From Prasinococcaceae sp. CCMP 1430 (lineage: Eukaryota > Prasinodermophyta > Palmophyllophyceae > Prasinococcales > Prasinococcaceae): a stretch of DNA of 59,616 nt. This document shows, piece by piece, positions 1 through 59,616 of this stretch. Below the pieces are notes generated by a model, which ran no database searches, was not told the DNA's origin, and saw nothing but the letters and a program-made list of their open reading frames with translations. The DNA lies in assembly GCA_013416795.1 (NCBI GenBank), contig RQSC01000025.1, positions 252,137 through 311,752 on the forward strand. The letters run 5' to 3'. The translations under genes and the position numbers were made by a program. How positions within the stretch are numbered: position 1 is the first letter of the stretch; each line of letters starts with the position of its first letter.

Positions 1-434
1 CCGAAGGGCGTCGGCTGCGACTGTCGCGCGGCGGGCGCGGCAGCGGCGAGGGCAACGTCGGCGCGCTCGCGCGCGCGGCTGACATACCTCCCCGGCGTGC
101 GCGCGGCAGGCGACGGCGGCGCCGCGCGAGGGCGGTGTGGCGGCGGGCGGACGGCTGCGACCGTCGCGGCTGCGGTGCGCCCGTGCACGCGCGCTGTGGC
201 GCGCGCGCGTCCGAACTCGAACTGCGCATGCCCGGCGTTGGGTTTTGTGTTTTCTTTCTGTCAGGGTTTAGCATTTTGATGTGAAATCCATATTAGAATA
301 ATCCGCTTGCGCGTTGACCTGGGCGGTTGCGGGCGCCGTGCACGGCCAGCAGGTCAAAATGGGTGGAAAGAGCGCCCGTCTGCGCGCAGTCCGCTCCGAA
401 GCGCGCTCGAAACGCGCTCCGCGATGCCATTTTT
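1..434. other. non-coding flank, no gene recognised
   Basis: Very GC-rich sequence with many short CG-rich runs, then a more AT-rich stretch around 230-310 that contains an AGGGTTTA motif at about 263-270. I see no supported coding region. The stretch lies 3' of the coiled-coil gene on the minus strand. Confidence 0.4.
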
Positions 435-1150
435 TTAATTCCGAACAATGTGCGTTACGTCGCGGGCCCGCGCGCCGAAAGCGGAGCACCATTGCAGAAT
501 GCTTTCCCGTGGGTTGGCCCGCGTGTCGCGCGCGCCTCGCGCGGGCGGCGCGCGGAGTATGAAGCCCAGCAACAGCTCGTGCGCGGGCTGGGCCCGCGAC
601 ACGAGCGTGTCGCGCTCATGTGCCGTCGTCTGCGCGCGGGCGAGCGCGGCTGCGGCCTCCGCGCGAGCCTCAGCAGCATGCGCACTGCAGGTCTCCTTGG
701 CCTCCTCGGCCAAGGAGGCCTGCCGCCTGGCCTCTGCACTGGTGTCCAGCGCCGCGCCGACCCTTGCCTCCCAGCGCGTCGCGGCATCCAGCGCGTCGCG
801 GCATCGAGCGCGCTCCAGCTCCAGCTCGCGCTGCAGGGCGGCCGAGGTGGCGCGCTCTGCCAGCAGATCCGAGCGGAGCTGCCGGCAGAGCGCGGCAAGC
901 TTGCGGCTCTCGAGCATGGCCATCGTTGCAATGCGATGCGCTGCAACGACGGCCACGCCGAACCTCCTCGAGGCCTCTTGCCAGCCGAGCAAGAGGGCCT
1001 CGAGGAGGTTCTGCGCGGCGGCGGCAACCGCCGCCGCGCTCGAAGAGCCCGGGCCCGCGCCGGCGCCTTCACCCGCGTCGCCGCCAGCGCCCGCGTCGCC
1101 GCCAGCGCCCGCATCGCCGCCAGCGCCCGCATCGCCGCCGCCCCGCGCCC
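435..1150 (-). CDS. coiled-coil protein with Gly/Asp/Ala-rich repeat linker (hypothetical)
   Basis: The minus-strand frame is open from about 1150 down to a TAA at 435. It begins with about four copies of a six-residue GDAGAG unit, then an Ala-rich linker. A long amphipathic helix rich in Leu, Ala, Glu and Arg follows, with heptad-like spacing typical of a coiled coil. The first clean in-frame ATG is at 923 (MAMLESRKLA), but similar helical sequence (NLLEALLLGWQEASRRF) continues upstream, so the true start is probably earlier or in another exon. No family was recognised. The opposite-strand frames here are low-complexity Arg/Ala strings and look like shadows. It diverges from the Kelch gene. 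Confidence 0.5.
1075..1143. repeat. 18-bp coding tandem repeat, about four units
   Basis: Four near-identical units of the form CGC(A/G)TCGCCGCCAGCGCC. On the minus strand they encode GDAGAG repeats of the coiled-coil protein. The units differ mainly at one synonymous A/G position. Confidence 0.85.
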
Positions 1151-1231
1151 GCGTGCGCCGCCGAGGCTGCGGCGCTGGGAGCGCCGCCTGCGGCGCTCAA
1201 CGCGCCCGCCTGCTGCGTGCTCGGGCGCGAG

Positions 1232-2908
1232 ATGCTCGTCTTTGGCGGCAACGAGGCCCACGGACCAGGCGGCGGCGGCGAAGGCGGCGAAGGCGCTGCC
1301 GCGCTCAGCGACAGGCTGTACGCGCTCGACATCTCGCGGATCCACCTCGGGGAGGCGGCGTGGATCGCCGACGCGTGCATCACGTACGAGGGGCGCTTCC
1401 CCGCACATGAGGGCGACGAGGACGCAGGCGGCGGCGATGCGGCCGGGGGGGCGGCGACTACCGCGGCGCCGCCGCTGCACCGAGTGCAGGAGGCCGACCA
1501 GGAGATCGAGAGGTGGGACGGTCACAACGGCACGCTCGCAGGGGCGGGGCCTCGCGGGCGCTGGGGCGCGACGCTCACCGCCGTGTCAGCCAGCGAGGCC
1601 GTACTGGTGGGTGGGTTTGGCCCGGGGTTCACGTGTCACGACGTGTGGCGTCTGCGCCGCGTGGGGCGCGGCGCGTATGCGTGGGCAAGAGTGCGTGTGC
1701 TGCAGCGTCACGAGGGCGTCGCGCGTCTCGGGCAGCGCCGTGCCTTCCACGCGGCAGCCGCGCTGCCCGGGCGCAGGCTGCTGATATCAGGCGGGCTCGC
1801 TCTCGGGGCAGACAAGGACTCGGGCCACTCGCTTTGCGTGCTCAACCTCGCCAAGCCGCTGCCGCAGTTCGAGGGTCTTGAGCTCGACGACGCGGACGAA
1901 GCAAGCCGCAGCGGCGACGGAATCCGCGGTGGCGACAGCGACGCAGAGGATGTCGTCGCCACGATTTGCGCGGGCCTGGCGGGCACGAACGTTGGCAGCG
2001 GTGGCGGCACCCACGGGGGTGCACTGTCCTCGGAGGACTTGCGGCGCGTGCCTGCGGCTGGCGTGCCGGACGCGCATGAGGTCTACAGGGGCGGTCACGC
2101 GCTCGCAGTCGCCCCCAGGCGGGGCGCCAGTGAGGCGGCTTGGAAGCTCGATGCGCTGGTTCTTGGCGGATGCGTGCGCCTCACGACGAGCTTCGACGAG
2201 TGCTACGCTCAGCACGCGCTGTCATACGAGCTGCGTGGCACGCAGCACGAGGGCACGCAGAGCCTGGGCAGGCTCGCGGCGGAGGAGGAATGGGATTCGG
2301 ATGATGACGATGCGTACGACTACGATGATGAGTACGACTATGACGTCGATGGCGACGCAGACGACGCACCTACAGCGCGCGCGAAGGATGGCGATGAGAA
2401 TGCGGACCAGCCGTACGAGCTCGGCACGTGGCGCGCGATGCCGACAATGCTGCGCGACGTGTCGAGCGTCGTCGACGAGGATGCACGCATCCGCGCGTCG
2501 GCGATCGCACGCGCCCCTCCGCCGACGGCACGCCTGTTGATGGGAGGGAGCGCGCTGTGCGTCGGCGAGTCGGGCCTGGACCGGCGGTGCATGGTGTCCG
2601 CAACCATCGGCAGGCGCATGCTCATCTGGGGCGGGTCGGTGGGCCCTCACCATCAGGGGGGTGGCGCGAGGTGTGATCCCGCAAAAGTGACCTGCGTCGA
2701 GATCGACGCAGCCACTCGCAAGTCTCGAAGCGCCGGGATCTTCGAGGTCGATGCACCAGGCGCACCCGCTCTGCGCGAGGGTGCCGGCCACGCGTGGGAC
2801 GCAAGATCGGGCACACTCCTGGTGACAGGCGGCGCTCCGGTCGCATCCGAGTGCGAATTCATTGAGGTGCACGCGCTGCGTCCGGAGGCGTTGTGGGATC
2901 TGGTGTGA
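1232..2908 (+). CDS. Kelch-repeat beta-propeller protein
   Basis: Several Kelch-type blades are visible: MLVFGG near the start, AVLVGGFG, RRLLISGG, DALVLGG, RMLIWGG and TLLVTGG, each preceded by a hydrophobic strand and often by an R-F/W-H/G turn. Between blades are acidic, low-complexity loops, including a Tyr/Asp-rich stretch at about 2295-2370. Such propellers usually act as protein-interaction scaffolds. No BTB, F-box or catalytic domain is visible, so the partner is unknown. The first blade looks cut at ATG 1232, since CCVLGRE directly upstream fits the preceding strand. The real start may be in an upstream exon. Stop TGA at 2906-2908. Confidence 0.75.
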   Translation: MLVFGGNEAHGPGGGGEGGEGAAALSDRLYALDISRIHLGEAAWIADACITYEGRFPAHEGDEDAGGGDAAGGAATTAAPPLHRVQEADQEIERWDGHNGTLAGAGPRGRWGATLTAVSASEAVLVGGFGPGFTCHDVWRLRRVGRGAYAWARVRVLQRHEGVARLGQRRAFHAAAALPGRRLLISGGLALGADKDSGHSLCVLNLAKPLPQFEGLELDDADEASRSGDGIRGGDSDAEDVVATICAGLAGTNVGSGGGTHGGALSSEDLRRVPAAGVPDAHEVYRGGHALAVAPRRGASEAAWKLDALVLGGCVRLTTSFDECYAQHALSYELRGTQHEGTQSLGRLAAEEEWDSDDDDAYDYDDEYDYDVDGDADDAPTARAKDGDENADQPYELGTWRAMPTMLRDVSSVVDEDARIRASAIARAPPPTARLLMGGSALCVGESGLDRRCMVSATIGRRMLIWGGSVGPHHQGGGARCDPAKVTCVEIDAATRKSRSAGIFEVDAPGAPALREGAGHAWDARSGTLLVTGGAPVASECEFIEVHALRPEALWDLV

Positions 2909-3012
2909 CAGACATCCGCTGGCGCGAGTCTAGATTGTGCCTTGCCTTGCGCCTTTTTTTTTGCGCTTAAAAGCTGGCACGCCCATGTGGCGTGCCACAC
3001 GGTACTGCTGCA

Positions 3013-3062
3013 AAGGGTGCGATTACAGTGCAAGAAGACGCAGCTAAGGGTGCGATTACAGT
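3013..3062 (+). repeat. two copies of a 17-bp motif at the left edge of the retroelement block
   Basis: AAGGGTGCGATTACAGT occurs at 3013-3029 and 3046-3062, again at 7192-7208 at the right edge, and inverted at 6115-6131. In the inverted copy it encodes the KGCDYS part of a Cys-rich finger (HQCCKGCDYS), so it is a piece of the element's 5' coding region found repeatedly at rearrangement boundaries. Confidence 0.9.
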
Positions 3063-3360
3063 ATGGAAAGACGCAAGCGAGAGGTTGCGTAGCGCGCTAA
3101 GAAGTAAGGGCATGAGTGAAAGCTAGCTATCCGCCCGCAGCGCTGCCGCGAGAGCGGCGCCTGGGGCGGTCGTGTGTGTGCACGCCGCACGCGCGGAGCA
3201 CGCATGCCGACGATGAAATGTGCAGGCCGTCGGCAAGGACTCGAAGGACCTTGTCCGTTGGCCAGCAGCTTGAGTCCGCTGCCTCATCCCGGTTGGTGAA
3301 GAGGTGACGGATGACACCCATGGTGGACCTGTGCGCACGGCCCAGGGTGTCGAACGCCAG
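3040..3360. repeat. left arm of a roughly 320-bp inverted repeat
   Basis: This stretch matches the reverse complement of about 5809-6135 with a modest number of mismatches and one small indel. On the minus strand it encodes the C-terminal tail of the retroelement endonuclease (LAFDTLGRAHRST to RRSRGSAAGG), the same tail read on the plus strand at 5809-6043. The two arms are therefore two copies of the element's 3' coding end in opposite orientation. Confidence 0.85.
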
Positions 3361-3391
3361 CGGGTGGAGCCAGGCGAGGGGGTGGCGTTCT

Positions 3392-3570
3392 GCAGCGGGA
3401 GAAGCATGCCCTCGCGGAAGTAGCGGACGACCGGTGAGTTCGGCTCGAACGGAGCGGTGGTGAGCCACGTGGCGAGGGCGGTGGCGGCGGAGGGCGCGAC
3501 CTCGAGCAGGAGCTGGATGAACTCGTTGCGCCAGCCCCACGCGTCCGCGGCCTTGCCGCGCTTGAGGTGT
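3392..3570. repeat. direct repeat of RT coding sequence (copy 1)
   Basis: It is nearly identical to 4283-4461. On the minus strand both encode the segment just before the RT core (KAADAWGWRNEFIQLLLEV to FREGMLLPLQ). Copy 1 is fused directly to the inverted endonuclease tail, so it is a rearrangement junction and not an intact gene. Confidence 0.85.
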
Positions 3571-3887
3571 TCGAAGGCGAGTAGGAGTCCCTTCACCGAA
3601 CAGTCGATGCCCTCATCGGAGTCAGGGGGAGGTGGCGGAGGCAGTGCAGGAGGGACCCGAAGGCGCATCCTTGGGTGGCGCCGCGAGACGAGATGACCCG
3701 TTCGTTGCTGGCGCTGCCAGCGACGAAGTTCGAAGGCGAGCAGGAGTTCCTCCGCCGAACAGTCGATGCCCTCATCGGAGTCAGGGGGAGGTGGCGGAGG
3801 CAGTGCAGGAGGGACCCGAAGGCGCATCCTTGGGTGGCGCCGCGAGACGAGATGACCCGTTCGTTGCTGGCGCTGCCAGCGACGAAG
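3570..3887. repeat. 159-bp tandem duplication, two units
   Basis: Units 3570-3728 and 3729-3887 start with TTCGAAGGCGAG and end with AGCGACGAAG. They are nearly identical and lie inside the RT region. The duplication repeats the RT segment encoding FVAGSASNERVISSRGATQG and replaces the sequence where the catalytic YxDD motif should follow. Confidence 0.9.
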
Positions 3888-5179
3888 AACGACGTCGGGC
3901 CGCCGTACAGGAGGCGCACGTAAGGCAAGAGCTCCGGCATGTCACGCTTGACCGCATCGAAAGTCTTGGTGCGGTGTGGAGTCTGGAACGCGTTGGCCGC
4001 ATCGGCAGTGTGAAGCACACGCGTAGACTCTGCGGGCGTGATGGCGTCGGCGTCCCTGAGGTCTCCGTTTTGGTCGAAGTACGCGTCCAGAAGAGCGGCT
4101 TGGACCATGTGGGCGACGGCAGAGCATCCATCGACTTCCATGCCGAGCTGGTGGCCTCCGGTGTCTTGGAAGAGCCGGCGCGCCTCGAAGATGGTCTGGC
4201 GTACGACGGTGGCGCTGAGGATGCGTCGAAAGATCGGCAGGATGCCCACAGGCCGGATGGATGTGGGGTCACCTGTCTGCTTCTGCAGCGGGAGAAGCAT
4301 GCCCTCGCGAAAGTAGCGGACGACCGGAGAGTTCGGTTCGAACGGAGCGGTGGAGAGCCACTTGGCGAGGGCGGTGGCGGCGGAGGGCGCGACCTCGAGC
4401 AGGAGCTGGATGAACTCGTTGCGCCAGCCCCAAGCGTCTGCGGCCTTGCCGCGCTTGAGGCCAAGCTTCCGCTCGTCCTCAAGGAGGCGGCTTGTCAGCT
4501 ACGGGAGTAGCCTCAGACCCCCTCCACCGCCGGTGCGCATGCTGAGCAAGTCGTCTTCTGCCTGCGGGTGAAGCTCGCGCAGCTTGTGCAGGACGGTTGG
4601 GTTGGAGGTGTCTGCCAGTGGCTGGGCCGTGAGGACCTTGAGCGCGCGGCCGGGTTGGGACGTGTGGACGAGGCGGTCGGCGCGGTCGGCCTCACTCTTG
4701 GTGACGTGGGGTGCGCCTGGGTCGCGTGCGGCGGCCAACTGTTGCGCCTCTGCCGCAGCGGTGGCGAGCTCGACGTGTGCTTCGTTGTGGAGCAGTTCCC
4801 AGTTGGCGGAGTCGTCGAGGAAGCGCCTGCAGCGGTCCTTGACGGTGGCTTCGATGAGCCGGGAGCGACCGTAGGGGGTGGAGCTCTGGGTGAGGTCCAG
4901 GCGCTCCTGCGACAGGCGGCCCAGCAGCATGCGTGGCAGCAGGTGAAGGAGCTTGGCGACCTCAGCGGGGTGGTCCTTGTAGAGGGCCAGTGCCAGATCC
5001 ACGCAATCCCCGAAGAGTGCCGCGGAGGGCTTGCTGGGGAGGTCCTCTAGAGTCATGCGGCCGCCCGGCGCCCGGAGGTGGTCGCTCGGGTCGAGTGTGC
5101 CCAGCCAGCGAATGCCAGCGTCCCAGTTGGACGCCCTGCGCGGGGGTGGGGGAGGCGCCGCACCGGGGTCGGCCGCCAC
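3888..5179 (-). pseudogene. retroelement reverse transcriptase, broken
   Basis: Read on the minus strand from 5179. The first part ends with RALKVLTAQPL and LHKLRELHP, typical of the region before the RT core in such elements. An in-frame TAG at 4499-4501 interrupts it, and the same frame then resumes through KAADAWGWRNEFIQL into RT motifs: RPVGILPIFRRIL, then TADAANAF with the motif-A Asp, then SRGATQGCAFGSLL. Downstream the sequence runs into a tandem duplication and the catalytic YxDD motif is absent. The copy cannot be functional as it stands. Confidence 0.8.
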
Positions 5180-5289
5180 CAGGCCGGCGGGAGGGTTGGA
5201 CCCGGCGTCGACGGCCTCATGGGCAGCCTCGTAGAAGGCGCAGCGCCTGGAACCCGCGTGCCCGCCCGTCGAGCGAGCCAGGGCCCGGA

Positions 5290-6043
5290 AGCACTTGTAG
5301 CACTAGCACCTCGCACCACAGAGCGCGGCTACTGCATGGCCTGGTGTCGTCGCTTCGGGCTTCAGTCGACGCTCGTCTCTCCGGACGCCCCACACGCTCC
5401 CTCGTGCCACTCTGCAGCAGGCATCAACGGCGCCCACGCCACGGTCTGCTTGTCGACAGCAGGGGAGCGCACCTACCGCCACAACCGCCTCGTGCGCAAC
5501 TTCGCGAAGGTCGCTCGTCGCACCGGCTACCACGTGCACACCAACGGCCCCAGCTCCACCAACTCGTTCGAGTACTCGTTCGGTACTGACGAAAATGGCC
5601 AGCCCACTGACCTGCGCTCGGACCTAGTCATCACCGACACCGACACAGGCTACAGACACTGCCTCGACGTCACCTTCACGGATCCGTCAGCCAAGGTCAA
5701 CATGGCAGGCGCGAACCCGTCCACGGCGGCAGGCCTGGAGCACCTCTACAAGGTCCACGTCCAGCGCTACGCGAAGATCTGCGAGCACCACCGCATCCAG
5801 TTCCACACGCTAGCGTTCGACACCCTGGGCCGTGCACACAGGTCCACCAGGGGGGACATCCGCCACCTCTTCACCAACCGGGTCACGCAGGCGGACCCAA
5901 GCCGCTGGCCGACGGGCAAGGTCTTTCGGGTCCTTGCCGACGGCCTGCACAGTTCATCGTCGGCATGCGTTCTCCGCGCGTGCGGCGTGCACACACACGA
6001 CCGCCCCAGGCGCCGCTCTCGCGGCAGCGCTGCGGGCGGATAG
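5290..6043 (+). pseudogene. retroelement C-terminal restriction-like endonuclease domain
   Basis: The frame is open from before 5290 to a TAG at 6041-6043. After Cys-rich sequence comes GAHATVCLSTAGERTYRHNRL, which matches the Cys/His segment preceding restriction-like endonucleases in R2-type elements. Then LRSDLVI and CLDVTFTDP give the spaced acidic residues of a PD-(D/E)XK fold, followed by LYKVHVQRYAKI. The frame upstream of about 5290 is antisense to the RT region, so no start is visible. The domain itself has no internal stop. It is probably a truncated remnant joined to inverted RT sequence. Confidence 0.7.
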
Positions 6044-6135
6044 CTAGCTTTCACTCATGCCCTTACTTCTTAGACACACGCGCGCTACGCAACCTCGCGC
6101 TTGCGTCTTCTCGTACTGTAATCGCACCCTTTGCA
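5809..6135. repeat. right arm of the roughly 320-bp inverted repeat
   Basis: Reverse-complement partner of 3040-3360, ending in the inverted 17-bp motif at 6115-6131. Confidence 0.85.
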
Positions 6136-6426
6136 GCACTGGTGGTGAGCGCCCATAGACTCCTTCTCAGCCTGGGTGAGCCGGCAGACCGGATGGTCGC
6201 GCCAGGCCGTGGCCAAGTCTGGCAGGAGGCGTGTGGGTACCGGGTCGCCCTTCTTCCAGCCTGCGGGCGGGGCGCCGACCGGCTCGCACTTGGCGGTCCA
6301 GTGGTCCCGGAGCTCCTTGGCAGATGCCTTGGTCTCGCGGCAGACCGGGCAGCGGCACGAGCCTGGGGGGCCGTGGGAGACGCGACCCGCCCCCTCGGGG
6401 GAGCGGGCCCTCGGGCCTCGCGGCAA
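6085..6426 (-). pseudogene. retroelement N-terminal Cys/His zinc-finger fragment
   Basis: The minus-strand frame encodes CRCPVCRETKASAKELRDHW followed by TAKC, a CxxC...H...C finger, and then HQCCKGCDYS, a second Cys cluster. It ends at TAG 6085. Nucleic-acid-binding fingers at the N-terminus are usual for R2/NeSL-type elements. It sits beside the endonuclease copy in opposite orientation. No start was resolved. Confidence 0.55.
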
Positions 6427-6479
6427 AGCCCCTGGCTCGCAAGGCAGTCAGCAACGCTTCGAGCAGCAGCGCTGCAAGG

Positions 6480-7213
6480 ACGTGCCGTCGGCTCTTCGCT
6501 GCTTACACATCGCTCCGAGGGGCCTTCGCGCCTGCATCGCGTCTGTCAACGGGGCGAGTGGACGCGCCGCCAAAGTGGTCGCGCTCGCCAAGTCCCAGCA
6601 GCGCAAGCTGCGCATGCACGTCCACCCTGACAGGCTCACCGCTGCTCGCAAGGAGGCGCTCGGCCACGACCTCTTCAACAAGATCGCCGACGTCAACTGC
6701 GTCCTCGATGCGGCTCTGCTCACCGTGGGCGACGGCAAGGCGGTGGTCGCCTACCTCGACTCCCTTCCCCCCGACCCCCGCACCTCCACCGCTGGCTGCG
6801 CGCCAGGGGCGGTTGAAGGCGTCGTCGTCGTGGGCTTCCCGCTCGGCACCAAGGACTTCGTGGCAGGGGCTCTCGAGAAGAAGGACGCGGTGTACTATCG
6901 CAAGCTCACCGCCTGCAACCAGTTCTCCGCGTGGGGGCACCACAGCGCAGCGCTCCTTGCTGCTGGGCCGCCTGTCGCAGGAGCGTCTGGACCTCACCCC
7001 GAGCTCCGCCCCCTACGGTCGCTCCGGCTCATCGAATCCACAGTCAAGGACCGCTGCAAGCGCTTCCCAGGGCGGATTCGGTATGCGCGCCCCTTCCACC
7101 GTTCGCCTGCCGGCGTGGGTTGGTGCGACCCGCGTGCACACCAACGGCCCCAGCTCCAACAACTCGTTCGAGACACTAGTACGCTGCTGCTAAGGGTGCG
7201 ATTACAGTGCTAA
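6480..7213 (+). pseudogene. retroelement fragment with J-domain-like and RT-thumb-like sequence
   Basis: The plus frame includes RKLRMHVHPDRLTAARKEA and then DLFNKIADVNCVLDA. This has the HPD tripeptide (6623-6631) and flanking helices of a DnaJ J domain. Further on, GVVVVGFPLGTKDFVAGA resembles the segment after the RT catalytic core. After about 6980 it breaks into shifted pieces of the pre-RT region and of the HTNGPSS segment seen in the endonuclease copy. It ends at the right-edge 17-bp motif. Confidence 0.5.
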
Positions 7214-7246
7214 ACCTAGTACGAAATCGTCATGTCGCTGACTGCA

Positions 7247-9163
7247 TCACTCCTCATAGGAAAACATGCGCGCCTCCTTCTGTGCTGGGGTCAGCTTGGC
7301 ATCCTCCTCCTGCCGCTTGGCCGAACGCTCAAGTTGCGTCGCGATGGCCCCAGTGACGTCGTACGCGGGCGCCCGGTACGTCGGAACAACACGTGCGAGT
7401 CCCTCAATGGAGGTATCCACGGCCGTTGTGGGATAGTCAGCGAGCACGCCGTAGCGCGGGTCCTCGAGCACATTGACCTCAACCAGATCTCCCGCGCGCT
7501 CCAGCAGCCGTGCGCAGTCAGGGCTCAGATGCCGCAGGTGGACGCGCGCGCCAGTTGACTCCAGGCGCGCAGCAGCCTCGCTCACGGCGCTCAAGGCCGA
7601 AGAGTCCCACACGCGCGCGTCGGCGAAGTCCAACACGATTTCCTCGTCAGTGCGCGTGTTTCCTCCTGCACCATCACCATTGCCGTCAGTGAGTACACCA
7701 GCGGCCACGAGTGCGTCCTTGAACGCAGTCACCGATCCGAAGAAAACGGGACCGTGGATGGCGTAGACAGTGGCCGGACGCCCCTCGTACGCGGCCGGCT
7801 CAATCGTGCGCGTGGCAGTCACGCCCCTGGTGGCGGACTTCCACGAAAACCCGAGGGCCGACAGCACCACGCCAGCGAACACGGCCACTGCGAGGTTGGT
7901 GGCGTAGGTCACGCCGGTCACGAGCACCAGGACCGCCGCGTCTGTCTTAGGCACCTTCCTCAAATTCCGGACTGAGTCGAAATCAAAGATATCTCCCACG
8001 AGACACAGCATCGTTCCGGCCAGTGCGGCGAGGGGTACGGCGGCGATGACGCCGCTGCAAGCGCAGGTAAACGCGAACAGCGCGGCCGCGCACGTGAGCC
8101 CCGCAAGGCGCCGCCGCCCGCCCGACTGCACGTTGAGCGCGCTCTGTCCGATCATCGCACAGCCGCCCATGCCACCGGTGAAGCCTGTGGCGATCTGGGC
8201 CACGCCCTGCGCAACACATTCAGTGTGCGTCTCGGTTCGCGTCTCGGTTAGCTCGTCGACGACCTGCTGCGTGAGGAGCGTCTCGATGAGTCCGACTGCC
8301 GCCACTGCCGCCGCGTATGGGGCGATGAGCGCGAGCGTATCGAAGCTCAGAGGTACTTGGGGGAAGTGAAATGCGGGCAGCCCGCCAGCGATGGGGGCCA
8401 GGTCTCCGACCGTGCGCGTGGGGATGTCAAGTGCACCCACCAGGAGCGTGACGGCGCCAATCGCGACGAGAGGCGCGGGCACCGCCTTGGTCACGCGCGG
8501 CCAGATCTTGATAATTGCCATCGTGAGCGCCGTGAGCGCAAGCATTGTGTAAAGCGGCGCCCCGCTCAGCCACACGCCGCCCGATTTGAACTGCGCGAGC
8601 TGTGCCATACCGATAACGATGGCGAGGCTGCGTGCCGGCCATGCCGTGTGCAAGGCAGCGAGGCGCCGTCAGCACGTGGTGCCTGGGGCACATGCGGGGC
8701 TGGGAAGGCGGCCGCAGGGCGGGGCGCTGTTGCCGGCGCGCTCGAGCACACACCCGTTAACGAAGCCGCTCATGACGGGCGCGGGCACAAGCCGGATGAA
8801 CTTGCCCAGGCGCGCCACCCCTGCAACCACCTGCATGGCACCAGCGAGCACAACGGCGGCGAAGAGGTACTCGAGGCCGTGTGACGCCACGAGTGGGGCG
8901 AAAACGACGGCCGTAGCGCCCGCAGCGCCGCTGATGACCCCCGGTTGCGCACCAAGAAGTGCAGTGCACGCGCACATGACCGCGGCCGCGTGGAGCCCCA
9001 CGAGCGGAGGGACGCCCGCGACGAATGTGAACGCCAGCGCCTCTGGCACCATCGCCAGCGACACGGTCAGGCCCGCGAGCACCTGTGACGCCAGGCTCGG
9101 CCCGCGCTCGCCTGAGGGCGCAGCCGAGGCGTTGCCCGCGTCGCCCTCCGCCGGTGCCGCCAC
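7247..9163 (-). CDS. SulP-family anion (sulfate/bicarbonate) transporter with STAS domain
   Basis: Two exons: 8754-9163 and 7247-8627, joined phase 2 (GT at 8752-8753, AG at 8628-8629), restoring [14 protein letters not shown]. The N-terminal half has about ten or more hydrophobic segments with SulP landmarks: [14 protein letters not shown], then [14 protein letters not shown], then [21 protein letters not shown]. The C-terminus is a STAS domain with VWDSSAL, including the conserved Ser. SulP proteins move sulfate, bicarbonate or similar anions across membranes; the substrate cannot be told here. The exon opens at a GTG with no in-frame ATG, so a short 5' exon is likely missing. About 596 residues are visible. 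Confidence 0.93.
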
Positions 9164-9817
9164 TGCTGCCGCGGCGCGCGCACCCCGCCGCCGACACCGC
9201 GAGCGCCACCGCCATGGCTACAACGCGCGCGGGCCGCGCGCGGCGCGCGCGGGCTGTGGGGCCGCGCGCGCGCGTCCACGCGATATTGCGTGCGTGTGGC
9301 CCGAAACTCTCGGCCAGACCAGACGCCAATCGGACTTGTACAGTACACGCAGCATCCTGCAGCCATGCATGTTTTAAAATACTTCACGTGTCTTCCTCAC
9401 AGCTTTCATTAGTATTCTCAAGGTAATATCATAGATACCCACGGGATTGCACTTCTCTCGGCTCCATATGAAAACGCATACTTTGGCGAGGCGGAGAATG
9501 CCAGACGGCACGAACGCGCGTGGTTTTTGCAACGCACAGGCAGGCGCCACACGGTGAGCGTGTGTGGGACACAGGGGAGGGGAGGGAGGGGGCCGGTCAC
9601 CCGCCATCCTCTTTCCTCCCTTCCTTCACTCGCCTCGCGCGCGGCGTCCGTTTCTCGTGGGCGCGGCGTTCGCGCGAACGTGCGCGCGCGCGTGCGCGGC
9701 GCGCGCGCGCGCGCTGTGCGCATCGCGGGCGTGTAGGTGCAGGCGGCGACGGGCCGCCGCCGAAGGGGCGGGGCGCAAGCGGCGGCGCATGCTGCGGCGC
9801 ACAAGGGTGAGCAGGGG
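9164..9817. other. intergenic region between divergent SulP and ankyrin genes
   Basis: CG-alternating runs near 9235-9275 and 9665-9720 flank a moderately AT-rich core at about 9365-9470. The 5' exon of the SulP gene is expected here but was not resolved. No other gene is supported. Confidence 0.5.
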
Positions 9818-12220
9818 ATGCGCGGCGGTGGCGCCCGCGTCTCCAACGAAAGCGCCGACATTCGCTCTGCACGCGCTGGCACATGGTCATGGGTGGCGGA
9901 GGATAGCCGTCAGTGGGGCCGGCAGCAGCCGACAGGGCGGGCAGTAGTGCGAGACCTTGCGGAGGGGGTGGGCGGAAGCGCCACGGTGCACAGTCGCCTC
10001 GGCGAGCAGCCGCGCGCGGCGCGTGAGCGCCCGTACCACCGCCAGAGTGACCGCGCGCAAGGGCATGCACGCTCGCGCGGTATACCCGCGCCCGCTCGCC
10101 ACGCACCCGCTCACCTCGATCGTCCTGATGGCCCGCCGGGCGCCGCCTCTGAGCACCGCCAGTACGCCCGTAGCGCGCACGGCCACGCTCAGGGTGGGCG
10201 CAAGCGAGCGCGCGAAGAGCATGAGCGGCAGTACGGGTACCAGCACGAGCGCCAGCAGCACTGGCGGCAGCGCGGCCCGCCCGTGCACCAGCGGTGGCGG
10301 GAACAGGAGCAGCGGCAGCGGGGGGAAGTCGCCAAAGCACAACAGCGTGCGCAGCGGCAGCGCGACAGCGAAGCCCGCAAGCAGAGGGAGGCCTGCCAAC
10401 GGATCGAGGAAGATTCCTTGGTGTGGATTGGTCCGTGCAAGTCGTGTGGCAAGCCAGTGCGCTGCGCACGCACGCCCGAGGACCCGTCTGCCCTCCGCTG
10501 CAACAACTGCCTCGCGAGGAGGCATGGCCGTGGCGCGCGCTCGCGGACTGCAGGCGCTAGCGGCCGTGCGTCAGGGCACGGCAGCATGCAGCGCCCTGAT
10601 TCTCTACTGCCATTGGTAACAGCACGCGCGCCAGCAGTACCCAGTGCCGGCAAGACGCCGCTGCTCGTGCTTGCGCGCGGGATCGGTCATGCGAGCAAAG
10701 CTGGGCCCGACGGAGGGGTGGGCTCGCACGATCCTGGCGAGCCACGCTGGGAATGGAATTTATCGATGGACGGGCTGTCGCCTGCGGATCTCATGGCAGC
10801 GTGGGAACAAAGCACGCGCGATGATTTGCAGCAGCACTGTCACGTGCGAACTGAGGTCTTCGATGGTGGCGTGAGCAAACGCGCACCGTTCGATCCGCCG
10901 CTTGTGCAGGCGGCAGCCGAGGGGCGCTTGGAGACGGTCAAGGCGCTGCTGGAGGCAGGCTCGCCGGTGGACTTGCGACGCACCTGGTTCGCGCGCCCCC
11001 GCGGTGTGCAAATATCCGGGCATGCGCAGACAGAGGATGAGTGCAAGGACGGGTTGGTTGGCGAAGGCAAAAATAAAGAGGATGGCGAGGATGACAGCCT
11101 TGGTGGTGGTCCTGTCACAGATGACACTGACGCCGGGATGCTTGCCTCCAGCAGCGAGAGGTGCGGCGCAGGACATCCTGGGCGGACCATGTTCCATGGC
11201 GACACGGCGCTGATTGCGGCCGCGCGCCACGGTCACTTGCACGTGGTGACCCATATTCTCGAGTCCGGGGGCGCTACCGCGGCCAACCTACTGGCGCGGT
11301 CGGTGCGCTGTAGGCAAGACGCTCGCTGCGGCTCTGACGGGCTGTACGACCTCGATGTGGCACTGCCCGCAACCGATGCGCTCACCGCCTGTGAGAGGCA
11401 TCCACATGTGGCAGGTGTGATCAAGCCAATAGTGACACTTTTGATGGCAGAGGAGGACGACGACGTCAAGTTTGAGAGAGCGTGGTCGCCCGAGACGGCT
11501 GCCGACAACAAGGCCCGCGCCGCGGAGATGGCTGGGCACGTGGTCGATCTGTGCGCGCCTGACCCACCAAGTGAACTGGCAGAGGAGAGCGCCCCCCAAT
11601 CCCTGGAAGTTCAGGCCAACGACCTGGATGAGCACCACAAGGCCGAAGTGCGTGCCGCCGCCAATAGCGTCCTGAGCGACGCCTCTTTGCTCGCTCCTTT
11701 GGTAGTCAAGGCCACGGCGCATCTCCTTGATAGCGAGGCTCCGGCCTCGAGTGGCCTCCTGTCGCATGCGGGTGCGCAGCGAGTGGTCGAGGATGAGGTC
11801 GCGGCATTTCTACGCGAAAACAGCAACCGCAGGGTAGATTCCATCCAGGATGTGCCGCGCACAGCCAAGTCGCAGGAGCAGGAGCAGATTGCGCCCGGCG
11901 CAGCTAGCGACACCATTGGACGCACGCAGAGCGCTGGCGGTCTGGGCGTCAAGCGCGCGCTCGCCAAGGCGCTGCTGAGCACTTGGAGCCATGCCGAGGC
12001 GTTCACCATCGGCGTATGCGTGAGTTCTGCCATTGATCAGGCGCGCGCCGAGGGCTCGTGCACGAGGCCGGCAGAGTGGGAGCCAGTCAAGTGGCAGAGG
12101 ATTGCCGATGAGCTGCCTCGGCGGTCGTGGGATGAAGTGTACGCAGCGTGGGATGCGCTGGAGGTTGAAGCTAACGCAAATGCTACCTCGGCGGAGCTGG
12201 GCGGGGGGGATCCAGGCTAG
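9818..12220 (+). CDS. ankyrin-repeat protein with a Cys4 zinc-binding-like motif
   Basis: About 800 residues from the ATG at 9818. The N-terminal 200 residues are basic and Gln/Arg-rich. A CKSCGKPVRC plus LRCNNC pattern (about 10434-10510) looks like a small Cys4 zinc ribbon. Ankyrin repeats follow: PPLVQAAAEGRLETVKALLEAG (about 10897-10965) and HGDTALIAAARHGHLHVVTHILE (about 11198-11270), split by an acidic insertion of about 75 residues. The C-terminal part is helical and ends near KWQRIADELPRRSWDEVYAAW, which vaguely recalls a Myb/SANT-like helix set. The family is not recognised and the function is unknown; ankyrin repeats imply protein binding. Confidence 0.75.
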   Translation: MRGGGARVSNESADIRSARAGTWSWVAEDSRQWGRQQPTGRAVVRDLAEGVGGSATVHSRLGEQPRAARERPYHRQSDRAQGHARSRGIPAPARHAPAHLDRPDGPPGAASEHRQYARSAHGHAQGGRKRAREEHERQYGYQHERQQHWRQRGPPVHQRWREQEQRQRGEVAKAQQRAQRQRDSEARKQREACQRIEEDSLVWIGPCKSCGKPVRCARTPEDPSALRCNNCLARRHGRGARSRTAGASGRASGHGSMQRPDSLLPLVTARAPAVPSAGKTPLLVLARGIGHASKAGPDGGVGSHDPGEPRWEWNLSMDGLSPADLMAAWEQSTRDDLQQHCHVRTEVFDGGVSKRAPFDPPLVQAAAEGRLETVKALLEAGSPVDLRRTWFARPRGVQISGHAQTEDECKDGLVGEGKNKEDGEDDSLGGGPVTDDTDAGMLASSSERCGAGHPGRTMFHGDTALIAAARHGHLHVVTHILESGGATAANLLARSVRCRQDARCGSDGLYDLDVALPATDALTACERHPHVAGVIKPIVTLLMAEEDDDVKFERAWSPETAADNKARAAEMAGHVVDLCAPDPPSELAEESAPQSLEVQANDLDEHHKAEVRAAANSVLSDASLLAPLVVKATAHLLDSEAPASSGLLSHAGAQRVVEDEVAAFLRENSNRRVDSIQDVPRTAKSQEQEQIAPGAASDTIGRTQSAGGLGVKRALAKALLSTWSHAEAFTIGVCVSSAIDQARAEGSCTRPAEWEPVKWQRIADELPRRSWDEVYAAWDALEVEANANATSAELGGGDPG

Positions 12221-12377
12221 CGCATCCGTGCAAAACTGGAGGCCATTGTGGAGAGGCAGTACACTCTCCGCTCGACGCTCGCACAGAGTCATAATTTCTA
12301 CGGCACACGCTTGAGCTGGTCACCAAGATCTTGATATAAAAATGGCCATCATACATTTGCAATCATAAGGGCGCGCG

Positions 12378-12410
12378 CCGTACGCACGCGCGCGCGCGCG
12401 CGCGCACTAG
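12378..12410. repeat. alternating CG dinucleotide run
   Basis: An uninterrupted (CG)n tract between the convergent 3' ends of the ankyrin and exopolyphosphatase genes, a potential Z-DNA former. The rest of the 217-nt gap holds nothing recognisable. Confidence 0.8.
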
Positions 12411-12437
12411 TGTGTGCCTACGCGCCCGGGCGCCCGC

Positions 12438-14479
12438 CTACGTTGGCTTGGCCGCAGGGGTGCTCTGATCGTACAGCGCGAGGAGCGCCGACGACATCTT
12501 GCGCGAGGGGCCCTCGCCGCCTGTCGTCATGCGCACCTTGGCCTCGCCCGCCGCCAGCACGGCGTCGAGCGCCGCTCCTGCGCGGCCCTGCGCGTACGCC
12601 GGATCGGTGACACGTGTGCGATGGCACTTGAATCCTGCCGCAAGCACGTGCGAGAAGGCGGGCACGAACTGGGCCTGCAGGTTTGGCACCCGCGCGTGCG
12701 TATTCATGATGGGGGTTGCGGGGTTTTGGGGGGGGGGTTGGGGGGGGGGGGATATGTGTCAGGTTGCGTCGGCAGCGCGTGAGATGGGGGCGTGTCCAGC
12801 CCTCGCACACGGTCGCACGAGCGACGTGCTGTACGTCTGCTTTTTGCGCGCGCGCACGCGCGCCCAATTGCACGTGCGCGCGCACCTTGCGGCTGACGAG
12901 CGGCCCCACATCGCAGAGCGTCTGGTTGGCGTCCACAGTGGTCCCAGGCGCCTTCATCCCCTCCTTCGCGCACTGGAAGGCGCATCCCGCGAACGCGGTG
13001 GAGGCGAGCGCGTACTCCCTACCACCGCACACGAGCAGTTTGGAGCACTGGTTGACTACATCCACCACGAAGAGGAAGGCGAAGTCGAGCTGCTTGGCCA
13101 CGTCGCCGCCGCCCTTCTCCTTCTTCAGGATCCGCAGCTCAAGTAGCAGCTTGTCGGCGATCGCCAGCACGGGCGCGGTGTCAGTCACTTCGAGCACGCT
13201 GATGCCGAACTTCCACCCGTCGACGGCGAAGTCCTTCTGGTCTCCGCGCACCATCGCGTACGGGCCGAGGCTGACGATCCAGCGCGTCTTGCACCGAAAC
13301 ATCTGCCGCGCGACCTTGTCGGGGCTCTCCACGCCGCCCTGCTTGGCGAGGAGCGCCACGGCGAAGCGATCTGCGTCGGTGGTCGTCACAGACTGCAGGT
13401 TGAGCGTATCCGACAGAATGGCGCACATGAGCAGCCGCGCCACCTCGGGACGCATCTTGGCGCTGAGGCGCACGTAGAGGTGCGCCACGATGGAGCTCAT
13501 GCTCCCCCAGGGTCGCACGTCGATGACGAGCGGCCCGGCGGAGGAGAATCCTTCGGCGAGCGCGTGGTGGTCGATGAGCCCCACGATGCGCTTCGCGCGC
13601 TGCGGGTCTTCCCGCAGCGAAGCCACCATCTGCTTGGGCTCGTTGTGGTCAACGAGGCACACGCCCGCCCGGGTGCCGTCGGTGCGCGGTACGCCCGCGC
13701 CGGGCGTCTCGTCGAAGAGTGGCGGCGTAGGCAGGCGCGCTACCTCCTCCAGCGCGTATACCACCTCGCCATTGAGCTCGCGCTCCGAACGGCACGCCAC
13801 GCCGCCGAAGAGCTCAGCAGCGCCCACAGCGCCCGCCACCGAGTCTAGGTCGGTGTTAATATGGCCCACGAAGCACGCGCCACGCAGCCGGTCATAGGTA
13901 TAGCTCTCCTCGAAGAACGCCGCGGCCGATGGCTCCTTCACCTTGAGTCGCAGCTGCTCGACCAGCGCGGTGCACTGCTTGTCAAACTTCTTGAGCGCCG
14001 CCTGCGTGTCAGTTTCGAGAGCGTGGGCCGCGCCCGAGTGGCCCGCGTCCTTGGCCGCCGCCACGCGCGAGAGGAGCGCCTGCGTGCGGGAGCGCGGGCA
14101 TTCACGCACGCGCGTGTGTGCGAGCAAGTGAGCATGCGGGCACGCACGCATGCGGGCGGGCGGGCGGGTGTGCGGGCGAACGGGCGCGCGCACGTGCGTG
14201 TGCGTGTGTGTATGGTCACGCGCGCGCGCGCGCGCGTGGAATGGCATGGTCAGCGGGCGCGAGAGACACACGCAGGGAGAGCGAATGGAGCCACACGTGT
14301 GACGCGGAAGCGCGAGGAGAAATGAGGCGCACCTGGAAGTCTCCCCACGATTGCCGGCAGCTTGGCGCCGCGTCGGTCAGGCCGCTGTGGCGCGCGTCGC
14401 GCTCGCGCTCACGCGCGCCGCCGTCGTCGGACGAGCCCGGCGAGTGGTCGGCCGAGCCACGCGGCATGTCGACTGGCAT
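12438..14479 (-). CDS. DHH-family exopolyphosphatase (PPX1-like)
   Basis: Three exons join in phase: 14333-14479 (ATG at 14479), 12886-14079 and 12438-12674, all GT-AG, giving 525 residues. The second exon has the DHH phosphoesterase motifs in order: GHINTDLDSV, CLVDHNEPKQ and LIDHHALAEGF. Then come SMSSIVAHL, AILSDTLNLQS, and a DHHA2-like C-terminal region ending in TTGGEGPSRKMSS. These motifs bind the two metal ions that hydrolyse terminal phosphates from polyphosphate (or pyrophosphate in sister families). Yeast PPX1 is shorter; the extra length is a low-complexity N-terminus. The last intron (12675-12885) carries a poly-G run. No clear targeting peptide is seen. Confidence 0.9.
14193..14240. 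repeat. GT/GC dinucleotide repeat in the first intron of the exopolyphosphatase gene
   Basis: Alternating purine-pyrimidine run (GTGCGTGTGCGTGTGTGTATGG, then CG repeats) inside the intron 14080-14332. On the other frame it reads as the meaningless His-Thr string that extends the apparent reading frame to 14271. Confidence 0.8.
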
Positions 14480-14769
14480 GGTAGACCGCCAGCCCGCCCG
14501 CCTGCTCGCACCTGCGGGCGCACACTTCGACCGCACGCACGTAGCCGTGTGCTTCGGCGCGCGCGTGACGCCCGCACAGTGGCGGGCGCGCGCGCGCGCG
14601 CACCCCCGGTCCACAGCCCTCGAGCGCCCGGACATCCACGCCCTCGCCCTCGCCCTCGCCCGCGGCCACGCCCGCCACCAGGACGCGGGGGCTCCTGTGC
14701 GTGCGCATGAGCGCGCACGTGCGCACGCGCGGACACGCATGTGCGCGCGCGAGCAATCCGTCAGTCAAG

Positions 14770-16194
14770 TCACTGCGCTCGCGAGGTCTGTGTGCGCATT
14801 AGCGCGCACGCCCGTACCGGGATTCCCGCCTCGAAGCGGCGCTTGCGCTCAGCCGCCTCGGCCTCCTTCTTCTTCCGCGTGTCCTCGTCCATGTCCCGCC
14901 AGCGCATCTTCTTCTTCTTCTTCTTCTTGACGCTGCCCTCCCCACCGTCGGCGCTGTGTGCCGTTCCCCCCGCGCGTGTGCGAAGGGACGCCAGCGAGTC
15001 AGCGTCGCGGATTGCGCACGGCGTCGACAAGTGCTCGCACGCGCGCGCGCGCATGCACCCACTCACGCACACGAGGCCTCAAGGCACCGAAGGTCTCTCC
15101 GGTCAAGTTTGTCAGAGCGCGCGCGCACAGATCGCATTGCCCTCGGGCGCGTGGGCGTCGCGCTTCGCGTATGCATCGCCACGCACCCGCCCTCGCCACC
15201 GTGCTCGTCCCTCTCGCGCCTCTTGTGCCTGCCCTCGCCACCCTTCCCCTTGCGCGCGGCAACCGCGGGCCGCTTCTGCGCATCGGGCTCGCCTGAATCC
15301 CCTGCGTGCGCTCGTGGCCACACACACATGTCAGTACGCGCTGGCTAGAGCGCACGTACATGCACGGGCGCAAGCGCGCGGCCACGCACCTCCCTCGTTG
15401 CCGTCGTCAAAGGTGGTGTGGCGATTGGGGCGGTTGCCACCGCCGCCACCCTCGGCCCGGCCGCCGCCCCTCTCGTGCTCACGGTCCTCAGCGCGACGCG
15501 CGCCCGGCGCCCCCGGCGCGTCCCAGTCGCGCGGTGCCGACACGCGCAGGGTGCGCTTGGCCTTGCCCTCGCGCAGCTTCCATCGCTTGCTCCGCTTCAG
15601 CGCGTTGTTGCGCCCTGCCTCGCTGCGGAAGAGCACGAACGCCACACCCTTGCCCTCGCCCGTCAGCCGGTCGCGCACCACGCGTACCGCCTCCACCGCG
15701 AGGTCCTCCACCTCCGCCTCGACCGCAGCACCCTCCCCTTCGACCGCGACGGCGGCCTCGGCCTCGGTCTCGTGCGGCGCGAAGCACGCCACGAGCTCCG
15801 CTTCGGTGGCGTCGAACGGCACGCCGCCGACGAAGACGGTCCGCGCAGCGTCGTACTCGTATTCACCGAAGCCTCCGACGCGCCGTGCGTCAGCGAGATC
15901 CGTGGCCAGCCGCTCGAGGCGCACGACCTTGCCGGCCCCCCCTCCGCCTCCCTCGCTGGTACCCTCGAGCTTTATCCGGCCCGCCGCGAGAGCGGCGGCG
16001 GCAGCCGCCGCATCCTCGAACACCACAAACGCATTGGTGGCGGACGCGCGCGCCGTCTCAACGCCACCGAACGCGCGCGCCAGCCTCGCGACGACGTCCT
16101 CGCGGCGCACGCCGGGCGGGATGCCGCGCGCCACGACAGTGCGCGCGCGCTCATCGTCCGCCTGCCCCTCCAGGGCGGCCGCCGGCCCCGCCAT
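14770..16194 (-). CDS. RBM34/Nop12-like RNA-binding protein (60S ribosome biogenesis)
   Basis: Exons 15390-16194 (ATG at 16194), 15187-15292 and 14770-14953 join in phase (1, then 2) to give 364 residues. The first RRM runs from about RTVVARGIPPGVRREDVV. The second has RTVFVGGVPFDATEAELVACF and an RNP1-like GKGVAFVLF, preceded by VEAVRVVRDRLTG, which is diagnostic of RBM34/Nop12. The C-terminus is Lys/Arg-rich (a seven-Lys run, then RKKKEAEAAERKRR), consistent with nucleolar localisation. Yeast Nop12 acts in pre-25S rRNA processing. The gene diverges from URB1, another 60S assembly factor. The first RRM is degenerate. Exon 3 is short, so its splice sites deserve cDNA support. Confidence 0.82.
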
Positions 16195-16710
16195 GGCGTC
16201 GCCGCGGCCGGCGGCCGCTCGTCCTCGCACTCTCCCCTCCGTGGCGCCGCTGGGTCCCGCCGTCCGCCACCAGCCCACCCCTGGGCGTCACGCGCTCGCC
16301 GTGTGCGCGCCCAAGGCACGCGCGTGCTCCCAAGACGAGGGCGGGCAGGGTGGAAGAGGGAGAGACAGGCGGCGGCCCGCGCTACGAACGCCGCGCACGC
16401 CGGCCGGCGGCTCTCGTGCCCAGCCGCCGGAGCAACGGCGCTCGCGCTCACGCTGAACCCTAATCACCACGCTCGCACTTCGTGCGTACCATTAGTACCA
16501 TCAGGATGGTACCATCCCCGTACGAACGCCCGAAAACCTCAAATGATGCGATGCGATGCGCCCATGATCAAAGCGAATTGCGTATTCGCGCTGGAACCTC
16601 AACCGGGCGCGCGCGCGGCGGCTGCGGCGGCTGGCGTCGCGAGGTGGCGCCGGCGCCGGCCAAGCAGCGGCGGGGCCGGCGGCTCGGTGTACGTCGCGGC
16701 GGGCGCCGCG
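16195..16710. promoter_or_regulatory. shared intergenic region between RBM34 and URB1
   Basis: About 516 nt separate the two divergent ATGs. It contains AACCCTAA at 16456-16463 and GTACCATTAGTACCATCA, followed by a perfect 14-bp palindrome GGATGGTACCATCC (16504-16517). The layout suggests a bidirectional promoter; that is inference. Confidence 0.55.
16504..16517. promoter_or_regulatory. 14-bp palindrome GGATGGTACCATCC
   Basis: A perfect palindrome, with two further direct GTACCAT half-sites at about 16487-16501. A related 18-bp palindrome lies upstream of AsnRS at 48741-48758. Confidence 0.6.
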
Positions 16711-19700
16711 ATGGCGGGTGCCGCTGTCGGATCCGAGCCCGAGGGCGGCGGGACGATGATGGGCGTCCATGCGGGCGCCGGGCGCGGGGCTGCTGGGCGC
16801 GAGGGGCCGGGGCCGGCGGAGGGCGATGGGTACGCCGGCGCGCCGGCGGCCCCCCTCCCCGTTGCGCCCACCTCTGAGCTGCTCGCGCAGCTTCACTCGC
16901 GCTCGGCGGTGCGTGCCGAGCGCGGCCTAGATGCCCTGCGTGCGGCCGTCGCCGCGTCGCCCGCGGGCGCGCTCAACGAGCTGCTCGTGCGCTCGCCCGC
17001 GCTCGCGGCAATGTGGCGCGCGTGGGACACCCTCGCTGAGGACGCCAAGCACCGCGGCAGCGTCGCCGGGCTGTGCGCAGCCGCGACGGTGCTGCGCTAC
17101 GACCCGCGGGCAGACGCACGCGCGGGCGGCGCAGTGCTCGCTGGTGAAGCGGAGGCGCTCGCTGCACAGCTCGACGCCGTCGCGATGACGCTCGCGCGGC
17201 GCCGCCTGGCGGCGTGCCACGCGGCGCTCGCCAGCACCTCGCGGCTCCGTCAGGGTGCTGCGCTCGCGCTGCTCGCCGCTGCCGCGGCTGGCCGGCCCGC
17301 CGTCGCGCGCGAGCTCGTGCGAGCGGGCGGTCTCGACTTTGGCATCGTGACGTGGCCGAGGCTCGCGTACCACCCGAGAGCGCCCAAGGGTGATGCCGCG
17401 GACGCCCCCGCCGCTACGACCAAACGCAAACGTGGCAGCAGAGGCGGAGGCGCGGGCGGTGACAGCGCCGCGGCTGCCGCAGCGCGATGGTCGCCATCGC
17501 ACCGCTGCATGGGCGCACGTGCGCTGCGTGGGATACCAACGCGCGCGCTCTTCGTCGACCTCGCCCTGGCGCTGCTGCAGCCAGGCGAGGCGTCCCTCGC
17601 GCGCGCGGCGCTTTCGAAAAAGGTGCTCGCCGCAGGTCTGCTGCATGGGCTCGCGCGCGACCCGCCGCGGCGGGCGGCGCTCGCGTTGCGAGCGCTCAGG
17701 GAGGCTGCCCTGGGCGCAGGAGGTAGGCTTGGTGTCGGTGGCGGAGCGGCTGCGGCGCTCGCGGGGACGGCCGCACGCGAGCGGCGCGGCGGCAGTGGCA
17801 GCGGTGACGGCGGAGGTGGTGCCGGCGTGGTGCCATCGCGACTGATGAGCGTCGTGTTCGGCGACGCTGCCATCGAGCAGCTCGCGACAATTGCCGCGCG
17901 CGGCGGCGGTGAGGCGGCCGGAGGTGGCGGTGACGGTAGCGACGGCGACGGCGGCGACGGGGGCAGCGCCTCGAGCGACGAGGCGGTGGCCGCGTATGAG
18001 GCAGCAGCGATCCTCACGGCGCTCCTCACAGACGCATCGTTTGGGCTCGCACCGCCACAGCGCGCGGTGCTGTCGCACACGGGCGTGCGCGGCTGCACGC
18101 GCGCGCTGCGTGTCCTGCGCGCACTGCGCCCGAGCGCATGCGCCGCGCACGCGCGTGTGCTGCTGGGCGCTGCGCGCGCCGCCCCTTGCCTCGCGGCTGC
18201 GTACCTCGCTGAGCTTCCCATGCGCCTCGAGCCGCGCCTTGCGGAGAGGTGGCTAACGTCGATATCCATCGTGGGACAGCTCGTGACTGCTGCCTCGGCG
18301 CAGCCGCCAGGCGCGCACGCGGAAACGCGCGCGGGCGGCGGGTCAGGGGCACTGGCGGCGGCGGCGGGTGGCGTCGGCGCTCGCGAAGGCCGCGGTGCGA
18401 CCCTCTCGTGCCTCGCAGCGGCGGTGCTTCCCCCCGCGGCGTCCAAGGCTGCGCTGAGTCGCGGGCTGCAGCACAGCTCGCTAATGGTGCGATACGCGAC
18501 GGTCGGGCTGCTGCTGCGCTCGCTGGCAGCGTTTGAAGCGGTCTGCGGCGACGGACCACCGGGGGCAGCGGCGCCGAGCGTGCGCACGCGCGCGGGTGAG
18601 GGGCTAGGCCAGGCCTTGCGCGAGCGCCTTCGTGAGCGCCTGCCCGACGCGCAGACTCTTGTGGCAGCGCTCAGCGCCAGCGCGTGTGCGCACGCGACAT
18701 CACTCGACGCTGCTGAGACCTCTCATCGCCCAGCGTTGCTCCGTAGCCGCCTGCTTGAGCTGTTCTCGCGGTTGGCCATCTCCTTTCCCGAGGTGATCGC
18801 GGACGCCAAGCTCGATGCAGCCAGGCTTCTTCCCGCGCACGCTGGCGCGGCACCCCTCGGCGAATGCGTAGCGGCCGTGCGGCTATTGCGCGCCGTGAGC
18901 GCTCCAGGCTCTGGTGAAAGCGTGAGCGCGGGTGTGAGCGGCGGGGGGGTTCATAGGGCGCTGAGCGCGCACGCAGCTCTCGCGGCCTTGCGCACGATGC
19001 GAGGTACGCGCGTGGCGTGGCTGCACGACCAAGCGCGCGCGGTGGTCGTCGACGCGCTGCACGCGAGCGGAGCGTGTGTCGAAGGCTCGGGCGAGGCGAT
19101 GCTGTGGCTAGATGCGGTGCCTCCCAGTAGCAACGCTATGGCTACTGCAGCTGAGGAGGACGCGTGGGACGAATCGGACGCGTCGTGCGCAGTACTTGCC
19201 TTTTTCGCGCAGAGTGTGGCGGCAGCGATCAAGCGTGCGGGTGGCGGACTTGATGCCGACGAGGGCGGCGAGGGCGGCGCGAGTGCTCTCTCGCGCGTGG
19301 TGCTTTGCGCGGCGCTGAGATATTGCTCGCCGGCCAGCACGACTCGCACGAGGGAGCAACGCTGTGCGGTGGCGTGCTATGCCGCGAGCGTGCTCGCATT
19401 GTTGTTGCACCGCTCGCACGCTCTGGAAAGGCCCGCCCTCGCAACTGCATGGCTCGAAAGCGTGCGCGAGGAAGACGAGCCAACGCTTGCGGATGTCGAC
19501 GTATGTGGTGCGCTCAAGCTGCTGCGCATGCATTGCCGAGCGGCTATGTCGGAGCAACCAACCGAAGAGGCGAGCATTTTGATGCGCTCCGTCGACGAGG
19601 CGCGCGCGACGGAGGCGCGCTGCTGTGAGCTGCTGCGCAAGGCGCCCGTTCGCTGCCTGCCGGCGTACTTCGACCCACTGCGACCGAGACAGCTTCACGC

Positions 19701-22700
19701 TGATGCCCTCGAGCGCGCATCACTTAGTGCTCTGCGAAGCGCGCTTCCGAGTACGCTCTTGTGGACTTTCGCGGCGGCCAAGGAAGGCGCCTGCGATCCC
19801 ACGGATGATGGAATAGATCTCGAAGACATGTGCGCGCAAGCGCTGTGCGGCGTGGAGGCTCTGGCGGGGCTCATTGCTGCCTCAGGCGAGGAAGAAGAGC
19901 CGCTGGATGGGATTGATGCTCCGCTCGCTCTTCTTGCCGAGGTGCTGGCGTCGGACACGTTCACGATGGTCACGCGCGATGATGACACGTCGAAGTCAAA
20001 CTCAAGCGCGCACGTTGTCCAGCGCTTGACTGTGGACTGCATCTCTCGTGTGGTCGTAGCGTGCCGCAGCGGTGGGGTTGCCATTGGTGCTGCGCGCGCG
20101 CGTGCCGTGGCGATGTGCCGCACGTACGCCGACGGCGGTGCGCGAATGCTGCGGGCACGCATCGAGGGCGGGGCACGAGAGTGCGAGTCCTTTTGGTGCG
20201 ACCTCGTCCGCCACGCGGGTCTCGAGACCACCTTCGAGCTCGTGCGCTCGGCTGCGAAGGCACATGGAAGCGCGCACTCTGGATCCAGATCGAGTGCTGG
20301 CAGGCTCTTCTTCGCCGCGCTCGTTGAGGGTGCCGTCGATGCGCTGCATGCAAGTCTTGGCGAGTCGAATGTGCTCACGCAGGCCGAAGGTGACCAGTCT
20401 ACGCCTGATCATTCGTCCATTCATTCGGCCATGCGTGCGCTCTTCGACGTGTCTGAGTCTCTGGGCAACGGCTCGGAGGGCGCTCTGTTCGACTCGCGCA
20501 CTGTGGATTCCCTCTTCGAGTGCATCGGCGCGTGCATGCGTGCGTCGGACTCGCGCGCGTGCGCCGCGGGCGATGCCGCGGATCGCTTTGCCGTCTCACT
20601 TCAAGGCGAAAGCGTAGCCTCACTCGCCGCTCGCGCACTGGGCGCAGGTGCAGCTGATCTCACGCTGCCACGCGCGCGCGTCCTCGCCGACCTCGCACGC
20701 GGCTCGCTTGCTGCACGCCGCACGATCGTGGGCGCGCTTTTGAAAGCACCGCACGAGGTCCACGAGGGCGCGCTCTTGCTTCCAGTACTGGGGGCGTGCA
20801 CCACGCGCGGGGCCGCGCTCGACGCCACAGAACTGCACGCACTTCACGCCAAGCTGGCTGCGTTCCTCGCGTTCACGCTTTGCGGCTTGAGCGAGCTCCG
20901 TGATTCGCCGCAGGGAGCCGAAACTATTGCATTTGTTCTGCGTGGTGAGCTCTTTGACTCACACGAGTCTGTCCTGGACGTTGGCGACGCACCATTGCTG
21001 CACGCGCTGCCCATCGCCTTCGACTCCCTGTGCGCCGCCGGCGCCGCCGAGGTGGTCGAGGCCGTTGGCGAGGCGGCTGTAGCATACCTGGCTGAAGCTG
21101 GCACGGCGGAGGACGGCATTGAGGCGCTCTGCGCACCTGCGTGCGAATTCGCGTTGCGCTGCTCGCTGGCGACCGCCTGCGCGCTCTGCAAGTCGATGAC
21201 TGAGGCCGACGGGAAGGACGTTGATGGAGGCAACGGTGCAGCGGCATCCACCACTCAAGCGGTGCTTGCAACGCTCGAGGGTGCAAGCCGCCTCGCTGCC
21301 AAATGTTTCGTTGCCGATTCGAATGCCAGTGATGCCATCGCCGAGGGCGTGCGCCACCTGCGCGAGGCATGCCTTGCGTGTGTACGCGTGACTTGTGAGG
21401 ACGAGGGGCTGCTGCGCGCGCTAAGTGTGCTGCGGGACTCACCTGCCAATCAGACGGAAACGGCAACACAGGTGGCACCTGTGCTCGAACGCGCTTTCTC
21501 CGCGCTCACACCTTTCCTGGTGGGCGGCTTGCGTCATGCCCTAGGCGACGCGCGCACCGTCCGCACGATGGGCGACGCTCTTGGCGCATTCCTAGGTGGC
21601 AACGGGACTCCTCCAACAGCACGCGTGGAGAAGGGCTGCGAGCAGCTGCTGCATCTGCTCTTCTCTCACTCTCGCTTTCTGGCGCTCGCAAGCGGCACGG
21701 ACGTACGGCCCGGCGGCGCCGACGCACCGCTGTACCCTGATGCCATAGCGCGCCCCGCGAGTGGTGTGGGCGCCACGCTGGCGAGTGTGCTTCCATTTGC
21801 GGATGCGTGCACGGCCGTCGCGCCTGACCAACTTCCGGAGAAGACCAGCGAAGCTAAGGAGGCAGTGCTTGGCTTGGTGTCGACACTCGTGCTGTATGCA
21901 GATGCCAAGCTGGCGGTCTCGCTGGGCCATCTGCAGTCGCTGGTAGAGCTCCTCGCGCGTTGCTACACGGCAACATGCTCGGAGGCGGACCTGCAGCTGC
22001 ATGCCGTATTGCACACCCTGCACGCCCGATGCACTACGGCCGACCTGCCGGGCTTGTCATCGTTCGGCTTCGGGTGGGCCCGGACCTCGGGCACGGTGGT
22101 GGCAGGTGCTGAGACCGACGTGTCGCCCGAGCCACGGATCGACAGCTGGCGGTGCGCTCTCACCGTTGCGAACTTCCCTTTCGAGCGCGCGTACGGCACT
22201 CCCCTTTCGGATCGCGCAGGCAATATGGACGCTGTTGCAGCGGGAGGTGGCACCGCGTCTGATGTGGAAATGGATGACATTGAGACAGACGCGGAGGCGG
22301 TGGTCAAGGAGGACTGTGGTCAAGCTGACCGGCGCCGAAGACAGAGCGGCGGGGGGCAGAGCATGGGATTGTCAGGCGCGCTGGGCTGCCACCTGCCGAG
22401 CCTGGCGCCCTTTATGTACGACCCGCTGCACGTCTTGCGTTACGCAGCGCACGCCCTTGGCACGCGCGGGCTCGACGCAGCACGGGAGATCTCCCTCAAC
22501 GGGCTGTTCGCGGTGGCGCTCATGGCGCTGGCAGCGGTGGATACCGAGCTACGCTCGTGTGCGTACACGGTGGTGACACTGTTCATGACGTTAGTCGACG
22601 GTGCAACGGCCGAGGCCGCGGACGATGGCGAGGAAAGACAGAAGGCAAGCAACAAGCGCGGCAGGGATGCGCACGGTGGTCGGAGCGCCCGCATTGCTGG

Positions 22701-24621
22701 CGCGCGTCGCCATTTCTTTCGCGAGGCACCACAATTGGAGATGCTTCTTCGTTCGCTTCAGAACGCGGTGTCCGCTCCGCTCATGCGCCTGCCGGCGCTG
22801 TCGGCGGCTTTCGCCGCCGAGGCATCGTGCGTCCTATCGCATCCCGCGAGCGCACACTACGCAATGCTCAACAACTACCTTCTGCGGCGCCCCGCGCTCG
22901 ACCTCAGCGCGGTGCCACTCTTTTTCGCCATGTTCGGCAGCGCAACGCACGCCCTTGCGACTGATCGCGCGTGGGCGCTGCGGCTGCTGCTCGTGGGCGT
23001 GGGCGGCGCGGAGGACACTAAGATTCTCAGGAGGCTCTTCGTGGCAGAGCTGCTGATGAGTGGTATGGGGAGCTCCTACCTCGATCCGCAGGTAAGTCTC
23101 GCTCCGCGTGCGAATGCGTGCGCGCGTGCGTGGAGCCGTGATGTCACACAAGTATCTATGGAATCTCGTTAATCCCGAGTGGCGGGCCCGAGAGGGTGAC
23201 CGCGCGGTGCTGAGACGATCCTTTGAAAACGACTGAGCATCCCTGTGCACGTGCACGTTCACGTCAACGCATGCCAAACGCACATCCGTGAGCGCCATGT
23301 GTCGCTCTTGCTGACTTCGCGCCCCCCTCTGCGTCCGTGCGCACCCGCGCGCCGCCACGCAGTGCAAGGTTCTCGCCGCTGAGGTTGTGCGCAAGTGTGC
23401 ACACGTCGTGCCGTGCGCGCTCGATTTGCTCGATAGTGCTGGCCTGCTGCCTACGCTCTGCATGGAGGTACTCGCAGCGGGCAGACACGGCGCTCGAAGT
23501 ATGAGTGGTGCGCGCGAGGGTGGGATTGGCTCGAGCACCGCCTCGCAACACGTTGCGTCGGCGGCCCTGCAGGTGCTCGTGCGGCTCGTGGTACGTAAGC
23601 CTCGCGTGCCAGCGCGCGCGCGTCACCACCCTGCACGCATGAAATTTTGCTGACGTCTACCTCGCCTATGCGCTTTGTGCCCACCAATGTTCCGCCTCCG
23701 CCGGCGCAGGAGGTGCGAGACACTCGCATGCGGATGTGCCGCAACAACCTGGGCCTCGCCATTGAGTGCGCCCGCGCCCTCCTGTCGCGCTTCGCGAACC
23801 AGGAAGAGCTCGGCAGCTCACGACCGGCCCATCGCACGAGCGCGGAGGGCGACGAGCACTCACTCGTGCTGCGGTTTGTGGGCGGGGTATTGCGCGGCGT
23901 CCGGGAGAGCCGCGAGCGTGGCGGCGCGCGTTGGGCCCTCTCCTCAGCCGAGCTGGTTGCGCTCTTTGTGGCTGCGGGCACCCACAGGGGCGCGCGCGCA
24001 CACGCATTGCGCGTGGCGCTGCTCAGCGAGCCGACCGCGTTTTGGGCAGACGCGCACGCTGCCGATGCGAGCGAGAGCGAGGCGGCGCTCAGCTTCTTGC
24101 GCGTGGCTGTCGACACCATCGTCGCCGACGTCGGCACGGCCATGGATGGTGCTGAGGCGTTGGCTGGCGACGAGGCGTGTGCTCGCCCAAGGACGTTCTG
24201 CTCGGCGCTGCTGCAATGGCTCGCCGCGTCGGCGTGGGGGGCGCGCGGTGACTCGGGCGCGGGCGCACAGAGTCGCGAGGGTTCGCGGGTGTTGGCGGCG
24301 CTGCGCCCCGCCACTCGCCGCGAGGCGGTGTCGCTCGTTGCGCGTCTGGTCGAGGTCTGCCCGGCAGAGTGCCTACGCGAGGCCGCGCTGGTGCTGCTCG
24401 CGCTTTTGCGCCCCACCGACGCGCGCACGGTGGCGTTGCTGGGCGCGCTGCCCAACCCCACGCCGATGCACGAGAGTGTGTCTGCCGACTGTGGCGGCAC
24501 GCGGGCGCGGGAGGGCGAATGCGCGTGGGAGGGCGTGTGTGACCGCCTCATCGCGCCAGAGTGCGGCGCGGAGGCCGCCGAGCTCTTTGACCGTCTGGCC
24601 GGGCTCGTCGCCTCGATGTAA
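16711..24621 (+). CDS. URB1/Npa1-like nucleolar pre-ribosomal-associated protein
   Basis: Exons 16711-23091, 23363-23590 and 23710-24621 join phase 0 across GT-AG introns, giving about 2,506 residues, close to the size of URB1 (about 2,200-2,300 in animals). Most of it is helical repeat sequence. The diagnostic segment at about 22855-23091 (HYAMLNNYLLRRPALDLSAV, then FAMFGS, WALRLLLVGV and RRLFVAELLMSG) matches the NopRA1 region of URB1. URB1 works in early 60S pre-ribosome assembly. ATG 16711 was chosen because upstream codons are Ala/Arg low complexity; ATG 16756 is an alternative. The protein is Ala-rich and has Gly-rich insertions at 17400-17480 and 17730-17960. The stop is 9 nt from the stop of the convergent neighbour. 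Confidence 0.85.
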
Positions 24622-24630
24622 AATGTACAT

Positions 24631-25332
24631 TCAAACAGGTCCAGCATTGCGCGCGTGTGTCTTGTCGACGCCGGTGCTGCCTACGCGCGCTCGCCGCGCG
24701 CGCTCGCCGCGCCTGAGGTAGGAGCGCGGCTTGGATGCCGGCCCCGTGCCGACGCCCTCGGCTGCGGCAGGTGCTGCGGGCACAGGTGAAGGCCTGTGTA
24801 CCCCCGTCGCCATCGCTCCGGCGACGGCAGCGCGCGTCGCCGCGAGCTGCGCGCGGAGTCGCTCGTCGAGCGGCGTACCCACCGCCTCAGCCGCGACGCG
24901 CGCAACGTCCGCCGCCTCGCGCCGCAGCGCCGCGCACGCCTCCCATCGCCGCCGCGTTGCGCGGCCGAGCGCGCGTGCTTCGACGGCCGCACAAGCGCGC
25001 AGGTACGACACCTCGCTTGCGCCATCACTGCCGTGCAGCGCGACGTGCAGCGCGCGGAGGCGCGGCTCGCCTCGTGGGAGCGCGGCCAGCATTGAGGCAA
25101 GCGGCGGCTGTGTATGTGCTTGCGCCCCCGCGTCCGGCGGCGCCTGCACGGGCTGCGCCTCTGCGTGCTGCCCCTCCGCGCTGAGCCCTCGCTCGCCGCC
25201 CGCCCGCGCTGCTGGGTTTTGCAACGCTCGCGCGCGCTCGAGCGCGGGAGCGCGGCTCCCTGTTCGCCGCTCCGCGGGCGGCGGCAGCGGCAGGAAGAAC
25301 ACGCCCAGCGCGCCGCCGGCCGCGCGCGCCAT
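24631..25332 (-). CDS. hypothetical helical protein, 233 residues
   Basis: Open frame with ATG at 25332. After a Pro/Arg/Ala-rich N-terminus comes a helical block with a charged, non-shadow composition (GASEVSYLRACAAVEARALG, then WEACAALRREAADVARVAAE and PLDERLRAQLAATRAAV). A basic tail KPRSYLRRGERARRARVG follows. I do not recognise the family. Its stop lies only 9 nt from the URB1 stop, tail to tail. The N-terminal third could contain an unrecognised intron. Confidence 0.45.
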   Translation of the reverse strand: MARAAGGALGVFFLPLPPPAERRTGSRAPALERARALQNPAARAGGERGLSAEGQHAEAQPVQAPPDAGAQAHTQPPLASMLAALPRGEPRLRALHVALHGSDGASEVSYLRACAAVEARALGRATRRRWEACAALRREAADVARVAAEAVGTPLDERLRAQLAATRAAVAGAMATGVHRPSPVPAAPAAAEGVGTGPASKPRSYLRRGERARRARVGSTGVDKTHARNAGPV

Positions 25333-25883
25333 CGAGGTGCAGCCGCGCCCGGAGGAGCTTGGCTACGTATCGCCACCCGCGCGCCCCCCGCCCGGTGTGT
25401 GGGGCGTGCATGCGCGCGATCGCGCCGCACAGCGTCTCACCTTTGAACTTCGAACGCACGCAGCCGCAGAGCACCCTCGCAGGCGCTGCCGGCCATCGCA
25501 GCGCAGCGCATTCGATTTGACGTGAAATGTATGGCGAGCCAAGCGCCCGCGGTTCAGAGCATTCAGAGCTCCCCTCCGGCTGTCCCTGTGAGCACATTCA
25601 ATTGTGTCTATTGATGGTGTACGGTGTACCGTAGTCCACTCTAGAGTCTAGTCACTCGTCCTAGTCTAGTTACTGTACCGTTTGATCGTAGGCCACGCGC
25701 GCGCGCGGGTGCGCAGGCACGCGGACAGACGACAGTCGTGTTCGGGTGGCGCCGATGGCGGGAGCGCGTCGCACGAAGCGCGCAGTGCCTCGTGTCGCTC
25801 CCTCTCTCCCTTCGTTCGCAATGTCTACTGTACATGTGCCATCATGATGGTAGCTACTGTGGCAGCGGACCCTCGCTGCGCCG
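25333..25883. other. intergenic region with palindromes and short repeats
   Basis: It lies between the 3' end of the large TPR gene and the 5' end of the small unknown gene, both on the minus strand. It is less GC-rich from 25600 to 25690, with CTAGAGTCTAGTCACT and CTAGTCTAGTTACT repeats and GTGTACGGTGTACCGT. A 12-bp palindrome CCATCATGATGG lies at about 25839-25850, next to GTACATG. No coding region is supported. Confidence 0.5.
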
Positions 25884-28800
25884 TCACGCGGCGCCCTTGA
25901 GGCTCCTATCGAGCTGCGCCTCGGCCGCACGCCGAGCGGCGAGCCAACTCCGCAGCTCGCCCATGTGCCTACGCCGATAGAACGTGCGCATGAGGTTGTA
26001 TGTGCTCAGCACCTTGCCCGTGAGGGTATCCACGTAGCGTCCGTCGGCGCGGGGCTCCACGCGAGTGGCCATGAACACGTCGAGGAGGGCGTCCGAGACA
26101 TGCTCGTCGGATGCTTTCGCTGGGGAACCGGAAAAGTGCACACCGTGCTTCGCGCCGCGCGCCGAGTCAAGGCGCACATTGTCCAAGTCCGCGTGCGTTT
26201 GTCCGCGCAAGTCCTGGGCGAGCGAGTAGAGTGCGCGCTCCTTGTTGAGTAACGTCTTGAAGTCGGGCGTGACGCGCGTCTCGGCGGGCGCGTACGGCTG
26301 TCCCAGCGGGTCCGCCGGCATGAGCGGCAGCGGCACAGGGGCACCCCTGTGCGCAGACCTTTGCACCTCCTCGTCCGCCAGTGCGGGGTCCGCACACTGC
26401 GCATGGGCCTGCGCGTCCGCGTGCGTACGCGCGTGTGCCCGGGTGTGGGCTCCTGGCGTTGAGGATCGCAGCACGCCCAACGGCACGGCGTCGCTTGCGT
26501 CCGGCGAGTTCACGTGCCGACCGGTCGCCACCGCCCACCTAGCGACCTGCGCGAGCACGCGGGGCTCGCGCTGGTAATACGTCTTCATGAGTGAGTAGGA
26601 CGAGAGCTCCTTGCCCGTGAGGCTGCACCGATAGCACCGTGGGCGCACGAGCTCCACGCGACTTGACATGAATTCGACCACCATCTCCTCGGTCACGGAC
26701 ACAGCCGGCAGTTGCTGCACCTTGGGCTCGGGCCCGGGCGCGCTCGCGCCGCCCTCAGCACCGGCATACACGGTGATGGTCCGTGGCCCATGCTCACGCT
26801 CGGGAGTCGTCTCGGCACTCTTGAGCGCCTCCAGCTGCGCCTCACCCTGTCGAGCGAGCGCTGCGGCCATCTCGCGCTGAATGTCCTGCTGCGAGCGCAA
26901 CAGCTCGGTGAGCGAGGCCATCTGCGCCAGCTGCTGCTCGGTGGCTGCCGTCTGTGCACTCACAGCCGCCTCGATGGCATCAGCTGACGAAGATGATGGT
27001 CGCGCAACGAGTCCGGCTCCAGCATCGGCCCCAGACGCCGCGGCTTGTGGCTGAGGGACCGGGGATTCGGCGCGCTCTGCGCCTCTCGCGCTCGCCTCGT
27101 CGGCCTTGTCAACCTCTACGCCCGCAGCCGCTACCCTGCGCGTTAGCATCCCCTGCGTCTGCTGCTGCGTCAGCAGCTGCTGCTGCTGCGCCTGCACCAA
27201 CAATTGCTGGCGCTGTCGTTCGAGCAGAAGCTGCTGCTCAGCCTGCGCGCGCTGTGCTTCGAGTATCTCTTCCTGATTGCGCAGGAAAGCGCCCAGCTGA
27301 GCGGAGAGCGCCTCGAGCTGAGGCGAATGCAGTGCGCGCGCTGCCTCCAACACAGCCTCAGTGGGAACGTTGACCTCGAGAGGAGTATGCGGCGTGAGAG
27401 CTGGTGGGTTGACGGCCGGCGGCAAACCCGCGGACAGTTGCTTCCGCCCCAGTTCGAGCAGGCGTCGGTCGCCATACTCTTGCCGCGCGGCGCGCGCTGC
27501 CTTGGTCCGCTCCTCGTGTGACGCGGCCTGCCGCAGCTGCGCGGAGTGATCCGGCACCGCACGTACGGCGAAATCGTCTTCGAGCCTGTCGAGCATGTCT
27601 TCCATGACGTCCTCGCAGTCGATGGCGATCGTGTCGCCAACCGACCGTAGCCACTCGCGGCAAGCCTCCGCGTCGTCGGAGGCGCCCTTGCCAATGCTCT
27701 CGTAGATGGCCAGAGCACGTTCGAAGAGCACCTCAGCGAGCTGTGGCTTGGACTGGTTCAGCAATGCCATCGAACCCATGTTGACAAGCCGCGCGGCGAC
27801 AGTCGGATGTTGCGCGCCGAGCGAGCGCTCGCCGATGGATATAGCGCGCACAAAGTACCCTTCAGCCTCGTCGCACCTGTCGAGGTCGCGCAGGCACAGC
27901 GCGGCGTTGTTGTAGTAGATGGCCACGTCTGTGTGGTCGTCACCCAACAGCGCGGTATTGATTGCCAGAGCGCGATCGTACAACGTAAGCGCCTGCGAAT
28001 GGTCGCCGCGCAGACGATACAGCCCCGCCATATTGTTGTAGTAGATGGCAACGTCAGGGTGGTCGGGGCCAAGCGCAGCTTCGTCGATTGCCAGCGCACG
28101 CCCGTACAGCTCCAGGGCCTCGTTGAGCTCCCCCTGCGCTTTCTTGACACCGGCGAGGTTATTGAGGTACGTCGCCACGTTGGGATGGTCAGGACCCAGT
28201 GCGGCCTCGTCGAGCGCCAGCGCGCGCCTGTACAGGGGCTCTGCCTCGGCCAGCCGGCCCATGTCGCGGTAGAGCTCGCCCAGGTTTGAGAGCCGAATAG
28301 CGAGGGTCGGGCTCTCGTGGCCATGGACGGCCTCATCAACCGCCAGCGCGCGTTTGTACAGCGGCTCTGCGACGTCGTGTCTGCCCTGCACGCGCGCCAC
28401 CTCTGCCACATTGTTTATGTACGTGGCCACCTCGAGGTGATCACTGCCAAGAACGCGCTCCGCGATTTTTAGCGCGCGCGAGTAGAGCTCCTCGGCGGCG
28501 GGCAGATTGCCCTGCACGCGTTGCAGCTCGGCGAGCGAGGTATGTACACGCGCAACCGGTAGCGAAGAGTGCCCATAAAGCGCACGAGCGGACTCAAGGG
28601 TGCGCGCGAGGCAGAACTCGGCCTTCTGCCATTCACCATGACCCTTGTAGCACGTAGCCATGTCCGCGAGGTGCGAGCTCACCTCAGGGTGCGCCGCCCC
28701 GAGTGTGGCCTCGAGGGATCGCAGTGCCTGCTCGAGGGCGTTTTGAGCATCGGCATGGCGATCGCGCGCATCGAGCACACGGCTGAGGGAGCAAAACGAG

Positions 28801-31610
28801 CGAGCGAGCGCGAGACGCGCCCAATCTGAACCGTCCACGCCGACGTCAAGGGTGTCGCCAATGCGCTCGCCGTCCCCATCGGCGACGCCCTCGAGCTCCA
28901 CATTGAGGCGACTGTACGCTTCCTCGGCGTCCCCGAGGCGGTTGAGGCGCTCCATGGCAGCGCCAAGATGCGCGAGCGCGTCGAGCGCCAACACGGGTGC
29001 CTCCCGTGCGATGCCCATTGCCACGCGCAGGGCCTCCTTGAGCACGCCTTCGGCCTCACTCGCGGCTGCGTTGCCCCCGCTTTGAGCGTCCACACCCGCC
29101 CCGATCGGCGCCAACGAAGCTGCTGCAAGAAGCGACTTCGCGCGGCTGATCTGCAGACGCGCGACGGCGTGGGCGCCGACACTCGACAGCGCGCTATTGG
29201 CGCCGCTACTTGCTCGCGCGCGCCGATCTGCCGCGCGCGCATACACGCCGGCGGCCTCACCCGGCCGTCCCAGGAAGTCCAGAAAGCAAGCAAGCGCGGC
29301 GCATGATTGCTCCGCCTCGCTCGCGCGCATACGCACACTCCCGTCTGTGTGGCTGCTGGGGATTGCACCCCGGGCGACGGCGGCGTCAGCCATGGCGGCA
29401 GCTTCGACGGCGGCAGTGGTGGCCTCCTCTGCGTCAGCGACAAGCGCGCCGCGCCCCCCCGCGCACTGCTGCACGCACGCCGCCCAGCCCTCGAGCAGTG
29501 AGTACCGGTGCAAGCGCGATCCGCCAAAGTGGAGCGTGCACGCCGGATGCACCAGGCACGCACGCAGGTCGTTCCAGCGGCGCGCCTGACGCAGGTGGTA
29601 CAGCGTCTCGCGGCAGAGGCGCAGCGCGCTCGCGTCGGCCTTAGGGGGTACTGAGCACAGGTGCGCCGCGAGCGCTTCGTGCACGTCGCGCTTCTTGAAA
29701 GAGCTCTCCTGTAAGTATCGCTCCTCCACCGCACGCCGGACCAGCGCGTTGCGTGCACACGCAGCCCCGCCCAGGAATGCACGTTCCAGGGCGAGGTCGT
29801 CGCTGCGCACATCTCCCGCACCGTCTCCGCCCCCGGCGCCCGTAGCCGACGTGATGGTCAACAGCGGATGCATTGTCTGCAGGATCTTCTCCCAGTGCAC
29901 AGCGGTGAGCGCCTCTGTCCCCTCGCGTGAGCGGAGGAACGCAAGCATTTCCGAGGGCGCCAACCCGCAATCGCACGCCGCGTACGCACATATGGCGTCG
30001 GCAACGACGCCATCGCCATGCGCTTCCTCGAGACGCGAGAGCGCTTGGTCGTACACCTCAAGTTCGCTCGCTTCGACTGCCTCGATGGCCGACAGTATGT
30101 CATCTGGCAGCTCGCTTTCCGCCGTCGCGACCACCTCATCTGCCGCAGCCGCAAGAAACCCCGGCGTCACAGACGGCACTGGCGCGCCCGCCTCAATCTC
30201 GTCGTAGTCTTGGCCGCTCACGGCGGCACGCACGAGTGCCGACGCCTCGCTGTCGGACACCCCGCTGCGGAAGCGCGCGGCCAACAGCTCTCGTGCGAGG
30301 GACACTGCCTCCGAGCGCACAAGCGTTGGCATCTCACTCTCCAAGACCGCGCCACCGTACCGCCTACGGGCAGCCTCGCACCACACGCCGCCCGCACCAC
30401 TCAGCACGACGCGCACGCAGTGCGGCAGCGAGCGCGGCAGCCAGTCGAGTGATACCCGCGCGCCGACCCCCACGTCGAGCTTGTCGAGGCCATCCAAAAC
30501 AATGACGCAGCCCCCGCAGCTTGCAGCGTGCATGAGCATCCGCGACAGCGCGCTGGGAAGCGCCCCAGGTGACGCTGGCACTTCGCGGAGGAGTGCGCCG
30601 GCGAGGCCGTAGCGGCCAGTGGCGGCCCTTCCGCCGAAGTGCGCGCGGAGTTCGTGGCAGAGGCGCTCCGCCACCGCACGCGCGTCGCGGCATGCACCCG
30701 GTGCGTCCACAAAGTGGTACAGGACTGGAAGGCCATCGTAGCCGCCCGAACGGGAATAGCCACCGTGCCGCTTCACCTCGTCCTCGAGTGCGCACGCAAG
30801 CCGCGCGAGCATCGTCGACTTGCCTGAGCCGGCCACGCCAGTCAACAAGAGTGGGTTTTGTATGGGCTCGTCGCCGCCCACGTCAGCTGGCACGGGCGCC
30901 GACGCGAATCGGCGCATTTCCGTGAGAGTTCGCCTGGCGCCGGCCCCACAGTCTCGTGCACGCGCGCGAAGGCGGCGCGCATGCGCGCGGTGGAGCGCGC
31001 GCTCGGTGGCGAGCTCGGCGGCCGCGCGAGCGACACCGTCGCCGGCGCCGAGCGTGGCGGATGCCGGGGGCACGCACGCGCGCACACTTGCAGACGATGG
31101 AGCGTCTCCCCTCTCGCCTCTGCTGGCACCCTGTGCGCTGTTTCTCAAGGCATCGCTCTCGCTGTCAGCGGCTGCCTCAATGGCTGCGGCCGCAGCCGCT
31201 GCGGCCGCCGGACCGGCGGTCGACGGTGTCGACGGCTCGGCCGACCGCAATTTCGAGGGACCCGTGTGGGCTGCATCGAGGGTGCTGTGGGAACCCCTCG
31301 TGCCGCTCCCGACGGACCCCATCCCGGGTGACCGATGCCTGGAGCTCACGTCCATAGACGCGTCGCTGTTCGCCACGCCGCCGTCGCTTGCTCTGCCACC
31401 CCCGTAGGGACTAGCACTCTCCTCGGCGGCGCCCACTGCACGGTCTCGGTCGTCGCGGTCTTCCTCCTCGAAAAAGTCATCAAACGCCCCGCCGCTGACG
31501 ACGCCCTCATCGCCCGTGTCGCCCTGCGTCAGTCTCGCCGCAACAGAAGCAGCCTCGGCTGATGAGAGCACGTTGGGGTCCTTCTCGTTCTTTGATGACC
31601 CACTGCCCAC
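25884..31610 (-). CDS. nephrocystin-3-like P-loop NTPase with TPRs and a duplicated C-terminal module
   Basis: About 1,908 codons. Numbering from the first codon: an acidic, Ala-rich N-terminus; a P-loop GVAGSGKST at about 258-266 and Walker B CVIVLDGLDKLD at about 368-379 (NACHT/STAND type); helical sequence; then about eight 42-residue kinesin-light-chain-type TPRs at about 940-1290 (AEPLYRRALALDEAALGPDHP and similar); and Gln-rich coiled coil at about 1435-1490. The end carries two copies of an unknown roughly 60-residue module (from about 1639 and 1838), each with FM-x-S/T-RVE, LTGK and S-x-Y-x-LM. P-loop plus TPR resembles nephrocystin-3, a ciliary protein, but a generic NLR-type TPR protein is possible. 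The first codon is GTG, so the start is unresolved; ATG 31355 or an upstream exon is likely. The segment at 26400-26470 may be an in-frame intron. Confidence 0.75.
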   Translation of the reverse strand: MGSGSSKNEKDPNVLSSAEAASVAARLTQGDTGDEGVVSGGAFDDFFEEEDRDDRDRAVGAAEESASPYGGGRASDGGVANSDASMDVSSRHRSPGMGSVGSGTRGSHSTLDAAHTGPSKLRSAEPSTPSTAGPAAAAAAAAAIEAAADSESDALRNSAQGASRGERGDAPSSASVRACVPPASATLGAGDGVARAAAELATERALHRAHARRLRARARDCGAGARRTLTEMRRFASAPVPADVGGDEPIQNPLLLTGVAGSGKSTMLARLACALEDEVKRHGGYSRSGGYDGLPVLYHFVDAPGACRDARAVAERLCHELRAHFGGRAATGRYGLAGALLREVPASPGALPSALSRMLMHAASCGGCVIVLDGLDKLDVGVGARVSLDWLPRSLPHCVRVVLSGAGGVWCEAARRRYGGAVLESEMPTLVRSEAVSLARELLAARFRSGVSDSEASALVRAAVSGQDYDEIEAGAPVPSVTPGFLAAAADEVVATAESELPDDILSAIEAVEASELEVYDQALSRLEEAHGDGVVADAICAYAACDCGLAPSEMLAFLRSREGTEALTAVHWEKILQTMHPLLTITSATGAGGGDGAGDVRSDDLALERAFLGGAACARNALVRRAVEERYLQESSFKKRDVHEALAAHLCSVPPKADASALRLCRETLYHLRQARRWNDLRACLVHPACTLHFGGSRLHRYSLLEGWAACVQQCAGGRGALVADAEEATTAAVEAAAMADAAVARGAIPSSHTDGSVRMRASEAEQSCAALACFLDFLGRPGEAAGVYARAADRRARASSGANSALSSVGAHAVARLQISRAKSLLAAASLAPIGAGVDAQSGGNAAASEAEGVLKEALRVAMGIAREAPVLALDALAHLGAAMERLNRLGDAEEAYSRLNVELEGVADGDGERIGDTLDVGVDGSDWARLALARSFCSLSRVLDARDRHADAQNALEQALRSLEATLGAAHPEVSSHLADMATCYKGHGEWQKAEFCLARTLESARALYGHSSLPVARVHTSLAELQRVQGNLPAAEELYSRALKIAERVLGSDHLEVATYINNVAEVARVQGRHDVAEPLYKRALAVDEAVHGHESPTLAIRLSNLGELYRDMGRLAEAEPLYRRALALDEAALGPDHPNVATYLNNLAGVKKAQGELNEALELYGRALAIDEAALGPDHPDVAIYYNNMAGLYRLRGDHSQALTLYDRALAINTALLGDDHTDVAIYYNNAALCLRDLDRCDEAEGYFVRAISIGERSLGAQHPTVAARLVNMGSMALLNQSKPQLAEVLFERALAIYESIGKGASDDAEACREWLRSVGDTIAIDCEDVMEDMLDRLEDDFAVRAVPDHSAQLRQAASHEERTKAARAARQEYGDRRLLELGRKQLSAGLPPAVNPPALTPHTPLEVNVPTEAVLEAARALHSPQLEALSAQLGAFLRNQEEILEAQRAQAEQQLLLERQRQQLLVQAQQQQLLTQQQTQGMLTRRVAAAGVEVDKADEASARGAERAESPVPQPQAAASGADAGAGLVARPSSSSADAIEAAVSAQTAATEQQLAQMASLTELLRSQQDIQREMAAALARQGEAQLEALKSAETTPEREHGPRTITVYAGAEGGASAPGPEPKVQQLPAVSVTEEMVVEFMSSRVELVRPRCYRCSLTGKELSSYSLMKTYYQREPRVLAQVARWAVATGRHVNSPDASDAVPLGVLRSSTPGAHTRAHARTHADAQAHAQCADPALADEEVQRSAHRGAPVPLPLMPADPLGQPYAPAETRVTPDFKTLLNKERALYSLAQDLRGQTHADLDNVRLDSARGAKHGVHFSGSPAKASDEHVSDALLDVFMATRVEPRADGRYVDTLTGKVLSTYNLMRTFYRRRHMGELRSWLAARRAAEAQLDRSLKGAA

Positions 31611-31627
31611 CTCGGCGGGCGGCCCGC

Positions 31628-31918
31628 TCAGCGCGCGCTCCTGCTCGCTCCGGTGGCGTTCCTGATCGCGTCCGCGGCGTCAGCCAGACGAGCGTCGAGC
31701 CGAGCCAACTCCGCGCGACTCCCACGCCGTGCAAGCGCGAGCTCCGCACGCAACTCGCGCGAGCCCGCCTTGAGCCGCTCGAGCGCGCGCAGCGCCGCCG
31801 CCGACGGTGTTGGCGTCACCGTTGCCACCACCGGCGCTGGCGCCGGCGGCACGAGCGCCGCTGCCGCCGGCGCAGGTGGTGCCGGCTGCTGCGCCCCCTG
31901 GTCCTCGCGAGCAGACAT
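31628..31918 (-). CDS. short helical reading frame, possible 5' exon of the nephrocystin-3-like gene
   Basis: ATG at 31918, 96 residues: a Pro/Ala-rich stretch, then a charged helix (ALRALERLKAGSRELRAELA, then RAELARLDARLADAADAI). It stops 17 nt before the neighbouring large frame, whose first visible codon is GTG. A GT-AG intron of 62 nt, from the GAG-TTG junction to CCGGAG, would fuse it in phase (2) to QERALSGPPAE and the large protein. It is therefore either exon 1 of that gene or a small separate gene. The splice is inferred, not shown. Confidence 0.45.
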   Translation of the reverse strand: MSAREDQGAQQPAPPAPAAAALVPPAPAPVVATVTPTPSAAALRALERLKAGSRELRAELALARRGSRAELARLDARLADAADAIRNATGASRSAR

Positions 31919-32264
31919 GCGCGGTCTGGCGCGCCTCGTGCGCCCAGGTGGTCCCCTTCCCCCTCGCCACACACACATGGCTCGCCTGCGCCACTGCGCA
32001 CGGCCTCCTGCCACTCGCGCACGTGCATGGCGGCGCGCCGGGGAACTCGGTTGTTACTTTTTGTTTGTTACTTCCCGGAATTCCTGCATGGAATTCAGGC
32101 GGTTGCGGAAAATTTTCACGCGCCCATCCCACAAGCAGGCACGGGCGAGCGCGTGTGCGGAGGGGAGGGGGGGGGGGGCGGGCACGGGGTGGACTGGCGC
32201 TCGAGCGCAGGGGCAGTGCGCTGCTGCGAGGGCCTTGGGGTACGTGGAGTGCTCGCGATCATTA
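31919..32264. other. intergenic region with a G-run
   Basis: It lies between two minus-strand genes. It holds a poly-G stretch at about 32161-32177 and a short, less GC-rich patch at about 32040-32110. No gene was seen. Confidence 0.5.
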
Positions 32265-33881
32265 TTACACGTCCTCCTCCATGTCTGACACGTCCGTGTC
32301 ATCATCTGTGCGCCGCAGCTCCATCACGGGGCCCTCGGGCGGCCGCTCGCCGAGCTCCTCGGCAATCTGCGTGAGGCGCTTGTGCACGTCTTCGGCGCGC
32401 GACGCCACGGCGCGACACGTGATGTGCAGCTGGCTCGGACCATACCGACGAATGCTATCTAGAGAGGACGCCAGGAGCCCCTCAGCGCTCGAGCCCAGCT
32501 TCCCGATGCTCCTGGCCGCGGCGAGCAGGGCCCTGGCGTCCGCGACGGCATTCTCCTGTTCCGACAGAAGCGCGTCCTCGGGCACGGGTTTGCGGTGCAT
32601 GTCGCGCGCCGGCGCCAGCTGCGGCGGCGGCGGCACGGCTGGCCCCTGCGCCGCCACGCTAGCGCTACTGCGGGCAGCGGTGCGGGCGTGCGATGTGCTC
32701 CCGTTCGACGCGCTGTGACTGGCCGCGGTGCTGGCCTTGAGGGCCTGGGCGGCAAGCCGCTTGAGCCAGTTGTCCGTCTCGTACTTGAGCCAGGCGAACG
32801 GCTCCAGCAAGCCGCGCGCGTCGGGTGCCATCCGGCACTCTTGAAGCGCCACCATCCAGGCCCCCTTTCCAGCGTCAGGCGGAATGAGAAGCACGCTCAC
32901 CAGGCCCTCCATGAGCTGCAGCAGGTCCGCGCACGTGCGCGTGTTCTTCGAGCTCTTGCGCCACCCCAGCCGGCGAGACCGCCACACCTCGGACACGCCC
33001 CCCCACGGGATTTGAGCCTCCAGCGTCGTTAGCTCCCTCCGGATGGCCGACACTGCCTCGAACTCCGAGGCGCGCTCCGGGTTCAGGTTGCCCGGCATCG
33101 GGAGCGAGCCCTTCTTCGGGCGCGGGGGAGGTCGGGGCTGCCGCGGGCGCGCTGCCTTCTTGTCGCCAGTCGCCTGGCGCGACAGCCACCTGTGGTTCAG
33201 CCGCGCGACCTCATTGCGAGCCGAAATGTGAACCCGGTACCACCCGCCGAGGAGCACCTCCTTCACCACCCCCGCCTGGCCCATGTACGCCTCGGGGCAG
33301 CGTTTCGTGTTTTTGACAACCACGCGCTCCTCGAGCTCGAAAGGGATCTGCGAGGGCTTGCGCGTGGCGCCGCCGTCCGCGCCCGCTGCGCCCGCCCCGC
33401 CTAGCGCCGCCCCTGCCCCCGCGCCGAATGCGTTGCCACCCACAGGGATGTGGCCGCCGGCGCCGGCGCCCGCGCCTCCGAAGCCCAGAGGGTCGCCCAT
33501 CCCCAGGCTGAAGCTGTCGCCGCCGAGGAACGCTGCGAGGTCGCCGTCCTCCGGCATGGGCAGGTGGAACTGCCCCCCGTTTCCGGTCGCGCCTCCTCCG
33601 GCCGGCGCGACGGCCGGCGCTTGCAGCGCGCCGGTCAGGTCGACCGGCACCTCGGGAAAGGCCATCCCGCCCATGCTTCCGACGGGCACGGGCTCGGGCA
33701 CGGGCATGGTCTGCATGGCACCGCCCATGAGCACGTCGAACGACAGCCCGGGCGAGATCGCGCCGGGCATGGTGCCCATGTCGCCGCCCACCTGCGCGTC
33801 CGACGACTGCCGCGCCGCGCCGCCACCCACGCCCGCGGGCCTACTCGGCGTCTGCTGGCCGCCACCATCGCCCACGTCCAT
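32265..33881 (-). CDS. nuclear-type protein with KOW-like segment and WSD/D-TOX-like motif
   Basis: ATG at 33881, 538 residues in one exon. The first 170 residues are Gly/Pro/Met-rich and disordered. Then EERVVVKNTKRCPEAYMGQA and VVKEVLLGGWYRVHI resemble a KOW/Tudor-like beta segment. A basic linker follows (KKAARPRQPRPPPRPKKG). The block from FEAVSAIRRELTTLEAQIPW to VWRSRRLGWRKSSKNTRTCA, continuing DLLQLMEGLV, resembles the Trp/Arg pattern of WSD (D-TOX E) motifs found with DDT domains in chromatin remodelling subunits. A final helical region precedes an acidic tail (DDDTDVSDMEEDV). A chromatin or transcription role is inferred from weak similarity; no DDT domain is seen. Confidence 0.7.
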   Translation of the reverse strand: MDVGDGGGQQTPSRPAGVGGGAARQSSDAQVGGDMGTMPGAISPGLSFDVLMGGAMQTMPVPEPVPVGSMGGMAFPEVPVDLTGALQAPAVAPAGGGATGNGGQFHLPMPEDGDLAAFLGGDSFSLGMGDPLGFGGAGAGAGGHIPVGGNAFGAGAGAALGGAGAAGADGGATRKPSQIPFELEERVVVKNTKRCPEAYMGQAGVVKEVLLGGWYRVHISARNEVARLNHRWLSRQATGDKKAARPRQPRPPPRPKKGSLPMPGNLNPERASEFEAVSAIRRELTTLEAQIPWGGVSEVWRSRRLGWRKSSKNTRTCADLLQLMEGLVSVLLIPPDAGKGAWMVALQECRMAPDARGLLEPFAWLKYETDNWLKRLAAQALKASTAASHSASNGSTSHARTAARSSASVAAQGPAVPPPPQLAPARDMHRKPVPEDALLSEQENAVADARALLAAARSIGKLGSSAEGLLASSLDSIRRYGPSQLHITCRAVASRAEDVHKRLTQIAEELGERPPEGPVMELRRTDDDTDVSDMEEDV

Positions 33882-34606
33882 CGCGCGTCCGCTGCGGTGG
33901 GCCCGCTCCGCGCTGGGGCTGCCGCAGTCGCCTTCCCTTTCCCCTCCTTTGCGGGTGTTTGTGCTTTCGCGCGAGCGCGTGCAAGTGGCCGCCCCACGGG
34001 CGCGCGGGCCCGCTGTCTCTTCCCCCCTTGCACAACCGCCCGCCTTCCGACGCGCGGGCTTCGCCTGATCCCTCCCGCCGCTCCCCGCGCAACCGGCTGA
34101 GGGGAGGGGGGGGGGGGGGGGAAGGGGACAGCCCCGCGTCGCGCGCCGCGCGCGGTGTGGCACGCGAGCGACGCCGCGCGGACCGCCGCCGCGCGCGAAA
34201 AGCGCGCGCGCGCGATCACGGAACCCCCACGGATGCTTTCCTTTCGGAACTCAATACTACTTCAAATAACCTAGTTTTCCGAGATACCATTTGGAACCCA
34301 TAATGTATTGGAATCCGCGTCGGAAGCGCGAAAAAGGCGGCGGCGGGCGCGCGGTTGGCTCGCCCGTGTGCAGCGCGCGCCCTAAAAAAAAATGGGACGC
34401 GAAAGAGGAGCGCGCGGGCGCAGGGCGCGCGCTCGAATCCCCGGAAAAGAAAAATCATGAGAATCGATCCCCGAACCATATTATGGGTCATCGAATCTAG
34501 GGTTTGTTTGAATGTTTGTTTGTTTCGGGGGAGCTGCGACCCTGAGACTAGACTATGGGATCGTATTCCTGGGATTGCGGGACGGGGCGCCTCGTCTGCG
34601 GCCAGA
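33882..34606. other. intergenic region between divergent genes
   Basis: It contains a G-run at about 34105-34122 and an unusually AT-rich stretch (34225-34320 and 34380-34560) with GTTTGTTTGAATGTTTGTTTG. A TAGGGTTT (telo-box-like) motif lies at 34498-34505, upstream of the GT77 gene. No gene is supported. Confidence 0.5.
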
Positions 34607-34637
34607 ATGCTGATCGACACCAGGTCGCTCGTGTTGA

Positions 34638-34897
34638 CGTCAATCGGGCCGCGCGTCGCGCGCGGGCTTCTCCGCCGTGCTGCTCGCGGCCGTGTGCGCG
34701 CTCGCGGTGCTGTACGGCGAGGAGCTGCGCGAGGCGCGAGGCGCGCTCAACGGCGCGTTCGAGGCGGCGCGCGCGCACGGCGGCGGGCTGTACACCAACA
34801 TTGCGGAGCGCAGGGCGAACGCGGAGAGGGTCGAAGCAGAGCGCGAGCAGAAGAGCGAGAGCGCCGCAAGTGAGACTGCTGCGCGCGTGCCCGCATC

Positions 34898-34964
<67 letters not shown>

Positions 34965-37571
34965 CCACCACCGCCCGACGCGAAGCCCGCGGGGACAAAT
35001 ACCGCGAGCGGGGGCAGCGTGATCGCCGGTGGCGGGAGGTCGCAGACGCACTACGTGCTGCGCGGGGGTGCTGTTGCACGGCTCGCGGACGTGTCAGCCG
35101 ACGATGCGAGCGCGCGCGCGGCTGCGGCCGCAGGCGCGCCAGCTGCAGCGAGGGCGGCGGCAGGCGCCGGAACGGGCTCTACGCCGCCGGGGGGGACAAG
35201 AGAGGTGTCCGAGGGCGCAGTGGTCCCGACTGATGAGGCAGAAATCGTCTCGGAGCCAGAGGAGGTGCCTCCCTTGGCAGAAGACCCCATGCCCACCAGC
35301 GGCGACGACGCAGGCGCGCTCTTCGAGCAGCAGCGGCAGTGGCTGGCGCGCCGCACCCTCGCCCTCAGCGAAGAGGCGCGCGAGACGCTCGCGCGCGTGC
35401 AGGCCGAGGCCGAGGCCGCCGGCAGCGACAAGCGCTTCGTGTTGTGGACGCTGAGCGACGACGGCATCCGTAGCGGCGTGCTCAACTGGGCGAGGCACCT
35501 CAAACGCATCGGCGTGCCGCACGTGGTCGGCGCGCTCGACACGGACGTGCACGCGGCGCTCAAGGCAGAGGGCACACCCACGTACCTGCTCAAGGACTAT
35601 GCCGATCTGCGCTCGCACCTGTTGCAAGAGAGGAGCTTGACGGAGCTCAACAACGACGTCCACCACAAGAGCCTGTCGTGGCAGCTCTTCGAGACCCAGC
35701 GAATCGGCGGGCCGCGCGCGCTGGTGCACGCGGGATTCGACACGCTGCTCTCCGACACTGACGTGGTGTGGATGCGCGATCCGCGCCCGCACTTGTACTG
35801 TGAGGGCGAAGTGGCCAAGGCGGAGGGCTGTGAGCTGCTGAAGGGCGCTGACATGATGATCAGCTCCGATAGGATGAGCGCCAAGGAAGACGACCAAGGG
35901 CTGGCCAATTACGCCAAGTTCGGCACGCTCAACACGGGCATCGTCTTCACGCGAGCAACACGCGCGGGCAAACTCAGCATCAAGGAGTGGTACCGACACT
36001 TGGTAGAACGCGATGGCGATTACGCGCGCATGGCCACTGATCAGCAGGTCTTCAACGCCATGGCGGCCGCATGGGACGCGAACTTTTACATGCCGGAGGC
36101 TATGGACGCCTCGGAGGACGTGGACGTGAAGGAGCACCGGGAGCGCCTCGAATTGCTCAAGAAGTATCCCTCGCGCGCCGTGAGGATGATGCTGAAGGGA
36201 CCGCCCCCCTCACATCCAGAGGGCGAGCGCTGGCCGCCCATGGAGTGCCCGCTGGGGATGCTGCCGCTGCGCTACTTCGCCAACGGCCACCAGTTCTTCA
36301 CGCAGCGCACGCAGGTGCAGCCGGACGGTGGCTCGCCGTACTGTGCGCACGCGACCTACACAGGCGCTGGCGTCGATGGCACCAACCACGCCTCCAAGAC
36401 AACGAGGTTCAAGGAGGAGGGCCTGTGATTAGTGGCGGACGACTACGATGGCGCCGATGCCGAGCAATACCTGACGTGGGACCCCGAGCTGAGCGAAGAA
36501 TTGCGCACGTGCGAGGGCCATGCCGACTGCACGCGCGCGCGCCCTTGCCAGCGCGACGACGACCAGTGCCCCTTCTCGTGCCACGCGCGCGTGGCAGCAC
36601 ACCAGCTTGCGCAGTTCCGCGGCGCTTTGGCCGTTGCGCGTGCACTGGGGCGCACGCTGGTCTTCCCGAGGCTGCTCTGCCACTGCGACCGCGCGTGGGA
36701 CGGCCACGGTGAGACCATTCAGCATTGCTGCAAGTACACCGGCGCGGAAACGGAGAACTACATGCCAATGGAGAGCTGCCCCTGGGATCTGCTGCTGCCT
36801 CGCAACAAGATGCTCTCTGATTTCATCAAGTGGCGCGAGGTGGGCTTCCTGGAGGGTCCCTACGCGCCAAAAGACGTGACGGCGATCGGGGAGGGGGGGA
36901 CCGTGGACGTGATCGTGCAGCCAAGGGGGGTGGGAGCTGCGGGCTTGGCGCCGGCCACTGGCGAGTTGGCGCTACCCGCTGGCGCGACCGCCAGCGAGGT
37001 CCGCAGCGTGCTAGGGACCGCGCGCGCGTGCGTGCTGGTGCTGCGTTCCGCGCGCCACGCCTTCTGTTCCTTCGATGGCACGGGCGGCGACGGTGACAGC
37101 CTCCCGAGCGACGCGGACTTCGACCTGCTCACGCACGGGCCCCTCGAGCGGAAGACCTCCGAATGGTTCTACAAGGTGGAGGGCAACCAACACGCGCTGG
37201 AGCCCGCCAAGTCGCTTCTGGACCCACACCCAACGTGGTGTTCCGAGGTGAACAAGCCCTACGTCAACTGCACGCAGAACTTTCCCAAGGTGCGCTCGTG
37301 GCCAGCGTGTCGACCCCCGGCGCCTACCGGTGCAGAGCGCACGGTGCGCACTCTGACTCTCGCGCGCGTGCTTGCCCACCACAACACCAAACACACACAT
37401 CGCCAATGCGCACGCGTGCAGGAAACGTGGCACCTCGTCAAGTACATGGTCAATAAGCACAAGGGCACGCACGTCTGCTGCTACACGCCTGAGCTGCCCA
37501 CGCGGCTCTCTGAGCGCGCTCTTGAGTGCCAGGAAGCCGCCAGCGCAGCCGTGGCGGCGGACGCGCGATAG
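34638..37571 (+). CDS. GT77-family glycosyltransferase (XEG113/RRA-like) with in-frame TGA
   Basis: A short hydrophobic segment (FSAVLLAAVCALAVLYG) looks like a type II membrane anchor. A Pro/Ser stem and acidic linker follow. The catalytic domain then runs from RFVLWTLSDDGIRSGVLNW through TLLSDTDVVWMRDPRPHLY (DxD) and LNTGIVFTRAT to YCAHATYTGAG. The frame meets TGA at 36426-36428 and continues in the same frame with YLTWDPELSE and LAQFRGALAVARALGRTLVF, which match the C-terminal region of plant XEG113-type enzymes. Both halves therefore belong to one protein. An intron 37290-37421 (132 nt, in frame) precedes the last exon. Such Golgi enzymes add pentoses to cell-wall proteins. There is no in-frame ATG: the frame opens after a TGA at 34635. 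It could be a gene with readthrough, a sequencing error or a young pseudogene. Confidence 0.8.
34905..34975 (+). repeat. CCG/TCG trinucleotide repeat
   Basis: Runs of GCC GCC and TCG CCG encode polyproline and Pro-Ser repeats in the stem region of the GT77 protein. Confidence 0.9.
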
Positions 37572-37915
37572 GGACGCGTGTGCGCGCACGCTCTGTACAT
37601 GTACAATACCGCCAGATTCATGCTTCCTAGCACCCGCCCGTGCGCCAGCCAGCCGTCGCCGCCGCCGCCGAGCGCGTTCGAAGGCGTGCGTAGCTGGCAG
37701 CTGCACGGACAGGAAATGCGCGCGCACCCATCGAATGACGCAGCCAAAACCAATCGCGTCATAGTGAGCTTGGCGTAGGCGAGTGCTGGGAATCGCACGC
37801 AGCATGGCTTACGAAAAACGCGCAAGGCATATATGCGGAAGCAAGGGGGGCCCCCCGCACGCACAAGCGCCCTCGGCCAGCTCCCTCCGCGACTCGCCAC
37901 GGGGCGCGTTCTTGG
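37572..37915. other. 3' flank of the GT77 gene and 3' flank of the KAEAE-repeat gene
   Basis: The convergent gap holds a TGTACATGTACA palindrome at about 37604-37615. It also has a hairpin with 7-bp arms (ATGACGC 37735-37741, GCGTCAT 37756-37762) around an A-rich 14-nt loop. No gene was seen. Confidence 0.5.
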
Positions 37916-38930
37916 CTACTTCACGCCCTCAAGGAGGGCATACTCTAGGACAGTGTCGCTAGCGAAGCCCTCATTGAGGGGGGACGATTCCGCCACGAGC
38001 GGCTTGTCGGTGCCAGGCACAAACAGCTGAAGACAGCCCGGGCTCGTCTCCTCAATCATCCGCTTGGCAATCATGTGCTTGCGCACCTTGCTCATGACCT
38101 GTGTGGGGCGTTGAGACAGACGAGAGCGCGCCGTCAGTAAAGTTCTCCAGCGTGGCACACAGCCAACGAACATCGATCACACCCATCGAGCGGACGCGGC
38201 GCGGCGTCGGTTGCACCACACCGCATACCTTCTTAAAGGACTGCTTGGCCGGCAGGTTGAGGGTCATTGATTTCTTGAAAGTGGTGCCCTGTCGCGGCTT
38301 CAGCTTGATCTGCAATATCGCGTCCTTGTCCTTCACCGTAAATCTCACCCTTTGCTCTTTCTGTCCAGGTTGGGAAACGTTGTGGTCAACTGGCTCCTTC
38401 GCCGCCTCGGCGGAGGGCGCCGCTCTCTCGGCCGCCGCCTTCGCCTCTGCCTCAGCCTCAGCCTTGGCCTTCGCCTCTGCCTCGGCTTTGGCCTCTGCCT
38501 CGGCTTTGGCCTCGGCCTCAGCCTTCTCGGCCTCCGCCTTTGCCTTGGCCTCGGCCTCAGCCTTCTCGGCCTCCGCCTTCGCCTTGGCCTCGGCCTCAGC
38601 CTTCTCGGCCTCCGCCTTCGCCTTGGCCTCGGCCTCAGCCTTCTCGGCCTCCGCCTTGGCCTTGGCCTCGGCCTCAGCCTTCTCGGCCTCCGCCTTCGCC
38701 TTGGCCTCGGCCTCGGCCTCAGCCTTCTCGGCCTCCGCCTTTGCCTTTGCCTCGGCCTCAGCCTTCTCGGCCTCCGCCTTCGCCTTGGCCTCGGCCTCAG
38801 CCTCGGCCTTCTCGGCCTCGGCCCTCTCGGCCTCCCGTTTAGCCTCAGCCGCTACGGTGGTATTATCGAAATGGTCAATGGCGTCCATGAAGTCATCGTC
38901 GTTGGAGTTCGCCTGATCCAAGTTTGTCAC
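37916..38930 (-). CDS. KAEAE-repeat (single alpha helix) protein with possible ubiquitin-like C-terminal domain
   Basis: Two exons, 38229-38930 and 37916-38098, joined phase 0 (AAG-GTATGC donor, CACACAG acceptor), 294 residues at most. After an acidic N-terminus come about 140 residues of near-perfect KAEAEKAEAEAKA-type repeats, which should form a long charged single alpha helix. The C-terminal 90 residues run RVRFTVKDKDAILQIKLKP, then TLNLPAKQSFKKV, MSKVRKHM, GCLQLFVPGTDKPL and VLEYALLEGVK. This has the beta-beta-helix-beta order and spacing of a ubiquitin-like fold, but no named family is recognised and there is no terminal GG. The first codon is GTG; ATG 38888 or an upstream exon is the likely start. 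Confidence 0.7.
38425..38835. repeat. coding minisatellite, units of about 36-45 bp
   Basis: Repeated GCCTCGGCCTCAGCCTTCTC plus GGCCTCCGCCTTCGCCTTG units, at least eight and mostly identical. They encode the KAEAE helix on the minus strand. Such high nucleotide identity suggests recent unit expansion. Confidence 0.92.
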
Positions 38931-39040
38931 GAGGCGCGGAGCGAGCAGCAGGGGTCAGCAACATGCATGTGCATACCCCCACACCGCACGCACAGGTCGC
39001 TGCGCACAGAGCGTCGCATGCGCGCACGCGCATGCACCGA

Positions 39041-40150
39041 CTAGCTCACCGTGGTCCCGTTGTAATCAGGCTCCTCAATAGAGGCCTCACCAGGCTCCTC
39101 AATTGAGGCCGCGTCCACAATGACAGGCATGTCCTTGGACCCACCGATGGCACCACCCGCTAGCTCCCAGCGATCATGATCGTGATTGTACACGTAGTGG
39201 GTGCGCACGTCGCTGGGCTCGAAGCTGCCTTCATCACCTGCGCCGAAGGGGAACGAGTCGAACTGAATTTTGACCTTCGCTCGGCGATCAGAGCCAGTCA
39301 TGCCCGTGACTATGCCAGACCACCAGGCGTCCAAGACAAGGGCCTCAACCCTCTCGTTGGCAACGCGCTCAACGCCACGGCCCTGGAGGCGCTCTGGCAG
39401 CTCCCGGCGAACGCAGGGCAACGTGCGTTTGGCTCCGTTGAACTCGACGCGCGCGAACAGCGGCATGTCGATGCGCAACCGTACGGCATCCTTGTCATCA
39501 GGATCCTCGCCGTCAGCGACCAGGTCGTCATATTCGACGGTCACCGTAGCGAATGGGTCCACATTGGCCGCGTCGTAGCCACGCACGATGGTCGCTGGGA
39601 ACCACGCGCCAGTGACGCCATCCTCGAACTCTTGCACCTCTACACGCTTGCTGTTCGCAAGGCCAGGCGCCACTGGTTTGATCGAGCAGCCGTGGAACTT
39701 CACCTCAATCGCCACAGATCCGTCCGGGACGACTGCTATCTGTGCGCCCTCGGCCAGCTCAACCGCAGTGTCCTTGCCGGGCGCGATCGATGTTTCCGTG
39801 CCGCCGCCGTAGGAGGGGTTGCGGACAGTCACGGACGAAACCTTGCTCAAATTGCGGGCGGCCCAGCCGGTCGCAGACGTGTGCGAGCGCACCAAGGCCA
39901 GGTGCACGCGACTGACCTTGCCGATAAGCGGGATGACGTCAGTGTTGTTGGGAAGCTTCCATCCATTGGTACTCTCCTCGAGAACCTGTCCGCGGCCGAC
40001 AAGGTGCTCGCTGTGCTCGGTATCGAGCACGTGCTCGAGGATGGTGCCGTCGGCACCCTTGAGGCAGAGCTTGTACACCTCGCCGCCGTCGGCACGCCGC
40101 GCCTTGCGCGCTCCGGCCGCGGTTTTGGCGCTCTTGCGCTTGCCGGCCAT
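39041..40150 (-). CDS. FHA-domain protein with Agenet/Tudor-like repeats
   Basis: ATG at 40150, 369 residues, one exon. After a basic N-terminus (KRKSAKTAAGARKARRA), residues about 25-140 read as an FHA domain: HLVGRGQ, then GKVSRVHLAL with the conserved SRxH, then ARNLSKVSSVTVRN. FHA domains bind phosphothreonine. Two Agenet/Tudor-like segments follow: GAWFPATIVRGYDA with FATVTVEYDDL, and VEALVLDAWWSGIVTGM with KIQFDSFPFG. These usually read histone or protein modifications. The tail has two EEP repeats. A nuclear role in chromatin or damage signalling fits but is inferred. The pairing is unusual. Confidence 0.8.
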   Translation of the reverse strand: MAGKRKSAKTAAGARKARRADGGEVYKLCLKGADGTILEHVLDTEHSEHLVGRGQVLEESTNGWKLPNNTDVIPLIGKVSRVHLALVRSHTSATGWAARNLSKVSSVTVRNPSYGGGTETSIAPGKDTAVELAEGAQIAVVPDGSVAIEVKFHGCSIKPVAPGLANSKRVEVQEFEDGVTGAWFPATIVRGYDAANVDPFATVTVEYDDLVADGEDPDDKDAVRLRIDMPLFARVEFNGAKRTLPCVRRELPERLQGRGVERVANERVEALVLDAWWSGIVTGMTGSDRRAKVKIQFDSFPFGAGDEGSFEPSDVRTHYVYNHDHDRWELAGGAIGGSKDMPVIVDAASIEEPGEASIEEPDYNGTTVS

Positions 40151-40901
40151 GGCGGCCGAGAGTGGCGGTGCGGGGGGAGATCGCAGGCGCGGACCTTTCC
40201 CTTTTCCCTTTCCCGCCGCGCGCGCGCGTGCGCAAAACCGACGACCCTGCTCGCGGCGCGTGCTACGCGCCGCACGAGGGGGAGGGGGGGGGGGGGGATG
40301 CGCGCGCTTCACCCGCCTCACCCTGCGCGCTCCTTCTGATCCTCCCGCCCGCAGCCCGCGCGCGGGCTGTGCTGCGTCGGGCGCCGCGCCCGCACGCAAA
40401 AAATCCTCGGCGCGCATCGATTTTCGTGCGGTGCGCGGCAGGAGCAGGGCGGCGAAGCGCAGGCGCCCCTCCGCGGGGCAAATGGCAAATGCAAAAACCT
40501 CTTGATTTGGTGGGTTTTACACCCACGGGCGACTAAAACGGAGGTCAAACCAGCATGTCGAAACGCATGCAGCGTGCCGTGTCTGGCGCGCCGCGCAGCT
40601 GCGGCAGGGCGTGTGGGCGGCACGGCGGCGCGGCAGCGGCGACCCCCCCTTCCCCCCATGCCACCGACCCCCTGAGCTCCTATCCCCCCTCCCTCGCCTC
40701 CCCGACGTCCGCCTGCAGCTGCGCCGGCCCGGCGCCCGTCGCCGCTCGGCACCTCTCCGCCCGCCCTCGCGCTTGGGCGCGTATTGCGGGCACGCCCGGA
40801 CCTGTAATGCGGTTCGAGAAAAACCGCAGCGCCCGCGCGCGCGCGCCCGCACGGTCGCCCGGCCGCGGGGGACGAAAAAACGGCGCGTCCGTACCCTCAG
40901 C

Positions 40902-40985
40902 CCGGGGCGAGATTCGAACCCGAAACCTGCCGTGTGGCAGTTACGGTTGCATGCGTCGAGTCTGTACCAGCTCGCATGCGAGTGC
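40902..40985 (-). other. tRNA-like sequence (degenerate tRNA or tRNA-derived element)
   Basis: On the minus strand there is an A-box-like GCGAGCTGGTACAGACTCG and a B-box GGTTCGAATC with four of five T-stem pairs. A D-stem GAG/CTC can form, but the anticodon stem is poor. A matching 5' acceptor strand is missing. It is more likely a tRNA relic or SINE head than a working tRNA. Confidence 0.3.
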
Positions 40986-41017
40986 TGTTCGCCCGGAGGC
41001 GCTCCCCGCGCGGGGAT

Positions 41018-41049
<32 letters not shown>
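41018..41049 (+). repeat. poly-G tract of 32 nt
   Basis: An uninterrupted G run about 190 nt upstream of the CHD1 start codon. Shorter G runs occur at about 12729-12750, 32161-32177, 34105-34122, 40283-40297 and 57229-57237, all in introns or intergenic DNA. Quadruplex formation is plausible. Confidence 0.95.
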
Positions 41050-41050
<1 letters not shown>

Positions 41051-41239
41051 GGGGCAAGGCGAAGCGGCGGGGCGCCACATCGCGGGGGCGCCGCGCGCAG
41101 CAGGCGAGGGCGGGCCGACGCGCGGTCGTCGGATCCGGCCCCTTCTCGCCCTGCACGCCCGCCCTCGCCCCTCGCGAGGGCGCGGTGCGCCAGGCGCGCG
41201 CGGCGGTGGCGCGGCCCCTCGCGACTCGCGCGGCGAAGG

Positions 41240-44200
41240 ATGGTCGGCGCCAGCGGTGAATACCCTGCTGAGCGCTCCACCCAGGAGGAGGGGGACATGG
41301 TCACGTCCGAGGACGACGGCGACGACTACGACCCCGAGGGGGCGTCATCCGATGGGGGCGAGGAGGTACGCGGCGCGCGCCCACGTTGGCGTCCGCGGCA
41401 CGCGCCGCCGCGCGCCATGGGGCACCGCACCGGATCGCCCGGACGCAGCCCTCGCGCGCGCGCGCGAAATCAGCAGCGCGCGCTCGTGCTCGTTGAAGCC
41501 ACGCGCGATGCCGTGCGCGGCGGCGCGCTCAGGGCAGCATCTGCGCCCAGCGTCGGTCGGTCAGCTGCCCCCTGCATTTCCACCCCTGGCGCGGCCACCC
41601 ACCGGCGCGCACCCCTCATTCCTGCCCGATGTCACCCCGCCCTGACGAGTGGCGATGCGCCCGCGCACGTGGCTGACCCTACCCTGTCACTTCGCAGGAC
41701 GGCGGAGGCAGTGGCGGCGGCGGCGAGGGCGCAGCCGCCAGCGGCGGCGCGGGCGCAGGCGGCGCTGCCATTGACGGCGATTTAGCGCTGGCGCTGGCGC
41801 TGCAGGCGCAGGAGGAGGCCTTGGGGGGAGGGCGCCGCCCTTCGCGGGCGCGTAGCACGCGCGAGGTCTACACGCCTCAGTGGGGTTCCGGAGGCACGCG
41901 CAAGACGAAGAAGCAGCGCGAGCGCGAACGCAAGCAGCGCGAGAAGGAGGAACGCCGCGCGGAACGCGAGGCGGCGCGCGAGGCGAAGCGCGCCGAGCGC
42001 GAGGCCGCGCGGCTTGCACGGGGGAGTCGGTCGCGCTCCGGCGGGCGCACCGGGGGGGACGACCGCTGGGACGCACCGTATATACCAATGCGCGAGGGGA
42101 CACGCCTCGCGGGGGGCGCTCGGCAGGCAACCAAGGTGCGTGCGCACATCCTGAGAGGGCGCCGATTCGCGGCGGCTGGGTCCACCACTGACATTCGACG
42201 CGCACGCGATGCTGCCGCGCTTCGATGCATCTGTACCCCGCTTGGGTGGCCGCCGCCGCGCGCGTCTCGCCCTTGATTAGGGCATGTACAACGAGGACAC
42301 AGACTCCGACGCAGACCTCATGGACAGCGAGGAGGAGGCGGAGCTTCGTGAGTGGGAGCAGTCGGGCTACGAGTACGCCGCGCCTGAGGAGGAGGGCGAT
42401 GCGGTGGAACTGGTGATCGCGCACAGGCCCGGCGTGGAGGAACGGCAGGACATTGAGCTCGAGAAGGCCGCGGGCGAGTATGTCGACGACGGGACGTCGC
42501 ACCCGCAGCTCGACGACCTCAGGCCACCGCGCAATTGGAAGAAGGCCGAGTTCCTCGTCAAGTGGAAGGGATACTCGCACATGCACAACAGCTGGGATTC
42601 GTACGCGACGCTCGAACAGCTGGGCGGCTTCAAACGCGTGACCAACTACATGAAACGCAAGGAAAGCGAGGTGGCGGAGCATGCCTTCATGACGGAGGAG
42701 GAGCTCGAGGCCGAGGCCATCTCGGCGGAGATGGAAGCCAATGTCATGTCCGACCACAAAAAAGTGGAGCGCATCGTGTCGCAGCGCGAGGGTGAGGAAG
42801 GCGAAGAGTACCTTTGCAAATGGGTCGGGCTGCCGTACTCGGAGTGCACGTGGGAGCACATCAACAATCTCGGGGACTTCCAGGACGAGATAGACGAGTA
42901 CAACTCGCGCGAGCTTGACTACGACGAGCAGGTGTGTACTGTGGAGGGGCAGCGCAAGCTGGTCAACCAGGCACGCCTTGGAGACGCTGGCGCTGCGGGC
43001 GCCGCCGCGGGGGGCTCGGCCAAGGCCAAGGGCAAGACTGCCCAATTGGGCATCACCACCCAGCCAGCGTGGCTCAAGTTTGGCCAGCTGCGAGACTATC
43101 AAAAGGTGGGCATCAATTGGCTTTGCCTGGCTTGGGCAAAGGACAACAATGCCATATTGGCGGATGAGATGGGGCTGGGCAAAACGGTGCAGTGCGTATC
43201 TATGCTGGGCTATCTCCGCCACGAGCAACACATCCCGGGGCCCTTCCTTGTGGTCGTGCCTCTGTCGACCATCCCCAACTGGGTGCGAGAGTTTCGGAGG
43301 TGGACGCCCGAGCTGAGCGTGATCACGTACATCGGCGACAGCACCAGTCGCGAGCGCATTCGCGAGGAGGAGTGGTCCATCGGCCGCACCCGTGGCCAAA
43401 GCGGGCGCAAGTACAAGTTCCACGTGTTGCTGACCACATACGAGCTCGTGCTCAAGGACAAGGACTACCTCAAGAAGGTGACGTGGGCGTACCTCATGGT
43501 CGACGAGGCACACCGCCTAAAAAACGAGGAGTCTGCACTGTACATCGCGCTGCGGGAGCTCACCATCAAGAACAAGCTGCTGGTCACTGGCACGCCCCTG
43601 CAGAACACGCTCAAGGAGCTCTGGGCCCTGCTGCATTTCCTCGAGCCAAAGAAGTTCCCGAACATTGAGGAGTTCGAGGAGACGTACTCGATGGAGGATG
43701 GTGAGAAGCTCGCGAAGCTGCACGCCGACATGAAACCTCACATGATCCGGCGCGTCATCAAGGACGTGGAGAAGTCGCTGCCTCCCAAGATTGAGCGAGT
43801 GCTGCGTGTCGAAATGAGTCCGATGCAAAAGGAGCAGTACAGGTTCATCCTGAATCGGAACTACGCCGAGCTCAACAAGGGTGTTAAGGGCGCGGGTCAG
43901 GCGTCGCTTCTGAACATCGTCATGGATCTCAAGAAATGCTGCAACCACCCCTTCCTTTTTCAGGGCTTTCGCGACAAGTACGGCAGCCAGGCCAGCAGCG
44001 AGCTGCTGGCCGCATGCTCGGGCAAGCTCAGGCTGCTCGACAAACTGCTTGCGCGTCTCAAGCAGGAGGGGCACCGCGTGCTGATCTTCTCGCAGATGGT
44101 GCGCATGCTCGACCTGCTGTCCGAGTACCTCAAGATGCGCGGCTATCAGCACCAGCGCCTCGACGGCGGCATGCGCGCCGAGGATCGCCACAACGCCATG

Positions 44201-46563
44201 GAACACTTCAACGCCCCCGGCAGCACCGACTTTGCCTTTCTGCTGTCCACGCGCGCTGGCGGGCTGGGCATCAACCTGGCCACAGCCAACACGGTGGTCA
44301 TCTTTGATTCGGACTGGAACCCGCAGAATGACCTGCAGGCCATGTCGCGTGCTCACCGCATCGGCCAGAAGGATGCCGTCAACATTTACCGCCTGGTGAC
44401 CTCGAACAGCGTCGAAGAGAGCATCCTGGAGCGGGCGAAGCAGAAGATGGTGCTGGACCACCTGGTCATCCAGAAGATGGATGCGAGCGGCCGCACCGTC
44501 GTGGGTGGCAAGAGTGGCAAGGCGCAGTTCAGCAAGGAGGAGCTCCAGGGTGTGCTGCGCTTCGGGGCTGAGCAGCTCTTCAAGGATCGCGGCGGGGAGG
44601 ATGTCCAGATGAAGGACGTCAGTGGCGACGGCGGCGGCGCGACAGGCGGTGGCGCGGACGCCGCTGCTGGCGGGGGTGAAGTGGACCTGGATGCCATCAT
44701 GGCGCGCGCGGAGAAAGTGGACCAGACTGCCGCCATCGAAGGCGGCGGCATGTCCAAGGCCGGGCAGGAACTCATGTCAGCCTTCCAGGTCAGCAACTTC
44801 GCCAACGAGGAGGATGACAAGACTTTCTGGAGCAGGCTGCTTGACGCGCCCAAGGAAGAAAAACCGCCCGACACGCTGGCGGGGAGCGTGCTGCAACCGC
44901 GACGCGCGGCGATGAAGGCGACCGAGAATCTGCACGCGATGGGCAACAGCGCGTACGGGGGGGACGGCGGCGAGGACAAGGGCGTTGGCGGTTCAAAGCC
45001 CAAGGGCAAGCGGGAGATGGCCCCGAGCGTGAAGAAGCTCCTTGGCGAGGCGCAGACAGAGCTGCTCGCGTGGCCCAAGGGAGCGCACACGAAGTTGGCA
45101 TGGGCCGACGCACAGCGCGTGGCGAACGCCATCGAGACGTTCGGCCTCGCTGTGCGCGTTAAGCAGGCGCTGGCGGGCGACGACGGCAGCGACGCGCTCA
45201 GCGACGTGCCCGTGGAGGACTACGCTGCGCTCATCGACGCGCTCGTGGAGGAGTGCGATGACGCGTGCACGGTAGCCGCCGAGCAGTACGACAAGGCCCT
45301 CGCAGAGGCTGCAGCCAAGGTGGCGGCCGAGCCGCCGCCCGAGCCCACGGACGGCGCCGAGAAATCGACCGAGAAGAAGCCTGACCGCATCCCTGGCGTG
45401 GTCAACTTCATGGGGTGGCCGTTGATGGCTGAACGCTTTTCGTCGCGCGTACGGCAGCTGCGCGCTCTCAATGCGCAGGTATCGCGCCTGGAGGACCCAC
45501 TCAAGTCCTTCCGCGTGGTGCAGGCAGTGCGCGCGGCGTGGACTCCGCGCTGGGCGAAGGTGCGCGCGCGCCACGCGCGCGCTGAGCGAGTGCATGAGGG
45601 TGACCGCCGCCCGCTGACACGCGCGCCCCTGCGCTTCTTTGTCACCACCAGGAGGTCGGCTGGGGCCACATTATGGACGCCAAGCTCCTGCTCGGCGTGC
45701 ACTGGCATGGATTCAATGAATGGGAGAAGATCCGTCTCGACCCACGCCTCGATCTTGCCGACAAGATGAACCCCGACGTGCCGGCCAAGGACCCTCGGTA
45801 CCGCCAGCCCGATCGCAAGCAATGCTCCGCGCGCGCCGCCGCGCTCATGGACAAGCTCGTGTCCATGGGCACTGGTGCGGGCGGCGGTGGTGGCGGCGGT
45901 GCGGCGCCGGAGCCCCGCCGGCCTGGCGGCGGTGGCACTGCCGCCCCGGCCGCGAAGGGCGGCAAGGCCGGCGTGGCTGCCACGGGAGCATCGAAGGGGA
46001 AGCTGCCGCTGACGCCTTTGGGCGGGGCGGTAGGCGGGGCGGGCAGTGGCGCGGGCGCGGGCGCGCCCAAGGCTGGCAACGGCGCCAAGGGCAAGGCTGG
46101 CAGCGGCGCCAAGGGTGGGGTGACTAAGAGCGGAGGCGTTACAGCTGAGGACAAGGCAAAGCAACGCCGCAAGGAGATCAAGGACATGTTCGCAGACGAC
46201 ATCGTCACGCTCAGGAAGCTCCGCCTTCTGAACGACACCTTCGAAGACATGGACAAGCAGGTCTACGTGAAAAAGCTCAAGAAATACCTCGCTCTCATTG
46301 GAGACGTCATCGAGGGCCGTCTGCTGAAGGGGAAGCGCTCGACGCGCGATGCGCTGCGTATCGAATTTTGGGATTTCGCGGCGTCGTTCCAGGACAACAT
46401 GGACGGCGAGAAGATGTTCGCCTACTACAACAAGGTCAAGGCGGCGCTTGGCCAGAAACCCGCGGGCCTGCAAAAGCCCAAGCCCCCGCAGGGCGGCAGC
46501 GGCGGCACGCACGCGGCGCCTGCTGCGGGCGGGCCGCCCAAGAAGCGCTCTAAGCTCTTCTGA
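41240..46563 (+). CDS. CHD1: CHD1-type chromatin remodelling ATPase
   Basis: Exons 41240-41365, 41698-42135, 42281-45559 and 45652-46563, all joined phase 0, giving about 1,584 residues. In order: acidic N-terminus; a very charged Arg/Glu helix; two chromodomains (AEFLVKWKGYSHMHNSWD and EYLCKWVGLPYSECTWEH); SNF2 ATPase with ILADEMGLGKTVQ (P-loop about residue 483), LMVDEAHRL (about 596), LLSTRAGGLGINLA and MSRAHRIGQ; then a SANT/SLIDE-like DNA-binding region (HGFNEWEKIRLDP). Last comes the C-terminal CHCT/DUF4208 domain (FEDMDKQVYVKKLKKYLALI to FWDFAASFQ). The CHCT domain marks CHD1 and not CHD3 or ISWI types. CHD1 spaces nucleosomes on transcribed genes. Convergent with AsnRS, 197 nt apart. 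Confidence 0.97.
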
Positions 46564-46760
46564 GCGCGCCGTGCGCACGTGGTGGGCGCGCGCGCCAGCG
46601 CGTGGGGGCGCACACGCAACACACGAAACCAGCGCCGGGGGGCGCGCCCGCCCGCGCGCAGTAATGAGACGCATGGCGATGCTGCCGCGCGGGTCCGGTG
46701 AACGAATGCCAGCGCGCTTACGGAGGGAGTGTCCGGCTGCCTGGCGCCCCGCCCGCCGCC

Positions 46761-48536
46761 TCAGAACTCGGCCGTGCCCGGGGTGCGCGGGAAGGGGATG
46801 ACGTCGCGAATGTTCTGCAGACCGGTGGTCATGAGAACCATGCGCTCGAAGCCAAGCCCGAAGCCGCTGTGCACCACCGAGCCGTAGCGGCGCAGGTCGA
46901 GGTACCACTCGTAGGGCTCACGCGGCAGGCCCGCCTCGTCGATGCGGCGCTCGAGCACGTCCAGGCGCTCCTCGCGCTGCGAGCCGCCCACCAGCTCGCC
47001 CACGCCCGGCACGAGGACGTCCATGGCCGCCACCGTCTTGTCGTCGTCGTTGAGGCGCATGTAGAACGCCTTGATCCCCTTCGGGTAGTTGTACAGAATC
47101 ACCGGCCCGCAGAAGTGCTTCTCCGCCAAGTAGCGCTCCATCTCGCTCGGCAGATCCATGCCCCACTCCACCTTCTCGTCGAATTTGGCCTTCTTGTCCT
47201 TCACGGCCTGCGTGAGGATCTCGATGCCCTCGGTGTACGTGCAGCGCGCGAAGGGTGTGGAGGCCACCTGGCGCAGGCGCGCAAGGCAGTCCTGGTCGTA
47301 GTTCTTGGTGAAGAACTCCATGTCATCCATGCAGTTGTCCAGCAGGTACTGGCAGCAGGAGCGCACGTACGCCTCGGCGCACGCCATGTCGTCATGGATG
47401 TCCGCGAATGCAATCTCGGGCTCGATCATCCAGAACTCGGCGAGGTGGCGGCTGGTGTGCGAGTTCTCAGCGCGGAACGTCGGGCCGAAGGTGTACACGC
47501 TGGACATGGCGCAGGCGTAGATCTCTGCCTGCAGCTGGCCGGAGCATGTGAGGAACGCCTTCGCGCTGAAAAAGTCCTCCGAGTAGTCCACGGTGCCGTC
47601 CGGCAGGCGCTTGAGGCCGCCGACGGTGAGCAGCTGCTCCTCGACCTTTGCCGCCGCCGACTTGAGCGACTTGAGCTCCGACACGGCCGCCTTCACGGCG
47701 GCGGCGTCCTTCGGCTCGGCGGCCTTGAGCGCCTTCACCTCCTCTCCCTTGGCGGCCGCGGCGGCCTTGGCAGCCTCCAGGTCAGCGGTCGCGGGCTGCG
47801 CCGACTTGTCCGCGGCGGCCTCGTCGGCGCCCTGCAGCAGCGTGGTCACCTGGAAGAGCTCTCCCGCGCCCTCGCAATCCGAGGTGGTGATCAGGGGCGA
47901 GTGCACGTACAGGAAGCCGTGCTCGTTGAAGAACTTGTGCGTGGCGAACGCGAGCGCCGAGCGCACGCGCGCGACGGCCGCGATGGTGTTGGTGCGCGGG
48001 CGCATGTGGAGCATGCCACGCAGGGTCTCCAGGTTGATCTTCTTCTTGGGGACAGGGTACGAAGAGGGGTCGCACGGGCCGACGAACTTGACCGCGGTGG
48101 CCTTGAGCTCGACGGGCTGCTTGGTTCCCTCGGGCGTGCGCACGAGCTCGCCCTCGACGACGAGGCTGGTTCCCGTCGGAGTGACCGCTGCGACGTCGTG
48201 CACTGCGCGGTTGATCACGCACTGCAGGGTGCGCGGCGTGGAGCCATCGTTGAGCTCGACGAAGGCGAACTCGCCCTTGCCCTGCGCGCGGCCCGTGCGC
48301 ACCCACCCGCCGACCCGGAGCGTGGAGCCGGCCATGGACAGGCCGCCGTCGGGCGAGGCGGTGATCGCCGCGATGGTCGTCAGCCCGTAGCAGCGGGCGA
48401 ACGGCGCCTCGACGCCGCTGCTGCCCAGGCTGAGCTCGCCGAGCGCCGCGGCGGCGAGCTCGGCGCGCACGCGCGCGCGCGCTGTGGCTGAGGGCGCCGG
48501 AGCCGCCGCCGCCGCGTTGTCGCGCGGCGGCCACAC
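46761..48536 (-). CDS. asparaginyl-tRNA synthetase, cytosolic type
   Basis: About 591 residues, one main exon. An N-terminal OB-fold anticodon domain (STLRVGGWVRTGRAQGKGEF) leads into a class II core: motif 2 FGPTFRAENSHTSRHLAEF, which specifies Asn/Asp-type recognition, and motif 3 GFGLGFERMVL near the end. A roughly 60-residue Lys/Ala-rich insertion (EVKALKAAEPKDAAAVKAAV, then SELKSLKSAA) sits before DYSEDFFSAKAFL. The same insertion, WHEP-like, is known in plant cytosolic AsnRS. It charges tRNA-Asn for translation. The frame opens at GTG 48536 with a TGA upstream and no ATG, so a short 5' exon or a frameshift near ATG 48564 must be considered. Confidence 0.95.
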   Translation of the reverse strand: MWPPRDNAAAAAPAPSATARARVRAELAAAALGELSLGSSGVEAPFARCYGLTTIAAITASPDGGLSMAGSTLRVGGWVRTGRAQGKGEFAFVELNDGSTPRTLQCVINRAVHDVAAVTPTGTSLVVEGELVRTPEGTKQPVELKATAVKFVGPCDPSSYPVPKKKINLETLRGMLHMRPRTNTIAAVARVRSALAFATHKFFNEHGFLYVHSPLITTSDCEGAGELFQVTTLLQGADEAAADKSAQPATADLEAAKAAAAAKGEEVKALKAAEPKDAAAVKAAVSELKSLKSAAAKVEEQLLTVGGLKRLPDGTVDYSEDFFSAKAFLTCSGQLQAEIYACAMSSVYTFGPTFRAENSHTSRHLAEFWMIEPEIAFADIHDDMACAEAYVRSCCQYLLDNCMDDMEFFTKNYDQDCLARLRQVASTPFARCTYTEGIEILTQAVKDKKAKFDEKVEWGMDLPSEMERYLAEKHFCGPVILYNYPKGIKAFYMRLNDDDKTVAAMDVLVPGVGELVGGSQREERLDVLERRIDEAGLPREPYEWYLDLRRYGSVVHSGFGLGFERMVLMTTGLQNIRDVIPFPRTPGTAEF

Positions 48537-48797
48537 GAGGGCCTCTGGCGAAGCTTCGTCTCATCAGTAGGGTTAGCGCGCCCAACTTCGGCAATTGGGA
48601 AACGATGGAAGGAGCCCGCCCGGCGAAGCAGGGCCGCAATGAAATCTTTGTGCATAAACTGACCCAAAACCCAAAACCCTGCAACATTTCATTGGAAGAC
48701 CCGAAACCCGAAGCCCTCATGCGCATCACAGCGTACAGTATGTACCATCGATGGTACATGTACAGCAATGTACAGACAGTTACACGACGCACGCGCC
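48537..48797. promoter_or_regulatory. upstream region of AsnRS with telo-box and palindrome
   Basis: It contains TAACCCTA (minus strand, 48568-48575), a perfect 18-bp palindrome TGTACCATCGATGGTACA (48741-48758) and several TGTACA words. It lies between AsnRS and the 3' end of the UPF0193 gene. Confidence 0.5.
48741..48758. promoter_or_regulatory. 18-bp palindrome TGTACCATCGATGGTACA
   Basis: A perfect inverted repeat about 200 nt upstream of AsnRS coding sequence. It shares the GATGGTAC half-site with the palindrome between RBM34 and URB1. Confidence 0.6.
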
Positions 48798-50061
48798 TCA
48801 GCCATCCATGCGTCGTGGGGCCCTCGGCACGGGTGCGAACCCCCTCTCTCCGTTCACGGGGTCCACCCTGCGGAGCTGTGCGAGGCGCAGCGAGATCTCG
48901 CGCTCGATCCGCGCGCGGTACAGGTGCGCATGGCCGGCGGCCTCCATGGCAGCTAAGAAGTCCTGGCGCTCTGCGATCTGCGCGGCGAGCTCGTCTGCTT
49001 CTCGCTCGCGCATCGCAAAGTCGCTCAGGCCATGAGTGGCGCGCGCCTCGCTCTGCGCACGTGCGGCGCGGGCCGCTCGCTTCGAGAATGGGGTAAGTGC
49101 ACCAAGGCCATGGTGGGTAGGCGAACGGGTGGATGGGCGGGAGCGCGAACCAGTGGATGGTGGGCGCAGGTCAGCGCCTCTACGTACGTGCCGCACATGC
49201 GCGCGAGCAGCCACGCATGGGTGCGAGCAAACAAACGCACCTGGGCGGCCGCGCGCGCATAGCTCGTTCCGGCCAGGAGTGCGTCCTGCTCCGCGTCTGA
49301 CTTTGGCTTGATCCAGTTTCGAAAGGCGAGGCGTTCCTTCTCGGCGTCGTTGTCGCGTCCGCGAGCGAGGCCTGGCGGTGGCGCCGCGCGCTCGCGCGTC
49401 TCAGGATCCCGCGCGAGCGACGCCTGCGGGCGCAGGGACGCACGAGGTAGCAGCACGTGTTCGCGGGCGAATGCGTGCGTCAGCGAGCGCGTGTGCACGT
49501 TCGCACGGGCGACTCGCGCGTGAGCGCGCGCGCAGCACACCTTGATATCGTTGACGCTGCGCCGCCCGATGCCCTGTGCCGGCCTTCGGGCGGCAGCCTC
49601 TGCATCTGCCGCCGCCGCCTGTGCCCTCTTGTGCACCGCGAGCCGCCGCTGCGCCACGCGGCGGTCCTTGCTGGGCTCTGAGAGCGGGCCGCTGGCCGGG
49701 CGCGGCGGCGCGGGCATCGGTGGCGGGTCAGGCGTGAAGCATCAGGGTCAGAGGCGCTGCACCAGCGCATCGAGCCGGCCTCCCGGCACGCCCTCGAGCG
49801 GGTAGGCCCTGACGTGGCCGAAGTGTGTGGGTTGCGTGCCAAGGGTGGAGCGAGGCGCGGCAAGAGCGGGCTCGCGCCTCACCTATTGACGAGCGCGCCG
49901 GCAGACGCGAGCGGCCCTTGCGTGCGTGCTGCGCCGAGTATCTGCTTCTGGCGCGCCAGGCTGAGCTTGGACTCGCCCAGCAGCTGCGCGAGCACGTCCT
50001 CGGTGCCCTGCGACACGGCCCCGGCCGCGCGCGCTCGCCGCGGCGCGCCGAAGGTCGTCAT
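48798..50061 (-). CDS. UPF0193 (EVG1/C22orf23-like) protein
   Basis: Four exons join in phase: 49883-50061 (ATG at 50061), 49541-49691, 49241-49423 and 48798-49079, giving 264 residues. The first exon has VLAQLLGESKLSLARQKQIL, which matches the LLKxMMQESKLTxFQQRxI signature of UPF0193. The third has EKERLAFRNWI. The last has ELAAQIAERQDFLAAMEAAG followed by ARIEREISLRL, which matches the ERxxFLxEMEALGxG...IxxEIS signature. The molecular function is unknown. The three conserved blocks occur in the right order across four independently predicted exons, which supports the model. Confidence 0.78.
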
Positions 50062-51332
50062 CGCCTCCCCGGGCCGCCGCCGCCAACCAGCCGCTGCAGC
50101 CGTGCGGGGCGCAGCGCTCGAGGCGCCGGCGCCGGCGGCGCCGGCGGCACCTGTGAGGGCGGCTCGCCAAGCCTGGAGAGCGTGCGCAAGGCGTGCGGAG
50201 TGGTGAGCGGGGGAGGGAGGGGCGGTGTGTGTGGTGGTGTGTTTTGGGGGGAGGGGGAGGGGGTCTGGGCGAAGAAGAGACGGCCTTCGCACCCCCGGCC
50301 GCGAGCACCGCGTTCGTGCGGCCCGCCCGCGCGCCGCGCGTTCGAAAGCGTCGCAGCGCCCCCTTCTCGCCGCGCGCACGCACGCAGCCTCCGCCCGCCC
50401 GCCCGCTGGCTGGGCTCGGCTGGCTGGCTGGTGGGGGAACCGGGTGACAGCGTAGCTCCTGGCATCCCGCCTCGCGCGCTGGAGCCTCGATACCGCGGCC
50501 TTTCATCCGGATGGCGCGAGACACGAACCAATCAACCACGACCGACCGACCGACCGACCGACTTCTTCGCTTTCACTTTCGCCTCCAGCATCGATTTCAT
50601 CGATCGCTCGATCAATGGGTGGATCGATCCTGTGGATGGGGGGTCGGTCGGGTCGTCGCGAGCGCGAGCGCCGGCCGTGTCCCTCTCCGAGGCCAGATAT
50701 TTTCCCGAACCAGCCGCACCGGCGGGTGGCGCCGCGCGCGCGCACGCGCCTGCGCGCAGGGTCCGCCGTGGGACCGCCGGCCGGCCCCCGGGCCGGCCGC
50801 CAGCCGGCTGGCCAGCCGGCGCTCGCGACTGAAACCGAGGCGATGGCGCGCGGGCGTGCATATTCGGGTTTTAGGGTTCATGATTTAATCCATTTATATG
50901 TGTCATTTTGGTTCATATTGGATCATTTTGCTGCGAGTTCGGGTTACTTTACAGTTGACCAAGCCATTTTTCGCTCCCCTCCGTCCTCACCAGCCCGTGT
51001 TTTGATGGGTCAGTTCGCTGTCAGGGTTTATCCTAAATACTCCCGTGATCTCTCTCAATTTGATATAAAATGATCTCAACCCCAACTCGTTGCTTCGCCC
51101 CGCCTCACCTCCCCCCCCTTCCCCGCTCTGCTTCTGCGTGCCTGTGCTGCTGCGCCCTCGCGGCCGCGCGCGTGCGGGCGGGCGTGCGGGGGGGGGGCGC
51201 GCAGGCGGCCGGCAGGGCCGCCTGTACGTGCGTTTGGCGGTTCGCGTGCGCGTCCCGCGTACGCAACCTCCAGGCCGCTGCGATTCCAGTGTACACATTA
51301 TCTGAGGGGCGCAAGCCAAGCGCGTGGCCATC
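50062..51332. other. 1.27-kb intergenic region with repeats and an AT-rich island
   Basis: It holds five tandem CGAC/ACCG units at about 50539-50562, ATCGAT-rich sequence at 50590-50635 and a strong hairpin at about 50777-50800. An AT-rich island (50860-51075) carries TTTTAGGGTT (about 50868-50877) and CAGGGTTTA (51022-51030). No coding sequence is supported, although 5' UTR of the UPF0193 gene must lie at its left end. Confidence 0.5.
50777..50800. repeat. GC-only inverted repeat
   Basis: Arms CGGCCGGCCC and GGGCCGGCCG separated by two bases, followed by a second GCCGGCTGGCCAGCCGGC palindrome. A very stable hairpin is expected. Confidence 0.75.
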
Positions 51333-51650
51333 TCAATCGCTGTCTTCCTCGTCGCTGTCGCCGCCGAATACGGTGCCGCCCACGGTCTGTCTTGCGACGA
51401 GCCCGTCGCCCGCGGAGCGCACCTGCGGGGCGGTTCGTGCAACGCCGCGCTCCCCGCGTCCCTTGGCCGATGCTGTCTCCGCGTCTTTCCTGCCGGTGGG
51501 CAGTATGAAGGCGCCATGTTTTGCCGCATGAGCCACCACGGCTTCGCCGTTGTAGACGGCCTTGGCACCGATCACAGCCTTGGACGACTTCTTCTTGGTT
51601 TTTGCGGATGCATGTGCCGCTTCGGGTCCCGACGCGTGCGCCTCCGCCCC

Positions 51651-51681
<31 letters not shown>

Positions 51682-52982
51682 CGCGAGTCACCCGCGGCCG
51701 TGGCGGGGACGTACTCACCCTTCTCCGTGTCCCACGAGTACCAGGCGCTACTGCGCGGGTCGTAAAAGAGTGCCGTCGCGGCGTCGTAGTACATGCCACT
51801 CGATGGATCCTTGTAGTAGCCACTATCGGCATCGTATGCGAAGCCCGACGCCGCGGCACCCGTGGCGACGCCAGCACCCGCCACGCTGTTGGTTATCGTG
51901 TAGCCTGCCATGGCGGATGCTGCCGCAGCGGCGTCGCGCGCAGCCTCACTAGGGTTCTTCACGCCACCCATGTTAGCGCGGTACTCGACCTTGGCGGCGG
52001 TTTCCTGGCCGTAGACTTCGACGCTCCCCGCGGCCACCGCCGCAGCGGACGCTACCTCGGACGCGAACTTGACGAAGGCATAGCCCTTGGGTGTGCCGCG
52101 TGAACGGTCGCGTGCGACCTCGACACCTTCGATGGCGCCGAAGTGCGCGAGCGATGCACTCAGGTGCTGTTCGGTGATGCCCGCGTCGAGCATCTTGACA
52201 ATCACCCACGCCGAGGGATGTGCGGTCCCGGCATGTGGAGCACCACCGCCGCCGCCCGCCACCGCTGCGTCGCCTGAGTCGACAAGCTGTGCGTCGGGTG
52301 TGCGAGGCGCGGAGCAACGGAAGCACGCCGTGCGCCGCGCGAAATTCACTATCGAGCATGTCGAGCATATCCAGTCCTTGCGGACTGGGCCAGGCCGCCT
52401 GCACTCAGCGCTCCTTGCCCTCCACTCCTGAAGGGACTTGTCCCCACTGGCCACCTCGTGCGCGAACTCGCCACCGCGCATCGCGTAGCCTTTGCGCTCG
52501 CGGTGCAACTCGCCCTCCTCTGCACGTTCTTCGCCGCCCGCAGGCTCAGCCCTACCGCCGCGGCTGTAGTACTCACCGCTCCCATCGCCACGTCCGCTGG
52601 CACCACCGCCGTGGTCTCTTGAGAGGGGATCTCGACGCCACCCATGGCCGCGGTCGCGATCGAAACCTCTGCGTCCCTCGCGCGCGTAGTCACGGTCTTG
52701 CGGGCGCTGGTCGTCACCTCCCCGCGAGTAGCTACGGTCTTGCGCGCGCTGGTGGTACCCCCCCTGCGTGTAGTCACGGTCTTGCGCGCGCTGGTCGTGA
52801 ACCCCTCTGTCGCGCCACCGTCCGTAGCCCTGACCGTCGCGTTCGTGCGATCGGTCGTAGCCGTACCTGCTACCACGTTCGCCGTCTTGCAATCGTTCAT
52901 AGCTGTAGGCATTGGCGTCCCGGTCCCGTGACCAACCGTATTCTCTGTCATACCCTCCGCCGCGCGAGTACTCGCGCTCCTC
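51333..52982 (-). CDS. RBM5/RBM10-like splicing factor (RanBP2 zinc finger, RRM, OCRE)
   Basis: The main exon runs from about 52982 to the stop at 51333, about 549 residues. It begins with an Arg/Asp/Tyr-rich region of repeated QRAQDRDY-type units. A RanBP2-type zinc finger follows (DWICSTCSIVNFARRTACFRC), then an RRM (SAWVIVKMLDAGITEQHL to KGYAFVKFAS) and an OCRE domain (SGYYKDPSSGMYYDAAT, then LFYDPRSSAWYSWD). A nine-Gln run and a Lys-rich segment precede an acidic end. This is the domain order of RBM5/RBM10 and plant SUA, which act in 3' splice-site choice. The G-patch normally present at the C-terminus is absent, so the gene may be shortened or continue elsewhere. The 5' exon is unresolved; a candidate ATG is at 53220. 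Confidence 0.75.
51651..51680. repeat. CTG/CAG trinucleotide repeat
   Basis: About nine CTG units encode polyglutamine on the minus strand after the OCRE domain of the RBM5-like protein. Confidence 0.9.
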
Positions 52983-53638
52983 CTTGCAGCTAGGTTGGGT
53001 TGAGGGGCGAGGGCAAAGGTGCACGCACGCGTGCGCGCGCGCGCAGAACACGAGCACGGTCGGGGCAGCGCGCCGAGGGGCGTGCACCGGCACAGCAAGC
53101 GAGGCATCGCAGGTGCATACGCGCACGCGACCACCGCAAGTGCGCGCGCGCATGTGCGCCTTCAGTCAGCCGTGGTGCCCAGCGTGCGGGGCGCAGTAGG
53201 GCGGGACGTGGCGGCGGCATTGCGTGCGCCTCAGGTCGCCGCCGCGTGCCTCGTTGTGCGCCCCCACTCGCCGCGGAGCTCGGTGCGCTCGCGCGGGTCG
53301 CGCTCGCCGCGGCCTGCCGGTGCCATCACCGCCCGCCAGCTTGCAGCGCGGGCGCAGTGCAGGGCGGGGAGCGCGCTGCGCGCGCGCTGTGTGGGGCGGG
53401 CGCCGCTGGATCCATCAGAACGCATCTGATCTTTGTTGGAGCGGCACACTCAAACTCAAGCACAGCGAAAACTGAAATGCATGCATCCGGACGGTCAAAT
53501 GGCGCCGGGTGCGCAGCCGCTCCTGGGGACCGCCACACAGAGCCACGGACTCACCGCGAGACCGGGCGCGCACCTGCGCCCGCCTGCCGACACGCATGCA
53601 ACGCCGTCGTCACTTTACAGCGCGGCGGGGCGCCCTCG
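52983..53638. other. 5' region of the RBM5-like gene and intergenic DNA
   Basis: It should contain the first exon of the RBM5-like gene. ATG 53220 with a phase-2 donor at CTTGCG-GTGGTC and the acceptor CAACCTAG before CTGCAAG is one consistent option. Nothing else is recognised. Confidence 0.4.
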
Positions 53639-56600
53639 TCACTCGAGGTATGCCAGCAGCGCGTCGCCGGTGCCCTCGCGCCTGCACACGGCGGCGAAGT
53701 CCTGATTGAGCGCCTCGTAACGCCTCTTGTGGAGGAGGGGCTGCCGAGTGGAGGCCTGGTAGTAACGCGCCAGGTCCGCGTCGGTGAGGGTGGACTGGGC
53801 TGTGGCGCTGAGCGCCGTGGCTGCGCCGCCGCGCGCGAGGCTTTCCTGCAGGCCCGCGGCAAATTGCGTGAATTCCCCCCGCACTTCGGCGGCGGTCGCG
53901 AGCGCATGCAACGCCTGGCCAGCACTGCGCACGAGCTGGCGCGGGCAGGTCTCCGAGATGCCAGCAACCAGTGATGCCACCAACACTCCGGAGTGCTTGG
54001 CGACCATGGAAGTGGCGGCCTCTGCATGCACCTGCCACTGAGCTACCAGCGCTGGGTCGCGCATGGGAGTGTGCGGGCCGCTTGCTGCAAGCGAGGTGAA
54101 GGCGAGCGCACAGCGCACGGCGTCGCGCTCGCGCAGGCGCACAGCGACACTTGCCGCCCCGAGCAACGGCTGCAACGTGATGCAGGGGCAAGGCGGAGCA
54201 CAGACATCGGCGGGGCACGAGCGGCGCATGTCAGCACCGGGCATGCGATTCGAGCGCGCGCTCTGCGCACGGGCGCATGGCGCTCACCTGGAATGCATTC
54301 GACGAGAAGAGCGCCGCTGGGGCGAAAAGGAGGGCCCGATGCGCCAAGTCGAACACGGCTCCAATGATCTCAGGCGACGTGGCGGTACTGAATGGCAGCG
54401 CACTCGACAAGGCCCGCCCCAGGGGCGCCGCGAGGCCGCTTACAGTGTTGGCTCCCGATCCAAAGGTCTCCATTGCCGCTGTGAGCACCTCGAGCGCTTC
54501 CATTGCCTGGCACGCCTCGAATGCGCCAACCGCACCCTCCAGCATCGGCACCAGCACGGGGCCCACTGCTTGACCGGCGCTTGAAATCGCGCGCTTAAAG
54601 ACGGAGCAGAGCGCACCCATCACCTTCGGAAGCGCCTTGCTCGCAGGCGAGTTGGACACTTCGTTGAGGGCCGCCCATGCGGCCTCCAGGGCGGACATAG
54701 CGGGGTGGGGGGTCCCCGGAGGCGCGCCGGTGCGCTGTTCAAGAAACCGCAGCGCCGCCGCGAGCAGCTCGAGCTCGCCCGCCAGCGCCTCGGCAACCAT
54801 GCCTGCACCCGTCGGATCCGAGGGCAACTGCTTGGCGGCCTGCGCCACCCGAGCGGCCAGAGCGCCGGCCAAATTCGCCGCCGCGGGAGCAGCCTCCGCA
54901 TGCGGCAACGCGGCCACGACGCGCGCCAGGCCTTCGACCACCGGCACACGGTCCTCGACAGGCGCGTCAGTGGCCACGGCCGCCAACCCTGCGCCCACCA
55001 ATCCCACAACGATGTCTCCCGCGGCCAAAACGCCAGTGCAGCGAGCGCACACCTTTTGAAACGCCACGGCGGCGTGCGCGCGCGCCTGGGGCACCTTCAG
55101 GCCCTCGATGACGTAGTGCAGCGAACCCACGCACATCTCCCGCGTCGCTCCCACGCTCTCACCGTTCCCCAGCCACGGGGCGTACTCGCCCACAAGGCGT
55201 GCGACCTGCGTAACGATCAATGCGTTTGAAGCGAGAGCTGGCGCGGGCGGGTTGAGCCTGCCCAGCACGCCGCCGCCGAGGAAGCCGTTCACCGCGGCGC
55301 GCGCGGCGGCTACACCCGGTGCTCCCGCCTCGCTCGGACGTGCGCTCATCGCACACTGCTTGAGCACTGACGCCGACGTGCGCACGACATAGACCGCCGC
55401 CTCGACCTGTTGCCAATCCCCAGCGCGCTCACCCTCCTCCAACGCCCCCCCCACGATCGCGAGGAAGCGCCCTGCACCTAGCACGGCACACACGTTGCCG
55501 AAGAGGTCGGCCATCACCTGCTCGCGAAAGCGATGGAATGAATCCTCGTCCTCGTCATCGGCTGCCTCGCCAATGTCGTCCTCCCAATCGACGAAGCCAT
55601 TCGGATAAGCGACCTGACGCAGAGTGGCTTTCAGGAGCGCTTCGAAGGCTGCCTCCTGCAGCGACGCGTGCCTGCTGACTTTGGGCACCGTGTTGAGCAT
55701 GCAGAAATACTCGGCAGCCTGCTCGGTGGCGAAGGCGTCGCGTCGCGAGTTGAGGCACTCGACGAGCATCTCGGCCAGCGCGACCGAGTTGTGTAGGCCT
55801 GCCGCGCAGAGTTCTGGCGCAGACTCGGCGAGTACCACTGCCAGGCGGCACACAGAGCGCGTCACATCCTCATCCGCGTCTGCGCCGGTCGCGGACGCAC
55901 GCTGCGCCAATATAGCCTCCGTGGCCGCCGCGAACGCCGCCGTCTCCGCGCCGGCGGGCGCGGGCGCCATCGTTGTGCCCGACCCAGGCTTGTACAGCTC
56001 GACGAGCGCGTCGGCAGCTGAGCTCACAGCGCCCGGGTCGGCCGCGCGCAGGGCGCCGAGGAGAGCGTTGAGCAGCGCGGGCGCCTTCGAGCCGAGCTGC
56101 GCGGCCGAGAGCAGCGACAGCTCCCCCTCGTTTGGGTCGAGCTTGCACCACGCGGCGAGCAATGCGCACGCGCGGTGCGCGCGGTCGCCACCGTCGGCGA
56201 TCGCCGCTTGCACGAGCTGCAGCACGGGGTCAGCGGCACCCGCGAGGGCGGTGCACACCGCGGGTCGGCGCGCCCTGTCGAGGCGGTCCACCTCCTCTGC
56301 AAGCGCCACCAGCAGCTCCAGCGAGAGCGCGGCAGCCGCGCCGCTGCCCGCCGCCGCGCCGAGCGCCTGCTGCGCGCACGCCGCCGCCGACTCCGCGCCC
56401 CCCGCTGCGGCGGCGGCGCCGAGCACGATGCAGAGTCGCCTGGTGAGCATCGAGAGCGCCCCGCCCGGCGAGGCTCGTAGGTCGGCCTCTGCGCCGCCGG
56501 ACGCCTGCTCCCACAGCTGCGCGCGCAGGCCCGCCTGCGCGTCGGCCGGCAGGCCGGCCCAGTCGGTGCGGCACTTTCCCAGCAGCATGTTGGCGCCAAA

Positions 56601-56795
56601 GTGTCGCACCTCGGCCTGCGCGTGCGCGAGCATCACTGCCGCCGCGGCCCACGCGCGGGGCGACGCCGCCAGCGCGACGAGCCATGAGTTCGCCTCGGCG
56701 CGCGCCGCGGCGTTCGTGCCGTACAGCGCGGCGACCGCCTGCACGGCTGTTTCGACGACGGCCGCGTCTGTCATCCCATCGAAGCCGCTGGCCAT
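53639..56795 (-). CDS. transportin-3/importin-13-like nuclear import receptor
   Basis: Two exons, 54288-56795 (ATG at 56795) and 53639-54169, joined phase 0 at AFQ-PLLGAA, giving 1,012 residues. The N-terminus is an importin-beta/exportin-1-type helical segment (VVETAVQAVAALYGTNAAAR, then EVRHFGANMLLGK and LRAQLWEQ). The rest is HEAT-repeat-like helix pairs. The C-terminus LVASLVAGISETCPRQLVRS and ALHALATAAEVRGEFTQFAA fits the TNPO3/IPO13/Mtr10 group. TNPO3 imports SR splicing factors, while IPO13 works in both directions; which applies here is not resolvable. It neighbours an RBM5-like splicing factor, which may be coincidence. Confidence 0.8.
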
Positions 56796-57485
56796 CGCGG
56801 CGGCCTCGTCCGTCGCAACGCCCCTGCGAGCGCGCCTGCCCCTCAGCCCCCCTCGCTCCTCTCCGCGGCGACCCGCCTGCGCTCTGTTGCTCGGACACCT
56901 GGCCGTTCTGTCGCTCGGTCAGTCGCCCCCCCCGCCTCTGCCAGCGCCTCAGACGCCCGTGTGCGCGCTCACGCCCCCCGCCCCCCCTGTGCCGCCCGTG
57001 CCCCTTCGCACATCTCTGGGGCAAGCGCCCAAGAGCAACGGGGAACGAGAACACGTTCTGCAGGTCAAATGCGACGTGGCGGTCCCTCGTCTGGGTGGCA
57101 GTCGAACGTTTTGATGGCGCCTTCGTCTTCGTTCCCGTGGTTATAAATTCCGTCGTTTTCCCTCCTCCTCAGCCTGCGACGCTCTGGACGGACAGGGCGA
57201 CGGACTGAAGCAGCGCGGGGGGTCGGGGGGGGGGGGGGCGGGACAGGCGGAGGTGCCACTGTGCCGTGCGGGCGCAGGCAGGGGCGCCGGCGGGTGTGGG
57301 CGGCGCCCGCTCTACCGCGATGGAATCGGCGCTTGCGACGCCCGTGGTGGGCGCGACGGCGGGCGGAGGTCTAATGGTTGATGACATTACAACTCGGGAA
57401 GGGAGCCCCCCTTCCCCCCCCCCGACCCCCATGTGAGCAATGCACGGCAAGTCGGCCCGCATCCTCGCGAAGGGGCACTTCTCGC
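56796..57485. other. intergenic region between TNPO3-like and RSP3 genes
   Basis: Mostly C/T- and G-rich low-complexity sequence, with a short, less GC-rich patch at 57115-57180 and a G-run at about 57229-57237. No coding region is supported. Confidence 0.5.
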
Positions 57486-59139
57486 TTACTGCTCGGCGTC
57501 GGCGGCGTCGGCAGCATCGGTGGCTTCGGCGGCGTCGGCGGCATCGGCGGCGTCGGCAAACTCGGCAGCGTAGGGTGTGTCGTCCTCGCCCATCTCTGCG
57601 AGCGCTGCACGCACGGCGGCGTTGTCGACGACACCCTTCGCGACAAGTTTGGCAACCGTGGCCTTGGCCTTGGCCGAGGCCTCGGGCAGCGGAGGCGGCT
57701 TGGGAGGGTCGTCGCCCTCGCCGCTGTCGTCCTCACCCCCCTCCTCCGGCGGCGCATACTCGGCGTCCGCCTCACCCTCACACTCGGTGATAGCCTCCGC
57801 ATGCTCCTCACCAAGGCTCTCCTTGAGCTTGGCGAGCAGCGCGACTGGCATCTCAGCGTCCCTGGCGATGCGCTCCTGCTCGGCGATCAGCCTCTGGCGC
57901 TCTGCCTCCGCCGCGGCCTCCGCCTCCTTTTTAGCCTGCAGCCGCGCGGCACTGGCCGCAGCCCTGCTGGCCGCGGCCTGGTCAATGGCGTGCTGCGCAG
58001 CCGCCACGATGGCCGCCTTGGCCACCTCGGCCTTACGACACTCCTGCCCGACACGCGCGTGCAGCCATGGGAGGAAAGCCTCCTCGAGCTCGCGCTCGAC
58101 GGGGTCGTAGAAGAAGCCGTCCTCGTACATGCGCTCGAAGACACCACCCACGAGCCCATTGAGGTAGCCGCGCGCAAACGTCTGGGCGGCGATCTTCTCG
58201 CGCACCTCGGCCTCGCGCTGCACGCGCGCGCGCTCCTGCGCGAGCCGCCGCTCCTTCTCCTCGGCCTTGCGCTGCTCAGCGGCCTCCATGCGCTGCGTGG
58301 CCACCAGCTCGGCGTTGCGGATCTGTTCAAAGTGCTCCTGGTGCGCGCGCATCGCTGCGAGCTCCTCCTCTTCGAGCACCTCCATGAGCCCCTGCTCGAG
58401 AGTCTTGCCTACAAGCACCTCCAGGAGCGGCTCGACCTCGAAGTCGAAGTCGAAGAGGTCACCTTCCTCAATCTGCGTGGAAGTGTCGAGGCCCGACTTC
58501 TGCGGAATGAAGAGCGGCGTCGGTGGGCGATCCATGAAGGCATCGGTCTGCGTCGCGCCCTCGGCCTCGGGCGCCTTGTCGGTCAGCTCCTCGAGGTACG
58601 TGTCGGTCTGGACGTCGATGTGACGGCGGCCCTCGGCGGCCTCGGGCGTGCCCGGCGCACGGTATGTGCGCGCGCGTTTCTTGGAGTGCGCACTGCCACC
58701 GGTGCCCGCGGCCGTCGCGCCGAGGGGCGCGACCGCCGCGGGGAGGATCTGCGCCGCGTACGTGTTGCCACGGATCACTCGCCTGTCAAACATGATGTTG
58801 TTCGCCATCTTGCCGCTTCCCCATGTCTCGCCGCCCGCGGGCTCGCGATACTTGGAGCGAGACTTGGCAACGGGCTTCGGCGCCTGTTGGGTGCACAGAA
58901 GGGGGGGAGAGGCGAGGAGGGGAGGGCGGAGAGGCGGCATGGGGGTTGGCGCAGGAGGCGGAAGCGGAAGCGGGCAACAGCGGCGTTCCGAAACGGAAAG
59001 GCGGCACTCGGGTCGGTCAGCACCAGGGCAGGGCTGTGCGCACGAACGCCACGGGAGGATGGAATTTTGTGCCAAGCACAGAAGCGCGCGCATCCGGTAC
59101 TTTCAAGGCCCGCGACACCCCATGCACGCGCGCGTGCAT
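57486..59139 (-). CDS. RSP3: flagellar radial spoke protein 3
   Basis: The main exon 57486-58883 encodes KSRSKYREP, then NIMFDRRVIRGNTYAAQ, the hallmark of RSP3. Conserved blocks VQTDTYLEELTD, ATQTDAFMDRP, STQIEEGDLFDFD and VEPLLEVLVGKTLEQGLMEV follow, and then a long Glu/Arg coiled coil. ARGYLNGLVGGVFERM and DPVERELEEAFLPWL complete the conserved domain. The last 120 residues are acidic and end in about eight degenerate DAADAAE-type repeats. RSP3 anchors radial spokes to axonemal doublets and is an A-kinase anchor. A 39-nt first exon at 59101-59139 (ATG CAC GCG ... AAA, donor GTACCG) joined phase 0 to 58883 would supply the start; this exon is a proposal. Confidence 0.92.
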
Positions 59140-59616
59140 TTCGTCGCGCTGGCGCACACGAGCGCTAACCCCACTGCACCTGCGCCTGCGCCGCAGGGCA
59201 CGGCACTCAGCGCCCCGCGGCAGCACACTGCGCCAAGTAGCAGTGCGACGGCGCGCGCAACTTCGGGAGAGCACTTCTGTACGCGGGTCGCCGGTTGGTG
59301 CGAGGGCAAACGCCCGAGTGCAGACGCCCGCGCGCTTGGCCCGCCCGAGCGTTGCGACCGCATGCGCTGGCGTCGCGCGCGCGCGCGTCGGACGCAGCGC
59401 GCCGCCGCGCGAGCGCGGCGGGCACTGCAGAAAATGTCACAGGCCCCCCGCGCGGGTGCGCACGGGCGCGCACGCTGGGCCATCTCCCCGCGTGCGCTCT
59501 TCCCCTCCACCGCGCGCGCGGCGAGCGTGCAGGCAGGTGCAACACGGCCGCCGTGAACGGTTCGGCGGACGGGAAGGCGAGGGCGCGACGGCCCCCGCGC
59601 GCCCGCCGCGCGCGCG
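59140..59616. other. right flank, no gene recognised
   Basis: GC-rich sequence upstream of RSP3, with CG-alternating runs at 59370-59420 and at the end of the window. No supported coding region. Confidence 0.4.

Follow-up and report, generated by a model that had tools for sequence, protein, structure and literature searches.

A protein encoded on the minus strand of the window (the whole 59,616-nucleotide stretch that was analysed, from the green alga Prasinococcaceae sp. CCMP 1430) combines a STAND-type P-loop NTPase domain, kinesin-light-chain (KLC)-type TPRs, a Gln-rich helical stretch and, at its C-terminus, two copies of a duplicated module. Structure prediction indicates that this module is probably a zincless C2H2-like finger fold and not a new fold. 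The protein may act as a nucleotide-switched scaffold in which the two modules serve for docking, a proposal with about an even chance of being correct. Its parts are placed as follows.

25884..31610, minus strand: reading frame for the STAND-TPR protein (P0001); the printed version has 1908 codons and begins with GTG
31628..31918, minus strand: probable upstream coding exon in another frame, from the ATG at 31918, indicated by codon usage
30426..30857, minus strand: STAND/AAA_16-like P-loop NTPase domain, residues 252-395, from Pfam
27651..28793, minus strand: KLC-type TPR array, residues about 940-1320, from Pfam
27111..27293, minus strand: Gln-rich, helical (coiled-coil-like) stretch, residues 1440-1500
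26493..26702, minus strand: module copy 1, residues about 1637-1706, seen as a duplication, with a C2H2-like predicted fold
25887..26108, minus strand: module copy 2, residues about 1835-1908, seen as a duplication, with the same predicted fold

Reading frame and start of the gene

The frame is open over 1931 codons from stop to stop. The remaining five frames of 25884-31610 contain 22-44 stops each, with 392 codons as the longest run between stops. Every C-terminal piece had its best codon-usage score in the frame of the ORF, and the codon usage of the tail matches that of the NTPase and TPR part in this frame and in no other. Being in frame and of like codon usage, the C-terminus therefore belongs to the STAND-TPR gene; a separate C-terminal gene, which the original prediction had named as a possible objection, is ruled out on the same grounds. 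Part of the linker between the module copies (residues 1707-1770) has a weak codon-usage score and could hide an intron. An 86-base stretch of the linker after copy 1 (26453-26538, minus strand) has intron-like ends (AG/GTGGGC ... CTCAACGCCAG/G). As its removal alone would break the frame, this stretch is probably coding, despite the weak codon usage of the linker.

The GTG at 31610 is not credible as the start of the protein, and no in-frame ATG was found before residue 86. Translation likely starts at the ATG of the upstream exon, which reads MSAREDQGAQQPAPP... (MSAREDQ...) and encodes a Pro/Ala-rich segment followed by a helical, coiled-coil-like stretch. The codon-usage score of this exon is 0.155 in its own frame, compared with -0.41 and -0.07 in the other frames. 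If part of the gene, it must be joined to the main frame via an intron or a frameshift. Enumeration of the splice sites gave several possible GT-AG joins, none of them decisive. The sequence GSGSSK, encoded directly behind the GTG, looks like a myristoylation site, except that it is preceded by Val (VGSGSSK) and not by an initiator Met. Use of the upstream exon would place it inside the protein.

NTPase domain, TPR array and the proposed nephrocystin-3 assignment

The NTPase domain carries a Walker A motif or P-loop, LLLTGVAGSGKST (GVAGSGKST), at residues 254-266 and a Walker B motif, VIVLDGLD, at residues 369-376, as a STAND NTPase does. Binding of ATP is supported by these intact motifs, as far as the sequence can tell. 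The Pfam models AAA_16 and AAA_22 scored over their cut-offs (36.7 bits for 32.6, and 27.4 bits for 27.0), and NACHT and NPHP3_N under theirs (21.2 bits for 26.7, and 22.0, also 21.0, bits for 24.8). No paralog of the NTPase region was found in the genome, and no relative in viral contigs. Structure prediction of this region without an alignment was unusable (pLDDT 40). A winged-helix or helical region was sought between the NTPase domain and the TPRs, and no specific Pfam match was obtained there.

The array consists of about eight KLC-type TPRs (TPR_10, 172.8 bits over 8 stretches), whose nearest relatives in the PDB are kinesin light chains 1 and 2. The score of TPR_12 (253.8 bits, 8.5e-77) identifies the C-terminal superstructure-forming repeats that belong to a STAND protein. 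The STAND-type P-loop and KLC-type TPRs of the original prediction are thus borne out, and a STAND NTPase followed by TPRs is the secure level of assignment that the sequence allows. The Gln content reaches 28% in residues 1440-1500, compared with 3.6% in the whole protein. Of the Gln-rich coiled coil that had been proposed there, the Gln-rich helical stretch stands, and it is coiled-coil-like in appearance. The whole tail from this stretch onward matches no Pfam family.

The architecture had also been described as nephrocystin-3-like. The TPR_NPHP3 model scored 176.2 bits, over its cut-off of 100. Higher scores (238 and 204 bits) are reached by two further STAND-TPR proteins of this alga, so this model cannot identify nephrocystin-3 (NPHP3) here. 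The best places of NPHP3_N in a genome-wide search were other P-loops, and 13 of the 14 prokaryote genomes used as controls also gave matches to the model, which makes it unspecific. With NPHP3_N under its cut-off and both models unspecific, membership of nephrocystin-3 is not established; the P-loop and the KLC-type TPRs hold, and the NPHP3 identity has no specific support.

The genome (24.5 Mb in 145 contigs) contains flagellar genes, one of which, for radial spoke protein 3 (RSP3), lies in the window, as do other genes.

15418-23172, plus strand: ORF with Npa1 and NopRA1 domains, 60S ribosome biogenesis (URB1-type)
32265-34163, minus strand: ORF with a PUB62-63_C domain (41 bits), no U-box detected
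57486-59093, minus strand: RSP3 (Radial_spoke_3 at 57972-58640, 307-310 bits)

There are 12 matches to dynein heavy chains in the genome, as well as an UNC119, whose similarity to UNC119 far exceeds that to PDE6D. The gene had been placed in a flagellate. Flagellar genes are indeed present, and a flagellum is not implied by them, since in Prasinoderma coloniale flagella are reported absent though the flagellar gene set is present (PMC7455551); the wording is therefore better limited to the presence of flagellar genes in the genome. The immediate neighbours encode the Npa1/NopRA1 ribosome-biogenesis protein, the protein with the PUB62-63 C-terminal domain and a nucleotide-sugar transferase, and gave no functional hint for the STAND-TPR gene. 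The GC content of the window is 62-76% (per 2 kb). The genome also encodes chlorophyll a/b-binding proteins, two of which (L013 and L014, at G000:C68 and G000:C54) are strikingly close to the multi-domain LHCI chains of PDB 9vfj (620 and 1048 residues) and are possibly LHC polyproteins.

RSP3, the dynein heavy chains and UNC119 would suit a protein that is the nephrocystin-3 of this alga. In that case it would be a membrane-associated scaffold of the flagellum, brought there by UNC119/ARL3 and docked by its modules to axonemal or membrane partners. The order of P-loop and TPRs, the 176-bit match to TPR_NPHP3 and the myristoylation-like GSGSSK are also consistent with this. The identification is nevertheless unlikely: TPR_NPHP3 prefers other proteins of the same genome, NPHP3_N is unspecific and below its cut-off, the GSGSSK follows a Val, and the likely upstream ATG would leave no N-terminal glycine.

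The duplicated C-terminal module

The two copies of the module, of about 65 residues, are 37% identical. Their Smith-Waterman score is 94, compared with a mean of 23.5 ± 4.3 for shuffled copies (z = 16.5); the shuffle maximum was 47, and 94 was reached in none of 5000 shuffles. The two-copy module of roughly 60 residues that had been noticed by eye is therefore a genuine duplication. When the whole assembly was searched with each copy, only the copy itself and its partner were matched (the partner at E 4e-5). When the genome was scanned at the DNA level with a degenerate version of the core motif, allowing two mismatches or fewer, nothing beyond the two known copies appeared. No Pfam family was matched at E up to 10, as the original prediction had supposed; no relatives were found in viral contigs or prokaryote genomes, and a viral structure library gave no convincing match. 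Across the own assembly, viral contigs, prokaryote genomes, Pfam and the PDB, relatives of the module are known from the STAND-TPR gene alone.

The AlphaFold2 model of the module, built on an alignment of the two copies only, has a mean pLDDT of 81 and a pTM of 0.60; confidence was lower (62-70) in three of five models. It consists of a helix, a β-hairpin, a second helix and a long helix. A Foldseek search with this model placed zinc-finger regions of ARS2 first (probability 0.97-0.99, E from 0.11), and the matches below included entries for the spliceosomal U2, TUT1 entries and a finger of SWI5. As the tables give entry titles only, the ARS2 region is presumed to be the zinc finger of that protein, and the U2 snRNP chains are taken as the matrin-type fingers of SF3A2/Prp11. 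The structure prediction that had been proposed for the module thus points to C2H2-type zinc fingers. Superposition on ARS2 with VIA-align gave a Z of 5.8 over 71 residues, and values below 8 can reflect a common shape.

The two best matches of a sequence profile in the PDB were also C2H2 fingers, with E-values of 0.12 and 0.25 (0.46 and 0.74 in a second search), so that no significant sequence similarity to zinc fingers was found. In the printed alignments, the GK and the core Leu/Met of the module fall in the C2H2 register. In that register, the ligand positions are occupied by C1662, T1665, Y1678 and E1682 in copy 1, and by D1861, T1864, F1877 and R1881 in copy 2. Neither copy has the two Cys and two His of a C2H2 finger, and C2H2-type zinc binding is therefore lost. 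Judged by these residues, copy 2 has no C2H2-type zinc site, and copy 1 is very unlikely to have one.

A C2H2-like fold with lost zinc ligands is the best account of the module. It is held as a statement about the fold only, because the sequence comparisons are insignificant, the Z lies below 8 and the model comes from two sequences; it does not establish that the module descends from a zinc finger. The module that had been called unknown thus lacks a Pfam family, and its fold, from AlphaFold2 and Foldseek, is probably a known one. Alternatively, the module may be a new small domain, with its likeness to C2H2 fingers due to convergence on a common hairpin-helix shape. Foldseek E-values above 0.1, a VIA Z under 8 and the absence of Pfam, viral or prokaryotic relatives would fit. 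However, sequence profile and structure independently choose C2H2 fingers in the same register, and convergence is considered a serious possibility that falls somewhat short of an even chance.

The alga has a probable orthologue of ARS2/SERRATE (L024, G000:C72:451169-451705; 84.9 bits). Its finger reads YGCKLSQKKFIAPEFVVKH, with a Ser near the second ligand position. Homology of the module with this finger looked convincing by eye but is not claimed, with scores at the level of shuffled sequences and an hhalign E of 0.09.

A role of the protein on RNA, with the modules binding nucleic acid like the fingers of ARS2, SF3A2 or TUT1, is very improbable. Although most of the structural matches are to fingers from RNA-associated proteins and copy 2 has basic residues (RTFYRRRH), the ligands are lost, homology to the ARS2 finger of the alga is not significant, and the NTPase-TPR context is unlike that of a typical RNA protein.

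Proposed function and relation to known systems

As a nucleotide-switched scaffold, the protein would bind ATP through its P-loop NTPase and, like other STAND proteins, alternate between closed and oligomeric states. The TPR superhelix would recognise a partner, as in kinesin light chain, and the Gln-rich helical stretch may aid self-association. The two modules could then form a tandem docking surface, most likely for a protein. The location of the protein may be flagellar, which is somewhat doubtful, the alternative being a cytosolic sensor. The full combination is improbable: a green alga with a flagellar switch-scaffold that docks through a duplicated C-terminal element, either a metal-free descendant of a C2H2 finger or a new small domain.

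NLR-like proteins of fungi and bacteria commonly combine a STAND NTPase with TPRs, and the genome encodes further P-loop and TPR proteins (on C43 and C102). The protein could accordingly be an NLR-like cytosolic sensor, with the NTPase as a switch, the TPRs as ligand sensor and the C-terminal modules as an effector or signalling tail. Sensors usually come in variable families. The gene is however single-copy: its NTPase region has no paralog, the module has not expanded, and the TPRs are fewer and more diverged than those of C43 and C102, whose arrays are near-uniform; a sensor of this kind is rather improbable. The P-loop/STAND proteins in question (G000:C43:156877-158214 and G000:C102:39316-43359; L001-L008) have long arrays of near-uniform KLC-type TPRs, the regularity of which is suggestive of recent expansion, and TPR_NPHP3 gives them higher scores than the STAND-TPR protein of the window.

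STAND-TPR proteins differ mainly by their attached parts, and a duplicated, apparently metal-free finger is an unusual attachment, small enough for direct testing. A flagellar location would make it a case of an NPHP3-like scaffold re-equipped in algae. Any other location would call for caution with the Pfam NPHP3 TPR model, which then gives the nephrocystin-3 label to generic STAND-TPR proteins.

Nephrocystin-3 shares with the protein a P-loop NTPase followed by KLC-type TPRs, and the genome of the alga has flagellar genes and UNC119. In contrast, the match to NPHP3_N is below its cut-off and an N-terminal Met-Gly was not found. A long Gln-rich stretch and a duplicated tail module are not known from NPHP3. 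The NACHT- or NB-ARC-TPR proteins of STAND/NLR-like type (C43, C102) likewise have an NTPase followed by TPR_12/TPR_10 arrays, whereas the protein in the window has a different NTPase sequence, more degenerate TPRs and extra C-terminal modules, and is present in a single copy. The C2H2- and matrin-type fingers of ARS2/SERRATE, the U2 snRNP, TUT1 and SWI5 resemble the module in the predicted order of helix, β-hairpin and helix, and in the register of GK and core Leu/Met. The module differs from them in lacking three of the four zinc ligands in copy 1 and all four in copy 2, and by the insignificant sequence similarity. Ml4 and Ml5 of the Ros/MucR family, bacterial DNA-binding proteins for which no sequence relation to the module is shown, have C2H2-like domains that fold without zinc, and thus provide a precedent for the module as a zinc-free folded domain of this kind (PMC9779718).
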